DNA of 55,411 bases from Alteromonadaceae bacterium (GTDB taxonomy: Bacteria > Pseudomonadota > Gammaproteobacteria > Enterobacterales > Alteromonadaceae). Each line of letters begins with the position of its first letter. Position 1 is the first letter of the stretch. The stretch covers positions 56,512 to 111,922 of the forward strand of contig NZIK01000105.1 of NCBI GenBank assembly GCA_002691625.1. The letters are read 5' to 3'. Below, one piece after another: positions 1 through 55,411 of the stretch. The position numbers were made by a program, and so were the translations under genes. Below the pieces are notes generated by a model. That model did no database searches. It saw nothing but the letters and a program-made list of their open reading frames with translations, and had not been told where the DNA came from.

Positions 1-486
1 GTTATCCCGAATGCGAAGCTGGTTTATAACAACTCACCTTCATTCAACTGGACACTGAGCTTCCGTCAACAGGTATTCGATGCATGGAGTGAAGCCGGTA
101 AAGACGTATCTGCTTACGACCGCGCTAACCTGATGTCTGTTGAGTATGATGAAAGTGAACTGGCCGCCGAAGCAGATGCGAAAATCCAGAGCTTCCAGGC
201 TGACGGTGCGCGTGAAGCAGGTATCTTCCACCACCTTATCACACTGCCGACTTACCACACTGCAGCGCTGTCTACTGACAACCTGGCGAAAGGTTACTTC
301 GGTGAAGAAGGCATGCTGGCTTACGTTAAAGGCGTACAGCGTCAGGAAATCCGTCAGGGTCTGGCGTGCGTTAAGCACCAGGCAATGGCCGGTTCTGACT
401 TAGGTGATACTCACAAAGAATACTTCTCTGGTGAGCAGGCACTGAAAGCCAGTGGTAAAGACAACACTATGAACCAGTTCGACTAA
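1..486 (+). CDS. aceA: Isocitrate lyase, C-terminal part (5' end outside window)
   Basis: The reading frame is open from base 1 and gives the last 161 residues of isocitrate lyase, which splits isocitrate into glyoxylate and succinate in the cytosol as the first step of the glyoxylate shunt. Recognisable are the segment with YNNSPSFNW near residues 9-17, FHHLITLPTYHTAAL around residues 75-89, and the end with GVQRQEIRQG and HQAMAGSDLGD. These are typical of the long (about 530-residue) proteobacterial form. The catalytic cysteine region lies upstream of the window. Malate synthase G follows two genes later, which supports the call. A strong terminator follows the stop codon, so transcription probably ends here. 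Confidence 0.95.
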   Translation, partial: VIPNAKLVYNNSPSFNWTLSFRQQVFDAWSEAGKDVSAYDRANLMSVEYDESELAAEADAKIQSFQADGAREAGIFHHLITLPTYHTAALSTDNLAKGYFGEEGMLAYVKGVQRQEIRQGLACVKHQAMAGSDLGDTHKEYFSGEQALKASGKDNTMNQFD

Positions 487-524
487 TTCGACTCATTCCC
501 AACTGAAACAAGTCGATTCGTGTT

Positions 525-549
525 AAGCCTCCTTCGGGAGGCTTTTTTT
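525..549 (+). terminator. Rho-independent terminator after aceA
   Basis: A GC-rich stem (AAGCCTCC / GGAGGCTT) closed by a TTCG loop is followed by a run of seven T. It begins 39 bases after the aceA stop codon and is a textbook intrinsic terminator. Confidence 0.93.
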
Positions 550-717
550 ATTCCCGTGTGGCCTGAAATATTGGTGGTTCTATCGGTTTTATTCACCATA
601 ATTATTTATTTTCAACCATTCACAAAACACATTCGCCCGCCCCAAAAAGCACATTTAGTCTTAATTTCAAGCAGTTAAACTAAAAACACTAAGAAAGCAC
701 TACGACCAAAGGCCTAT

Positions 718-746
718 CTGACAAGCACTCAGACTATGAGTATAAT
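718..746 (+). promoter_or_regulatory. Sigma-70 type promoter of the LysR gene
   Basis: CTGACA (718-723) and a perfect TATAAT (741-746) are separated by 17 bases, the optimal spacing. The predicted start is about 30 bases before the LysR start codon. The rest of the 487-784 intergenic stretch is AT-rich and holds the aceA terminator and nothing else that I can support. Confidence 0.7.
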
Positions 747-784
747 AGCGGCGTTTAATAAAACTAATACAGGCTATTACAGTT

Positions 785-1723
785 ATGAATATTGCAAAGG
801 TTGATTTGAATTTATTGGTGTATCTGGATGTCCTTTTGCGAGAAGGCAGTGTTACCCGCGCCGCAAATCAGCTTAGCATTACCCAGCCGGCAATGAGTAA
901 TGGTCTGAAACGCCTGCGAGATTTATTTAAGGATCCGCTGTTGGTTCGCACCAGTGACGGCATGACGCCCACAAAACGAGCGCTAGAACTGCAACCTGTG
1001 ATCCGCGATGTGCTGAGCAAACTGGAAAGCTCTATCCAGCCGGAAACCGATTTTAACCCCGCCACCAGCAGCCGGACCTTCCGCATCATGACCAGTGATT
1101 ATGCTGAATCGACGCTGCTACTGGAACTCCTTGGCAGATTAGCCGACTGTGCACCCAATATTACGTTGGATTTAATTACCCCCAGCGACGTGACCTTCCA
1201 CGATGTGGAACAGGGCAAAGTGGATATGGCCATAAACCGCTTTGACGAATTGCCGCTGTCATTCCACCAGAAAGTGATTTGGTACGATAACTTCGCCTGT
1301 GTAATGAATAAAAAGCATCCCCTCGCCAGCCATTATGATTTAGAAACCTATCTGAAAGCGCAACATATCTGGGTCAGCAAAACCGGCTTTGGTGTGGGTG
1401 TCGGCATCGACCCCAATGAAGTACAAAAACTGGGCTGGGTTGATGCGGAGCTCACCAAACTCGGCAAACAACGTGATATCCGGGTATTCACCCGTCACTA
1501 TCATGCCGCTTTGCAAATTGCCAAACGCCAGAGCCTGATCGCTACACTGCCCAGCAAAGCCGCTAAGATATTTACCGATGATCCGGATATCGTGTTGCGT
1601 GAGCCACCGTTTGATATACCGCCCATCGCTTTGAAAATGGCCTGGAGTGCCCTGCTCCATCATGATGCCGGCCATATCTGGCTGCGTCGCCTGATTGGTG
1701 ATGTGGCGGCCGAAATGCAGTAA
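785..1723 (+). CDS. LysR-family transcriptional regulator
   Basis: A 312-residue protein with the LysR plan. The N-terminal winged helix-turn-helix spans about residues 6-65 (DLNLLVYLDVLLREGSVTRA, then ITQPAMSNGLKRLRDLF). A linker helix and an effector-binding periplasmic-binding-protein-like domain (about 95-300) follow. The family binds DNA as tetramers and responds to a small metabolite. It sits between aceA and glcB on the same strand, which suggests control of the glyoxylate shunt, but LysR genes often regulate a divergent neighbour and none is present here. The target and effector are therefore inference. It has its own promoter. Confidence 0.9.
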   Translation: MNIAKVDLNLLVYLDVLLREGSVTRAANQLSITQPAMSNGLKRLRDLFKDPLLVRTSDGMTPTKRALELQPVIRDVLSKLESSIQPETDFNPATSSRTFRIMTSDYAESTLLLELLGRLADCAPNITLDLITPSDVTFHDVEQGKVDMAINRFDELPLSFHQKVIWYDNFACVMNKKHPLASHYDLETYLKAQHIWVSKTGFGVGVGIDPNEVQKLGWVDAELTKLGKQRDIRVFTRHYHAALQIAKRQSLIATLPSKAAKIFTDDPDIVLREPPFDIPPIALKMAWSALLHHDAGHIWLRRLIGDVAAEMQ

Positions 1724-1884
1724 ATACTATTTTACATCTACTTACCGGTGCAATGCCGGTAAGCTGCCCGCCCCCTGCCCACCCAACATTCACACTAATT
1801 ATGACAGCAATAAAAACCATAAACTAAGAATTTACTCCGCATCCCTCTAGACTGTGGGTTACTAACCGTAGACAGGGGACTTCT

Positions 1885-4059
1885 ATGCAGGATTATATTC
1901 AGCGCGGCCGTATGCAGGTTGCGACGATTTTAGACAAGTTTATCAATGAGCAAGCATTACCTGGCTCCGGCGTTGAGGAAACTGGCTTCTGGCAGGGTTT
2001 CGAGGCCATTCTGGATGAATTTGTTGGTCAGAACAAAGCTTTGCTGAACACACGTGACGAGCTGCAAGCCAAAATTGATGATTATCATAAAGCAGGCAAT
2101 TCACCCACCGGCGCGCAGTACAAATTGTTTTTAAAGGAAATAGGCTATTTACAGCCTGAGCCTGAAGACTTCTCTATTGAAACTGACAACGTCGATGCCG
2201 AAATGGCCACCATGGCTGGTCCGCAGTTAGTGGTTCCCATTAACAATGCACGCTATGCGCTTAACGCGGCAAACGCCCGCTGGGGAAGCCTTTATGACGC
2301 CCTGTATGGTACTGATGTGATCAGCACCGAAGGCGGGGCTGAAATCAGCAAAACGTTTAATCCGGTACGTGGTGAGAAAGTGATTCAAACCGCCCGGGAA
2401 TGGCTCAACACCATGCTGCCATTATCTACCGGCAGTCATCAACAGGCCGTTGGCTACGCTATAGATGGTAATAATATAGCTGTAAAATTAGCTGACGGTG
2501 ATGTTGCCACCCTGGCTGATAGCAGTCAGTGGCTGGGGTATCAGGGTTCTGCTGATGCGCCTACAGCATTGTTATTTGTGCACAATGGCTTACATTTTGA
2601 AATCCAGATAGATAACTCTCATCCAATCGGAAAGACAGACCCGGCAGGTGTTAAGGATATTCTGGTTGAAGCAGCCCTAACCACCATTATGGACTGTGAA
2701 GACTCAGTTGCCGCGGTTGATGCTGAAGATAAAACCCTGGTCTATTCGAACTGGCTCGGACTAATGAAAGGCACGCTGAGCATCGAGATGCAAAAAGGCG
2801 ATAAAACCTTTGAGCGTAAAATGAATCCGGACCGGGAATACACTTCACCAACCGGCGCCGGTTTAACGTTATCGGGCCGCAGCCTGATGTTTGTGCGTAA
2901 TGTGGGGCATCTGATGACCAACGACGCCATTTTGTTCGACGGTGAGGAAGTACCAGAAGGCATTATGGATGGGGTAATCACCTCACTGATTGCGAAACAT
3001 GACCTGTTAGGTAACAGCACCTTTAAGAATACCCGGACCGGCAGTATCTATATTGTTAAGCCTAAAATGCACGGTCCGGATGAAGTGGCGTTCAGCAATG
3101 CCTTGTTTGGCCGTATTGAGGAAGTGGTTGGTCTTGAGCCGTTTACTCTCAAAATGGGCATTATGGATGAAGAACGCCGCACCAGTGTAAACCTGAAAGC
3201 TTGTATTGCGGCGGCTAAACAGCGCACCGTGTTTATTAATACCGGCTTTTTAGACCGCACCGGTGACGAAATTCATACTTCGATGCTGGCCGGCCCTTTC
3301 GCCGATAAAGCCAGCCTGAAAACCATGAAGTGGATCCAGGCTTACGAAAAAGCGAACGTAAGTACCGGCCTGGCCTGTGGGTTATCCGGCAAAGCCCAGA
3401 TTGGTAAAGGCATGTGGCCAATCCCGGATCAAATGGCGCAGATGATGGAAGCGAAAATTGGCCACCCGAAATCCGGCGCCAATACGGCCTGGGTTCCCTC
3501 ACCTACCGCAGCTACTCTGCACGCCTTACATTACCATCAGGTAGATGTATTTGGCTTGCAAAAAGACATGGCCCACGAACGTTTTGACGGCATTGACGAT
3601 ATTATCCCCCTGCCGTTACTGGAAGACCCAACTTCGCTCACTCAGCAACAAATTCAGCGTGAAGTGGATAATAATGTTCAGGGTATTCTGGGCTACGTGG
3701 TCCGCTGGGTACACCAGGGCGTTGGGTGTTCAAAGGTACCGGATATCAATAATGTAGGCTTAATGGAAGACCGTGCAACACTGCGAATTTCCAGCCAGCA
3801 CCTGGCTAACTGGCTGGCTCATGGGATCATTTCTGAAGAGATGGTTGAAGAATCGCTGGAGCGCATGGCGAAGCTGGTTGACGAACAAAACACCAGCGAC
3901 CCTGAGTATATCCCAATGACGCCTGATACCGCTAACTCCATTGGCTTCCAGGCGGCCAGCGAGCTGATCTTCAAAGGCAAGGAACAACCCAGTGGTTACA
4001 CTGAGCCCTTATTGCATCAAAAGCGTAAAGAAATGAAAGCGGCACTGCGCAACCGTTAA
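1885..4059 (+). CDS. glcB: Malate synthase G
   Basis: A 724-residue cytosolic enzyme, almost exactly the length of Escherichia coli GlcB. It condenses glyoxylate with acetyl-CoA to give malate and CoA. Family landmarks are visible in order: the [18 protein letters not shown] block near residues 271-288, [12 protein letters not shown] with the catalytic arginine near 332-343, [18 protein letters not shown] with metal-binding acidic residues near 425-442, and the C-terminal [19 protein letters not shown] carrying the predicted catalytic aspartate. The ATG is preceded by an AGGGGAC ribosome binding site (about 1874-1880). With aceA it forms the glyoxylate shunt, used for growth on acetate or fatty acids. 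A terminator follows. Confidence 0.97.
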
Positions 4060-4082
4060 GCATTACTTATCTTCTTATGAGT

Positions 4083-4113
4083 AAAGCAGGCCTGAGGCCT
4101 GCTTTCTTTTTTT
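4083..4113 (+). terminator. Rho-independent terminator after glcB
   Basis: A perfect 10-base stem (AAAGCAGGCC / GGCCTGCTTT) with a TGA loop is followed by a T-rich tract. It begins 24 bases after the glcB stop. Confidence 0.92.
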
Positions 4114-4228
4114 AAGCCGGCGGATAAGCGCTGGACTGGCTTATTTTATTCCTTAAAAAAGATTAAAAATCCAGCGTTATTAGTAAATTGGTATATGCTA
4201 ATAACATCGGAAATTTTTAAAAGACGCT

Positions 4229-5077
4229 ATGGCAACACAACAAATCGTGCCCATTTTTTCTGGTGGCGGTACCCGACTGCTTGCCCACATCGGTATTCTC
4301 AAAGCACTAGAGGAATTAGAAGTAAATTTTAATTCATTAGTCGGAATTTCCGGTGGCTCGATAGTGGCTTCGCTGCACAGTTATGGGATGACAAATAAAG
4401 CCCTGTACGATCTGGCTGTAAATACCGACTTCAGACAATTCCGTGACTTTTCAATCTTCAGGTTACTCCGCCATGGCGGCCTGTCATCCGGGATAAAATT
4501 TGAACAATGGATGGATCAGCAACTCGATGGCATGACATTTTCTGAAGCGCCCATCCCGCTCCATATTCTGGCCACCGACGTTAATGGCGGCGGACCAGTG
4601 ATATTCAGCAAGGAAACCAGCCCGAATATGAAGGTTTCACATGCAGTGCGCTGCTCCATGTCTATTCCGCTTTTATTCAGTTACACCGTATATGAACAAC
4701 ACTTACTGGTGGATGGTGCGATATTATCTGAAGATGCGCTATTCAGGGACTGGCAGCAGGATGGAACCCCGAACATCTGTTTCCGACTCCGCAGTGAAGC
4801 CCGAGAACAGCCGTTTAATCCTAAACGGCGGTTTGTGTTACCGCAGTATATAGGCATGCTTATTCGCACTTTTATGACCGCGCTGTCACGCGAGTACGTT
4901 CACGCCGAGTACTGGCATAATACGCTGGTAATTAATACCGGTACAGCTTCCTCGGTAGACTTTGATATGTCTTACGAGGATAAACTGTGTTTATTTAAGC
5001 AAGGCTATGAAACAGCGATGAACTTCTTACCGGTCAAACTCAGCAAGCTCAATACATCTCAGCCGAGCGCCGGCTAA
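4229..5077 (+). CDS. Patatin-like phospholipase
   Basis: A 282-residue protein of the patatin/RssA family, serine-aspartate dyad lipid hydrolases. The sequence shows the glycine-rich oxyanion loop SGGGTRLLAHIGILKAL (residues 11-27), the nucleophile elbow GISGGS (about 39-44) and the dyad aspartate motif LLVDGAILSED (about 154-164). There is no signal peptide, so it probably acts in the cytosol or on the inner face of the membrane. The substrate cannot be read from the sequence. It is a single gene that converges on the epimerase at 5093, with 15 bases between the stops. Its link to the polysaccharide locus is positional only. Confidence 0.88.
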   Translation: MATQQIVPIFSGGGTRLLAHIGILKALEELEVNFNSLVGISGGSIVASLHSYGMTNKALYDLAVNTDFRQFRDFSIFRLLRHGGLSSGIKFEQWMDQQLDGMTFSEAPIPLHILATDVNGGGPVIFSKETSPNMKVSHAVRCSMSIPLLFSYTVYEQHLLVDGAILSEDALFRDWQQDGTPNICFRLRSEAREQPFNPKRRFVLPQYIGMLIRTFMTALSREYVHAEYWHNTLVINTGTASSVDFDMSYEDKLCLFKQGYETAMNFLPVKLSKLNTSQPSAG

Positions 5078-5092
5078 AACTTTCGGCCCGCC

Positions 5093-6109
5093 TCACACCT
5101 GATAATATTCACGATACCATTTAACGAATTCACCGATCCCATGTTCAATACCAATCGTTGGACGGTATCCGGTATCTTTCACCAGGCTTGCCACATCGGC
5201 ATAAGTGTCGGGAACATCGCCTGGTTGCATGGGCAGTAATTCTTTATTGGCGGTCATTCCCAGCGCTTTCTCCAGAGTTTCGATGAAGTTAAGCAGGTTT
5301 ACCGGGTTTTGCGCGCCAATATTATACACCCTCCAGGGCGCCTTACTGGTAGCCGGGTTGGGTGTCGTACCCTGCCAGTTTTCATCGGCCTGAGCGGGGC
5401 GGTCCAGCGTGCGGATAATGCCTTCTACGATATCATCGATGTAGGTGAAATCGCGGTGATGGTTACCGTAGTTGTATACCTGAATGGTTTCGCCGGCCAG
5501 TATGGCTTTAGTAAATTTAAACAGCGCCATATCCGGTCTTCCCCAGGGGCCATATACGGTGAAAAAGCGCAGGCCAGTAGTGGGCAATCCATACAGGTGG
5601 CTGTAGGTGTGAGCCATCAGTTCATTGGCTTTTTTGCTGGCCGCATAAAGACTTACCGGGTGATCAACATTGTGCTTCTCTGAAAATGGCATGGTTTCAT
5701 TAGCGCCATATACTGAACTGGAAGATGCATAAACCAAATGCTCAACCTTATTATGCCGGCATCCCTCAAGTATATTCATAAAGCCAACCAGGTTGGCATC
5801 AACATAGGCATGAGGATTTTCGATGGAATAACGCACCCCGGCCTGGGCGGCAAGATGCACGACGCGGTCAAACTTTTCATTAGCAAAAAGTTCGGTACAA
5901 GTATCACGCTCCTCAACGCCCATTTTCTGAAAGCGAAAACTACCGGTGAATTCCGCAGACTCAAGCTGACTCAGGCGGCCATACTTAAGATTTATATCGT
6001 AATAGTCATTGATATTGTCGATGCCGACTACATCATCTCCACGTTGCGCCAGGTATCGGCTTACCGCTGAACCAATAAACCCGGCGGCACCGGTGACCAG
6101 AACTTTCAT
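5093..6109 (-). CDS. UDP-glucuronate 4-epimerase (NAD-dependent epimerase)
   Basis: A 338-residue extended short-chain dehydrogenase/reductase. It has a Rossmann motif GAAGFIGS at residues 7-14, a serine cluster SSSSVYG near 130-136, and the catalytic pair Tyr155/Lys159 in YAASK. The INDYYDINLKYGRLSQL segment after the NAD loop is characteristic of enzymes that interconvert UDP-glucuronate and UDP-galacturonate, rather than GalE or RmlB. The product would feed acidic sugar into the exopolysaccharide. A GGAG ribosome binding site precedes the ATG. It is the last gene of the minus-strand operon that starts at 9179, 30 bases after the nucleotidyltransferase. Confidence 0.88.
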   Translation of the reverse strand: MKVLVTGAAGFIGSAVSRYLAQRGDDVVGIDNINDYYDINLKYGRLSQLESAEFTGSFRFQKMGVEERDTCTELFANEKFDRVVHLAAQAGVRYSIENPHAYVDANLVGFMNILEGCRHNKVEHLVYASSSSVYGANETMPFSEKHNVDHPVSLYAASKKANELMAHTYSHLYGLPTTGLRFFTVYGPWGRPDMALFKFTKAILAGETIQVYNYGNHHRDFTYIDDIVEGIIRTLDRPAQADENWQGTTPNPATSKAPWRVYNIGAQNPVNLLNFIETLEKALGMTANKELLPMQPGDVPDTYADVASLVKDTGYRPTIGIEHGIGEFVKWYREYYQV

Positions 6110-6139
6110 GTAATTCTCCGCTTGATAGTAAGTTTCGAT

Positions 6140-7264
6140 TTAACGCTTGAATGCGGCGCCTAAATCGACCGGTTTCGCATCTGCCGTGGAGTCACCGCGA
6201 AGCCAGTTATGTATACCTAACCACAGTTTAATAGAAAAATGCTTAACGAGTACAGTAAACGGCATTTTAATACTGTGGCCGCGTACAAATACCATAAATC
6301 TCGCTAAACCCGAACGCACTGAGTGTAATGCAGGATGCGCTGGTATCAAAGCGTATTTATAGGTTCGTGTCAGTAGCTTTACTTTAATACGCTGAAACAT
6401 TCCTTGTGGCTGGCCGATGGAATAAGTGGTTTTGAACCAGTGGTTTAGCAACGTCACTACCACCTTTAACTCTTTCTCGAAATGACTTGCAACGGCTAGC
6501 TGTTCAACCCGCAGCCAGAACGCATCACTATCATATTGCTGGGCCAGGCACTTTAAATCCACTATATCGCGGAAACCATACACGACTTCTTCATTTAGCA
6601 TCAGGTGGATAATGCTATGCATAAACATTGCCGCGGGTTCAAGGGTATACAGCCCGCACTCCTGACGCCTCACTCCCAGCCAGAACTCCTCTAGCGGTGG
6701 CGCCTTGCCACTAACAGGCAAAAACAGATTGTGGTGCAGATCGAGCACCGTCCCTCGGGTAAGATGATAGAGAGGCGGAATTTCGTGAGCATATTCACGA
6801 TAATATTTATCGTCGTAGTCAGTGATTATTTTGTGATACCAGAAGTTATCCAGCAGTACAGTCTCACTGGTTGCCAACGCCCCCTCTTTAACTAACAAAT
6901 CAATATCCGAACATAACCGGCCCGGCGCATTATTGGTTGCCGCAACAATATAGGCTGCGCCTTTTAGGAAAACCGGCGTCACACCCTGGGCCATTAACAC
7001 GTCATGGATTTCCTGCCCCTCATGGAACACCTGGTCATTTTGTCGTTGGGCATAAACCATGGCCGCGCTCAGATGAGCCTGAACCTGCCCGGGAATACTG
7101 TCCCAGGTCCCTGAGTCGCGTAAAACAAAGGCTAAATAAGCTTCAAGACGTGAAGTTTTCAGCACAAACAACATAGATTCCCACTCTTGAAGTGAGCGAT
7201 GGGTAAGCTGCTCAGGCGAATTAATCGCCTGGACAAGGTCTTCAAAGCTGAATTTATGCGCCAT
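6140..7264 (-). CDS. Nucleotidyltransferase family protein (NTP_transf_5-like)
   Basis: A 374-residue protein starting at ATG 7264 (MAHKFSF). The frame is open to 7327, but that extension lies wholly inside the preceding gene and looks unlike coding sequence. The motif VFLKGAAY (about 98-105) followed by LCSDIDLLVKEG (about 117-128, with Asp120 and Asp122) is the DxD nucleotidyl-transfer signature of the polymerase-beta-like fold. A second acidic/histidine segment, DLHHNLFLP, follows. These proteins recur next to HprK-like and PqqD-like genes in exopolysaccharide and exosortase loci. The acceptor is unknown. It overlaps the kinase gene by 11 bases, which implies translational coupling. Confidence 0.78.
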   Translation of the reverse strand: MAHKFSFEDLVQAINSPEQLTHRSLQEWESMLFVLKTSRLEAYLAFVLRDSGTWDSIPGQVQAHLSAAMVYAQRQNDQVFHEGQEIHDVLMAQGVTPVFLKGAAYIVAATNNAPGRLCSDIDLLVKEGALATSETVLLDNFWYHKIITDYDDKYYREYAHEIPPLYHLTRGTVLDLHHNLFLPVSGKAPPLEEFWLGVRRQECGLYTLEPAAMFMHSIIHLMLNEEVVYGFRDIVDLKCLAQQYDSDAFWLRVEQLAVASHFEKELKVVVTLLNHWFKTTYSIGQPQGMFQRIKVKLLTRTYKYALIPAHPALHSVRSGLARFMVFVRGHSIKMPFTVLVKHFSIKLWLGIHNWLRGDSTADAKPVDLGAAFKR

Positions 7265-8117
7265 GCCCGACCACCTCATCCAATAAAAACTCGTCCATAA
7301 AGTCCAGATTGCTATAGTGCACCTCAAACACCTTCACTTTATCAATCAAGCGCCAAACCGTGTCGAAGGCCTGGTACCCTAAGACATGATAATTAAAGGC
7401 ATGCTGACATAGCTCTTCAAACACCTGCGATTTAGCAATGGTGTAGTACTGCTCTTCTGCCAAGTCACCATCGTACTTAGGAAACACTATCCCGGCTATT
7501 TCGACAGGCTGTAAGCGGGAATATTCCGTCCAGGTCTGAAACTTAGCATGAGCTACATCACCTTTAGCCGTATCACTGCAAACCTTCGTAATAGTTGCAT
7601 CCGGCTGCCAACCTCTTACCAGTTCAATAGAACGGTTTTTAATACACGCTGGCCGGTAAAGTGGCTCTGCGGTAAGTGAATCGGTATTGATAACTGCCAT
7701 TTCATCAGAATAGAGCTTCCAACCGTTAATCGCTAACCAGCAGGACAAGGTACTTTTTCCCGAACCAGGAAGTGCTGGAAATAACACCGCTTTATTGTTT
7801 TTTACCAATACCGCAGAATGCAGTAGCAGATGGTTAAAATCATGTGTAGCCAGACACCAGTTAAGCCCCCACTCTAGCAGCGCATAGGCCTGGGAAAAGG
7901 GTAAGGGTTTAAATGGAATTTGCGTATTACTTTCGAATACTATTTGCGGTCGGAAATATTTACGTACAATGCTTCCAGGGGCCAGACTTACTGTGAAATC
8001 AGACATTTCTTTTGGCTGACAGTCACCGTAAATTTGATTGAGAGCAGGGCTTATTGAAGAGGGATAGTCGTTTAATCTCGCCTGAAACAGGCCCATATTA
8101 ATAAAAAATGGCTTCAC
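7254..8117 (-). CDS. HPr-kinase-related ATPase (HprK-related kinase A type)
   Basis: A 287-residue protein with a P-loop in the HPr kinase arrangement. LLLHSAVLV (about 97-105) leads into the Walker A motif PALPGSGKST (114-123), followed by KLYSDEMAVI (about 134-143) with paired acidic residues where HprK keeps its Walker B site. True HprK/P proteins phosphorylate a serine of HPr. This shorter relative lacks a visible HprK N-terminal domain, and no HPr gene is near, so the substrate is probably different. The gene overlaps the PqqD-like gene by four bases (ATGA) and the nucleotidyltransferase by eleven. I assign it to the HPr-rel-A group from memory of that family. Confidence 0.8.
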   Translation of the reverse strand: MKPFFINMGLFQARLNDYPSSISPALNQIYGDCQPKEMSDFTVSLAPGSIVRKYFRPQIVFESNTQIPFKPLPFSQAYALLEWGLNWCLATHDFNHLLLHSAVLVKNNKAVLFPALPGSGKSTLSCWLAINGWKLYSDEMAVINTDSLTAEPLYRPACIKNRSIELVRGWQPDATITKVCSDTAKGDVAHAKFQTWTEYSRLQPVEIAGIVFPKYDGDLAEEQYYTIAKSQVFEELCQHAFNYHVLGYQAFDTVWRLIDKVKVFEVHYSNLDFMDEFLLDEVVGHGA

Positions 8118-8377
8118 ACGCGTACCAATAAACCCCGTGCTTCGAGCTCATTAACTGTGGCTAGCTGCCCATCGTGAAAATGATCAATAAATTCATCGAC
8201 TGACATTTCATTGGAGGGTTCAGCAAGGTTAATGGCGCGTTTTAAAGATTGGTGAACAAAGAAGGTTTCGCATGTCCGGGCAGAGAAAAAAGCTAACCCG
8301 GACATATCGCTAAAAGAGCGGCAACTTATGCCGTCTTTAAGACGGATATACAGCCCCTTACCTCCGGCTGTTGCCAT
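8114..8377 (-). CDS. PqqD-like peptide carrier (HPr-rel-A system type)
   Basis: An 87-residue protein read from ATG 8377. The frame is open further upstream to 8518, but that part is the antisense-like shadow of the preceding gene. The pattern of a short beta N-terminus (LYIRLKDG), a FFSARTCETFFVH core, a helical middle and a closing helix ending in LEARGLLVRV resembles the PqqD fold, which presents precursor peptides to modifying enzymes. A perfect GGAGG lies inside the gene (8361-8365) seven bases before an in-frame CTG (8353), so a shorter product is possible. It overlaps both neighbours (20 bases upstream, 4 downstream), so its output is coupled to theirs. Confidence 0.68.
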   Translation of the reverse strand: MATAGGKGLYIRLKDGISCRSFSDMSGLAFFSARTCETFFVHQSLKRAINLAEPSNEMSVDEFIDHFHDGQLATVNELEARGLLVRV

Positions 8378-9179
8378 TATTTCCGTTGTTGCCGCTGTTA
8401 CCGTTACTACCAGAACTACTAGTTGAGCACGCAGCACTGAACACCTCGTCAAATTCAGATTCAAATGTAGATTGGATAATCTGACTATGACCATCAGTAT
8501 AACCGAGTTGTGCATCACTCATATCTGTATCGCTTGTCTGCTTCAACTGAATTAATGCAGCCATTACAATTTCAGCCGTTTCCATTGCTGCGCTGTGATT
8601 TAGCGGCATGGAAACACCGTTATAGAGCCCAAAGTAAACGTTCATGTAAACAGTGGCGGAGTGACGCAAGATACTTTTTCTGCTATCCAGAGGAACAGGT
8701 GAACCCGTTCCAAAAATCGCATCGGTCAGCGAAACAGAGGTACTGTAATAGGTATCAGAATCAAAAATGTATTTTGCTGCAGCCTCAGGTAAGGTCAGGT
8801 GAGTGCTAACAATAAACTGGTTGATAATTGTTCGCATCTCTTCGATTCGAGTATCGAGCAAACAATTATCACCTGATTGAATCCCTACGTGAAGCTGAGG
8901 GAATACAGACGCAGGCGCGTCGCCGTTACTTCCGGGTGTCCATGTATTACCCTGGAACCATGAACCAGGTGAACGCCCACCATTTGGCATTTGCACAGTT
9001 CCACATGTATCACCTGTACCGCCACCTGTTTGCGACAAATTACCTGACATGACACCTGATACTGAACACGCTCCCCATACTGATTTCATGGGAAGTGACG
9101 ATACCGCCACACCAGCACCGGCTTTTTTTATAAACTGACGACGTTTTGTCACTGATGATTGATTTTGTTCAATACCCAT
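8358..9179 (-). CDS. Tat-signal secreted protein with SPG-W motif and Gly/Asn-rich tail
   Basis: A 273-residue protein, not recognised as a named family. Residues 11-19 (TKRRQFIKK) followed by a weakly hydrophobic stretch to about residue 37 form a twin-arginine export signal, so it should be exported folded. Next comes GGRSPGSWFQGNTW (about 67-80), recalling the SPGxW motif of secreted proteins, then a helical region with SILRHSATVYMNVYFGLYNG near 169-188 resembling the conserved helix of such proteins. The last 20 residues are almost only Gly, Asn and Ser and end in Arg-Arg. It heads the operon with the PqqD-like and HprK-like genes and is the obvious candidate client of that system (inference). 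Confidence 0.72.
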   Translation of the reverse strand: MGIEQNQSSVTKRRQFIKKAGAGVAVSSLPMKSVWGACSVSGVMSGNLSQTGGGTGDTCGTVQMPNGGRSPGSWFQGNTWTPGSNGDAPASVFPQLHVGIQSGDNCLLDTRIEEMRTIINQFIVSTHLTLPEAAAKYIFDSDTYYSTSVSLTDAIFGTGSPVPLDSRKSILRHSATVYMNVYFGLYNGVSMPLNHSAAMETAEIVMAALIQLKQTSDTDMSDAQLGYTDGHSQIIQSTFESEFDEVFSAACSTSSSGSNGNSGNNGNNGNSRR

Positions 9180-9365
9180 ACTGATAACTTTTGTCTTCCA
9201 TTGAAAAGCGGCCTGCTAAACATATGCAGACCAATTTTAAAGCATCATGAATAAATCATGCCAACTCTCTAACATCATGATAGTAAATGAATTTTATTAT
9301 TTCAGGGTACTAATTACTGCCTTTTTGTAAAAATTACCGACAGTAACAATCCAGGCGCCCTCTCA
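9180..9365 (-). other. Intergenic stretch upstream of the Tat/PqqD/HprK operon
   Basis: A 186-base AT-rich gap between two minus-strand genes. It must contain the promoter of the 9179-5093 operon unless that operon is read through from the protease gene. I see no GG-N10-GC sigma-54 site on the minus strand here and no convincing -35/-10 pair. Confidence 0.4.
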
Positions 9366-10127
9366 CTAAAGCGCTATATTAGACTTTGCTGCAAGCTTTC
9401 GCAAATGCATAACGGGAATAGCGTATGAGATTCCAGACGGTTTACTTAGTACTGACTCTTTCGTCTCGGCTACAAATACTTTGTTTATAACGCCAACTAC
9501 AACTCCGGATTCACTGAGATACATCGGGCTACCACTGTTTCCTGGGTAGGCAGTCGCATCCAACTGATAGATTAGAAATACCTTTTGTAATCTGTCGAGC
9601 ATATTAATAGATAGCTGATCGGAACGGCGCGCCGGAATAGCGTCGGGGGTTATCGCGGCAATCATGCCTCGATGAGTTGCAGGATACAGACCCAAAACAG
9701 CTCCAATAGGGAACCCGGTGAAGGCAATATGAGTGCCTTCTGGAACAAAGTCATCAGACGCTACTTTCAGTGGAGTCAATTTAGTGTCTATTTTCAGAAT
9801 GGCCAGATCATGAGCAGGGTCAATATCAACTACCTCAGCACGGTACGTTCTCGTATTCTTCGCATTTCCTGCATAAACGGAACGATACTGCACTACGTCC
9901 GGATCCAAAGGCGTTGATACAACGTGATAGTTAGTAGCAATATAATGTCCATCGCCGATAACGAACCCCGTCCCCTGCAATTGATTTGCTGGCGAATTCA
10001 TCGGCGTAGTTATACCCACCCCAACCACAGAAGGTTTCACTTTTTTTATCACCTCCACCATCGACTGATTCGCCTCAAGAGAGGTTGACAAAAAGATAAA
10101 TAACAAAAACAGAAAGATATTCTTCAT
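9366..10127 (-). CDS. Secreted trypsin-like serine protease (HtrA-like, no PDZ)
   Basis: A 253-residue protein with a Sec signal peptide (about residues 1-19, ending LEA) and an S1C-type chymotrypsin fold. The catalytic triad is readable: His68 in TNYHVV, Asp107 in DPAHDLAILK and Ser198 in AYPGNSGSP. Unlike DegP or DegS it stops after the protease domain, with no PDZ domain. It is expected in the periplasm or outside the cell. Trypsin-like proteases occur near exosortase loci and could mature surface proteins, but its substrate is unknown. It is divergent from the DUF218 gene, with 57 bases between the start codons. Confidence 0.88.
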   Translation of the reverse strand: MKNIFLFLLFIFLSTSLEANQSMVEVIKKVKPSVVGVGITTPMNSPANQLQGTGFVIGDGHYIATNYHVVSTPLDPDVVQYRSVYAGNAKNTRTYRAEVVDIDPAHDLAILKIDTKLTPLKVASDDFVPEGTHIAFTGFPIGAVLGLYPATHRGMIAAITPDAIPARRSDQLSINMLDRLQKVFLIYQLDATAYPGNSGSPMYLSESGVVVGVINKVFVAETKESVLSKPSGISYAIPVMHLRKLAAKSNIAL

Positions 10128-10184
10128 TGCAACTCGCTTTTAAATCATTGACTATATCATCCTGTTAATCAGGGAACGATAATT

Positions 10185-10964
10185 GTGGATATAGACACAT
10201 TAAAATTTATTGTTAAGCAACTTATCTCGCCAGTCGTTCTCTTTTTCATTCTGCTGTTTGCCGCCCTGGCTTGCTATTATTCAAAGAGGTTCTCCAGATA
10301 CACTTATCCGATATTTATAAGCGGTTGTACATGGTTGCTGCTTGCCAGTCAGTATACATTTAGTAACTGGTTACTTGCACCACTGGAATATGCCTACCCA
10401 CCTTTAAAAAAATCAGATACAGCCTGGCATCAGGTGGAGTATATTTTCACTCCTGGTTGTTATTATTACGGTAAAGATTTACCTGAAGCCAGTAACTGGC
10501 ATCAATGTTCATTAACCCGCTTAACTCAGACGGCCATAATGTCTGTTTACAAGAATAAACCGATCATTGTTACCGGAGGTAACTTTTTAAGGGATAGAAA
10601 CATTGTGTATGCAGAGAAAGCCCAAAAATTTCTATCTCATCTGGTCACTTCTTCTGTTACTGCCCTGCCTCTTGGCCATAATACAAAACAGGAACTTCAA
10701 GCACTGTTTAACCTTACCGGTGATATTCCTATTGCGGTAGTGACTTCAGCCACGCATATGCGCAGGTTATTGTACCAGGCGAGACAAATTGGATTTAACC
10801 ACCTTGTTCCAGTGCCGGTAGAACATCTGAGCCCGCCAACATACGAGGTAACATTGAATATTCCGTCTATTGCTAGTATCTATCATACTGAGAGAGCACT
10901 ATATGAATACTTTGGGTTGCTTTATGAAACTGGAGGCTGGCAGATACAGCAACCTAGTAATTAG
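10185..10964 (+). CDS. YdcF/ElyC-like DUF218 membrane protein
   Basis: A 259-residue protein. It starts with GTG at 10185, supported by an AGGGA ribosome binding site 9 bases upstream (10171-10175). Two hydrophobic segments (about residues 13-30 and 38-56) anchor it, and the remainder shows the DUF218 pattern: PIIVTGGN (about 125-132), a Lys/Arg-rich stretch, then AVVTSATHMRRLLYQARQIGF (about 184-204). ElyC, SanA and YdcF of this family affect envelope polysaccharide or lipid-carrier metabolism, but the chemistry is not settled. Presence beside exosortase genes is common. Role here: envelope function, unspecified. Confidence 0.82.
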   Translation: MDIDTLKFIVKQLISPVVLFFILLFAALACYYSKRFSRYTYPIFISGCTWLLLASQYTFSNWLLAPLEYAYPPLKKSDTAWHQVEYIFTPGCYYYGKDLPEASNWHQCSLTRLTQTAIMSVYKNKPIIVTGGNFLRDRNIVYAEKAQKFLSHLVTSSVTALPLGHNTKQELQALFNLTGDIPIAVVTSATHMRRLLYQARQIGFNHLVPVPVEHLSPPTYEVTLNIPSIASIYHTERALYEYFGLLYETGGWQIQQPSN

Positions 10965-11079
10965 TGTAAATAGCGTTGAGTATGCATTTTTAGTGCTATT
11001 ATTAGGGAACATAAAGAATAATAGATGCAGCGCATCCACATACGAAATATGAAGATTATCACAAGCCCGGACGGAAGAG

Positions 11080-11883
11080 GTGACGGTGTTTAAGAGTACG
11101 AGCGCAAAAATTTCCAAGCTATGGCAGTCTTACCAGCGCTTACGCGAGGCGACGGCTATCTCCAAGCATTTCTCTACTTTCTTAACGCCTGTCGTTGCGA
11201 ATACCGGCGAATTGAAAGAAGAAGTCTATAAGATTCGCCATAATGTGTATTGTGAAGAGCTTGGCTTCGAACCATTAAGACCTGATCAAATGGAAATGGA
11301 TGAGTTTGATGCATTTGCTCAGTATTGCCTTATTAAGCACATTGGGTCCGACGCCTTCGCAGGTACTGTCAGGTTAGTTACACCTTGTGAGGAAGGACAG
11401 CTTTTGCCTTTGGAGAAGTATTGTCTTCACTCCATATCTCATGACGAATTTACACCAAACCACTTTGAACGCCACGAAATCTGTGAAATATCGCGGCTTG
11501 CTGTTCCAGCTCACTTCAGACGACGGGCCATGGATAAGTTTGCCGGTGCCGCCACTGGTGCAATTAACGAATCGACTTACTCCGAAGCTGAACTACGATG
11601 CTTTCCGTTTATAGCCATCGGACTTTATCTTTCTGCCGCCTCACTAGCACTTACGCAAGGTATTCAGCACGCCTTTGTAATGATGGAGCCCCGTTTAGCC
11701 AGGAGCATGCGTTTTCTTGGGATTAAGTACATTAAGATTGGTCCGACGATCGAGTATCATGGCCAGCGCGCGCCTTATTATATCAACGCAGAGATCTTGC
11801 TCCGCGATCTCGCTCCAAGCTTTAAATATATGCTTCGTGATATTCAGATTCAGGTAAATAAACAGATAAAAGAAAATAGCTAA
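11080..11883 (+). CDS. PEP-CTERM/exosortase system-associated acyltransferase
   Basis: A 267-residue protein resembling the exosortase-associated acyltransferase family, related to N-acyl amino acid or acyl-homoserine-lactone synthases of the GNAT fold. Characteristic are VYKIRHNVYCEELGFE (about 48-63), an acidic loop, FAGTVRLV (about 91-98), and HEICEISRLAVPAHFRRR (about 128-145). The GTG at 11080 touches its own GGAAGAGG ribosome binding site, so the second GTG at 11086 may be the true start. The product is thought to be an acylated small molecule. The link to PEP-CTERM proteins is by co-occurrence, and here the two PEP-CTERM genes follow directly. Confidence 0.85.
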   Translation: MTVFKSTSAKISKLWQSYQRLREATAISKHFSTFLTPVVANTGELKEEVYKIRHNVYCEELGFEPLRPDQMEMDEFDAFAQYCLIKHIGSDAFAGTVRLVTPCEEGQLLPLEKYCLHSISHDEFTPNHFERHEICEISRLAVPAHFRRRAMDKFAGAATGAINESTYSEAELRCFPFIAIGLYLSAASLALTQGIQHAFVMMEPRLARSMRFLGIKYIKIGPTIEYHGQRAPYYINAEILLRDLAPSFKYMLRDIQIQVNKQIKENS

Positions 11884-11891
11884 GGTATTTG

Positions 11892-11936
11892 CATTAGCCG
11901 TTCAATTTCTTAACAGTTGAAAGCGAACGGCTAATG
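11892..11936. repeat. 12-base perfect inverted repeat upstream of the first PEP-CTERM promoter
   Basis: CATTAGCCGTTC (11892-11903) and its exact complement GAACGGCTAATG (11925-11936) flank a 21-base loop. No T-run follows on either strand, so it is a poor intrinsic terminator even though it follows a stop codon by eight bases. It lies 94-138 bases upstream of a sigma-54 promoter, the usual distance for an enhancer-binding-protein site. Confidence 0.75.
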
Positions 11937-12029
11937 AACAAAAAAACATGTCAAAAAATTTTACAAAGCGTACTTACCACACCCAACCAAAAACACGCAA
12001 CCCCCTGATAAAAATAGACTTTTCATTTT

Positions 12030-12045
12030 TGGCATAGCCCATGCA
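12030..12045 (+). promoter_or_regulatory. Sigma-54 promoter of PEP-CTERM gene 1
   Basis: TGGCATAGCCCATGCA has the invariant GG (12031-12032) and GC (12043-12044) separated by exactly 10 bases, matching the -24/-12 elements. The predicted transcript starts near 12056 and leaves a leader of about 33 bases. In XrtA-bearing bacteria, PEP-CTERM genes are known to depend on RpoN with the PrsK/PrsR two-component pair, which fits. Confidence 0.8.
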
Positions 12046-12088
12046 TTACCTTTGTCGTGGTAACTTTCTTAGTACAGAGGACAGTAAT

Positions 12089-12934
12089 ATGAACAAATTT
12101 TCTAAATTCACCAAAGCGTTGTCCTTAAGCGCAGTAATCGGCTTAGGCTTTGCTGGTGTATCTAACGCAGCAACAATCAATTTTAATAATGGCGTAGCGG
12201 CATCTGATGGCTCTGGTTTAACCAGCCAGTACATCGACCCAATCAACGGCGGTCTGCCAGATTATTTCATTGAAACATTCGACCAGGCAACCGGCGTACC
12301 AGGATTCCCTGGCACAACTGCATATACTATTCCAGGCTTTGAGGACGATTGTGCTGTAAACAGTGTCAATGGTAGTCCAATTGGCATCTCTGTTAATGGT
12401 AATGCTAGTGAAATCGGCATACGCCAAGGGTCTGTGTCTGGTGTAGCTGCTGCTCCTCTCAACGATTCTACTTGTTATGGCTATTTGTCGAACAACGGTT
12501 CAGGAACCGCGACAGTTGAGTTTGACTACACCAATTTGTTGGATTTTTATTCTGCTGCCGCCCCAGGTAACACTCAGCTTGGCATCACCTACTTAGGGTT
12601 TTACTGGGGATCAGTTGATACTTACAATGATTTTCAATTTTATTCTGGCGGTTCTTTAGTAACAACGATTACCGGTACGTCGCTGCTAAATCAGCTGAAT
12701 GGTGACTCTGGTGACCAGAACGATCCAGCTTCAAATACCTATGTAGAGATTGAATTTTCTATTGCAGAACAGTTTGATACGTTAGTAATCAACACTTCGG
12801 GTATTGCTGGTGAGTTTGACAATATCGTAATCGGTCTGAGCTCTCGTGAATTGCCAGTACCGGCTCCAGCAGGACTTGCACTGTTCGCTTTCGGCCTGGT
12901 TGCGCTTGGCCTGAGATCTCGTTTAAAAAAATAA
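12089..12934 (+). CDS. PEP-CTERM surface protein, copy 1
   Basis: A 281-residue secreted protein. The start is ATG 12089, 7 bases after an AGAGGA ribosome binding site. An earlier in-frame ATG at 12041 lies inside the sigma-54 promoter and cannot be used from it. A signal peptide ends at about SNA (27). The mature domain contains two cysteines (DDCAVNS and STCYGY), probably a disulfide, and the sequence FYWGSVDTYNDFQFYSGGSL, typical of a family of exosortase-dependent surface proteins. The C-terminus is a sorting tag: VPAPAG, a hydrophobic helix, then RSRLKK. XrtA should cleave at the tag. It is about 70% identical by eye to copy 2. Confidence 0.92.
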   Translation: MNKFSKFTKALSLSAVIGLGFAGVSNAATINFNNGVAASDGSGLTSQYIDPINGGLPDYFIETFDQATGVPGFPGTTAYTIPGFEDDCAVNSVNGSPIGISVNGNASEIGIRQGSVSGVAAAPLNDSTCYGYLSNNGSGTATVEFDYTNLLDFYSAAAPGNTQLGITYLGFYWGSVDTYNDFQFYSGGSLVTTITGTSLLNQLNGDSGDQNDPASNTYVEIEFSIAEQFDTLVINTSGIAGEFDNIVIGLSSRELPVPAPAGLALFAFGLVALGLRSRLKK

Positions 12935-12960
12935 ACGAAAGAGAAAGTTACCTCTAAGAA

Positions 12961-12987
12961 AAAGTCGGCTAAGTGCCGACTTTTTTT
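12961..12987 (+). terminator. Rho-independent terminator after PEP-CTERM copy 1
   Basis: The stem AAAGTCGGC / GCCGACTTT with a five-base loop runs into seven T. It separates the two PEP-CTERM genes into independent transcripts. Confidence 0.93.
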
Positions 12988-13050
12988 ACACTTATAACTT
13001 TTGTTCGAAAGGTCATTTTTTAAGCTTGTGAATTTTTAAGTTTTTTTTAT

Positions 13051-13066
13051 TGGTCTGAAAAATGCA
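13051..13066 (+). promoter_or_regulatory. Sigma-54 promoter of PEP-CTERM gene 2
   Basis: TGGTCTGAAAAATGCA has GG (13052-13053) and GC (13064-13065) with exactly 10 bases between, as in the first copy. Both sites share the ATGCATT -12 region. The predicted leader is about 30 bases. Confidence 0.8.
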
Positions 13067-13106
13067 TTGCTCCGATAGTTGGTGACATTAATTAAGGAGC
13101 GACTCT

Positions 13107-13949
13107 ATGAAACGTTTTTCCCCGGTCACTAAATCCCTTTTATTCAGTGTCGTACTGGTTTTTAGTGCCTCTAATCAATCTTCTGCAGCATCTATCAGCT
13201 TTGGTGGAGTAAGCGCCTCTGATGGTTCCGGCATAACAAGCACCTTTATGGACCCCATAAACGGCGGGCTGTCAGACTACTTCATTGAAACCTTTGATAT
13301 TGCGACGGGCGATCCTCTTTATCCTGGCTCAACAGATTACACCGTCTCTGGATTCGAAAACAAATGTGCCGTAAATAGCCTAAATAATAGCCCGATTGGC
13401 GTAAGTATTACCGGCAACAGTAATGAAATAGCAGTTAGGCAAGGTTCAGTCTCTAGCGTTGCTGCGGCACCGGCAAACGATAACACTTGCTATGGCTACG
13501 CGACGAATAATGGTCAGGGTGTAGCTACCATATCTTTTGATTACACAAATCTATTAGACTATTACAGTAGCTTATACGGAGCTTCAACCCAGTTGGGAAT
13601 TACTTACATTGGATTCTATTGGGGATCTGTCGATATATATAATGACTTCGAGTTTTATTCTGGAGGTTCTCTAGTATCGTTCATAACTGGCTCTTCGTTG
13701 CTTGCACAACTTGGCGGCAATTCGGGTAATCAGTCAGATCCAGACTCCAATGCTTACGTCAATATTGCGTTTTCAATCGCTGAACAGTTTGACACCCTGG
13801 TTATCAATACCAGTGACATTGCCGGAGAGTTCGACAACATAGTTATTGGTCTTAGCACCCGGGAGATTCCTGTCAACGCGCCGGGAGCAGCACTTTTACT
13901 GTTGTTTGGAACGGCTATGATAGCAAGTCGTCGGTTACGTAAAAAATAA
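13107..13949 (+). CDS. PEP-CTERM-like surface protein, copy 2 (degenerate tag)
   Basis: A 280-residue paralogue of the preceding gene, starting at ATG 13107 with AAGGAG 7 bases upstream. A signal peptide ends near SSA (27). The two cysteines (NKCAVNS and NTCYGY) and the FYWGSVDIYNDFEFYSGGSL block are conserved. The sorting tag differs: VNAPGAA replaces the PEP or PAP core, followed by a hydrophobic helix and ASRRLRKK. It may be a variant substrate, a poorly cleaved one, or drifting after duplication. It has its own sigma-54 promoter and terminator, so it can be expressed separately from copy 1. Confidence 0.88.
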   Translation: MKRFSPVTKSLLFSVVLVFSASNQSSAASISFGGVSASDGSGITSTFMDPINGGLSDYFIETFDIATGDPLYPGSTDYTVSGFENKCAVNSLNNSPIGVSITGNSNEIAVRQGSVSSVAAAPANDNTCYGYATNNGQGVATISFDYTNLLDYYSSLYGASTQLGITYIGFYWGSVDIYNDFEFYSGGSLVSFITGSSLLAQLGGNSGNQSDPDSNAYVNIAFSIAEQFDTLVINTSDIAGEFDNIVIGLSTREIPVNAPGAALLLLFGTAMIASRRLRKK

Positions 13950-13971
13950 CCAGCTGTCTTCATTTCAGCAA

Positions 13972-14006
13972 GAAAGCCGGCTTTGTGTCGGCTTTTTGCT
14001 TTTTTC
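13972..14006 (+). terminator. Rho-independent terminator after PEP-CTERM copy 2
   Basis: The stem AAAGCCG / CGGCTTT with a nine-base loop is followed by a T-rich stretch (TTTTGCTTTTTT). Confidence 0.85.
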
Positions 14007-14054
14007 ACGCTATAGTCTGGTAATATAAATCGACTAAACACTAACCAGATTTTT

Positions 14055-15680
14055 ATGGATATTCACAGCCAACTCACGATTATTTGCCAGTCAGGCACTG
14101 CCACACTCATTGACTCAGAAAAAGCCGTAGAACTTTACGGCATCAATACTTTCGGTCAACCTCAGCGATTTGCCGGTGCCATAAAGGTGTTTGAAGAGTC
14201 GGTAATCCCCCAACTGCTTAAATTGGCAAACACAGCCGGCTTTAAACTTCATCCTGTCAGCACTAACAATAACTGGGGGTATGGCTCTATTCTGGTGAAC
14301 AAGGATCCAGTCTATCTTCTGGACCTTTCCCCCCTTAACAGCATTACACCCACCAATAAACAATTGGGTCTAATTACTATCGGCCCTGGTGTTACCCAGC
14401 AACAGTTACATGATTATCTCGTTGAGGAAAACTGGCCACATATGGTGCCGGTGACCGGCGCGGGACCTTCATGTAGTCTGCTTAGTAATGCTCTGGAAAG
14501 AGGGTACGGTATCACGCCCTACACAGACCATTTTTATGCCTGTAATGCATTAAAAGCGTATCTTCCTCATCCCGAATTATGTGAGCAAAAACTTTCCTCT
14601 GCGGTCTCAGCGTTGGATCAAAGCGGCAATGATTTTATCGATAAAACCTTTAAATGGGGTCTCGGCCCGTATATTGACGGTTTATTTACGCAAAGTAACC
14701 TTGGCGTGGTTACAGAAATGACACTAAGACTGGCTAAAAAGCCTTCGTCTTTTAGTGCATTTTACATTCAGATTTTTGAGGGCGATGACTTTGCTGAAGC
14801 GGTTTCTTTTATTCGAGATTTACTTGAGTCTCAAAGTGGCATGGTCGGTTCAATCAATTTAATGGACAAGAGACGCCTGGTATCGATGACCTGTGAAAAT
14901 CCCAACCTCGATAAGAATCCTATTGAGCCATTATCCGATGAACAGGTAAACAAACTCGCAGCATCCAAACGACTTCCCGAATGGATGATCGTCGGTTCAA
15001 TTTATGGCGAAAAACCAGTCGTCAATTTTGTTAAAAAATATATAAAGCAAAAAGGTAAAAAACTGGGACGAATTCTTTTTTCTGATTCTTGGTTACTGAA
15101 ATTCGCTCATCAGTTTGTACGTCTGCCGATGAATTTTGTGCCTGCTTTTAAAGACGTAAAAGGCCAGCTGACCTCCCTCAAAGAAGGGATAGATATCATG
15201 CTCGGCGAACCTAATCAGGTTGCCCTCCCCCTTCCCTACTGGCGCAATAAAACCACTCAAGGCAAAAAATCCCGCCCGCTTGATCCGGCCGCTGAAAACT
15301 GCGGTTTACTGTGGTATGCGCCGCTGCTCCCTATGGACCCTGATGCCTTAAAACAGTTTGTTTCATTTGTCCGCTCAACCATGCTCCAATATGGATTGGA
15401 TCCATTAATCACCTTTACAAACTTAAAGCATGACTGCATCGATTCAACAGTTCCTCTTGTGTTTAATAAACAAAGTGAAGAAGATGAAATAAAAGCGTTC
15501 AATTGTCTGCACGAATTAATTACTGAGGGATGTAAACAAGGATTTGTCCCTTATCGGCTACCCATTCATGAACAGCAGCAACTCGACAAAACATCAGCAT
15601 TCTGGCAAACCATAAATATCATAAAAAATGCTGTGGATCCGAATAATATTTTATCGCCTGGCAAATACGATTCACAGTAA
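14055..15680 (+). CDS. FAD-linked oxidase of the VAO / 4-cresol dehydrogenase type
   Basis: A 541-residue flavoprotein with an FAD-binding PCMH-type N-terminal half. VSTNNNWGYG (68-77), IGPGVTQQQLHDYL (109-122), and TGAGPSCSLLSNALERGYG (134-152) are FAD contacts, and KWGLGPYIDGLFTQSNLGVV (about 200-219) closes the domain. The pattern matches vanillyl-alcohol oxidase and the flavoprotein subunit of 4-cresol dehydrogenase, which oxidise para-substituted phenols. No cytochrome partner gene is adjacent and no signal peptide is present. Why it sits between PEP-CTERM genes and prsT is unclear. It could oxidise a sugar or aromatic group, and the substrate cannot be inferred. Confidence 0.82.
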   Translation: MDIHSQLTIICQSGTATLIDSEKAVELYGINTFGQPQRFAGAIKVFEESVIPQLLKLANTAGFKLHPVSTNNNWGYGSILVNKDPVYLLDLSPLNSITPTNKQLGLITIGPGVTQQQLHDYLVEENWPHMVPVTGAGPSCSLLSNALERGYGITPYTDHFYACNALKAYLPHPELCEQKLSSAVSALDQSGNDFIDKTFKWGLGPYIDGLFTQSNLGVVTEMTLRLAKKPSSFSAFYIQIFEGDDFAEAVSFIRDLLESQSGMVGSINLMDKRRLVSMTCENPNLDKNPIEPLSDEQVNKLAASKRLPEWMIVGSIYGEKPVVNFVKKYIKQKGKKLGRILFSDSWLLKFAHQFVRLPMNFVPAFKDVKGQLTSLKEGIDIMLGEPNQVALPLPYWRNKTTQGKKSRPLDPAAENCGLLWYAPLLPMDPDALKQFVSFVRSTMLQYGLDPLITFTNLKHDCIDSTVPLVFNKQSEEDEIKAFNCLHELITEGCKQGFVPYRLPIHEQQQLDKTSAFWQTINIIKNAVDPNNILSPGKYDSQ

Positions 15681-15767
15681 TCAGCCTATAGGGGTATAGT
15701 CAGAGTGATATCAAACTGTTATCTTTGCCTGTAGTATGAGGTATTAAGCCATAAGGAATGGACGCAA

Positions 15768-18497
15768 ATGAAACTGGCCGCAGCATTATTATGTGTGTTG
15801 TTTATTACAGCTTGCACGCCGAAATCAGCAGAAGAGCAAATTGCAGAGGCAAAACGCCTGGTATTAGAGGGCGAGAGAAATGCAGCTATTGTAGAGTTAA
15901 AAAATGCGGTAGTAACAGAGCCCAATAATGCAAATGCTCGTTTCCAACTGGGCAAACTTGAATATCAACAAGGGTTGTGGGAAGAAGCTGAAAAAGAGCT
16001 GAGACGTTCCCTTGAATTAGGTTATGACAAGCTTCAGGCCTACCCCCTTTTAATCAAATCTATATTTTATCAAAATGACTTTCTCCGCGTGCTTACTGAA
16101 TTAGAAAGTGCACCGGAAATCTCTGACCCGGAAATTACCAGCACCATCTCCTTATTCGAATATCTGGCAAAATTAAAAAGTGGTGAGCAAAACCCGGTTA
16201 TTCCAGCCAAGCGCCTGCAAAGCGAAGAATTATTAATTGCCCAAGCCTATCAAACACTCGAATCAGGCAAGCCTCAGGTAGCTAAAAATATTACTGAGCA
16301 ATTCATTAGTCCCGAAATAGAGCCTTTCGAAAAATACCTGTTGAAAGGGATGATTGAGTCTTTGATAGGCAATCATGTGGAAGCCATCATTGCTAACACC
16401 AAAGCGCTGGAGGTTTTCCCCACCTACCACGTAGCGCGATTTATGCTCGCCGAACAGCTTATTGAAGATAAGCAACTGAACCGCGCTGATGAAGAGATTG
16501 ATAAGCTTCTCGCCCTCAACCCTAACAGCGGCCATGCAAATTACCTGAAGTCGCTGGTCAGGTTCTATCAGGAGGAGTACGAACAAGCTTATAATCTGGC
16601 CAACCTGGCTTTGCAACACAAGGCCAAACCCGCGCTTGCAAATTTTATTGCGGGTACCAGCGCTTACTATACTGGCCGACTTGAAAGTGCGCTAAGACTC
16701 TTGTCTACCGCAGCAACCACCCTGCCTCCGTCTCACCCCGTTCATCGGATGCTGGCACAGGTAAAACTGGAGTTAGGCTATGTAAATGAAGTAGCGGGTA
16801 ACTTAGATGACCTGAATATTGAACCGGGCCAGGGTGCTGAAATATATAGTCTTGCCGCACTGCAGAAATTACAACAAGGTGAAAACGCTGAATCTCAGAA
16901 CTTACTTAAAAGAGCAAAAGCACTTGATCCCAATAATCCGGTCAGTCTGTTAAGAGAAGGGTATATTCTGCTCGATGAAGGTAAAGAAGGAGCCTCTGAC
17001 TCACTCTCACAAGCGCTTGAAATTGCTCCCGACCTTAGCGAGGCCTGGATCCTTTTAGCGCAGGCTAAATATGAGGAAGAAGGACTGAGTGCCGCTTTAA
17101 AGGTCGCCGATCAATGGGCCGAACTCAATGAACTCAATGGCGAACTATTGAGGGGTATCATCTATTTACGCCATGGCGATGAAAAAGCAGCGATAGAGCA
17201 TTTCACTAATCTGGTAAAACGGGATCCTGATAACGCAGGAGCGATTCGCTACCTTATGATCGGCGAGGCTCGTTGGGAAAATTTTGATAAAGCAATAGAC
17301 TACGGCGAGCGACTGTTAGACTTAACCCCAAACAATCTGCAAAACCTGATTGATGTGGTCAATATTAAACTCGCGATGGGACAAGAAGAGCAACTGGAAG
17401 CTTTTCTATCGAAACGTATAAAACAATTTCCTGAATCAGACGCCCCCAGCTCAGCATTAGCATTAATTTACCTTCGTTCCGGTCAACCGGAAAAAGCCAT
17501 TAGTCTTCTTAGAGGGATTGCAGAGCCGCAAAGTTTTGGTGTGTACCAGGCGCTAGGCGACGCATATGTTTCTGTAAAAAACTTCGACAAGGCGATCGAA
17601 ACCTATCGCGACTGGTCACAAAAGTTCCCCACCGACAGTCGCAGTTGGTATCGTTTGATTGCGACTTACCAACTGGCGAATAACTTCGACGGTGCATTAG
17701 AAGCGACGCAGAATGCACGCCGATATTTACCCAGAGACGAGCGACTTATTCTAGTTGAGGCCCACCTTGCCGCATCTACAGGCAGGTTTGCCCAATCTAA
17801 GCGTGCTATTGAGTTGCTCTCTGAAGACAGCAGCGAACTGGTAAATCTGACTCATACCAAAGGTTTACTGGCATTAAACGAAAAGCGTTTCAGCGATGCC
17901 GTTTCACTACTGTCTGCTTACTACGAAACCAATCCGGGTTTTGCAGTTGCCCGCTTACTGGCACTGGCGCATGCGGGTTTGGGACAGGCCGATAAGGGTC
18001 TTGAATACCTGCAAACAGAAGCTGCGAAAGAAAACGACACACTGGTGTTTAAACTGATTAGTGCAGATTATGCCTCTTCCTACGGGATGTATGAGGCATC
18101 AATTGAGCTATACAATCAGGTTTTAGCTCAAAAGCCGGACGACTTCGCATCTCTCAACAATCTGGCTTCAGTTTATACTCAGTCTGGCGACTTAACTAAA
18201 GCCGCTGAAATTGCCAAACGGGTTATTGAAATTGCTCCCGACTCACCCTATGCATTGGATACCTACGGTTACGTATTACTTAAACAAGGTAAGGTACAGG
18301 AAGGCCAGGCATTCGTTGAACGAGCTCTAGGCAAAGATCCCAATAACAAAGAAATACAGTTACATAACGTTGAAGCCCTGATCCTTAATAACGAATTAAC
18401 CCAGGCGCGCTCAATGTTGTCACGGATACGCCCTGCTACGCCGTTACAGCTATCCTTACATAAGGAACTGAAAAGCCGTCTAGACGCGCAGAAATAG
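15768..18497 (+). CDS. prsT: PEP-CTERM system TPR-repeat lipoprotein PrsT
   Basis: A 909-residue lipoprotein. The signal peptide ends in a lipobox with Cys16 (FITAC). The rest is almost entirely tetratricopeptide repeats, seen as recurrent patterns such as NAAIVELKNAVVTEPNNANARFQLG shortened across the protein, and at the end PDDFASLNNLASVYTQSGDL. Length and repeat content match PrsT, the large TPR lipoprotein found with XrtA systems. TPRs serve as protein-protein docking surfaces, and a role in envelope assembly of the polysaccharide or of PEP-CTERM proteins is likely but not proven. The FemAB-like gene follows after 17 bases. Confidence 0.9.
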   Translation: MKLAAALLCVLFITACTPKSAEEQIAEAKRLVLEGERNAAIVELKNAVVTEPNNANARFQLGKLEYQQGLWEEAEKELRRSLELGYDKLQAYPLLIKSIFYQNDFLRVLTELESAPEISDPEITSTISLFEYLAKLKSGEQNPVIPAKRLQSEELLIAQAYQTLESGKPQVAKNITEQFISPEIEPFEKYLLKGMIESLIGNHVEAIIANTKALEVFPTYHVARFMLAEQLIEDKQLNRADEEIDKLLALNPNSGHANYLKSLVRFYQEEYEQAYNLANLALQHKAKPALANFIAGTSAYYTGRLESALRLLSTAATTLPPSHPVHRMLAQVKLELGYVNEVAGNLDDLNIEPGQGAEIYSLAALQKLQQGENAESQNLLKRAKALDPNNPVSLLREGYILLDEGKEGASDSLSQALEIAPDLSEAWILLAQAKYEEEGLSAALKVADQWAELNELNGELLRGIIYLRHGDEKAAIEHFTNLVKRDPDNAGAIRYLMIGEARWENFDKAIDYGERLLDLTPNNLQNLIDVVNIKLAMGQEEQLEAFLSKRIKQFPESDAPSSALALIYLRSGQPEKAISLLRGIAEPQSFGVYQALGDAYVSVKNFDKAIETYRDWSQKFPTDSRSWYRLIATYQLANNFDGALEATQNARRYLPRDERLILVEAHLAASTGRFAQSKRAIELLSEDSSELVNLTHTKGLLALNEKRFSDAVSLLSAYYETNPGFAVARLLALAHAGLGQADKGLEYLQTEAAKENDTLVFKLISADYASSYGMYEASIELYNQVLAQKPDDFASLNNLASVYTQSGDLTKAAEIAKRVIEIAPDSPYALDTYGYVLLKQGKVQEGQAFVERALGKDPNNKEIQLHNVEALILNNELTQARSMLSRIRPATPLQLSLHKELKSRLDAQK

Positions 18498-18514
18498 CCC
18501 TGGCGTTTTTTACA

Positions 18515-19594
18515 GTGCTGACTCTTGACGTAAGGGATAACTACACGCTGGATGAGGTGAGCTCAACACTCACCTCACTGGAAAATGCGATCCCATCGGT
18601 ACCATTATTTCTGAGTCTATTCTGGCTCAGGCCCTGGCTCGAACAGTGCAAAAAGCGCCCCTTGTGGTTAACCTGTAGGGATAACGATCGGGTTGTGGGC
18701 AGCATCTTTTTATCTACCTCCGGCTACCGCTTACCAAAAGAACCCTTCGGCTCAGGCTGGTTTAATAAAACCGGTGAAGCTAAGCAGGATCAAATCTGGA
18801 TAGAGTACAACGACATACTGGCACTCCCTGAGTACCGGCAGGAAGCTATCAGATGCTTACTGGATTGGTGCCAAACCCAGTCGCCGCAGAAGTGGATCCT
18901 CGAAATAACCGATAAACCGGCAGAGTGGCTGCAGCACCCGGCGTTTAGCGCTGAGGTGATGGATATCCCCGCATTTCGGATTAAACTCACAGACGTATTC
19001 TCCGATTACAATGCTTTTCTGTCTCAATGTTCCAGTAACAGCCGTAGCCGAATCCGCAGAGCAATGAAGTATATGCAGCAGCATTACGGTGAGCTCTCCC
19101 TGTGTTCACTTGGTTCACAACCAGATGCCGTGACATTGTCTAATATGATGTCACTTCATCGCCGCAAATGGGGAAAGACCAGCGAAGGCAGTGGTTTTGA
19201 TAACCCCTACTTTGTTAACTTCCATAAAACGCTCATGGCCAATGAACAACAGCATGCTTGTCATTGTGAAGTGCTGGCATTTTATGCTGGCGATCTTTGC
19301 CTTGGCTACACCTATAACCTGCTGAATCACGACACAGTCTATTTTTACTTATCTGCTATTGAATATGCCGAAGAAAGCAACCGGTTTCAGCCGGGGCTGA
19401 TAATGCATACCCTGGCAATCGCCTATTTTGCCGGTAAAAAATTTAAAACTTATGACTTTATGGGCGGCGACAGTCAGTACAAGCGCTCATTATCCAATGA
19501 GGAATATTCCTTAACTGCCATTCACCTGTTCAAGAAAACCTGGCTTACGCGATTGTTAAGTATAATAAAAACCATTGTTCGCAGGTTTCGCTAA
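18515..19594 (+). CDS. GNAT/FemAB-like acyltransferase (Acetyltransf_6)
   Basis: A 359-residue protein with a GTG start at 18515 and only a weak ribosome binding site, so it may be coupled to prsT. The middle carries CSSNSRSRIRRAMKYMQQ (about 169-186) and a GNAT-like core CEVLAFYAGDLCLGYTYNLL (about 251-270), then FQPGLIMHTLAIAYFAGKKF and YDFMGGDSQYKRSL. These match the double-GNAT Acetyltransf_6 group seen in cellulose and exopolysaccharide loci. It probably transfers an acyl or amino-acyl group in the cytosol. It is distinct from the second FemAB protein at 25405. Confidence 0.8.
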   Translation: MLTLDVRDNYTLDEVSSTLTSLENAIPSVPLFLSLFWLRPWLEQCKKRPLWLTCRDNDRVVGSIFLSTSGYRLPKEPFGSGWFNKTGEAKQDQIWIEYNDILALPEYRQEAIRCLLDWCQTQSPQKWILEITDKPAEWLQHPAFSAEVMDIPAFRIKLTDVFSDYNAFLSQCSSNSRSRIRRAMKYMQQHYGELSLCSLGSQPDAVTLSNMMSLHRRKWGKTSEGSGFDNPYFVNFHKTLMANEQQHACHCEVLAFYAGDLCLGYTYNLLNHDTVYFYLSAIEYAEESNRFQPGLIMHTLAIAYFAGKKFKTYDFMGGDSQYKRSLSNEEYSLTAIHLFKKTWLTRLLSIIKTIVRRFR

Positions 19595-19711
19595 TAATAG
19601 CCGGGCAATACGTGTAATCCGAGATTAATGTTTGCTCTGCGGCGCAGTTTAACGGTACAGTTACACTCAGATTGACTCCCCATTAACGACAATAACTACA
19701 AATACCGACAC

Positions 19712-22306
19712 ATGCTGGAACCTAACTATTTTTCGCTACAAACGCCTGCTAAGGACAACAGTTCAGGGGCATTATTTTCTGTCGGTTTACCACTTCCCAA
19801 AGGCCGCTTTTCTGCTCTTCAGCAATTGATCTGCTGTCGTGATGATGGAGAAGAAGTCAGCGCTGCCGTCGTGCCTCAGGCATTCTGGCCGGATAACTCC
19901 CTGAAATGGGTTCAGGTACATGGCGAAACCAGCAATCAGGGGCTGGACAAAACCGGCTTTACAGTTTGTGAGGCCCCGCAGAACACCATCCTTTGTAAGC
20001 AGCAATCACCTGACATCACTACAACACAGAACAAAGTCGAAGTTCAATGCGCAAACACCACTTGGTTAATTAACACAGATCAGCTGTTCTCCGGCACCCT
20101 CACCGTTGCCGGAAAGCTATTTCAGTTTGGCGTGGAATCTCAGTTCAGGGCGCCCTATGATACCTTACAAACCAATTTAACAAACTGGCATATCACCCCG
20201 GCATACGATAACAATCGCAGCGGCGAAGCGGCTTTTATAGAGCTAACGCTACATTATCAGCTTATCGGCCAGTCGCCAGTTACCCTGCCTCTTGAATTTA
20301 ATGTAGCGCTAAAATACTTTACCCACTTCGGCTACTGTGAATTACATAGCACGCTGCTGAATCCAAATCCGGCCGAACATGCCGGAGGCACCTGGGACCT
20401 CGGTGAACAACAAAGCCTGCTAATAGAAGAGCTTGCCTTTCTCATTAAAGCTGAATCAGTTACATCACACCTCAGTGAAGAGAGTGTATCAGTTACCGGT
20501 GAGGAGCCCATTCATACCCATAGCATCCTATGGCAGCGTTCCAGCAATGGTAAACACTGGGACAGCCCGGTACATGTTAATCATGAACGTAAGCTCAGCA
20601 TATCAAACCCATTAAGTGTTATCGACGTTAATGGCGAAAAGTCCGAACAACCGGTTAGACTTGCACCTACCGGCAGCCTGAAACAGGATGAAACCTGCTT
20701 ACGCATCGAGCCGCAAAAGTTCTGGCAGAATTTTCCTACAGCCTTCACTGCCAACTCAGCTCAATTATGCTGGCACTGGTTTAAAGCCGAAGCCAACCTC
20801 CCGGTTGAATTACAACCCGGAGAGCAGAAATCCCATTGTTGCGAACTGGCTTTTAGTGACAAGTCAGATAGCTATGTTAAAGCGAATGCCCGCCTCAACC
20901 CTGAGTGGATATCACACTGCGATGTCATCCCCTGGTTCTCTGAATCTCTGACTTCGGATCCGCTACAGTCTCTGATAAACCTGGGACAGAATGGCGAACA
21001 GAATTTTTTCGCCAAGCGGGAGCGTATCGATGAATATGGCTGGCGAAACTTTGGCGATCTCTATGCAGATCACGAAACCGCAGAACATCAGGGTGATGAA
21101 CTGTTTCCTTCCCATTACAACAATCAGTACGACCCGTTGTACGGCTTTTTAAAGCAATGGCTATTAAGCGGTGAAGAAAAGTGGAAAGAGCTCGCAGACG
21201 ACCTGGCCAGACACATTATCGATATTGACATTTATCACTGTGACCATGACAAGCCGGAATACAACAATGGTTTATTCTGGCATACCGACCATTACCTGCC
21301 GGCTGAAACGGCTTCACACCGTACTTATTCAAAGCATCATAAGAGTGATGCTTATCAGGACCATGCCGGCGGCGGTGGACCAGGCGGCCAGCACTGCTAC
21401 ACCAGCGGCCTGCAGTTGTATTATTTCCTAACGGGTTGCCTGCAGGCTAAAAAAGCGGTGCTCGGGTTAGCCAACTGGATAACTCAGGTTTACGAAAGTG
21501 ATGGCACCCTTTTTGGCTTACTGTTGCAATTCAAAAATCGACACCGAAAGGATTTAAAGCAGTTCACTACAGGTCGTTATCCGCTGGACAGGGGCACTGC
21601 CAATTACATGGTTGCCCTGCTTGATAGCTACGAACTCACTGGCAATACTCACTTACTGGACAAAGTGGCCCATATTATCCGCCATACTGTCTCTCCTGAC
21701 GATAATATCGATGGCGAGAGAAACCTTTCCAACGTTGAGGAGTGTTGGTTTTACACGGTATTCTTTCAAGCCTTGTGCCGCTACCTCAGGGTGCAACAAT
21801 GCGTCGCAGAAAACAGTGATTTTAAATACGCCAAAGCGTGTCTGCTGCACTACGCTAACTGGATGGCCGATAACGAATATCCGTACCTGGAAAAGCCTGA
21901 CATTCTGGAATATCCCAACCAGACATGGAGCGCCCAGGACCTTCGCAAAGTGCACGTTTTAGCCGTTGCAGCTACCTATGCAGACCACGACCAGGCCGAC
22001 CGCTTTATGCAAAAGGGTAAAGCGCTGAAGGAGTACATCATCACCGCGCTATCCGACAGTAAAGAGCGCGAATATACCCGAATTCTGGCCCTCGTAATGC
22101 AAAATTATGGCGTGGATACCGTGTTAGCATCATCCTCTAGCAACCAGGTTACACAGGCTTCGGCCAGCACGCTGGTAACTGAAGAGCTACATGTAACAGG
22201 CTGGCAAGCAGAGCTGCTGCGGGTTATAAAACAGTTCTCACCACAATATGAGTGGCAACAATTGCAAAAGCGTATTCCTAAATTACGCAGAAATCGGTGG
22301 CATTAA
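19712..22306 (+). CDS. Rhamnogalacturonan-lyase-like (PcRGLX/YetA-type) protein
   Basis: An 864-residue protein. The N-terminal beta-rich region with FWPDNSLKWVQVHG (58-71) resembles the RIFT-barrel start of PcRGLX/YetA proteins. The C-terminal half looks like an alpha/alpha barrel with conserved aromatic and acidic clusters (DELFPSHYNNQYDPLYGFLK, AGGGGPGGQHCYTSGLQLYY, RYPLDRGTANYMV). Related enzymes are polysaccharide lyases acting on uronate-containing glycans. No signal peptide is present, so if it is a lyase it acts in the cytosol or the start is misread; no better upstream start was seen. It is the first gene of a plus-strand operon, with the glycosyltransferase 2 bases downstream. Confidence 0.62.
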   Translation: MLEPNYFSLQTPAKDNSSGALFSVGLPLPKGRFSALQQLICCRDDGEEVSAAVVPQAFWPDNSLKWVQVHGETSNQGLDKTGFTVCEAPQNTILCKQQSPDITTTQNKVEVQCANTTWLINTDQLFSGTLTVAGKLFQFGVESQFRAPYDTLQTNLTNWHITPAYDNNRSGEAAFIELTLHYQLIGQSPVTLPLEFNVALKYFTHFGYCELHSTLLNPNPAEHAGGTWDLGEQQSLLIEELAFLIKAESVTSHLSEESVSVTGEEPIHTHSILWQRSSNGKHWDSPVHVNHERKLSISNPLSVIDVNGEKSEQPVRLAPTGSLKQDETCLRIEPQKFWQNFPTAFTANSAQLCWHWFKAEANLPVELQPGEQKSHCCELAFSDKSDSYVKANARLNPEWISHCDVIPWFSESLTSDPLQSLINLGQNGEQNFFAKRERIDEYGWRNFGDLYADHETAEHQGDELFPSHYNNQYDPLYGFLKQWLLSGEEKWKELADDLARHIIDIDIYHCDHDKPEYNNGLFWHTDHYLPAETASHRTYSKHHKSDAYQDHAGGGGPGGQHCYTSGLQLYYFLTGCLQAKKAVLGLANWITQVYESDGTLFGLLLQFKNRHRKDLKQFTTGRYPLDRGTANYMVALLDSYELTGNTHLLDKVAHIIRHTVSPDDNIDGERNLSNVEECWFYTVFFQALCRYLRVQQCVAENSDFKYAKACLLHYANWMADNEYPYLEKPDILEYPNQTWSAQDLRKVHVLAVAATYADHDQADRFMQKGKALKEYIITALSDSKEREYTRILALVMQNYGVDTVLASSSSNQVTQASASTLVTEELHVTGWQAELLRVIKQFSPQYEWQQLQKRIPKLRRNRWH

Positions 22307-22308
22307 AC

Positions 22309-23274
22309 ATGGATAGCGTGTCGTTTATAATCCCCCACAAGGGGCGTGAAAACATGTTGATTGAAACTATTGATTCAATCGCCGCATTGGAATACCCCCA
22401 CGAACAGCTTGAAATCGTGCTGGTGTCGCAGAATCCTGCCGTCTCTGAAGATGTTAAACAGGCTGCAGGCAACATAACACTACAAGTTATTGAAAGTACG
22501 CCGGACAACACTATTTCGACCTCACGAAATATCGGTGCCAGACAGGCTAAAGGCAACTACTTTGCTTTTCTCGATGCCGACATTGCCCTGTCCGCTAACT
22601 GGTTGAGCACGTGTTTACAGCTATTGCAAAGCCGCCCGGACACTAAACTGGTAAGTGCCATGCAATTGCCATCTGCAACGCCCACGCCTCTGGAGCACAT
22701 CCGGGTTGCGCTGAGCAATGCAGACCTCGATTGTACGGTGAGCTTTTTACCCGGTCGAAATTTACTGCTAAGCAAAGAAACCTTTTATCAGGCCGGCCAG
22801 TTTCCGGACGACTTAGTGACCTGCGAAGACTACTATTTTACCGATAAGGTTAACCAATTGGGTGAGCTGTATTATACGAGTCAGGCGCAGTATGTGCATA
22901 TTGGCGAGGATAAACAGCTCTCAACCATGTTCAGTAAGGAAATCTGGCGTGGTCAGTCAAACCTTGCCTCCACCCGGGATCGCCGCATCCCGCTCAGGGA
23001 ATGGCCAAGCTTTATCGTACCGGTTGCAATACCAGGGCTGCTTTTCTGCGCCCTGTTACTGGCTATCGCCGGCTATAGCGGATTAAGCCTGATGGCTCTC
23101 GGTCTGGCTGTATTGCCGGTCATCCTTTACAGCCTGCGCTTGTTCAAACTGGTCGCCGGCACGACTTCCTTCTGGCAGGTCTTAAAATTTTACAGTGTTT
23201 ATTTCCCGGCCCGGGCCATTGGCACCGTTGGCGGTATTATAAAAACCATCGGAACGTCTTCACATGGCAAATAA
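22309..23274 (+). CDS. Family 2 glycosyltransferase with C-terminal membrane segments
   Basis: A 321-residue protein from ATG 22309, preceded by GGTGG eight bases upstream. An in-frame GTG at 22297 would overlap the previous gene. The GT-A fold is shown by VSFIIPHKGREN (3-14), TISTSRNIGARQAKG and the metal-binding FLDADIAL (about 86-93). Two or three hydrophobic helices follow from about residue 235, consistent with anchoring to the inner membrane. It adds one sugar to the lipid-linked repeat, with donor and linkage unknown. It overlaps the next gene by 11 bases. Confidence 0.87.
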   Translation: MDSVSFIIPHKGRENMLIETIDSIAALEYPHEQLEIVLVSQNPAVSEDVKQAAGNITLQVIESTPDNTISTSRNIGARQAKGNYFAFLDADIALSANWLSTCLQLLQSRPDTKLVSAMQLPSATPTPLEHIRVALSNADLDCTVSFLPGRNLLLSKETFYQAGQFPDDLVTCEDYYFTDKVNQLGELYYTSQAQYVHIGEDKQLSTMFSKEIWRGQSNLASTRDRRIPLREWPSFIVPVAIPGLLFCALLLAIAGYSGLSLMALGLAVLPVILYSLRLFKLVAGTTSFWQVLKFYSVYFPARAIGTVGGIIKTIGTSSHGK

Positions 23275-24382
23275 AAAAATAAAAATTCTGCAATTTATCT
23301 GTTCAACGGGTTTTTATGGTGCTGAACGCTGGGTGCTGGCTTTGGCCAGCCATTTACCCAAGGATAAAACCGTCTCGCTACTGGCTACCACACTGGAAGA
23401 TAACTCCCAGGACCTTGAACTGGTGCGACAGTTTAAAGAACGTTGCGGAGAAACTTTCGAACTACCGATGAACCATAAATTCGATTTCTCAGTGGTGGAT
23501 AAGTTGGTCGAACTCATCAGGCGTGAAGATATCGATATTCTCCACACTCATGGTTATAAGTCGGATATTATTGGTGTCTGGGCTGCCCGCAAGGCAGGAA
23601 TTCCCTGCGTTGTAACACCACATGGCTTTGAGAATGCCAAGGACATTAAACTCCGTATGTTTATCTGGCTCGGCTGCCAGGCAATGAAATACGGTGATGC
23701 AATAGTGCCTTTATCCCGCCAGTTACTTGCCGACATGCAACGGCTTGGAGTTAAAGCAGAAAAAACGCACTATATTCAAAATGGCGTAGATTTGTCTGAA
23801 GTTGAGTCCGTGCGTACCGACGAGAATGTCCCGGCCAGCACCGAAAAACTCCGCGTAGGCTTTATTGGTCAAATGATTAGCCGCAAAAATATCGATGACA
23901 TTCTGACCATTTTTGATGACCTGCATCAGGAAGGAATGAACATTGAACTGCTGTTCCTGGGTGATGGTGACGATCGTGCCCGACTGGAGCAAATCGCTGC
24001 TACTTTGCCAAGCAAAAGCGATATTCATTTTCTCGGTTTTCGCGACGACCGGCTGGCGCTGCTGAAAACCTTCGATTTGTTTGTCATGACTTCCACTCTT
24101 GAAGGGGTGCCCCGCTGCCTCATGGAAGCCTGTGCCATGGGTACCCCCGTAGCGGCCTATCAGATTCCTGGGATTGACCAGCTCATCACCCACCAGCAAA
24201 CCGGTTTACTCGCGCCGCTTGGCGAGCGTGAAACCCTTAAAGGCTACTGGCGGGAGATGTTATCTGATACTATCAGAGCAAACGAATACGGCTTACAGGC
24301 AAAAGCCTATGTAGAAGAACACTTCTCGGCGCAACGCATGGCCAATGAGTATATGGTTCTTTTTGAGGACTTACTGAGCTAA
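23264..24382 (+). CDS. Family 4 glycosyltransferase
   Basis: A 372-residue GT-B enzyme. N-terminal FICSTGFYGAERWVLALASHL (11-31, acceptor side) and DILHTHGYKSDIIG are followed by VGFIGQMISRKNIDDIL at the domain boundary and the donor-site EX7E motif in TLEGVPRCLMEACAMGTPV (about 279-297). It transfers a sugar from a nucleotide donor in the cytosol. It overlaps the upstream gene by 11 bases and lies 9 bases before the deacetylase gene. Confidence 0.9.
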   Translation: MANKKIKILQFICSTGFYGAERWVLALASHLPKDKTVSLLATTLEDNSQDLELVRQFKERCGETFELPMNHKFDFSVVDKLVELIRREDIDILHTHGYKSDIIGVWAARKAGIPCVVTPHGFENAKDIKLRMFIWLGCQAMKYGDAIVPLSRQLLADMQRLGVKAEKTHYIQNGVDLSEVESVRTDENVPASTEKLRVGFIGQMISRKNIDDILTIFDDLHQEGMNIELLFLGDGDDRARLEQIAATLPSKSDIHFLGFRDDRLALLKTFDLFVMTSTLEGVPRCLMEACAMGTPVAAYQIPGIDQLITHQQTGLLAPLGERETLKGYWREMLSDTIRANEYGLQAKAYVEEHFSAQRMANEYMVLFEDLLS

Positions 24383-24391
24383 GGAAATGGC

Positions 24392-25408
24392 ATGGTAAAC
24401 CAGCTTTCACCCAATACTACACTGTTTGTATTGACTATCGATACCGAAGAAGAATGGCATTGGGATGGTCCCTTTCCGCAACACAACTGTCAGGTCGAGA
24501 ATATTCAGCGTATTCCTGAATTTCAGCAGTTTTGCGAAAACCTCGGCGTCAGGCCAACCTACTTTGTGGACTATGCTGTGGCTGATAATCAGCAGGCTGT
24601 AGACGCGATACAACAAGCCAGGCAGCACAACCAGTGTGAAATAGGCGCCCACCTGCACCCGTGGTGTAATCCGCCCTACTTTGGTAAAACCGGTGAGGCT
24701 GAATCTCACGTTGTAAATTTGCCGCTTGAGCAAATTGAAGCCAAACTGGATGCCCTTATAGAGTTGCTGGTTAAGCGCTTCAACATCCATCCGCGTTCGT
24801 TTCGAACCGGCCGTTGGGGGATTGACAGCAAAGTCTTGAAGCTTCTGGCCGACCGGGGATTTCGCGTCGACAGCAGTGTTTATCCCTATTATCGAAATGA
24901 GTTTTTCACCTGCGAAGGGTCACCCCTGACCCCTTACTGGCCTGATTTTAGCGCTCCGCTTAAGCCTGGTAACCAACGTCAGATAATGGAGCTACCAGTC
25001 ACCGCTGGCTTTAATCGTCAGAATTACGAAACCGTGGATAAAATTCACCGTCTGGGCGAATCTGCGCCGCTTAAAATGCTCCACACCATTGGTTTAATGT
25101 GGCATACGCGCATATTGAGAAAACTTTATCTGAGTCCTGAGTTAAATGACAGCGAGAACCTTTGTTTGCTGATGGACTCTGCATTAGGTCGGGGACATAA
25201 CGTCATTCATATGTATTTGCATAGTTCCAGTCTGATAGACGGTGTTACCGGATTATTTGATGAAAAAAACTCGCTTGACGTGATTTGTCAGCGGATTAAA
25301 ACCACTGTAGAACACCTCAAAAAGTCGGGCCCTGTGCAGTTTTGTACTATCACAGAAGCCTGTGAAATACTGAATGTGAGAAATCCGGAGGAAGCCGTTC
25401 TTTTATGA
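24392..25408 (+). CDS. Polysaccharide deacetylase-like protein
   Basis: A 338-residue protein with a NodB-like deacetylase start, FVLTIDTEEEWHWD (12-25, Asp17), and a metal-site segment IGAHLHPWCNPPYFG (about 84-98, His87/His89). FRTGRWGIDSKVLKLLADRG follows. No signal peptide is present, so it would act on intracellular lipid-linked sugar or be membrane-associated. It differs from the canonical XrtA-system deacetylase at 47919 and belongs to a WalW-like subgroup by its DTEEEW motif. Its stop overlaps the start of the FemAB gene by four bases (ATGA). Confidence 0.82.
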   Translation: MVNQLSPNTTLFVLTIDTEEEWHWDGPFPQHNCQVENIQRIPEFQQFCENLGVRPTYFVDYAVADNQQAVDAIQQARQHNQCEIGAHLHPWCNPPYFGKTGEAESHVVNLPLEQIEAKLDALIELLVKRFNIHPRSFRTGRWGIDSKVLKLLADRGFRVDSSVYPYYRNEFFTCEGSPLTPYWPDFSAPLKPGNQRQIMELPVTAGFNRQNYETVDKIHRLGESAPLKMLHTIGLMWHTRILRKLYLSPELNDSENLCLLMDSALGRGHNVIHMYLHSSSLIDGVTGLFDEKNSLDVICQRIKTTVEHLKKSGPVQFCTITEACEILNVRNPEEAVLL

Positions 25409-26439
25409 ACATCAGACGGGCAACACCCACCGATGCAGCAGCCTGGGATAACTATGTTGCACAGCATGCTGAAGCAACGCCATACCATAAATTTGGCTGG
25501 GGCATAGCCTGTGAACAGGCATACCATCAGTCAATGCACTACCTGCTGGCCGAAGATACCAACGGAAACTTAATCGGTGTACTGCCAGCTATCGATTTTA
25601 AACGCCCGCTTAAAGCCGGGCATCTGGTAGCCCTGCCTTTTTGTGATACCGGCTTTGCCCTGGCAGACAGCCAGGATATAAAAACAGCTCTGCTATCACA
25701 TCTTAGTGAGCAAAGTGATTACCGGGATTTACGTCAGGAACCCGCGGATACCAGCACCCTGAGTCCCGGCCAGAAAGTAATTTTACGCTTACCATTGCCA
25801 GACAGCAGTGAAGCATTATTGAGCCAGTTTAAGTCCAAGTTACGCAGTCAGATCCGCAAAGCCGAAAAGAACGGCCTGACTATGAAAATGGCAGATAACT
25901 TTACTGAACATAAAGCGTTATTGGACGACTTTTACGACGTGTATAAACAAAATATGCGCCAGCTAGCCTCACCGGTTCACTCCCGCAGATGGTTTGAACG
26001 TATTTTAGCCAATTATGATGATGCCGCCCGGGTTTGTGTTGTTTACACCGGAGATTTAGCCATTGGCGCCGGCATTGTGTTAATCAACGGGCAAATGGCG
26101 GCCATTCCCTGGGCGTCGACTTTGAGCCAGCATAACCGACTGGCGCCAAATATGTTACTTTATTGGTCACTACTGGCTAACGTCACCGATAACGGCCAGC
26201 GTATGTTTGACTTTGGCCGCTCCTCTTTCGGTGAAGGTACTTACAAGTTTAAAACTCAGTGGGGCGCCGTTCCCTATGCTTTGCACTGGCATGACGGTGC
26301 CACATCTGAGCTGGCGGCAGCAGTTGAAACAGGACCTCCGGGTACAGTAAGGCAGTTAGCGGAAACAATCTGGCCCAGACTTCCGCTGGGTTTAACAGTT
26401 TCAATGGGGTCGGCTATACGACGCTATATTAGTTTATAA
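25405..26439 (+). CDS. FemAB-family XrtA/PEP-CTERM system-associated protein
   Basis: A 344-residue protein with two GNAT-like halves. MNIRRATPTDAAAWDNYV leads into HKFGWGIACEQAY (about 28-40), then LSQFKSKLRSQIRKAEKNGL (about 139-158), a VHSRRWFERIL segment, and FDFGRSSFGEGTYKFKTQWG (about 270-289). This order is that of the FemAB-like protein found with XrtA. FemAB enzymes add amino acids from aminoacyl-tRNA to peptidoglycan; here an amino-acyl or acyl transfer to the exopolysaccharide is inferred. It lies 12 bases before the amidotransferase gene. Confidence 0.88.
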   Translation: MNIRRATPTDAAAWDNYVAQHAEATPYHKFGWGIACEQAYHQSMHYLLAEDTNGNLIGVLPAIDFKRPLKAGHLVALPFCDTGFALADSQDIKTALLSHLSEQSDYRDLRQEPADTSTLSPGQKVILRLPLPDSSEALLSQFKSKLRSQIRKAEKNGLTMKMADNFTEHKALLDDFYDVYKQNMRQLASPVHSRRWFERILANYDDAARVCVVYTGDLAIGAGIVLINGQMAAIPWASTLSQHNRLAPNMLLYWSLLANVTDNGQRMFDFGRSSFGEGTYKFKTQWGAVPYALHWHDGATSELAAAVETGPPGTVRQLAETIWPRLPLGLTVSMGSAIRRYISL

Positions 26440-26451
26440 GGCAGGATTTAT

Positions 26452-28349
<1,898 letters not shown>

Positions 28350-28353
<4 letters not shown>

Positions 28354-29468
28354 GCGCAAGTATGAGGGTAATGCATATCACCTATGATATGCGTATTGGC
28401 GGTACCGAGATGGTCATTAAAAACCTGATAGAAGGTTTTGCTGCGACCTCAATTGAAATGTCTATATTCTGTATCGAGAATCCTTTAGGCCCCTGGGGGG
28501 AAGTGCTTAAACAAAACGGCATTCAAATTACCACGCATCCCCGCCAGCCTGGTTTTGACAAAGCGCTGATTAAAGCCATTCGGGCCCATATTCGCCAACA
28601 CAAAATCGATATTATACACTGCCATCAGTACACCCCTTGGGTCTACGGTGTAATTGCTGCAGCAGGTCTTAAAACTAAGGTTATATTTACCGAACACGGC
28701 CGCTTCTACCCCGATTTTGGCACCTGGAAGCGTAAGTTAGTCAACCCTGTACTCCAGAGCCTGACAGACAGCATGACGGCCATTTCCGCCGCCACCAAGC
28801 AAGCGTTGGTCACCCACGAAAACCTAAACGAAAAAAAGATATCGGTAATCTACAATGGCATTCAGGCGCTGTTGCCGGCTGAGCAGTCATCACTGGACGC
28901 CTTGCGCGAGCAGTTAAAGATTCAGCCAGACACAATTGTGTTGGGCACCATTGCTCGTTTTGACCCCATTAAGAATCACCTGATGATGTTAAGCGCTTTC
29001 AAGGACTGCCTGGATACCGGATTAAATGCCGTATTGGTGATAGTGGGCGATGGCGAGATGCGCTCAGCTATTGAGCAACGAATCGCCGAGCTGGGTATTG
29101 CCGATGCGGTCAGACTTACCGGCTATCAGCCACAGCCATCGCAATATCTCTCTCTTATGGACATTTTTCTTCTGTCTTCCTTCAGCGAGGGAACTTCCAT
29201 GACGCTGCTGGAAGCAATGTCTATCGGCAAACCCTGCGTCGTCACTGACGCCGGGGGTAATAAAGAAGTAATTGCCCACAATGAAAACGGCCTGGTGGTG
29301 GGCAATGACGATCAGACGGCCTTTGCCCTCGCGATTCAACAAATTGTCAGTGATAGAGCGCTGTATGATAAATTTGCCAGCGCGGCAAAAAGCCGGTTTG
29401 CCACACGCTTTAGCGTAACGTCTATGTGTGATGCGTTTAACAGCATCTACCAACGGCTAGCCTCGTAA
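28350..29468 (+). CDS. XrtA/EpsH1-associated family 4 sugar transferase
   Basis: A 372-residue GT-B glycosyltransferase. VMHITYDMRIGGTEMVIKNL (about 7-26) is typical of the PEP-CTERM/EpsH1-associated sugar transferase group. IIHCHQYTPWVYG and the donor-site motif SFSEGTSMTLLEAMSIGKPC (about 276-295, EX7E) complete the fold. The start is GTG 28350, overlapping the amidotransferase stop, with an in-frame ATG at 28362 as an alternative. The donor sugar is unknown. The PHP-domain gene follows after 27 bases. Confidence 0.88.
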
Positions 29469-29495
29469 ACGACGAACAGTAAAACGGTCATTATT

Positions 29496-32060
29496 ATGCC
29501 AAACCAATCTCCCACATCGGCAAACAAGCCAAGTAAGAAGCGCTTCTGGCGCAAAGGGCGGATCATCAAATACAGTGTAATTCTTATCCTGCTAGCGTTA
29601 ATTTTTTCGTTTTCGCCATTGGTTATCCCCACTAGTAACCTGACGCCAAGCCAGGCTGCACAGGCGCGCTCAGGTGCCGCAAAGATTTTAAAGCCGTTAA
29701 TGTCATCCCGGGAAGACGTCAGTATTTCGGTAACAGCCGACCACCTTGAAGCCATATCAAATGCGGTCAGTTATACCGTGCCGGCGGTGCAGTTACGTTT
29801 AAACAGCAGCAGCTATGGCATTCTTATCGCCTCTTCCCTGACCACTATCCCTGGTGTGGTGTATGTTAACTTCAGTTGCTGGCTGATGCCTGATTTCAAT
29901 GGCACTATGACATTTTCGCAGTGTAAGCTGGGCAGCCTCCCGGTTCCCGGTAAACTTATTGAATACTTCGCGAAGGGCCTCGCCCGACTGCTTTTCGGTG
30001 AAGAAGCACTGACCACCCTGAATAATATTTTATCCAATACGCAGCTGGAAAATAACCAGGTCGTGGTACGTTTCAAAAAGCCCGGTAACCTTAAAGCAGC
30101 GGTTGAGCAACGACTCACTGACACCTTTAAGATGGTTCAGGATTTACGGCAGATCAATGGCGTAGAAACCGAGACCATTCAAACTTATCTGGACTACATT
30201 CAATCACATTCAGAGCGCACTGCAACGACAGCAGAGATGATCGGAAAAACCTTCTTGCTGGCAAAAACCCGTTCGGCATCTGAAGATCCCACCGACGAGA
30301 ACTTCGCGGCCTTGTGGGCACTGGCGATGTCTTTTGGCGCTCCGGACTTTGCGCGAATTGTTGCTATGCCTGTGGATTACTCATTAATGCAGCCGAAAAA
30401 ATATGTCCTGCGAGGTAGGATGGACCTTCGGCTGCACTTTTTTTACTCAGTAGCATTGCGGCTGGCCAGCGAAAAGCAAATGAGTATTAACATAGGCAAA
30501 CTCAAAGAAGTGATGGACTCTGCCAAAGGCGGCTCAGGATACAGTTTCCGGGATCTTACTGCGGATAAAGCTGGTGTTGAACTGGCCGATTTCGCCATCT
30601 CCAGTGACTCCAACGCTCGCCGTGTGCAGGAAGTTTTAGCCGGTATCGACAGTGAAAGTCAGTTTATCCCGTTACTCCACGACCTGCCAGAGGGACTGAG
30701 TGAAGAAACCTTTGCCAGTGTATTTGGCAGTGAATCAGATCCAAGATATCAGGAAATGGAAGCGCGGATAGATAACCGCATTCAGGCTTTGCCCGTTTAC
30801 GCCAATGATACGTCGCAACGCCAACAAGCGATTACGACTGCCACCTATGACAGACCTGTTAAAGCCGGTCAGATTACCCAAAGCGGTAACTGGTTTCAGG
30901 TAGATACGCACACCCATACCAGGTTTTCAGATGGTCGTTTCAGCATTACGCAGTTGGCAGAAAATGCCAGTAAATTTGGCTGTGACGCCGTTGCTATTAC
31001 CGACCACGGCGATCATAACCTGAAAGGGGTATTTTCTGCAGAATACTGGCAGGATTTCGCCAATGCTTCGTCTCAGTTCAGTGATTTAACCCTGATTGCC
31101 GGTCTGGAGTGGAATATTCCACCGTTTGCCGGCCGCGAGCATATGACCTTACTGTTTCCTGAATCGGTGAACCATGACCGGCTTATCAGCCTGTTCAGAG
31201 ACCGTTATGATCATTATGGCAAAACTAAATCCACTACTATTGATGAAAGTCAGGCATTGGAATGGTTGAATAGCCAGTTTAAAAGCAGCGAGACGCCGCC
31301 GGTTGTTATGTATAACCATCCCAGCCGCAAAGATTTAGAACCCGGCGAAAATGCTCATGACATGCAGAAATGGCGATCACAGACTCCTTACGTTATCGGC
31401 TTTTCCGGTGCGCCGGGCCATCAGAAAAAGCGTGGTGAAGATAACGGGTCCTATAATAATCGGTTTAAAACCCGCCATGGCTGGGATCCTGCCGTGGCTA
31501 TTCCAGGCAATGATTGGGACACCCTGCTGCAGGCCGGCTTACAAACCTTTGCCGCTCGCGCACCATCCGATTTCCATAATACCCGTATGGACTACTGGCC
31601 ATGCGAGTTTTCGACCACGCACGTCTACGCCAGCAGTCGCCGCACCAACGATCTACTTAACGGATTCGCCAGCGGTATTTACTGGGCCCAGCATGGTAAA
31701 TTTGTCGCCTCATTGAGTGCGCAGGTACAAAATGACAACGGGCAGACACTCGCTCAGGCTGGAAACGTGATCGACAGTCCTCGTTTACCACTCACCGCCA
31801 AACTTAGCGTGACGCTGAATGAGAAAGACTGGCAGGGCTTTAAAACGTCACTGGACGAGGTTACGGCAGTGATAGTGACTGAGAATGGCGTGCAAACAGA
31901 AGTATTTTTCCCTGATTCACAGCGCCGGGAACATAGCTTTGAGATACGCCTGCCTGCCAATGCTAACATTACGGCGGTGCGTTGGTTTGGACGCAGCATT
32001 CAACCTGAGCAGCATCACTATCAGTTCTTTACCAACCCGGTGATGATCCACTGGCAGTAA
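29496..32060 (+). CDS. Membrane-anchored PHP-domain protein
   Basis: An 854-residue protein. It has a basic N-terminus, one transmembrane segment (about 25-46) and a long region without recognised domain (about 47-460, mixed helical). A PHP metal-dependent phosphoesterase domain follows, marked by DTHTHTRFSDG (about 470-480) and AITDHGDH (about 500-507), with metal-binding His/Asp residues and a GLEWNIPP block near 544. Further histidine-bearing segments follow (YNHPSRKD, SDFHNTRMDYWP). PHP domains hydrolyse phosphoesters or dephosphorylate tyrosine. In this position the catalytic part is probably periplasmic. Possible roles include releasing polymer or lipid phosphate, but this is unproven. 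Confidence 0.75.
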   Translation: MPNQSPTSANKPSKKRFWRKGRIIKYSVILILLALIFSFSPLVIPTSNLTPSQAAQARSGAAKILKPLMSSREDVSISVTADHLEAISNAVSYTVPAVQLRLNSSSYGILIASSLTTIPGVVYVNFSCWLMPDFNGTMTFSQCKLGSLPVPGKLIEYFAKGLARLLFGEEALTTLNNILSNTQLENNQVVVRFKKPGNLKAAVEQRLTDTFKMVQDLRQINGVETETIQTYLDYIQSHSERTATTAEMIGKTFLLAKTRSASEDPTDENFAALWALAMSFGAPDFARIVAMPVDYSLMQPKKYVLRGRMDLRLHFFYSVALRLASEKQMSINIGKLKEVMDSAKGGSGYSFRDLTADKAGVELADFAISSDSNARRVQEVLAGIDSESQFIPLLHDLPEGLSEETFASVFGSESDPRYQEMEARIDNRIQALPVYANDTSQRQQAITTATYDRPVKAGQITQSGNWFQVDTHTHTRFSDGRFSITQLAENASKFGCDAVAITDHGDHNLKGVFSAEYWQDFANASSQFSDLTLIAGLEWNIPPFAGREHMTLLFPESVNHDRLISLFRDRYDHYGKTKSTTIDESQALEWLNSQFKSSETPPVVMYNHPSRKDLEPGENAHDMQKWRSQTPYVIGFSGAPGHQKKRGEDNGSYNNRFKTRHGWDPAVAIPGNDWDTLLQAGLQTFAARAPSDFHNTRMDYWPCEFSTTHVYASSRRTNDLLNGFASGIYWAQHGKFVASLSAQVQNDNGQTLAQAGNVIDSPRLPLTAKLSVTLNEKDWQGFKTSLDEVTAVIVTENGVQTEVFFPDSQRREHSFEIRLPANANITAVRWFGRSIQPEQHHYQFFTNPVMIHWQ

Positions 32061-32069
32061 ACCTTGGTT

Positions 32070-32096
32070 AAAACCGGCTCACCGTCGTCCGGTTTT
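32070..32096. terminator. Shared bidirectional terminator
   Basis: AAAACCGG (32070-32077) and CCGGTTTT (32089-32096) form a stem over an 11-base loop, A-rich on one side and T-rich on the other. It serves the plus-strand PHP gene and the convergent minus-strand transglutaminase-like gene, whose stop codon (32079-32081) lies in the loop. Confidence 0.75.
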
Positions 32097-32906
32097 ACGC
32101 CACATTACCATTGCGATGAGCAGCAGAGTAACAGGGAAAGCCCACTTGACCACATAAGCAACCTTCTCAAAGTAATATTTTTTGGTAATAAAGTGCGACG
32201 TGCCGTTCCAGTATTTGAACCCGTCTTTAATCAGGTTACCGGCAATCATAAGCTCACCATCATTCACTCGTCCTAATTGCTGTTGGTAAGCGCTAATCAG
32301 CGCCTGTGGGTTTTGCTCATAAAACATGATGCCCTGCTCCAGCACAACGCCAAAGTCAGCATCCAGTAGGAGTGGCTCACCATCAAAATAGGCTTCTACC
32401 ATTACATGGCCAGGCACAGTAATAATCTTGTTGGCAATGCCCTGTTCATCAAGCAAGCCTGACAGCGTCATAGAAGCGTCACCACAAATACCAATACCAC
32501 GTTCAATACTGCGATAAGGGTTTGCGTAATGGTAGCGCTGATACTCCGGAATGCTGGTCACAACGCCCATCAGATGGAGGATATAGTTTTCCCATACGGG
32601 CACGCGCTGGTGAAACAAATCGGGATCAAAAGCCTCCCACTCCACATGGGCTATACCGCCGGCTAGGTCGAGGGTCAGGCGCTTGGCATATTGTTTATCC
32701 GTTTCACCTGGCAAACGAAAGATTGCCTGCTCTAACTCAGGCGGTGTAAGGCTAAGATCCTGTTCACCAAACCTAAGGACTTCAGGTGTCAGCCCATCAG
32801 GCCTTAAATCCTGGGTAAAACCATAGAGATTCAGAGCTAGCAAGGCCAGGCCAAACAACCCCAAAACCGCTGCAAGCCATCTCGTTAGTTTATTTGTCGT
32901 TGTCAT
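32079..32906 (-). CDS. Membrane-bound transglutaminase-like protein
   Basis: A 275-residue protein with hydrophobic segments at about 9-30 and 249-267. Between them lies a papain-like transglutaminase core: Cys141 in GIGICGDAS, His167 in VPGHVMVEAYF and Asp182 in LLLDADFG. The order Cys-His-Asp and the spacing match bacterial transglutaminase-like cysteine proteases or amidases. The core is probably periplasmic. It is the last gene of the minus-strand block that starts at 36727. A role in peptide or amide bond turnover on the polymer or on surface proteins is possible but unsupported. Confidence 0.78.
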   Translation of the reverse strand: MTTTNKLTRWLAAVLGLFGLALLALNLYGFTQDLRPDGLTPEVLRFGEQDLSLTPPELEQAIFRLPGETDKQYAKRLTLDLAGGIAHVEWEAFDPDLFHQRVPVWENYILHLMGVVTSIPEYQRYHYANPYRSIERGIGICGDASMTLSGLLDEQGIANKIITVPGHVMVEAYFDGEPLLLDADFGVVLEQGIMFYEQNPQALISAYQQQLGRVNDGELMIAGNLIKDGFKYWNGTSHFITKKYYFEKVAYVVKWAFPVTLLLIAMVMWRKTGRR

Positions 32907-32963
32907 TCTATTCTCTGGACCAGTTTTTTAAGCCTGAATACTGATATTACCAAACTCGCTCTT

Positions 32964-34439
32964 TTACGCACTACCCACCATACGCCGGCATTTTTGCCAG
33001 GCAGGCATCATTAATTTAACTGTGTAGGCAAAACAATAGACCCTGCTTTGTAGCACTAAAATCAACATAAGCTGCATCATACCGAATAAAGCGGCCGTGA
33101 TTAATGAATGCCCGGCCAGCGTCCAGAATGAATCAACGGTAGGTATTACCAAAAATGCCAGATGTCCGCTAAGTGATATTGTCAGAACAGACGGCACTAA
33201 CGGAGCTACCAGCGCAAAGTACGCATGCTTGCCAACAAAAGCCCATATTACGATGGTGAAGAATAACACCACAGAAAAGACATCAAGCGCCACCTTATAT
33301 TCCGCCAACTGGTTAACGCTGGTGAAATCAACTGTTGCAAACATTATCGCCTGGGCGATTGTGGAATATATGGAATAACCAAACAATAACCTCGTACGAT
33401 CCTTTAACATCACGATTTGGCTGAGGATATTGTTAAGCGTCATCACAATGGTAAAGAAAGCAAATATTGCCAGCAAGTCCGAATACTCAACCCACTTTTG
33501 CCCCAGAATTAATTCCACGACATAAGCGGCATGGGCGTTCATTAGATAAATGATGGGCGCGGTGATCATCGACATGAAAAACAGTACAACCTGTAACTGC
33601 TTTTCAAAATAATTGGGATTGTTCTTGAATTGAGAGAACTGAGTCAGCAACGGACCACTGGCCGGATTGATAAACATCGTGGTAGGAATGTTAGCGTAGT
33701 AACGCATTGAGTTATATCCACCAACGATGGCCTTGTCAAAGGTGACTGTAACAAACATTGCGTCCAGTTGACTTCTGAAAAAATTAAGTATCGACTGAGG
33801 CAACACCCATTTTGAAAACTCCCACTGTGGACGAATATTTTTTAACGAGAATCTTGGCATCTTTGGCGCGATGACATAGCCTGATAAAAGTTGACTGACC
33901 GTTACCATGAACTGGCCCAGTACCAGCGCCCAATAGGTTTCATAGATAACCGCAATGCCAATTGTAATCCCAGTTGTTACAAACCGGGATATGATTTGCC
34001 ATTTAGTGATAGCCCCCAGCTCTTGCTTTTTAATTTTATAAATCAGTCCCGGGCTGCCCAACTGGGCGATAAATGACTGTAAACTAAGCACCAGAATAAC
34101 CGGCATCAAGCGAGGATCGTCATAATATTGGGCAATGGGATAACTGGAGAGTGCAAGTAATACAGCCAGACTACCTTTCAATATGAAGTTAAGTGTCCAA
34201 TTGGTATAAACCAAATCGTCACTCAATTCTTCCCGGCTTAACAGGTAACTGTCTCCGCCAGTACTTGAAATAACATCTATAAAATTAAGGAACAACAGTG
34301 CAATAGCAACAAGACCATAGTCTTCGGGAGTCAGGATCCGAGCCAGAATAATCAGGCTTACAACACCAACCATGCGCCGCGTCACCTGTGTCAGGACAGA
34401 CAATGCGCTGGCTATAATTCCGGAGCGGGCAGTTAGCAT
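32964..34439 (-). CDS. Polysaccharide repeat-unit flippase (Wzx-like)
   Basis: A 491-residue hydrophobic protein with about 12 to 14 transmembrane helices. It begins LTARSGIIASALSVLTQVTR, includes RILTPEDYGLVAIALLFLNF (about 35-54), and keeps the amphipathic helix-loop pattern of the MOP-type oligosaccharide flippases. It would move undecaprenyl-linked repeat units from the cytosolic to the periplasmic face of the inner membrane. Located 60 bases downstream of the glycosyltransferase at 34500-35378 and on the same strand, it probably shares a transcript. Confidence 0.9.
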   Translation of the reverse strand: MLTARSGIIASALSVLTQVTRRMVGVVSLIILARILTPEDYGLVAIALLFLNFIDVISSTGGDSYLLSREELSDDLVYTNWTLNFILKGSLAVLLALSSYPIAQYYDDPRLMPVILVLSLQSFIAQLGSPGLIYKIKKQELGAITKWQIISRFVTTGITIGIAVIYETYWALVLGQFMVTVSQLLSGYVIAPKMPRFSLKNIRPQWEFSKWVLPQSILNFFRSQLDAMFVTVTFDKAIVGGYNSMRYYANIPTTMFINPASGPLLTQFSQFKNNPNYFEKQLQVVLFFMSMITAPIIYLMNAHAAYVVELILGQKWVEYSDLLAIFAFFTIVMTLNNILSQIVMLKDRTRLLFGYSIYSTIAQAIMFATVDFTSVNQLAEYKVALDVFSVVLFFTIVIWAFVGKHAYFALVAPLVPSVLTISLSGHLAFLVIPTVDSFWTLAGHSLITAALFGMMQLMLILVLQSRVYCFAYTVKLMMPAWQKCRRMVGSA

Positions 34440-34499
34440 AGGGTAATAACTCGAACTAGGAACTCAATTAAACTAAAAAGAAAGCTAGGAATCAGAAGG

Positions 34500-35378
34500 T
34501 TAGGCTGAATTTCGTTTTTTATTCAATAAGCGTGTCAGGCGCTTTCTCACCATCCGCTTTTTAATCGGCCCCAGGTGCTTTGCCAACTGGTCGAAATCAG
34601 CTTCAATTTGTTCATTAATAGGGGTCATATCCCGTGGCCATTGTTCGCAAGGCAGTTGGTCAAGAAACACTTCCTGAATCTTACCTAGCTCATACCGGGC
34701 TATTCGGTTTTTATACAGGCGGATGTCGCTGAGCTTAAACACCGACAACTTTTCAAAGTCATATCCTACTCCCTCTAACCAAGTCGTTCTGTTAGGTAAG
34801 TTTTTCTTACCGAAAGCCAAATTGGTATTCGCAGCTTTTGTCAAAAACGAATCAATCCAATTCAATCCAATCGGCAGGTAAAACGGTTTTTCCCGAATCC
34901 GCTTTATGTAAGACCACTTCATGCCATAAAGATTACCAAAGAAACAAGCGCGTTCAATTACCAGGCTGCGATAAAAGTCCAGATTTCTGCCACTAAGGGG
35001 CATTCCCGCGATAATAACGGTTTGCTCCGGCGAGGCATGAAGTTTTTCCGCCATTTTGGGAAAACAGTCTGATGAGAAACGTACATCAGCATCTACGAAG
35101 AAATGCACTGCAACTTCATCTGCCAGTTCATGTACGTAGGTATTCCACGCATTACATTTATCGCCGAGCTCAATTTCATGGACTGTTAGCTCATTAAAAT
35201 TGAGTTTTTGCTTTACCGCGTTAGCCACACTTACAGTGTTGTCAGTGCAACCATTGGCGATAACATAAAAGCGATGCAAATATTCATCGGTACTATTAAA
35301 GACACTTGTTATAGAAGTTTCAATATTATCCTGCTCGTTATAAGCGAACATGACTATATTGTATTTAAGTCCATTCAT
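34500..35378 (-). CDS. Family 2 glycosyltransferase
   Basis: A 292-residue GT-A enzyme with NIVMFAYNEQDNIETSITSV (about 7-26), RFYVIANGCTDNTVSVA and the metal-binding HFFVDADVRF (about 91-100). The C-terminus is lysine/arginine-rich (KRMVRKRLTRLLNKKRN), which may bind the membrane surface. The donor sugar is unknown. Its start overlaps the stop of the ligase-like gene by four bases (ATGA), implying translational coupling. Confidence 0.88.
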   Translation of the reverse strand: MNGLKYNIVMFAYNEQDNIETSITSVFNSTDEYLHRFYVIANGCTDNTVSVANAVKQKLNFNELTVHEIELGDKCNAWNTYVHELADEVAVHFFVDADVRFSSDCFPKMAEKLHASPEQTVIIAGMPLSGRNLDFYRSLVIERACFFGNLYGMKWSYIKRIREKPFYLPIGLNWIDSFLTKAANTNLAFGKKNLPNRTTWLEGVGYDFEKLSVFKLSDIRLYKNRIARYELGKIQEVFLDQLPCEQWPRDMTPINEQIEADFDQLAKHLGPIKKRMVRKRLTRLLNKKRNSA

Positions 35379-36727
35379 GCCGTGACCTTCTGAGTGTTAC
35401 TGGCATCATCTTCACTGAGGTCTGCCATACGGATCCCCTCAATACCGGTGTTATTCTCTACCGCATTCTTAACCATGTAATAGTTAGCCGTGATTAGAAT
35501 TAATAAAAAATAAAACGGTTCAAAGATAATTAAATCAAGGAAAAACGCCCCGACAAAGAAGCCAACTAAGCCTCCCATACAAGATAAATTTATGTAGTCG
35601 AACGTAGAGTTATCTTCGGCAAATCGTTTGACAAACTTGTATTGCTTATATGAAACCCAAAAGAAAGAAAGATAAATCAAACCGGCAATTAGTCCCGTAT
35701 TTGCGGAAAAGTTAATTAGCGTATTGTGCGCTACATGAGGCGATTTACCCGGATAAAGTTGCTGTGATGCATATTGAAATCTCTGTGGCCCCGCTCCGAG
35801 CAGAGGATATTCGAAGGCTATACCTATGCCAACAGACCAGGAAACCAGGCGAGGATTCAGCGGCTCATCATCACTACTCGTAGACTGGGCCTGGCTAACG
35901 GTACTCGAGGTGCGCTGCACAAGCATACCCCCCTGATAAACCAGCATCGCAACAAAGCCAATTGCCATAACGAGATTAAGTGATTTGGACTTTACTACCA
36001 AAGCGAAAAACAGCGTCACAGAGGCAGCGCTTAATAATGCACCACGAGAAGCAAAAAGAATCAAAGCATGCCAGATAAAAGGCAACGTCATGATCAAGGC
36101 GTACTTGAGCCACTTTTGTTTGAAATAACGGATCCCAAACATGACAAAAGCCAGACCGCTGGTTAATACGATAGACGTTACGTTGCCATCTTTATAGGGA
36201 CTGCGCCGAGGCCCTAGTAAGCGCCCTCCCTCAAATTGTGACCAATTGCCACTTAGATAGTGATCGTTTGCCCAATAGGCATAATAAACGGTAATGAAAA
36301 TAAACATGAAGCCGAAAAACTTGATTGTGTTTTCCTGATTGATCAGCGGCAATACAAAAAAGTACATGATGGCTATGGTTGTAAATATGTCCACCACCAA
36401 GTCGCCGCTTACTAATGAAAAGTAACTTTCATAAGGCGTCAACATATTGGAGAGATGAAATATTATCGTGAGTGCAACAACACCTTTAAATTGGCCTGAC
36501 TGGTAGACATCCCAGCGAATATTCCCGTTTAAAACATGCCATGCCCACGCAATGATAGTTATTCCAGCAGACACCTTAAAAGCAGAAAAATCTTCAAAAG
36601 CCCAAAACCATATGTACTGGGGCTGCATCACGGAAACGATGGAATAGACCAGCGCCGCAACCCAAGGGGCATTGAATATCATAAAGAAACTGACAATCAA
36701 TGCTAAATAAAGCGCAATTTTTACCAT
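35375..36727 (-). CDS. O-antigen-ligase-like protein, exosortase A system type
   Basis: A 450-residue integral membrane protein with roughly 10 to 12 hydrophobic segments. The N-terminal part (VYSIVSVMQPQYIWFWAFED, about 28-47) and the periplasmic loop LNPRLVSWSVGIGIAFEYPL with GAGPQRFQY (about 290-320) fit the putative O-glycosylation ligase of exosortase A systems (PEP_O_lig group) and the Wzy/WaaL fold. It would polymerise repeats or ligate glycan to PEP-CTERM proteins; the two cannot be told apart here. It is the first gene of the minus-strand block, with its promoter in 36728-37023. Confidence 0.85.
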   Translation of the reverse strand: MVKIALYLALIVSFFMIFNAPWVAALVYSIVSVMQPQYIWFWAFEDFSAFKVSAGITIIAWAWHVLNGNIRWDVYQSGQFKGVVALTIIFHLSNMLTPYESYFSLVSGDLVVDIFTTIAIMYFFVLPLINQENTIKFFGFMFIFITVYYAYWANDHYLSGNWSQFEGGRLLGPRRSPYKDGNVTSIVLTSGLAFVMFGIRYFKQKWLKYALIMTLPFIWHALILFASRGALLSAASVTLFFALVVKSKSLNLVMAIGFVAMLVYQGGMLVQRTSSTVSQAQSTSSDDEPLNPRLVSWSVGIGIAFEYPLLGAGPQRFQYASQQLYPGKSPHVAHNTLINFSANTGLIAGLIYLSFFWVSYKQYKFVKRFAEDNSTFDYINLSCMGGLVGFFVGAFFLDLIIFEPFYFLLILITANYYMVKNAVENNTGIEGIRMADLSEDDASNTQKVTA

Positions 36728-37023
36728 ACCACAACCTGAAAAACGGTGAGGGCTCTATGTTCACTCTGCAGTAAAGCTTAGTAACTCTCAGTAGTCCATT
36801 AAATATATTGCCAAACAGGATACGGCAAGTCCCGTTTAAATCCCATTTACATATTCAACCTCAGACAGAGTCAAGTAGCAACGAATTATTAGGTCAGAAC
36901 GCGAATTTTAAATCTCACGCCCTACCTGTACGTATTATTCCCTATATTTATATGTGAAAATCACAGTCTTTACGTTTAATAATAGAGTGTTACACTACCC
37001 GCTCATAATTTGAGTTAATAAAA
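36728..37023. other. AT-rich divergent intergenic region
   Basis: This 296-base AT-rich stretch separates the divergent ligase-like and sulfotransferase genes and must hold both promoters. A short inverted repeat (TTGCC ... GGCAA, about 36809-36829) is present. No convincing sigma-70 or sigma-54 site and no small gene could be supported. Confidence 0.4.
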
Positions 37024-37860
37024 ATGATTACATCTCCCCCTCACTTTATTGGTATTGGTGCGCAACGTTCGGGTACCAGTTGGATGTTCGAGTGCTTTCT
37101 CGAACACCCTGAAATATTTATGCCCCAAAAGGAAATGCAGTTTTTTAATAAGCGGCCATTAAGTGAGCTTGACAAATACCTTATTAAATTCACTGACAAA
37201 TCAAAGGTTTGTGGTGAAATAACCCCCGATTATTTATCCTCCCGGCAAGCCATCGACGGCATATCCAAAGTTTGTCCGGATGCAAAATTAATAATAATTT
37301 TGCGTAACCCTGTTGAGCGCACGAGGAGCTCTTATTCTTTGTATAAAGAACGTGATGTCACCGATATCACCTCGTTTGATGACGTGTTCACCAGTCAATC
37401 CGTTATTTTTACCAAGAGTTTGTATGGTGAGCAGGTAGAATACTTATATAGTCAGTTTAACCCTGACAACATCAAAGTCGTTTTCTTCGATCGTATTAAG
37501 ACCGAACCTTTAAAGCTCATTCAGGAAGTTTTCGATTTCATTGGCGTGGATCCATCATTTGCTCCACAAAGTGCTACTCGAAACTTTAATGCATCTTCAG
37601 TTGGCTTTGGCAGCAAAAAAGTCGCCAGAAGGCTGACTCTAATTCAAAATTACCTGCATAAACGTGCCTGGGGAAGGTCTATCCTGAACATTAAAAAAAC
37701 CGCTTGGTTTAAAGCCTACAAGCATCGACTGGTCACTAAAAACCAGCCCTCGGCTAACGAAAATGCCAAATACTACCCGTACTTTGCTGAAGACATAGCC
37801 AAACTTGAAAAGCAAATTGGAACCAAAGTCCCTGATAGCTGGAAGTACGGCAACCTGTAA
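37024..37860 (+). CDS. Sulfotransferase
   Basis: A 278-residue cytosolic-type sulfotransferase. The 5'-phosphosulfate loop is IGAQRSGTSWMFECF (11-25). The 3'-phosphate motif is LIIILRNPVERTRSSYSLY (89-107), with the expected Arg and Ser. It transfers sulfate from PAPS to an acceptor, most plausibly a sugar of the exopolysaccharide, as sulfated glycans are frequent in marine bacteria. It stands alone on the plus strand and converges on the next gene, with 51 bases between the stops. The surrounding DNA looks AT-richer than the core locus. Confidence 0.9.
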   Translation: MITSPPHFIGIGAQRSGTSWMFECFLEHPEIFMPQKEMQFFNKRPLSELDKYLIKFTDKSKVCGEITPDYLSSRQAIDGISKVCPDAKLIIILRNPVERTRSSYSLYKERDVTDITSFDDVFTSQSVIFTKSLYGEQVEYLYSQFNPDNIKVVFFDRIKTEPLKLIQEVFDFIGVDPSFAPQSATRNFNASSVGFGSKKVARRLTLIQNYLHKRAWGRSILNIKKTAWFKAYKHRLVTKNQPSANENAKYYPYFAEDIAKLEKQIGTKVPDSWKYGNL

Positions 37861-37911
37861 CAGCTGTACTTCGCTAACTCGAAAAGCGCCCTGTTGAGCC
37901 GCCAAAAACCA

Positions 37912-38802
37912 CTAAATCATGGTTTGCTTTTTATCGGTCGCTCGCCAGCCAATATAAGACTGTAAGCTCTCGAGTAAGGCTTTCACCCTCTTATTTAGCC
38001 CTATCGGCTTTTCGCTAGCCTCAATTGAGCTAATGCCAAATTGTGTAAGAAAACTTTTTGATAATGGCAGTCCGTATTTACCCGGATTTTGCGCGGAGTG
38101 ATTTTCGCCGGTATTCAGAATCCACGCCACGGCAGGTACTAACAGCTCCCGCACCTGCAGACCTTTAGAGCGAAAGGTGTGAAGTTGATGACGATGATTG
38201 CCAAGTATCTGCTTTAGAAAGAAGGGGTCGACGGCTTCATAGATTCTCTCCTTATTCAATCCCTGCCTATACTCCAGTTGAGATAAGCCGGAAAGTTTCA
38301 TGAGCACCGCAAAACTATAGATGTAAACCGAACCGCAATAGCGACAAAGGCCAAACTTTTTCAAAAAAGTCTTCTCTGCCAAATTAACTACATACCCTGA
38401 ATTTGCATAGAACAAATCACTGGCTGAAGACTTATACACGTGTTCAATAGTATCAATATTAAACCAATCATCACCGTCTATTACATAGACATAATCGGGC
38501 GAAAAACGTTTTGCATAAAGCAATCCAATCGAAATTTTACATCCCTTATCATCTTTTACTAAATCTAAAGGTACCTGAGTGCCCTTATTCGTGTCAGGAG
38601 GTGGAAAATCGACTGCCACAAACTCAGTATTGTTAAAGGTTTCTGGCACTGGCGGTACCTCATTGCAGACAACAACGATTTTGTAAGGTCGGTTTGTATG
38701 TTGAGCATTTAAAGACTCAATAGTGTTATTTAAAAACGTCAGCACGCTGGCATAATCATTCGACGAAGCCGGATGACGAATTGGACAAACAAATACAAAC
38801 AT
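37912..38802 (-). CDS. Putative GT-A glycosyltransferase
   Basis: A 296-residue protein. The start FVFVCPIRHPASSNDYASVL (2-21), YKIVVVCNEVPP (about 43-54) and the acidic motif YVYVIDGDDWFNIDTIEHVY (about 106-125) indicate a GT-A fold with a DxD-type metal site (DGDD). It does not look like a standard family 2 member, and I cannot name a subfamily. No signal peptide or membrane segment is obvious. It is followed downstream only by the convergent sulfotransferase gene. The donor sugar and linkage are unknown. Confidence 0.68.
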   Translation of the reverse strand: MFVFVCPIRHPASSNDYASVLTFLNNTIESLNAQHTNRPYKIVVVCNEVPPVPETFNNTEFVAVDFPPPDTNKGTQVPLDLVKDDKGCKISIGLLYAKRFSPDYVYVIDGDDWFNIDTIEHVYKSSASDLFYANSGYVVNLAEKTFLKKFGLCRYCGSVYIYSFAVLMKLSGLSQLEYRQGLNKERIYEAVDPFFLKQILGNHRHQLHTFRSKGLQVRELLVPAVAWILNTGENHSAQNPGKYGLPLSKSFLTQFGISSIEASEKPIGLNKRVKALLESLQSYIGWRATDKKQTMI

Positions 38803-38886
38803 ACTTAAACCTTAATTAAAGACAACGCAAAACGAATCATGAAAATATATGCTGAACTTTTTAAGTTGCATCATTTTAACCATCGG

Positions 38887-39768
38887 CTATTTCCCTCTTA
38901 ATTTGCGAAGCATTTTTAAAGAAAACAGCGGGTGACCAAACAATTGCGATTTGAATAAGCGTATTTGCTCAGGTAAATTAAAGTTACGCTGCAAGTTGGA
39001 GTCCGCCGCCTTCCCGCCATGATGAATACAGGTTGCGGAACTTAAATGCTCGCAGGCTATCGCGGTTACTTTGAGCTCCAGTAATCTTGGCGCAAATTGA
39101 TCATATGGTTTGGAGCCATACCACCCCCCGGAAAATAGCCATCGACCAACATGATACGCACCGGATTCATTAAAAAAATGCTTTAACATTTCAAAACTAT
39201 TGGTTTCACAAAAAGCACGTTCTGCCTGTTGAAACACTCTGTGACATCCGGCAATAAATAAACTACTGGCAGACTCATTTAAATAAAATAAGGCAGATCT
39301 GACAAAATGTTTATGAGAGATCCCCATCACCACAGACTGGTACGGAAGTTTAACAGTTTCACCTAATTGAACAGGCTTTTCCAGCTTAGAATAACGCTCA
39401 ATCTGACTCAGGAAATTGATGATTTTCCAATAAAACAACTTAAAATGACTAAAAACGGTGTCATTAAACAATACGAATGACTTAGCACCGTGCTCAGCAA
39501 CAATGTACTCCATTCCTTCCACCCACGCAGAAAACTCTCCGTATTTATTAGAGCCACGTAGTTGCTGTACTTTCGAAGATAAACTAGTGAACTGATTGAT
39601 TTCTGCTTTAAGCATCCCCGATGAATTATCAACTAAAACAATGCCCTCTACACCATTTCTCAGTAGTATTTCCAGTAGAGCTTCCAGCTTATGGTAGTTT
39701 CGCGTCACTCTTTCCTGTGAGTAAAGACAAAAAACCACCCAGGTATTACGAAAATTTGCGGGATTCAA
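38887..39768 (-). CDS. Hypothetical protein, possible glycosyltransferase
   Basis: A 293-residue protein I do not recognise with certainty. Near the N-terminus it has WVVFCLYSQERV, then GIVLVDNSSG (about 42-51), NKYGEFSAWVEGMEYI (about 74-89) and FVLFNDTVFSHFK (about 98-110). This order resembles capsule-type GT-A proteins, with a nucleotide-binding strand, a GEF-WxEG segment and an NDT acidic position. There is no membrane segment. It lies 84 bases upstream of the gene ending at 37912 on the same strand. Glycosyltransferase is the best guess; low certainty. Confidence 0.5.
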   Translation of the reverse strand: MNPANFRNTWVVFCLYSQERVTRNYHKLEALLEILLRNGVEGIVLVDNSSGMLKAEINQFTSLSSKVQQLRGSNKYGEFSAWVEGMEYIVAEHGAKSFVLFNDTVFSHFKLFYWKIINFLSQIERYSKLEKPVQLGETVKLPYQSVVMGISHKHFVRSALFYLNESASSLFIAGCHRVFQQAERAFCETNSFEMLKHFFNESGAYHVGRWLFSGGWYGSKPYDQFAPRLLELKVTAIACEHLSSATCIHHGGKAADSNLQRNFNLPEQIRLFKSQLFGHPLFSLKMLRKLRGK

Positions 39769-40020
39769 ATCGATTTCCTGCAGAACGGGATAAGATAGTT
39801 AAACATCCTTTATATCACTAACATATTACAGAGCCAATGAAATCAATCTCAAAAGCAGGTAAAACAACTGGACTGCCTGATAAATCGAATGATATGCAAC
39901 TTTATTGCAACAACGTTGAAAGATTTACGCTAAAAAACCGATGCTTAATTTTTTATTGTCTGCAACAATAGGTCGATGATGGTATCAAGCCAGAACTAGT
40001 AAACTAAAGGGATATTCTCA
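39769..40020. other. Divergent intergenic region
   Basis: A 252-base AT-rich stretch between divergent genes that probably carries both promoters. AAAGGGA at about 40006-40012 is the ribosome binding site of the gene at 40021. I see no other feature that I can support. Confidence 0.4.
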
Positions 40021-41151
40021 ATGCGGGTCGGCATTTTCGTTGAAGTAGTCAAAGCACAATTCCATACCGGAATATCCAGATATGTAAAAAAATTAGTCGA
40101 AACGCTGGTCAGTCAGCACCATTCTGATGTCACCTTTTACCTTTATTACCAACATCAGCCCGGAGAGCAAAAGCTTGACTGGCTAACCGATAATAAACAG
40201 GTCAAACACCGCCCGCTCTGGACACCGGTAAATCTACTTAGCGAACACCCCAGTGTCTGGTGGAAATATTATCTGCCGCTGGTAATGAAACTAGACAGAT
40301 TAGATATATTCCACGGCCCTAATCATAATGTTCCGGTTAAAAGTAAAATACCATCGGTTTTAACCATTCATGATATTGCCTACTTTTACATGAAGGTGCA
40401 TGGCGATGGTCTCGACAGAATGCTCAAACGAACTACTCTTGAGAATATGGCAAGCGCTACGCATATAGTCGCGGTCTCTCAATCTACTGCTAATGACATT
40501 ATCAGGGAAGGCGCAGCAGCAGAAAAAACTTCGGTAATCTATCAGGGATATGAACCGAATCCAGGAGAGGCGACTGAATCCACCAATATCATAAACCAAC
40601 CCATCGCTTCCATGTCCCCCTATTTACTGTTTATCGGGACCGTGCAACCACGCAAAAACGTTGAATATCTGGTTGATGAATTTGCCAAAATCAGTTCGAA
40701 GATACCGCACACACTTATTATCGCCGGCGCTCCTGGCGAATCGCAACGTACCGTTGAGCAAAAAATTGCTGAATATGGGTTGGGCGAAAAAGTCTTACTG
40801 ACTGGCTTTATCTCTGATGAAGAGCGTCACACTTTATACAAACATGCCGACGCCTTCCTGTACCCGAGCCTTTATGAAGGCTTTGGCCTGGTTATCCTTG
40901 AAGCAATGTCCTATGGTGTGCCGGTTATCACTGGCAACAACAGCTCGCTGCCCGAGGCGGCAGGTGACGCTGGAATAAAAGTGGATATAACAATTCAAGG
41001 CGCATTTAGTGAGGCGATTCTCAAACTGATAAATGACCCACAGCTAAAAGAAGAGCTAATAGAAAAGGGACTCACTCACTGTCATTCATTTGGCTGGGAA
41101 GAGTCTGCCAGGCAGATGATGACACTGTATCGTCAACTCGCCCGGTCTTAG
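40021..41151 (+). CDS. Family 4 glycosyltransferase (mannosyltransferase-like)
   Basis: A 376-residue GT-B protein. The acceptor half has AQFHTGISRYVKKLVETL (13-30) and DIFHGPNHNVPVKSKIPSVL. The donor half has LLFIGTVQPRKNVEYLVDEF (about 202-221) and LYPSLYEGFGLVILEAMSYG (about 280-299) with the EX7E motif. The GTVQPRKN pattern is common in WbaZ-like mannosyl- and related transferases. Its last four bases overlap the end of the convergent gene at 41148, so the two genes share stop-codon sequence and transcripts may interfere. Confidence 0.88.
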   Translation: MRVGIFVEVVKAQFHTGISRYVKKLVETLVSQHHSDVTFYLYYQHQPGEQKLDWLTDNKQVKHRPLWTPVNLLSEHPSVWWKYYLPLVMKLDRLDIFHGPNHNVPVKSKIPSVLTIHDIAYFYMKVHGDGLDRMLKRTTLENMASATHIVAVSQSTANDIIREGAAAEKTSVIYQGYEPNPGEATESTNIINQPIASMSPYLLFIGTVQPRKNVEYLVDEFAKISSKIPHTLIIAGAPGESQRTVEQKIAEYGLGEKVLLTGFISDEERHTLYKHADAFLYPSLYEGFGLVILEAMSYGVPVITGNNSSLPEAAGDAGIKVDITIQGAFSEAILKLINDPQLKEELIEKGLTHCHSFGWEESARQMMTLYRQLARS

Positions 41152-42299
41152 CCTTTAGCAAACACCGAGCGGGCGTTTATTGCCGCATTGTCCCAGTCAA
41201 AGGCCTCAACCGAATGTTTTCGACCTGCTTTCCCATAGGCTTCACAGCGAGCCGGGTCTTCTATAAATGAAGTGATAACGTCGACCAGGGCACTTACCTT
41301 GGTGGCATCCACAATTTCACCGGTTTCACCGGCAAGCAATGTTTCTTTAGTGCCACCTGAGTCACCGGCAATAACAGGTTTTGCACAGGCCTGCGCTTCC
41401 ACCAGTACCATACCAAAACCTTCGATGTCCTGTCCTTCTGTTCGGTTGGGCAGAATAAACACATCGCATTGCTGATAGCATTTGATCATGGTTTCATCGT
41501 CACAATCCGTTAGCATTTGAACGTGATCCTGTAACGCCAGCGACTCAATCAAGTGCTCCAGATCAGTACGGCTCTCGCCATGTCCAATGATCACATAGTG
41601 AGCCTGTGGACAGCGCTTTAAAATCTCAGGCATGGCTTCAATCATTTTGTCCTGCCCTTTACGAGCCTGCAATCGACCAACCGTCAGAATGACACTTTTT
41701 CCATCCCACCCCATGGCAGAGAGAAAATCCTCATCTTTATTTTCTACCGGATAAAACTTGTTGGTATCAGCGCCCGGATGCATTACTGTCACTTTATGGT
41801 TAACACTATCATCCACGCGACTAACGATATTGGCGCTATTGTGACTGTTGCAGATTATCTTATCGGCACTGCGCATCACCAGTTTGGTCAGACTATTTAA
41901 TTCGCGGGACAAAGCACTGGCTTCCAGATCTTCACCGTGCACGTAGCACAGGTAAGGTGTGCCCAGTGTTTTCTTCAGCATCCATGCCATCAATCCCTCA
42001 GGCAGCACTCGGCCACAATGGATGTAGCTGATGTCCTGCTCTTTCACTAACCGCCTGAGCGCTTTGAACGACTGCCAGTAATAGTTTAAACCCTGCAGAT
42101 TAGCTACACCCCATTGGGGACTGTAGAGCGGCAGACGATGAATAGCCATTGGCGCGTTGGAATCAAATACCTCGGAATCGGCCATCTTATCGGCAGCAAC
42201 AATGTAATCGTTGCCTAAACGTGAATAGAGTTCCCAGAACCAGCGACCGCTGCCTCCGGATGCAGGCGGGAAGTTCTGAGTTAGTACCAGCGTCTTCAA
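41148..42299 (-). CDS. Family 4 glycosyltransferase
   Basis: A 383-residue GT-B protein. LTQNFPPASGGSGRWFWELY (5-24) is the acceptor-side glycine loop, YIHCGRVLPEGLMAW follows, and the donor site includes ILTVGRLQARKGQDKMIEAM (about 208-227) and TEGQDIEGFGMVLVEAQACA (about 288-307) with EX7E. It is PimB-like in pattern. It ends convergently with the preceding gene, sharing four bases, and has the 240-base intergenic region 42300-42539 upstream, shared with the divergent sugar transferase. Confidence 0.88.
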   Translation of the reverse strand: MKTLVLTQNFPPASGGSGRWFWELYSRLGNDYIVAADKMADSEVFDSNAPMAIHRLPLYSPQWGVANLQGLNYYWQSFKALRRLVKEQDISYIHCGRVLPEGLMAWMLKKTLGTPYLCYVHGEDLEASALSRELNSLTKLVMRSADKIICNSHNSANIVSRVDDSVNHKVTVMHPGADTNKFYPVENKDEDFLSAMGWDGKSVILTVGRLQARKGQDKMIEAMPEILKRCPQAHYVIIGHGESRTDLEHLIESLALQDHVQMLTDCDDETMIKCYQQCDVFILPNRTEGQDIEGFGMVLVEAQACAKPVIAGDSGGTKETLLAGETGEIVDATKVSALVDVITSFIEDPARCEAYGKAGRKHSVEAFDWDNAAINARSVFAKG

Positions 42300-42539
42300 T
42301 GATTACTCCGAAAAATGATTGAAATACCAACTCTCTGCAGAATAGCGTTGGCTCGGGAAAGTGTAAATAAGCATTTGCTTTGCAAAGGCATTTATAAACC
42401 GCTTGGGACGTAATCAGCAATCGTTCAGATACAGTCTGTGGCAGAAATCTGATTCACATGCCCTTATGGCTTTTTATTCATCAGAAAGCATAATACACTA
42501 ATCAAAACATATGCCTATAACAACTAAACGAGATCACTC

Positions 42540-43763
42540 TTGCACTGTTTGTACCTTGCCCAGCGGATACCTTTTCCGCCAAATAAAGGAGAGAAACTAC
42601 GCTCTTTCCATCAGATAAACTTTTTGCGCAAAAATGGCATAGAAGTGACGGTAGCTGCTCCTTTCGAACAGTCAGATGAACTCGAATATTTCAAAAGACT
42701 GGAGCAGGATTACGGCTGCCACACACTTAGTCAGCCACTTAGTCACAAACTGCTACGTTATTTGTCTGGTATCGCCGGCAACACCTCTTTGAGCGAAGCG
42801 CATTTTTATAACAGCGGATTACAGAAACAAATAGATGATTTACTAATGCGGCAAAATATTGATGCCATCGTTTGTACTGCTTCCAGCATGGCGAATTATG
42901 TTTTCCGCTCCACGGCATTAGCAAAAATAGCCAGGCGCCCCCGCCTTATCATGGATTTCATGGACATGGATTCTCACAAATGGCTTCAGTATTCATGCAA
43001 CACCAAACCGCCAATGCGTTGGGTGTATCAACGGGAAGCCAGTTTGGTCAAACGCCTTGAAAATCGGATAGGAAGCCAGTTCGATGCTTGCTTTTTTGTT
43101 GCCGAACCAGAGACTAATTTGTACAAACAGCAAACGGGAAATCCTGCAGCCGAGGTGTTATCTATTGGCAATGGCATTGACCCTGCTGAATTTTACCCGA
43201 CGACTCATCCCACAGAAGTAACAACGCCACATTTGTTGTTTGCCGGTGTGATGGATTATACGCCTAACGTAGATGCTATGCTGTGGTTTTATAACGAGGT
43301 CTGGCCGAGCGTGTTAACCCGTTGGCCCGATGCTACGCTAACTATCGCTGGCATGAACCCAACCCCGGCTATCGCCAGATTGCAAGGCGTAAACAATGTG
43401 AGAGTCACTGGATTTGTAGAAGACATATTACCCTACTTCCATGAGAGCAACATATTTGTTGCGCCATTTCGGATAGCCCGCGGCATTCAGAACAAAATCC
43501 TGCAGGCCTTTGCGTGCGGGTTACCTGTGGTCAGCACCTCAATGGGAGCTGAAGGTATAAAGTGCACGCCGGGGCAAAATATTGAGGTCGGTGACGAGCC
43601 AAATGATATGTTTGATGCCATCAAACGATTAATGGCAGCCCCTCACCACTACCAGTCTGTACGCAATAGTGCCCTGGCAACTATCGACGAACACTATTCC
43701 TGGGACGGCATTCTGACCCCTTTGTTACAACTGCTCGACAACGATAAGGCGACTGCTCAATGA
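42540..43763 (+). CDS. XrtA/EpsH1-associated sugar transferase (stp1-like)
   Basis: A 407-residue GT-B glycosyltransferase. The start is TTG 42540; the residues immediately after it (HCLYLAQRIPFPPNKGEKLR) match the usual N-terminus of the family, and no nearer ATG fits. Other marks are LIMDFMDMDSHKW (about 138-150) and the donor-side IARGIQNKILQAFACGLPVV (about 314-333). These are typical of the PEP-CTERM/EpsH1 sugar transferase 1 family. It overlaps the acetyltransferase start by four bases (ATGA). The donor sugar is unknown. Confidence 0.88.
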   Translation: MHCLYLAQRIPFPPNKGEKLRSFHQINFLRKNGIEVTVAAPFEQSDELEYFKRLEQDYGCHTLSQPLSHKLLRYLSGIAGNTSLSEAHFYNSGLQKQIDDLLMRQNIDAIVCTASSMANYVFRSTALAKIARRPRLIMDFMDMDSHKWLQYSCNTKPPMRWVYQREASLVKRLENRIGSQFDACFFVAEPETNLYKQQTGNPAAEVLSIGNGIDPAEFYPTTHPTEVTTPHLLFAGVMDYTPNVDAMLWFYNEVWPSVLTRWPDATLTIAGMNPTPAIARLQGVNNVRVTGFVEDILPYFHESNIFVAPFRIARGIQNKILQAFACGLPVVSTSMGAEGIKCTPGQNIEVGDEPNDMFDAIKRLMAAPHHYQSVRNSALATIDEHYSWDGILTPLLQLLDNDKATAQ

Positions 43764-44356
43764 AAGCCTTTGTCAAAATGCTCTTAAGGCTATTGTTCGT
43801 GATCCTTTCCCTGCCCTTTTATCTGTTGTTTAAGCTACAAAGTGCATTAATGGGGGCTGATCAGGCAACTACCAGTTGGTCACAGTTAATGAGTCTGTGG
43901 CCGGGAATGCTGGGCGTCTATTTAAGAGCTGCATTTTACTCACTCATCTTTAAGCACACCAGTCAGGAGCTGGTTATCGGTTTCGGTACCTTATTCTCCC
44001 AACATGACACACAAATCGGCGCAGGTACCTATATCGGACCGCAGTGCAATATAGGCAAATGCACCATAGGGAAAAACTGCTTATTAGGCAGCGCCGTGCA
44101 TATTATGAGCGGCAAAGGTCAGCATAACTTCTCAGACCCGGAGACTCCACTACGTGAACAAGGAGGCGTTTTTACTCAGGTAACTATTGGCGAGGATAGC
44201 TGGCTGGGTAACGGGGCGTTGGTGATGGCCGACGTCGGTAAAAAATGTGTGATTGGTGCAGGGAGTGTGGTTATCAACCCCGTACCTGACTACGCCATTG
44301 TAGGTGGTAATCCGGCTAAAGTTCTCGGCAGCCGAAAGCCTGCCGGGGAGTCATAG
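43760..44356 (+). CDS. Hexapeptide-repeat acyltransferase
   Basis: A 198-residue protein with an N-terminal hydrophobic segment (about 5-28). A left-handed beta-helix follows, built from hexapeptide repeats: IGAGTYIGPQCNIGKCTIGKNCLLG (about 88-112, described here across several repeats), then VTIGEDSWLGNGALVM and VIGAGSVV. The end, YAIVGGNPAKVLG, is the standard closing motif of sugar O-acetyltransferases. It probably adds acetyl or a similar acyl group to the polymer at the membrane. It overlaps the upstream gene by 4 bases and lies 1 base before the beta-helix gene. Confidence 0.88.
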   Translation: MKAFVKMLLRLLFVILSLPFYLLFKLQSALMGADQATTSWSQLMSLWPGMLGVYLRAAFYSLIFKHTSQELVIGFGTLFSQHDTQIGAGTYIGPQCNIGKCTIGKNCLLGSAVHIMSGKGQHNFSDPETPLREQGGVFTQVTIGEDSWLGNGALVMADVGKKCVIGAGSVVINPVPDYAIVGGNPAKVLGSRKPAGES

Positions 44357-44357
44357 A

Positions 44358-45467
44358 ATGCAACGCTTAGTCCGCCTGGCTTTTCTAACGCTATTCGCTT
44401 CTTTATGCCAGGCTGATGAATTACCTATCTCTCAGCAATATCAATATACCGTCAAAGTTGATACTGTGCAGGGGCTTTACAAAGCCGTCAAACTAGCCAA
44501 TCAGCGAGGCAATACACTTATCCTTATTGCCGATGGTATCTATCAGCTCAGTTCGACCCTCAATATCACTGGCAATCATGTTGCATTGAAGTCAGCTTCA
44601 GGCGATCCCGACACCACTATTCTGCGTGGCGCGGGAATGGTCCCATCCAAACGGGTTAAAAACCTTATCAGGGTAACCGGGCACCACTTTACATTTTCAG
44701 GCTTAACCGCGGAATCAGCTCCCCATCATATTATCCAGATCGTGGGGGAAGCCAATGCCGACTATGCCGTTATTGAACACTGTGTGTTACAGAATGCTTA
44801 TGAACAACTACTTAAAGTCAGTCACCGGGCTAATAGCCCAACGGCGGCAGACCACGGCATTATCCGTCACTGCACCTTCGGCTATACTGAGGGTATTGGA
44901 CCTCAGTATTATATTGGTGGTGTGGATTTACACCTTGGTCAGCACTGGTTAATTGATTCCAACCAGTTTTTTGGTATAGCCAGCCCTGCAGACAGAGTAG
45001 CTGAGCATGCGATTCACTTGTGGAATAATAGTGGTCACAATCAGGTAGTCGACAATATTGTTATCAACAGCGACCGCGGCATAGGTTTTGGTATGGGAGG
45101 CAGAGGTAATCAGGGCGGGTTGATTAGCGGCAACATAATTTATCACGCCGATAATAATCATCCTTATGCCGACGCCGGCATCATTCTTGAATCCTCCCCT
45201 GACACCACGGTCAAGCAAAACTGGGTGCTCCAACATCATGGGTATCCAAACGCCATTGAATACCGCTTTGAAGCAACCCAAGGCGTTTTGATTGCAGAAA
45301 ACGGCACGAATAAAAAGATCCGCAAGCGTAGTAGCGGAAGTGCAGAATTAAAAGATAATTATCGCTTAACCGAACTGCCATCGGCCCTGAAAAGAACCAT
45401 CATCGAACGCTTCCCCGCGCACTATCAACAACAGGTGTTTGACACGCTTTACCCGGCTCGTAATTAA
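44358..45467 (+). CDS. Secreted right-handed beta-helix protein (polysaccharide-lyase-like)
   Basis: A 369-residue protein starting at ATG 44358; an in-frame extension to 44304 would overlap the acetyltransferase gene. The signal peptide ends near residue 19 (CQA). The mature part shows the parallel beta-helix pattern of PL6/NosD-like proteins: ILIADGIYQLSSTLNITGNH (about 55-74), HIIQIVGEANADYAVIEHCV, and AIHLWNNSGHNQVVDNIVIN. Such proteins are often lyases or epimerases acting on uronate polymers. In this position it may trim the exopolysaccharide in the periplasm. Its end overlaps the convergent FkbM gene by four bases. Confidence 0.75.
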   Translation: MQRLVRLAFLTLFASLCQADELPISQQYQYTVKVDTVQGLYKAVKLANQRGNTLILIADGIYQLSSTLNITGNHVALKSASGDPDTTILRGAGMVPSKRVKNLIRVTGHHFTFSGLTAESAPHHIIQIVGEANADYAVIEHCVLQNAYEQLLKVSHRANSPTAADHGIIRHCTFGYTEGIGPQYYIGGVDLHLGQHWLIDSNQFFGIASPADRVAEHAIHLWNNSGHNQVVDNIVINSDRGIGFGMGGRGNQGGLISGNIIYHADNNHPYADAGIILESSPDTTVKQNWVLQHHGYPNAIEYRFEATQGVLIAENGTNKKIRKRSSGSAELKDNYRLTELPSALKRTIIERFPAHYQQQVFDTLYPARN

Positions 45468-46357
45468 AGCAAATGCTGCAGGGATGGAGTTAGTGCTATC
45501 ACGTCGTATTGCTGCCCTGGAAACTGATTAAAAAAAGGTTGCTGTCTGTCAACCTTCCGCTGACCAAACATAGGCACAAACCAACTCACATCGAGTATCG
45601 TTTCAATTTCGCCAAACATATCTTCTGGCGTTTGCCCTTGGGAAGCCAGTACCTCAGGATGTATCTCCAGCAGGAACACTACGCCAGAAGCACGCTGAAT
45701 ACTCGCCAAAGCCCCTTTTACAGCAGGAATTTCCTGGCCTTCCACATCAATTTTGAGCACCAGAATATCCGCCAGGTTTATAACATTGTCAGCCAGAAAG
45801 CTATCAATTGAGGTTACTCTGGTATCTCCGGTAGAGCCCCGCACAATATGGCCTTCGTGATCACCGGTTTGACTATTTTCAGTGGTAAAACTCACCATGC
45901 CGTTAAAGTCAGAAACCGCCTGATTCACCGCCAGAGCAGGAACCTCGAGCCCGGCAAGGTTGTAACTAAGCATGGCGTAAGAGCCAGGATTGGGTTCAAA
46001 AGCCACGATATTCTGCAGCCGGGTGCAGTTTCTCGATACCAGAGCACTCACAGTGCCTATGTCAGCCCCCAAATCAAAAAAAGAAAAGGGACCCAGCTTA
46101 TTGAGCAAATCGCAAAATGGGCCAAATTCATCCGGATAATAATTGTCCGGCCCACCCTCGAGCCAAAAGCACCACTCATCGACCGGCAGAACAAAACTGG
46201 CCTGGTCGAACTGATAACGCACATAGCAATCTGAGTAATGCTTACACATCCACCGATAAAAAGCATATTTGCCTTTAACGTTATGCAACTGGCTCCACAC
46301 CACTAGCCGGTTTAACCAGCCAGGCAGGGCTCGCAGACTGCCAACGAGTTTGGACAC
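45464..46357 (-). CDS. FkbM-family methyltransferase
   Basis: A 297-residue SAM-dependent methyltransferase. Motif I is FSFFDLGADIGTVSALVSRN (about 92-111), followed by IVAFEPNPGSYAMLSYNLAG (about 117-136) and VLKIDVEGQEIPAVKGAL, which are hallmarks of FkbM enzymes that O-methylate sugars or similar hydroxyls. It lies 2 bases after the exosortase gene on the same strand and is probably the last gene of the operon 50176 to 45464. The substrate is presumably a sugar of the polymer. Confidence 0.9.
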   Translation of the reverse strand: MSKLVGSLRALPGWLNRLVVWSQLHNVKGKYAFYRWMCKHYSDCYVRYQFDQASFVLPVDEWCFWLEGGPDNYYPDEFGPFCDLLNKLGPFSFFDLGADIGTVSALVSRNCTRLQNIVAFEPNPGSYAMLSYNLAGLEVPALAVNQAVSDFNGMVSFTTENSQTGDHEGHIVRGSTGDTRVTSIDSFLADNVINLADILVLKIDVEGQEIPAVKGALASIQRASGVVFLLEIHPEVLASQGQTPEDMFGEIETILDVSWFVPMFGQRKVDRQQPFFNQFPGQQYDVIALTPSLQHLL

Positions 46358-46359
46358 AG

Positions 46360-47901
46360 TTAATTACCGGCCAGACGCGATTGCTGCGTGAGTTCAGGGT
46401 ATGACTGAGACACCTTATCCATGAACCACTGTTGCTGTGCTTGCAGAAAGCGGCGTTCCACTTCCATAGACATAATTACGACTGCGCCATGGGCAGGCTC
46501 CCCACCCAATGTGGTAACGATTTGTTGAAGTTTGGTTTGTTGTTTACCGGCAAAGGTATCTTCAGCTAAAACATACCAACTGGCTATCAACCGCAAGTTA
46601 CCGGCTGGTGAGGAAAGCAATTCCACAGCAAACGGATACTCCGCAGAAGTCGATACGTCAATCAACTCTACCCGGGTCCAACTGTCCTGATCATAAAGAC
46701 GATTTAATGAGCTTACCAGTTCACCGTCTCCAGCAGCATAAAAAGCCTGGTAGACAGTGATGGGGGAATCATAAGGCGTAGTGAGTAGCAGATACTGCTC
46801 AACTGTGGGCGAGCGGAATTTCGCCTTCCATACTAACCAGTAAACTTCGTCCTCGCTGAGCGGTTTGGTTTGAGGGGTATTTGCGAACTCAAACTGCTGA
46901 ACTTGCTTATCAGGAATAGCGCTGGCGATAAACTGATACCACCCAGCCGCAGCCATTAATAAGACAGCGACAGAAATCAAGCCACCTCTTGCAGCAGTTA
47001 CGGGCGATCCAGGCTGAATAGTAAGCTCTGTATCATTGCGTTGCGGTGGCACTTTTTCACGTAGCAACTCACCGAGTCCAATTAAACATACAATCACAAA
47101 AGCAAAGAAAAACCAGCCATAGATAAGGTGATCCGCACCTACCGCATATTGCATGTCGGATAAGTGTGCGATCAGAATGATGCCATAAACCCGGATAATA
47201 TTGGCAGCTACAGGAAATATCACCGACAGTAAAACAAAAACACAACGTCGCTTGGTGCTATATATATTGAGATAAGCATAAAGACAACCGATCACTAGCG
47301 ATGCAATAAAAAAGCTGATCCCGGAGCAGGCTTCTGCCACCAGAAAGCGCCCTTTAGGTATCTCAATATAAAGCCCACTACGAAATACAGGGATCCCGGA
47401 TAGCTCAAGCAAATCTACCGAGAATCTCGCAGCGATTTGTTGCAAGTAGGGAATCAACTCTTCCCCTACAGGAATACAGAAGAGGATAAACACCAATGGA
47501 AATAAAATTTGCCACGCCGCTTTATTACCAAGCACCATCCATATGAGTACCGGTAGCACACCAAACATAGCCGCATGCATAAACAGTTGCACTTCTCCAG
47601 CCAACCCTATGGCATAAAGTGCAATGGCAGGAAGGACTAGAATCGCCAGCCAATAATTTGGTTTAATTGGCTGTGTAAGCAATGCCTTACGTTTGAGGTA
47701 AATAAGGAAAAAAGTGCCGGGGATGACAAATAAACAATGATTAAATATATCAGAGTTGTACCAGATAGTAATGGCGGTAACCAATCCCTGATGAAATACC
47801 GCAGCCCAACCCAATAAGACCAGAATCACAGGTACCATTACGGCAGTAAAGGCCTTATTTATTTCCTTATCGCTGTTACCTGCGACTGCTTGCTCCTGCA
47901 T
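46360..47901 (-). CDS. xrtA: Exosortase A fused to EpsI domain
   Basis: A 513-residue protein in two parts. Residues 1-280 are exosortase A, an inner-membrane cysteine transpeptidase with about eight helices. The catalytic residues are Cys192 in VAEACSGISFF, Arg237 in ANIIRVYG and His258 in GADHLIYGWFF. Residues from about 305 form an EpsI-like periplasmic domain, introduced by one hydrophobic segment (about 307-325). XrtA recognises the PEP-CTERM tag and cleaves or transfers the protein at the membrane; substrates in this window are at 12089 and perhaps 13107. The XrtA-EpsI fusion is a known arrangement. It lies 17 bases after the deacetylase. Confidence 0.95.
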   Translation of the reverse strand: MQEQAVAGNSDKEINKAFTAVMVPVILVLLGWAAVFHQGLVTAITIWYNSDIFNHCLFVIPGTFFLIYLKRKALLTQPIKPNYWLAILVLPAIALYAIGLAGEVQLFMHAAMFGVLPVLIWMVLGNKAAWQILFPLVFILFCIPVGEELIPYLQQIAARFSVDLLELSGIPVFRSGLYIEIPKGRFLVAEACSGISFFIASLVIGCLYAYLNIYSTKRRCVFVLLSVIFPVAANIIRVYGIILIAHLSDMQYAVGADHLIYGWFFFAFVIVCLIGLGELLREKVPPQRNDTELTIQPGSPVTAARGGLISVAVLLMAAAGWYQFIASAIPDKQVQQFEFANTPQTKPLSEDEVYWLVWKAKFRSPTVEQYLLLTTPYDSPITVYQAFYAAGDGELVSSLNRLYDQDSWTRVELIDVSTSAEYPFAVELLSSPAGNLRLIASWYVLAEDTFAGKQQTKLQQIVTTLGGEPAHGAVVIMSMEVERRFLQAQQQWFMDKVSQSYPELTQQSRLAGN

Positions 47902-47918
47902 GATTTACCACCGCGATA

Positions 47919-48761
47919 TTATTTAAGTTCGTAAGCGTCTTGCATTGTACCCCAGCGATAATCAGCCAGAAGTTGTTTGAGTTTGCCTTCCATTTTGCTC
48001 AGGTTAATGTAATGGCGAACCCTGGACTTCAGTGGCGCCTCATTTATTCGAGGCTGATCGGGGTCAATTTCCCATGGATGGAAATAAAAACTGTAAGGCG
48101 CAGACTCGGTCTGCATAAATCGTTCAATTCGTTTTCTGGATAACCAATAGGGATACAAACGAAAATAACCACCTCCGCCGATCCCGACATTTTTACCTTT
48201 CTTGATAATCGTCGGCACCGGAATTTCAGTGATGCCTTCAGGTCTCTCATGCTTAAATCGTGGCCAGTCTGGAACGCCATACAGGTCATGTACAACCGGG
48301 TAGGTGCTTGAGGAATAGGTAAAGCCGAGTTCCACCAGGACTTCGTAAATCCATTGGTTCGTATCATTTACAGAAAAGCTGGGGGCCCGATAGCCTTTTA
48401 TCGCTACGCCGCCGGCATCTTCTAAAATAGCCTTACTGGTTTGAACGTCATCAACAAAAGCCTGACGGTCCATGGTCGTCGCACGTCGGTGGTTTAAACC
48501 ATGGCTAGCCAGCTCATGTCCTTCATCTACAATCCGTTTAATCAGGTTCGGGCAGCGCTTTCCCACCCAACCGAGGGTAAAGAAAGTCGACTTAACATTA
48601 TTTTCGGCGAAAATATCCAGTAGTCTGTTGGTGTTATCCTCGACTCTCAGAGGAATATCCGGCCAGTCATCAGGCGTAAAAACCGACTCAAAGGCGGACA
48701 CCTGGAAATAATCTTCCACATCTACTGTCATTGCATTTAAGCGAGAGTCTGCAACACTCAC
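47919..48761 (-). CDS. XrtA system polysaccharide deacetylase
   Basis: A 280-residue NodB-fold deacetylase. MTVDVEDYFQVSAFE (11-25) carries the catalytic/metal aspartates, HELASHGLNH (82-91) gives the metal histidines His87 and His91, and GYRAPSFSVN and FYFHPWEIDPDQPR follow. The DVEDYFQV opening is characteristic of the deacetylase found with XrtA. It removes N-acetyl from an amino sugar of the polymer or of its lipid-linked precursor. It lies 2 bases after the initiating transferase gene and 17 bases before xrtA, in one operon. Confidence 0.93.
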   Translation of the reverse strand: MSVADSRLNAMTVDVEDYFQVSAFESVFTPDDWPDIPLRVEDNTNRLLDIFAENNVKSTFFTLGWVGKRCPNLIKRIVDEGHELASHGLNHRRATTMDRQAFVDDVQTSKAILEDAGGVAIKGYRAPSFSVNDTNQWIYEVLVELGFTYSSSTYPVVHDLYGVPDWPRFKHERPEGITEIPVPTIIKKGKNVGIGGGGYFRLYPYWLSRKRIERFMQTESAPYSFYFHPWEIDPDQPRINEAPLKSRVRHYINLSKMEGKLKQLLADYRWGTMQDAYELK

Positions 48762-48763
48762 AA

Positions 48764-50176
48764 CTAACGCCCTTTTCCGAACAAAACAATCTCAACAGTT
48801 CTTATCAAAATTAGGATATCCAACAGCAGACTTTGGTGTTTTACGTAATATAAATCAAATTTAAGCTTTTCCATGGAGTCTTCAACACTTGCCCCATAAG
48901 GATAATTAAGCTGCGCCCAGCCGGCTAAGCCGGGCTTAACGTTGTGGCGTTGGTTGTAATATGGCACTTCTTTGACCAGTTGCTCAACAAACTCCGGGCG
49001 CTCCGGACGTGGTCCGATGAAAGACATTTCGCCTTTGAATACGTTGATCAATTGAGGTAATTCGTCGATTCGGTATTTACGGATAAAAGCACCAATGCGG
49101 GTAACCCGATTGTCGTTCTTGGTTGCCCACTTTGCCCCGTCTTTTTCGGCATCGGGCCGCATACTGCGAAACTTGATAATTTTAAATAACCGCCCGTTTT
49201 GCCCAACACGCTCCTGTTTATAGAACACTGAGGTTTTCGTTCTGCGTCCATCATCAAGGTAGATGATCATCGCTGTAATAAGCATAAAGGGCCAGGTAAA
49301 GAACAAAACAAACAACGCAAGCACTGCGTTCATCGAATAGTCAAGCGCATCACGCAGATAGTTTTGCGAATGGAAACCGTTGGAATAGATGACCCAGCTC
49401 GGGTACATGAGGTTTACCGCAATCTGGCCGGTTTCCCGTTCCATAAAATCCAGCAAATCCGTGACTTCGATACCGCGTAAACGGCAATCGAACAGAATTT
49501 CTATTGGCAATGTACCCCGTCGTTGGTCGCAGGCGATTACAATTTCTTCAATGTCATTTTCAACCACAAAATTACGCAGACTTTCATCTACTTTAACGTG
49601 GATGATCTTTTCATTTTTTATCCCGTCTTCCCGGTTATCTCCCGGCACGGGCACAAAACCAAGTAGTTCGAAACCCAAACGGTCGACATCACGTCGCATC
49701 CGCTTTTCTATAATCGATGCCCGTTCTCCGGCTCCGAGTACAACCAAACGAACACGACCGAGTCCCAACAAACCAAGACGATTAGTAAAATATCGGAAAA
49801 AAACCAGCGCGATAATATTCAGACATATTGCGGTGGGCAGATAGTAAGAGTGCATGTCCAGCGAGGCAAACAGAGTGCCGGTGAGAATTTCGACAATAAA
49901 ATAGCTCAGGCCCAAGCTCACAAAGATACGCCGGATAATCCCCCTGAAGGTCTCTCGGAGCTTTGCTTCATAAAGACCCACAGACAATGAGCAAAGCAGC
50001 ACTGAAAGCGTGATCAGAAAGATATTAATTGTCAGATTTTCGATATCAGGTTCAGCAATCAGGTTTAGCTGAACCAAAATAAAGCTGGTAATGTAACCCA
50101 CATACGAAACAAGCAAAGCTTCTGTGATAACCAACGCGTTAGAACGCTTATTCTGTCTGTTTTTTGCAACTGCCAT
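48764..50176 (-). CDS. XrtA/PEP-CTERM system initiating sugar transferase (EpsB-like)
   Basis: A 470-residue polyprenyl-phosphate hexose-1-phosphate transferase. It has four N-terminal membrane helices (about 18-135), a central nucleotide-binding-like region and a further helix (about 285-310). The C-terminal catalytic domain contains RLFKIIKFRSMRPDAEKDG (about 330-348), RKYRIDELPQLINVFKGEMS (about 369-388) and FIGPRPERPEF. It starts repeat-unit synthesis on undecaprenyl phosphate. It heads a minus-strand operon with the deacetylase, xrtA and FkbM genes and is divergent from the export operon, sharing the 195-base region 50177-50371. Confidence 0.93.
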   Translation of the reverse strand: MAVAKNRQNKRSNALVITEALLVSYVGYITSFILVQLNLIAEPDIENLTINIFLITLSVLLCSLSVGLYEAKLRETFRGIIRRIFVSLGLSYFIVEILTGTLFASLDMHSYYLPTAICLNIIALVFFRYFTNRLGLLGLGRVRLVVLGAGERASIIEKRMRRDVDRLGFELLGFVPVPGDNREDGIKNEKIIHVKVDESLRNFVVENDIEEIVIACDQRRGTLPIEILFDCRLRGIEVTDLLDFMERETGQIAVNLMYPSWVIYSNGFHSQNYLRDALDYSMNAVLALFVLFFTWPFMLITAMIIYLDDGRRTKTSVFYKQERVGQNGRLFKIIKFRSMRPDAEKDGAKWATKNDNRVTRIGAFIRKYRIDELPQLINVFKGEMSFIGPRPERPEFVEQLVKEVPYYNQRHNVKPGLAGWAQLNYPYGASVEDSMEKLKFDLYYVKHQSLLLDILILIRTVEIVLFGKGR

Positions 50177-50301
50177 ATTGTCTTTTACCAGCCTGTTATT
50201 GACGTAATTTCCGCTGTCGGGATTTATGATATGACATTTTTTTTGAATGAGATAGACTAATTGCTCACTATCGCATTATATTAGTGACTAAATTTTAACA
50301 A

Positions 50302-50318
50302 CAGACTCAAAAAGTCTG
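50302..50318. repeat. Small inverted repeat between the divergent EPS operons
   Basis: CAGACT and AGTCTG (6-base arms) flank CAAAA. It lies 54 bases before the export lipoprotein gene in the region that must carry both divergent promoters. It could be a weak leader hairpin or an operator; six-base arms also arise by chance. Confidence 0.35.
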
Positions 50319-50371
50319 ATAAGTTGAGACGTCACCCGTCAATTAATTTGTTAAGTACAGGATAGAAAAGC

Positions 50372-51004
50372 ATGGAAAAGGTAAATACCAGGTTATTACT
50401 CGCTGCGGCTGCACTGGGAACTTTACTGACCGGATGTAGTGGAACCAGCAGTCTACCCCAGGCTACCACGCGTCCCTCACTCACCACGGATGTTAATGAC
50501 TACAAATATCTGATTGGCCCGGGTGATAATGTGTCAATTTTTGTTTGGCGTAACCCTGAAATCTCAGGAAGCTTCGTGGTTCGTCCCGATGGTAAGGTTA
50601 CTACTGCGCTGGTTGAAGATCTGGATGTTTCAGGTCGTACCCCAACAATGCTGGCAAGAGAAATCGAAGAAAAATTATCGACTTACATCAACAACCCTCG
50701 AGTTACCGTGAGCGTAAACGGTTTTTCAGGTCCGTTAAGCGAACAGGTTCGCGTAATCGGTGAAGCGACCAACCCAACAGCAATTAACTACACAGAGCAT
50801 ATGACGCTGCTGGATTTAATGATCGCTGTGGGTGGTTTGACCGAATTCGCTGACGGCAACGATGCAAAGCTTATTCGAGTTGTGGATGGGCGCCAAAGTA
50901 CATACAAAATCGCCATTGACGACTTAATTCGCGATGGCGATATTTCTAAAAATGTGGATATGTTACCTGGTGATATCGTTATTATTCCAGAAGCATGGTT
51001 CTAG
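50372..51004 (+). CDS. XrtA system polysaccharide export lipoprotein
   Basis: A 210-residue outer-membrane lipoprotein with the signal ending in lipobox LTGC (Cys22). The polysaccharide biosynthesis/export domain starts YLIGPGDNVSIFVWRNPEIS (about 46-65), with a SLBB-type segment VRVIGEATNPTAINYTEHM (about 126-144). It is the short Wza/KpsD-like protein typical of XrtA loci, and with the chain-length protein it forms the periplasm-spanning export path. The chain-length gene follows after 50 bases, so they are probably cotranscribed. Confidence 0.93.
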   Translation: MEKVNTRLLLAAAALGTLLTGCSGTSSLPQATTRPSLTTDVNDYKYLIGPGDNVSIFVWRNPEISGSFVVRPDGKVTTALVEDLDVSGRTPTMLAREIEEKLSTYINNPRVTVSVNGFSGPLSEQVRVIGEATNPTAINYTEHMTLLDLMIAVGGLTEFADGNDAKLIRVVDGRQSTYKIAIDDLIRDGDISKNVDMLPGDIVIIPEAWF

Positions 51005-51054
51005 AAATCAGAATCGTAATCACTGTGTCTAATTAGCGGTAAACGGACGAAATC

Positions 51055-52629
51055 ATGCAGGAACTGCAACAAACTATTGAGATGGTCCTCGATTATATTC
51101 GTGGGATTTGGTTAAAAAAGCGCTACATTATGCTTTGCTCGTGGCTAATCTGCCCTATCGGATTTGGCTATGTGGCAATGATGCCCGATGTTTATAAGTC
51201 TCAAGCTGTTGTCTTTGTTGACACCCGCTCGATGCTTCAACCTTTGTTGAGTGGTTTAGCAATACAAACCAATCCTCAGCAAGAAATTGCGATGATGGCA
51301 CAGACGCTGTTAAGTCGCTCCAACATCGAGATTATCGCCAGGGAGTCCGACCTCGACATTACAGTAAATACTGCTGAGGGCTACACCAATCTGATTAATA
51401 CGCTTAGCAAAAATATCAGGCTGGACAGAACTGGCAGAAATAATATTTATAATATTTCCTACTCTAACCGCAATCCAGAACTTGCTAAACGTGTGGTTCA
51501 GGAAACACTGGATTTGTTCGTTGAGGGAAGCTTAGGTAACAACCGTAGGGATACCGATACTGCCAGTCGCTTTCTGGATGAGCAGATTTCAGAATATGAA
51601 ACCCGCCTAATCGAAGCTGAACAACGCCTTGCTGATTTCCAGCGTCGCTACAATGATATATTACCGGTTTCGGGCTCATTCTACTCGACACTCCAGGGAG
51701 CAAACAGCAATCTGGAAAGCACTCAATTGCAAATCAGAGAATTACAGCAACAAGTTTCATCGCTTAAAAGCCAAATGACTTCAGGTCGGGCTACTGATGG
51801 ATTTGATGTTCGTCAGGGCGATAACACGCCGGTGATTACAACCCGCTACGATAACAGAATCAAATCTCTGGAAGAGAAGATCGATCAGTTGAAGTTGCGA
51901 TTTACCGATAAGCATCCCGATGTGATTGAAGCTAAGAGCTTGTTAGCTTCGCTCGAACAATCGCGCCAGGATGAACTGAAAGCTTACTTTAGCGAAACAG
52001 CCGAAGACGGAGACGATACAAACTTAAGTCCGCTTGCCACAGAATTAAAGCTTGAGATTAGCCGTCTCGAAGGTCAAATCGCGTCGCTGCGAGTCAGGGA
52101 GAGTGATTTTGAAGCTAAAATTCAGGAACTAAGAAACAAAATTGATCTGGTCCCGCAAATTGAAGCGGAGTCCACTGCTCTGAATCGTGATTACGGTATT
52201 ACTAAGCAGAAATATGAAGAATTGTTACGTAGAAAAGAAGCGGCAGAGCTTTCACGTCGCGCCGATGTATCATCCGAAGAGTTGCAGTTTAGAATTATCG
52301 AACCACCGTTGGTGCCAGATACACCTACGGGGCCTAAACGACTCGTGTATTATACAGGTATTCTTGTTCTTGGTTTCGGTATGGGTGTTGCACTAGCATT
52401 CGCTATCAGTCAAATCAGGCCAGTGCTGGTCCGTGGCAGACAATTAACAGCCCTTACATCGTTCCCGGTTTTAGGTGCGGTGACGCATTTAAACCTGAAG
52501 CAGATCCAACGTAGAAACCGTTTACGAGTGTTCCTGTTTATCTTATCCTCCGGGGCAATTGTAACCATGTATGCTATCCTGCTGGCAGCAGAAGTAGCGC
52601 ATGTTAACCTGGTAGAGAGGTTCCTATAA
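51055..52629 (+). CDS. XrtA system chain-length determinant (Wzz-like)
   Basis: A 524-residue polysaccharide co-polymerase. The N-terminal transmembrane helix (about 24-43) is followed by the Wzz signature YKSQAVVFVDTRSMLQPLL (about 50-68). Long coiled-coil regions (about 195-260 and 275-400) lie in the periplasm, and hydrophobic segments near 433-452 and 498-518 return it to the membrane. It controls polymer length and couples to the tyrosine kinase encoded next. Its stop codon overlaps the kinase start by one base (TAATG). Confidence 0.93.
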   Translation: MQELQQTIEMVLDYIRGIWLKKRYIMLCSWLICPIGFGYVAMMPDVYKSQAVVFVDTRSMLQPLLSGLAIQTNPQQEIAMMAQTLLSRSNIEIIARESDLDITVNTAEGYTNLINTLSKNIRLDRTGRNNIYNISYSNRNPELAKRVVQETLDLFVEGSLGNNRRDTDTASRFLDEQISEYETRLIEAEQRLADFQRRYNDILPVSGSFYSTLQGANSNLESTQLQIRELQQQVSSLKSQMTSGRATDGFDVRQGDNTPVITTRYDNRIKSLEEKIDQLKLRFTDKHPDVIEAKSLLASLEQSRQDELKAYFSETAEDGDDTNLSPLATELKLEISRLEGQIASLRVRESDFEAKIQELRNKIDLVPQIEAESTALNRDYGITKQKYEELLRRKEAAELSRRADVSSEELQFRIIEPPLVPDTPTGPKRLVYYTGILVLGFGMGVALAFAISQIRPVLVRGRQLTALTSFPVLGAVTHLNLKQIQRRNRLRVFLFILSSGAIVTMYAILLAAEVAHVNLVERFL

Positions 52630-53618
52630 TGGCTAATAACACAATAGAAAAAGCCTTGCAGCGCCAAAGAGAAGCTGCAGCCAGGCAGGCCGCTCAGCAA
52701 GCAGAGAGTGCTCAGGAAGACAAGAAATCATCTACCATTGAGCGTACCCTGGAAAAACAACAGGCGGCAAAAACTGATCTGCCTGTTGAAACACCAGTAA
52801 CAGAGGGACAGGTCAAAACCAAGCCAACACCAGCAAAGTCAAAGCCTGGGGCTGCAGTTAATGCGGATAATGAGGCGTTGCGCCTGACCATAGACCTCGA
52901 AGAACTTGATGAAAGAGGCTTTGTTTCTGTCAGCAATGCTCGAAAATTAATTAACGAAGAATACCGGGAAATTAAGCGTAAGTTGCTAAGAAATGCTTTT
53001 GGCGCACTGTCGAAGACACTCAATAACAGCAACATCATTATGGTGAGCAGCGCGCGCCCATCAGAAGGTAAAACCTTTACAGCAATTAACTTAGCGTTAA
53101 GCTTTGCCGCAGAACAGGATAAAACCGTTCTATTAGTAGATGCTGATGTTCTTAAGCCAAATGTTACCAGAACCTTGAGGGTAAATCCCGGCGAAGGCCT
53201 TATGGAATATCTGTTGGATGAAAACAAGGATATCTCTGATGTGCTCTATCGTACTAACGTAGATAAACTGAGAATTATCCCTGCTGGTCAAACGCATCAT
53301 TTGTCTACTGAGTTATTAGCCAGCGAACGAATGAACGAGACGATTGATGAGTTTTCCAATCGTTATCCTGATCGTATTGTCATTATCGATACCCCACCAT
53401 TAATTGGTATTAATGAATCAGCAGTACTGGCGAGTTTTGCCGGTCAGGCGGTTATAGTTACTGAGGAGGGCCGAACCAAGTTAAACGATATTAATAATAT
53501 CGTCGACAGGCTCAACCCTGATATGGCGGTGGGTTTCGTGGTTAACAAAGCTGTTAACGAAAGCGCCGATAATGGTAATTACTATGGCTACTACTACGGT
53601 AGTGGTCCCTCTGAATAG
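52629..53618 (+). CDS. XrtA-associated tyrosine autokinase
   Basis: A 329-residue cytosolic BY-kinase. The N-terminal 90 residues are a charged, glutamine-rich linker. The kinase core has Walker A SARPSEGKTF (141-150, Lys148), Walker A' VLLVDADVLKP (167-177) and Walker B IVIIDTPPL (about 248-256). The C-terminus has five tyrosines close together (NYYGYYYGSG), the site of autophosphorylation in this family. Its phosphorylation state regulates polymerisation and export with the Wzz-like partner. The outer-membrane protein gene follows after 20 bases. Confidence 0.94.
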   Translation: MANNTIEKALQRQREAAARQAAQQAESAQEDKKSSTIERTLEKQQAAKTDLPVETPVTEGQVKTKPTPAKSKPGAAVNADNEALRLTIDLEELDERGFVSVSNARKLINEEYREIKRKLLRNAFGALSKTLNNSNIIMVSSARPSEGKTFTAINLALSFAAEQDKTVLLVDADVLKPNVTRTLRVNPGEGLMEYLLDENKDISDVLYRTNVDKLRIIPAGQTHHLSTELLASERMNETIDEFSNRYPDRIVIIDTPPLIGINESAVLASFAGQAVIVTEEGRTKLNDINNIVDRLNPDMAVGFVVNKAVNESADNGNYYGYYYGSGPSE

Positions 53619-53638
53619 ACAGCGATAAAGGACAGCTT

Positions 53639-55318
53639 GTGGAAAGGATTAATACATTTCGCCCGGCATTTATCGCGACAGCTGTGGCGGTAGCGTTTAG
53701 TGCTAACGTATATGCTGACATCCAATTTCGGGGTGCCGTAGATGCATCTCTGGTAAATCAATCTTTTGACACAGAGAGTGAAAATAGCCGCTACGAAGAT
53801 AGAAACGCGTTACAGATTTCTCCTACTCTAACCGGGATTTATACCAGCAAAAAGGCCAGTGCTACCGTGTCCGCTACTCACCTTTATCAACGTTTCGAAC
53901 TTGATGAAGGCAGTAGTTCGACTAATTTCACGGAATTCAACTATGCTGGCAATCTCAGTGTCATTGATAACGTATTTCAGATTTTCGGCAGCGGCTCTCA
54001 AGGATATCAGTCCTATCGTCCGGAAACTTACATTTCCTCCGATTATCTCCTAAATTCGGATGACTTGACCAAGATAACCACGCACAGTGCTGGAGCCAGG
54101 TTGAACGTACCTCGCGGTGACATTTGGGGTTTAAGCGTAACCGGCCAGTATATGGAAACGAAGTCTGATAACACACTTGAAGAAGTAGAAGGCGACAGTA
54201 CTTCCCCCTTTAATCAGTTTATTGACTCTAAGGGCGTTTCGGCAAATGCTTCATTGGTGAATGGCGATTGGTTCAGAAACGCTTACTGGCGTGCTAATGC
54301 AACCTATCGTAAAACCGATCGGCAGGACCGAGGAGAATTTGAATCGTTATTCGTAAATGCTGAAGTTGGTTATAACCTTTACTATGATTTTGGGCTCTTG
54401 CTCACAGCTACCCACGAAGAAAATGACATTGCAGGTGAATTGCAGAACTTCTTTGCTCGTTTCAACAATCAGTTTTCAAAGTTTAATACTTACGGGGTCG
54501 GTTTAAACTATCGTCCCGCTGAAGGCCGCTTTTTCAATGTTACGCTCAATAAGATATCCACTGAAGGTGAAGACGATGGAAAAACCTTTGTAGGAATATC
54601 TACTAGTTGGCAATTTTCGCCGCGCACCAGTGTTCAGGCTCAGTATAATCGCCGCTATTATGGCGAAGCTGCGACATTTAGCCTCAACCACGGCACCAAA
54701 CGAATACGTACATCAATCTCCTACCAGGAGCGAACCACAACATTTTCAACTATGATGTTCGATGTTGCCGATGCCGGAACTTTTGTTTGTCCCGCGGGTT
54801 CAGTCGATATTCTCGACTGTTTCCAGCCTGATACCCTGAATTACGAATTACAGCCAGGGGAACAGGTAGTTCAATTTAGCCAGTTAATCACGGAATTAAC
54901 CGACCAGGTTATCTTACGTCGCCAGCTTGGTAGTAGTATTGGTTATCAACGGCGAAACTTAAAGCTATCATTGGATGGCAGATATATCGATACGGAATAC
55001 AGTATTGACAACCGTCAGCAAATCCAGAAATTAATCGGATTGAACGCAAACCTTGAGGTTGGCTCAAGAACTTCCATTTATAGTCGTTTTCAGTTTTCAC
55101 AGATTAACAATACAATCGACGACGCTGGGCGCGATACTGATGCAAGCATGTACTCCATCGGCATTCGCAACAGATTGTCGAGAAGCTTATCTGTGGGTGC
55201 TGATGTACGTTATTTGGATAATGAAAATACCAGCGGGATAGGCAGAGATGTGTTTGATTTCAATGAAACTCGCATATCACTTACCATGACCTACAACTTC
55301 CAAAGTAACAGACAGTAA
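53639..55318 (+). CDS. PEP-CTERM system-associated outer-membrane beta-barrel protein
   Basis: A 559-residue protein starting at GTG 53639 with AAGGA (53628-53632) at six bases. The signal peptide is cleaved near VYA (26). The rest is beta-barrel-like: alternating polar/aromatic strands (for example NRRYYGEAATFSLNHGTKRI) and a C-terminal strand ending LTMTYNFQSNRQ. It belongs to the large outer-membrane family associated with XrtA loci and could form the outer channel for the polysaccharide. Two cysteines in one loop (CPAGSVDILDC) may form a disulfide. It is the last gene of the export operon in this window. Confidence 0.9.
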   Translation: MERINTFRPAFIATAVAVAFSANVYADIQFRGAVDASLVNQSFDTESENSRYEDRNALQISPTLTGIYTSKKASATVSATHLYQRFELDEGSSSTNFTEFNYAGNLSVIDNVFQIFGSGSQGYQSYRPETYISSDYLLNSDDLTKITTHSAGARLNVPRGDIWGLSVTGQYMETKSDNTLEEVEGDSTSPFNQFIDSKGVSANASLVNGDWFRNAYWRANATYRKTDRQDRGEFESLFVNAEVGYNLYYDFGLLLTATHEENDIAGELQNFFARFNNQFSKFNTYGVGLNYRPAEGRFFNVTLNKISTEGEDDGKTFVGISTSWQFSPRTSVQAQYNRRYYGEAATFSLNHGTKRIRTSISYQERTTTFSTMMFDVADAGTFVCPAGSVDILDCFQPDTLNYELQPGEQVVQFSQLITELTDQVILRRQLGSSIGYQRRNLKLSLDGRYIDTEYSIDNRQQIQKLIGLNANLEVGSRTSIYSRFQFSQINNTIDDAGRDTDASMYSIGIRNRLSRSLSVGADVRYLDNENTSGIGRDVFDFNETRISLTMTYNFQSNRQ

Positions 55319-55323
55319 AGAAT

Positions 55324-55369
55324 CCACCTTCTAAAGAAGGTGGCTTTGCGTTAACCCCCTAAAAGGGGG
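55324..55369. terminator. Two tandem hairpins between convergent genes
   Basis: CCACCTTCT / AGAAGGTGG (55324-55343) and CCCCCT / AGGGGG (55355-55369) are perfect stems with very short loops. Neither is followed by a strong T-run. They lie between the outer-membrane protein gene and a partial minus-strand frame, so a two-way terminator is the simplest reading. Confidence 0.6.
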
Positions 55370-55373
55370 CCTT

Positions 55374-55411
55374 CTATTCAAGGGCTAGCTGAGCTTGCTC
55401 TTGTCTTTCAA
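55374..55411 (-). CDS. Possible 3' end of a minus-strand gene (partial)
   Basis: On the minus strand an open frame enters from the window edge and stops at 55374. It encodes only ERQEQAQLALE. Glutamine/alanine/leucine-rich, it could be a genuine C-terminus, and the hairpin pair just beyond its stop fits a convergent gene. Eleven residues are too few to identify it. Confidence 0.25.
   Translation of the reverse strand, partial: ERQEQAQLALE

Follow-up and report, generated by a model that had tools for sequence, protein, structure and literature searches.

A candidate pre-export modification cassette: an HprK-related kinase, a PqqD-like protein and a PF14907 nucleotidyltransferase encoded with a Tat-signal protein in Alteromonadaceae

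Here we describe a compact gene set in the window, a 55,411-nucleotide stretch of DNA from a marine bacterium of the Alteromonadaceae with an Alteromonas-like genome, together with related loci. Four minus-strand open reading frames, confirmed in the ORF listing and translations, encode a Tat-signal protein of 273 residues (8358..9179), a PqqD-like protein of 87 residues (8114..8377), an HprK-related kinase A of 287 residues (7254..8117), and a PF14907 nucleotidyltransferase of 374 residues (6140..7264). Their overlaps of 20, 4, and 11 bases are those given in an earlier note on this DNA; the same-strand run is longer than these four genes and extends on both sides. A gene for an NAD-dependent sugar-nucleotide epimerase (5093..6109, minus strand; GalE and RmlB score best, neither reaching its cut-off) lies 30 bases downstream of the transferase gene and is probably part of the same operon. 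Upstream on the same strand is an HtrA-like serine protease gene (9366..10127; profile matches below cut-offs), and both flanking genes have equivalent positions in the relatives' loci L024-L028. The four-gene operon adjoins an exosortase-A locus, the exosortase A itself being encoded at 46360..47901 (minus strand; 308.6 bits against TIGR03109, cut-off 208). An asparagine synthase at 26452-28353 has TIGR03108 as its best model, with a score below the cut-off of that model. A radical SAM family, already noted as lacking, did not turn up in the NCBIfam scan, which covered 14 window proteins, the other genes having been read as translations only. The genes at 5093-10127 include neither a lasso cyclase nor a transglutaminase-type B2 protein, and a lasso cluster reading was rejected for an operon lacking both.

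Both enzymes proposed in the earlier note, an HprK-like P-loop kinase and a DxD nucleotidyltransferase, are borne out by profile matches and conserved residues. The kinase scores 283 bits against TIGR04352 (cut-off 200 bits), and its residues H100, G118, G120, K121, D138, and E139 are invariant in 61 aligned sequences, which include five close Alteromonas relatives. The transferase matches PF14907 (NTP_transf_5) at 142 bits with the DxD motif intact, and K122-G123, R137, D141, D143, H198, and H237 (counting from the TTG at 7327) are invariant in 59 sequences. PDB sequence searches with the two proteins gave no match at E up to 1, and a plasmid search with the transferase returned four uninformative records.

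The PqqD-like protein of the window has no match in Pfam or NCBIfam, TIGR04353 included, and is recognised by position, alignment, and fold search. TIGR04353 is matched by 32 of the 42 relatives at the PqqD position, in an alignment that covers 42 of 61 loci, the choice of PqqD being wrong at some (e.g. L024, L105, L112, and L114). The first PDB matches of the predicted fold (mean pLDDT 68) include RiPP recognition elements (RREs) and lasso B1 proteins, at E-values of 0.01-0.05; eukaryotic NO66 oxygenases rank high as well. The 87-residue protein is thus predicted to be RRE-like, which together with the TIGR04353 matches backs the PqqD-like carrier first noted here. By predicted fold and invariant active sites, the operon has an RRE protein adjoining modifying enzymes, the broad-sense mark of a RiPP locus; the corresponding leader/core pattern is present at the micro-peptide loci described below, and the "core" in the window is a full domain.

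The first gene encodes the proposed substrate, which is proposed to be exported. Its signal, KRRQFIKKAGAGVAVSSLP, scores close to the TIGR01409 cut-off of 16.7 bits (14.3 bits, or 18.1 with neighbours) and has twin arginines R13-R14 and a hydrophobic stretch. The proposed leader, residues 1-37 (9069..9179, minus strand), is delimited by these features rather than by a tool-predicted cleavage site. The mature part would open with C38-x2-S41-G-x2-S45-G-N-x-S49 (9033..9068), a candidate phosphorylation site, followed by SPGSW (8958..8972), the local form of an SPGYW motif. Across 38 aligned Tat proteins the second twin-arginine residue, Cys38, Ser45, and Asn180 are invariant and S41, S49, and G72 are at least 90% conserved; these 38 of 59 proteins were picked to include the motif-bearing type, and the alphaproteobacterial type is not captured by the invariant positions. 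The Cys/Ser motif, written as a regular expression, is matched by 35 of 54 Tat partners and is missing from most of the alphaproteobacterial type, so the phosphorylation site may differ among partners. Since the distance between C38 and the signal varies, a lipoprotein reading of C38 was dropped. None of the 38 members matched an NCBIfam model, and against Pfam there was one marginal match and none that was meaningful. The predicted model (mean pLDDT 62), in which the Cys/Ser motif falls in a low-pLDDT stretch, gave no match in a PDB fold search.

Conservation sits in the signal and in the Cys/Ser motif, not in the tail: among five close relatives, the tail is of Lys/Asp in three and missing altogether in two. 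The Tat signal features described earlier are present, at a borderline profile score, and the Gly/Asn tail was rejected as a functional element. The Tat protein (66-83% identity to the window's copy among close relatives) and the PqqD-like protein (69-88%) are more variable than the kinase (89-97%). An h-region motif, P[LIVMAF]2-3[TS][LIVMF], is carried by 34 of the 54 partners, by 13 of the 20 micro-peptides, by 28 of the 44 signals in the phylum sample, and by 0 of 39 other Tat signals; the motif was picked after the class and phylum signals had been inspected, and the sequences are related. The window's own signal fits only a loose form, which also fits 11 of the 39 background signals.

The Tat gene recurs with the kinase gene. 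A same-strand upstream ORF with a Tat signal stands at 100 of 109 loci with an over-cut-off TIGR04352 kinase, in three samples taken at the level of order (17/17), class (38/39), and phylum (45/53), with scanner settings that differed between counts. The other nine comprise one divergent Tat ORF, two contigs that break off too early, and six phylum loci that have upstream sequence and in which no Tat gene was found; the sole class locus without one has just 567 bases upstream. The phylum figure is one scan plus L168 (another scan also gives 45/53, including L193 and missing L183), the total includes L102, whose short peptide fell under the length filter and was added from a separate reading, and G659, with an over-cut-off kinase split at contig ends, was left out of the loci read. 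With a single fixed scanner, 54 of the 56 loci from the order and class samples have the Tat ORF; the corresponding figures are 51 of 371 for background windows and 7 of 56 for windows on the opposite strand. Conversely, a strong Tat-profile match (E < 1e-20) occurs in 30 of 369 class genomes, all 30 with a kinase over cut-off, out of 41 such kinase genomes. The co-occurrence that the earlier note asked for is therefore present, which supports placing the Tat protein with the other three genes. The transferase gene is present at 17/17 order and 39/39 class loci, adjacent in differing positions at some of the latter. In the phylum sample no transferase gene turned up at 18 of the 53 loci; the sequence continues downstream for less than 1.8 kb at 14 of these, but for about 4 kb at L195 and L196.

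Kinases below the TIGR04352 cut-off, taken as a sample rather than a survey, adjoin small Tat peptides, 19 of 20 being 56-90 residues long; the tree behind this evidence shows a selection of 74, and several of its branches are long. Some of these loci encode several Tat micro-peptides with a constant signal and a variable core, in which they resemble RiPP precursors. At L102, a true HprK-related A locus, the Tat peptide has a mature part of about a dozen residues. Such micro-peptides are hard to explain otherwise than as substrates. The partnership of Tat protein and kinase, its miniature peptide form included, recurs in many proteobacteria.

Gene order, co-occurrence, conserved active sites, the RRE-like predicted fold, and the conserved Cys/Ser motif are the direct observations from which we infer a substrate, a site, an order of steps, a second group, a product, and a role in the matrix. 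The kinase, the leader-binding helper, and the second transferase would probably decorate the Tat protein before export, which is the best reading because the Tat protein belongs with these genes and the kinase and transferase motifs are invariant. With moderate confidence, we read the operon as a modification cassette for one exported substrate, in which RRE binding, serine phosphorylation, and a PF14907 second step would precede Tat export to the matrix. In the cytoplasm, the PqqD-like protein would bind the Tat protein by its signal-peptide region, the Tat signal most likely doubling as leader, and would present the precursor to the HprK-type kinase. The latter would phosphorylate a serine close to the start of the mature protein; S45 is the likeliest, with S41 and S49 as alternatives. 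The PF14907 enzyme would then work on the phosphoserine, adding a sugar (perhaps a phosphoglycosylation) or a nucleotide. The folded, modified protein would leave by the Tat route and probably end up in the exopolysaccharide matrix from the XrtA locus.

The link to that locus also suits another explanation, which we regard as unlikely, that the kinase and the transferase act on a sugar, lipid, or exopolysaccharide precursor of that locus, with the Tat protein as a co-regulated protein of the matrix rather than their substrate. Exosortase A is over cut-off in 35 of the 41 kinase genomes (a hand count) versus 38 of the 328 others, the epimerase gene directly follows the operon, and three loci with sub-cut-off kinases (L118-L120) combine transferase, PqqD, and kinase genes with no adjacent Tat gene recognised; however, a PqqD/RRE protein suggests a peptide substrate, Tat genes accompany 100 of 109 kinases, and Tat micro-peptides occur at sub-cut-off loci. 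Dedicated Tat chaperones exist, and the operon might provide quality control: the PqqD-like protein would be a signal-peptide chaperone that delays export, while the transferase and the kinase-like P-loop protein would time release with the help of nucleotides, leaving no lasting modification. We consider this distinctly unlikely: constant signal peptides, the RRE-like fold, and the folded domain of the large Tat partners would agree with it, but the PF14907 transferase would be unnecessary, folding control is needless for micro-peptides whose mature part is a dozen residues, and lasso relatives of the kinase are reported to modify serine. Phosphorylation alone, with the transferase acting elsewhere or regulating, is very unlikely. 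For it speak the 18 phylum loci at which no transferase gene turned up, the other positions of that gene at some class loci, and paeninodin, which is reported to be phosphorylated without sugar; against it speak the presence of the transferase gene at all order and class loci, the invariant active site, and the pseudomycoidin precedent.

Beyond the single cassette, we tentatively suggest that the Tat signal peptide may be a RiPP leader in a widespread unrecognised class, read by the RRE, with an HprK-type kinase phosphorylating the mature N-terminus and a PF14907 enzyme capping the phosphate, its members possibly spanning 200-300-residue matrix proteins to tandem micro-peptide families. The Tat route would then be used because modification must precede export. 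If true, this would supply a substrate, a site, and testable chemistry for kinases whose family has a name in annotation pipelines but no explanation, tie RiPP-type leader recognition to Tat export, connect a protein phosphoglycosylation route with exosortase-A exopolysaccharide loci, and open up the micro-peptide loci as a new source in which to look for small exported products.

Comparable systems each share part of this design. In TorA/TorD, a Tat substrate has a dedicated cytoplasmic chaperone; a dedicated partner would here likewise read the signal peptide before export, but the operon has an RRE-like protein and a kinase, and no TorD-type gene. The SynChlorMet cassette contains radical SAM enzymes, in contrast to our operon, although the window kinase weakly matches ScmC and two PqqD relatives, likewise weakly, match ScmD. 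NCBIfam's HPr-rel-A system, with its TIGR04352 kinase and, as PqqD family peptide chaperone, TIGR04353, shares the kinase family and the PqqD placement, but no substrate model matches the 38 Tat members, the window's PqqD-like protein falls outside TIGR04353, and the Tat gene is annotated "hypothetical protein" in both named plasmid records examined. In the literature covered, with few subscription papers and no bioRxiv preprints, we found no paper on HPr-rel-A, on HprK-related kinases with PqqD, on HPr kinase in connection with RRE-Finder, on PqqD with Tat and RiPP leaders or with exosortase, or on Tat signals in ribosomally made, modified peptides, and no biochemical result for the HPr-rel-A kinase/Tat-protein gene set. 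The earlier statement that the chemistry is not described holds, within this coverage, for the exact gene set, but it is too pessimistic in view of lasso-peptide tailoring, where the available parts of three reports describe HprK-like kinases that phosphorylate a precursor serine, an RRE protein that speeds up this phosphorylation, and a nucleotidyltransferase gene, PsmN, required for a hexose on the phosphoserine (PMC8498205, PMC9266682, PMC10368454; PMC7533575 is a further lasso-peptide paper, also available in part). PF14907 scores 208 bits in one lasso cluster examined. According to the same partial sources, lasso kinases mostly target a C-terminal serine, with only BsfK acting near the core N-terminus, and carry Asp-Asp where the window kinase has Asp-Glu (D138-E139), both of which count against our reading. 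The window operon differs further in lacking a cyclase and a B2 protease, and the kinase's partner, here and at related loci, is either a Tat peptide or a Tat protein with a length of about 130-300 residues. What it shares with the phosphorylated and phosphoglycosylated lasso peptides paeninodin, BsfA, and pseudomycoidin, as far as these partial accounts go, is the combination of an HprK-like kinase, an RRE, and a nucleotidyltransferase with a serine-bearing precursor.

In the window, four genes occupy 9179-6140 on the minus strand with overlaps of 20, 4 and 11 bases, encoding in this order a 273-residue Tat-signal protein, an 87-residue PqqD-like protein, an HprK-related kinase A (TIGR04352, 283 bits against a cut-off of 200) and a nucleotidyltransferase (PF14907, 142 bits). 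The source genome assembly has a completeness rating of 87%, and searching with the Tat protein retrieved two named species, Alteromonas oceani and A. alba. To follow this system beyond the window, we took genomes scoring over the TIGR04352 cut-off in order (17/148), class (41/369) and phylum (61/398) samples; after removal of repeats, and with one phylum genome (G659) left out, 17 + 39 + 53 = 109 loci were read. The earlier note had asked whether the Tat gene always co-occurs with the kinase, and the association is as strong as had been hoped: same-strand upstream ORFs with a Tat signal are present at 17/17 order, 38/39 class and 45/53 phylum loci, the calls at L044, L089, L094, L103, L104 and L117 having additionally been inspected by eye. 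At the sole class miss, L109, the contig ends 567 bases upstream. Of the phylum misses, eight in all, one (L199) lacks usable upstream sequence and one (L178) carries its Tat gene in divergent orientation; no Tat gene was found at L179, L180, L186, L193, L202 and L215, five of which are also without a detected PqqD. A single fixed scanner was positive at 54 of the 56 order and class loci, compared with 51/371 other same-strand windows and 7/56 opposite-strand windows. HMM matches to PqqD were obtained at 15/17, 39/39 and 45/53 loci and to the nucleotidyltransferase at 17/17, 39/39 and 35/53, with less than 1.8 kb of downstream sequence in 14 of the 18 nucleotidyltransferase misses. A kinase and transferase are also found on the Vibrio alfacsensis plasmid NZ_CP140104.1 (L245), where the Tat gene upstream of them bears the annotation hypothetical protein.

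The Tat proteins form a candidate substrate family that is unnamed in the libraries searched: none of 38 aligned members matched NCBIfam at E 0.01, and Pfam gave one marginal match (DC_STAMP, E 0.0096) and none in the others. In this alignment, chosen to include the motif-bearing type, R14, C38, S45 and N180 (and M1) are invariant, and R13, S41, S49 and G72 are kept in at least 90% of sequences; C38-S49, the Cys/Ser motif C38-x2-S41-G-x2-S45-G-N-x-S49, follows directly after the signal, and G72 belongs to a second motif, SPGYW. The AlphaFold2 model (mean pLDDT 62) places a helical core at roughly residues 70-216; a PDB fold search with it gave no match. With pLDDT below 50 at residues 7-66, the stretch that holds the Ser motif is probably flexible. 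In partners of the alphaproteobacterial type, the Ser and SPGYW motifs are mostly absent, and the signal and a Cys after it are retained. The profile of the 38 sequences matched at E <= 0.001 in 50/369 class genomes, and all 30 genomes with matches at E < 1e-20 are among the 41 that bear the kinase; its sensitivity is circular because members were drawn partly from the searched genomes, but the absence of such strong matches from kinase-less class genomes is not. Some weak matches, in proteins of other genomes, span the SPGYW part alone. One genome with the system, G441, also encodes, away from the kinase, another Tat protein that bears the Cys/Ser motif (L226, G441:C20). The 8 kb read there contain no kinase ORF, and this protein is perhaps an orphan substrate.

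All five genome-contig loci retrieved with the window Tat protein (L024-L028) preserve the four-gene order between an upstream HtrA-like protease and a downstream epimerase. The Gly/Asn tail that the earlier note had singled out did not hold up as a notable feature: it is not the point of the Tat protein, since the tail is Lys/Asp-rich in three of these relatives and missing in two. Identity to the window is lower for the Tat (66-83%) and PqqD-like (69-88%) proteins than for the kinase (89-97%), protease (91-96%) and epimerase (93-100%), with the transferase at 80-100%. In A. alba (L027), the window's transferase, epimerase and patatin recur at 100% identity and its Tat protein at 66%, as would be seen if this last gene had been swapped or had diversified locally.

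Judged from conserved residues, the kinase and transferase look active: H100, G118, G120, K121, T123, D138, E139, R155 and K160 are invariant in 61 kinases, and K122, G123, R137, D141, D143, H198 and H237 in 59 transferases. A transferase tail beyond the PF14907 domain, RxHxxxMPxxxLxxHxxxK (window 6227-6283), is also conserved, each residue in at least 54/59 sequences. No HMM matches the window PqqD-like protein itself. Its predicted fold (mean pLDDT 68) runs four strands, three helices and one strand, and the top PDB fold matches were the PbtF RRE, two leader-bound lasso B1 proteins (TbiB1, ranked second, and another, ranked fourth) and ThcOx (probability 0.99-1.00, E 0.01-0.05), followed by NO66 oxygenases (probability 0.89-0.97).

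A strict h-region motif, P[LIVMAF]2-3[TS][LIVMF], occurs in 34/54 partner signals, 28/44 phylum-sample signals and 13/20 of the micro-peptides described below, and in 0/39 other Tat signals of the window genome and relatives; two background loci yielded no legible signal, and that of the window was excluded from the background. This enrichment is suggestive only: the signals had been seen before the motif was picked, and the sequences are related to one another. The window's own signal has the loose form alone, which also fits 11/39 background signals. The best mechanism is a kinase-led modification of the Tat precursor, read via its signal peptide, for which we infer substrate, site and product.

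Small Tat peptides often adjoin kinases scoring below the TIGR04352 cut-off, some of which are extended at the N-terminus by a putative PqqD domain. With start codons assigned by rule, 20 such micro-peptides were located, all 56-90 residues long except one of 149. Loci with them include L127 (three), L129, L130 (two), L219, L220, L221 (two), L222 and L223; they lie near HprK-like kinases except at L221, whose stretch shows no kinase ORF. Their signals are near-constant within two groups (SRRxFLKKTAYVAPAILTLKAxPAFA and RRxFLKKFGKxAVxTPxA), and the post-signal part is variable, with GS shortly after the signal in many. For ten of them, NCBIfam and Pfam searches returned no specific model, just weak hits that were either generic to Tat signals or due to chance. 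A tree of 74 selected kinases unites HprK-related kinase A in one clade (support 100/99), and micro-peptide-partnered kinases make up 7/7 sequences of one other supported clade and 7/9 of a second; the sole lasso kinase joins two that have no Tat partner, but the branches are long and their placement is unsure. No Tat gene was recognised beside some other sub-cut-off kinases (e.g. L118-L120, L125). The first three have the gene order nucleotidyltransferase, PqqD-like, HprK-like; the next gene at L118 and L120 reads like a tRNA methyltransferase, and L119 has on its opposite strand, at about +2.9 and +3.5 kb relative to the start of the kinase, a pair of similar ORFs that begin in a Tat-like way and end in long poly-Thr tails.

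An XrtA/PEP-CTERM exopolysaccharide locus lies in the window as well (exosortase A, PrsT, amidotransferase, export protein, acyltransferase). At 12041-13949 the window encodes a tandem pair of similar secreted proteins with PEP-CTERM-like C-termini, present too in L024-L028. Exosortase A scored over its cut-off in 35/41 kinase-bearing class genomes versus 38/328 without the kinase (Fisher p ~1e-22, uncorrected for relatedness); therefore, the product is probably an exopolysaccharide matrix component.

Precedent for the chemistry comes from lasso peptides. Excerpts of PMC10368454, PMC8498205 and PMC9266682 describe phosphorylation of the C-terminal Ser by PadeK and ThcoK and of core Ser3 by BsfK, faster with the RRE protein BsfB1, and a requirement for PsmN, an annotated nucleotidyltransferase and possible sugar transferase, if phosphoserine is to bear one or two hexoses. 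In a same-genus genome (G121), a 52-residue ORF near an HprK-like kinase (L048:9283-9441, plus strand) reads like a lasso-type precursor (YTKPELQKVGTLAELT...). An unannotated lasso-type cluster on a Paenibacillus cellulosilyticus plasmid (L247, 5875-11320) contains a PF14907 protein (208 bits), the family to which PsmN presumably belongs, together with an asparagine-synthase-type cyclase, a 64-residue ORF with a terminal Ser, a Transglut_core3 protein and an HprK-like kinase whose Hpr_kinase_C match is sub-threshold. Compared with these lasso systems, tailoring genes of the lasso type would here be applied to Tat cargo.
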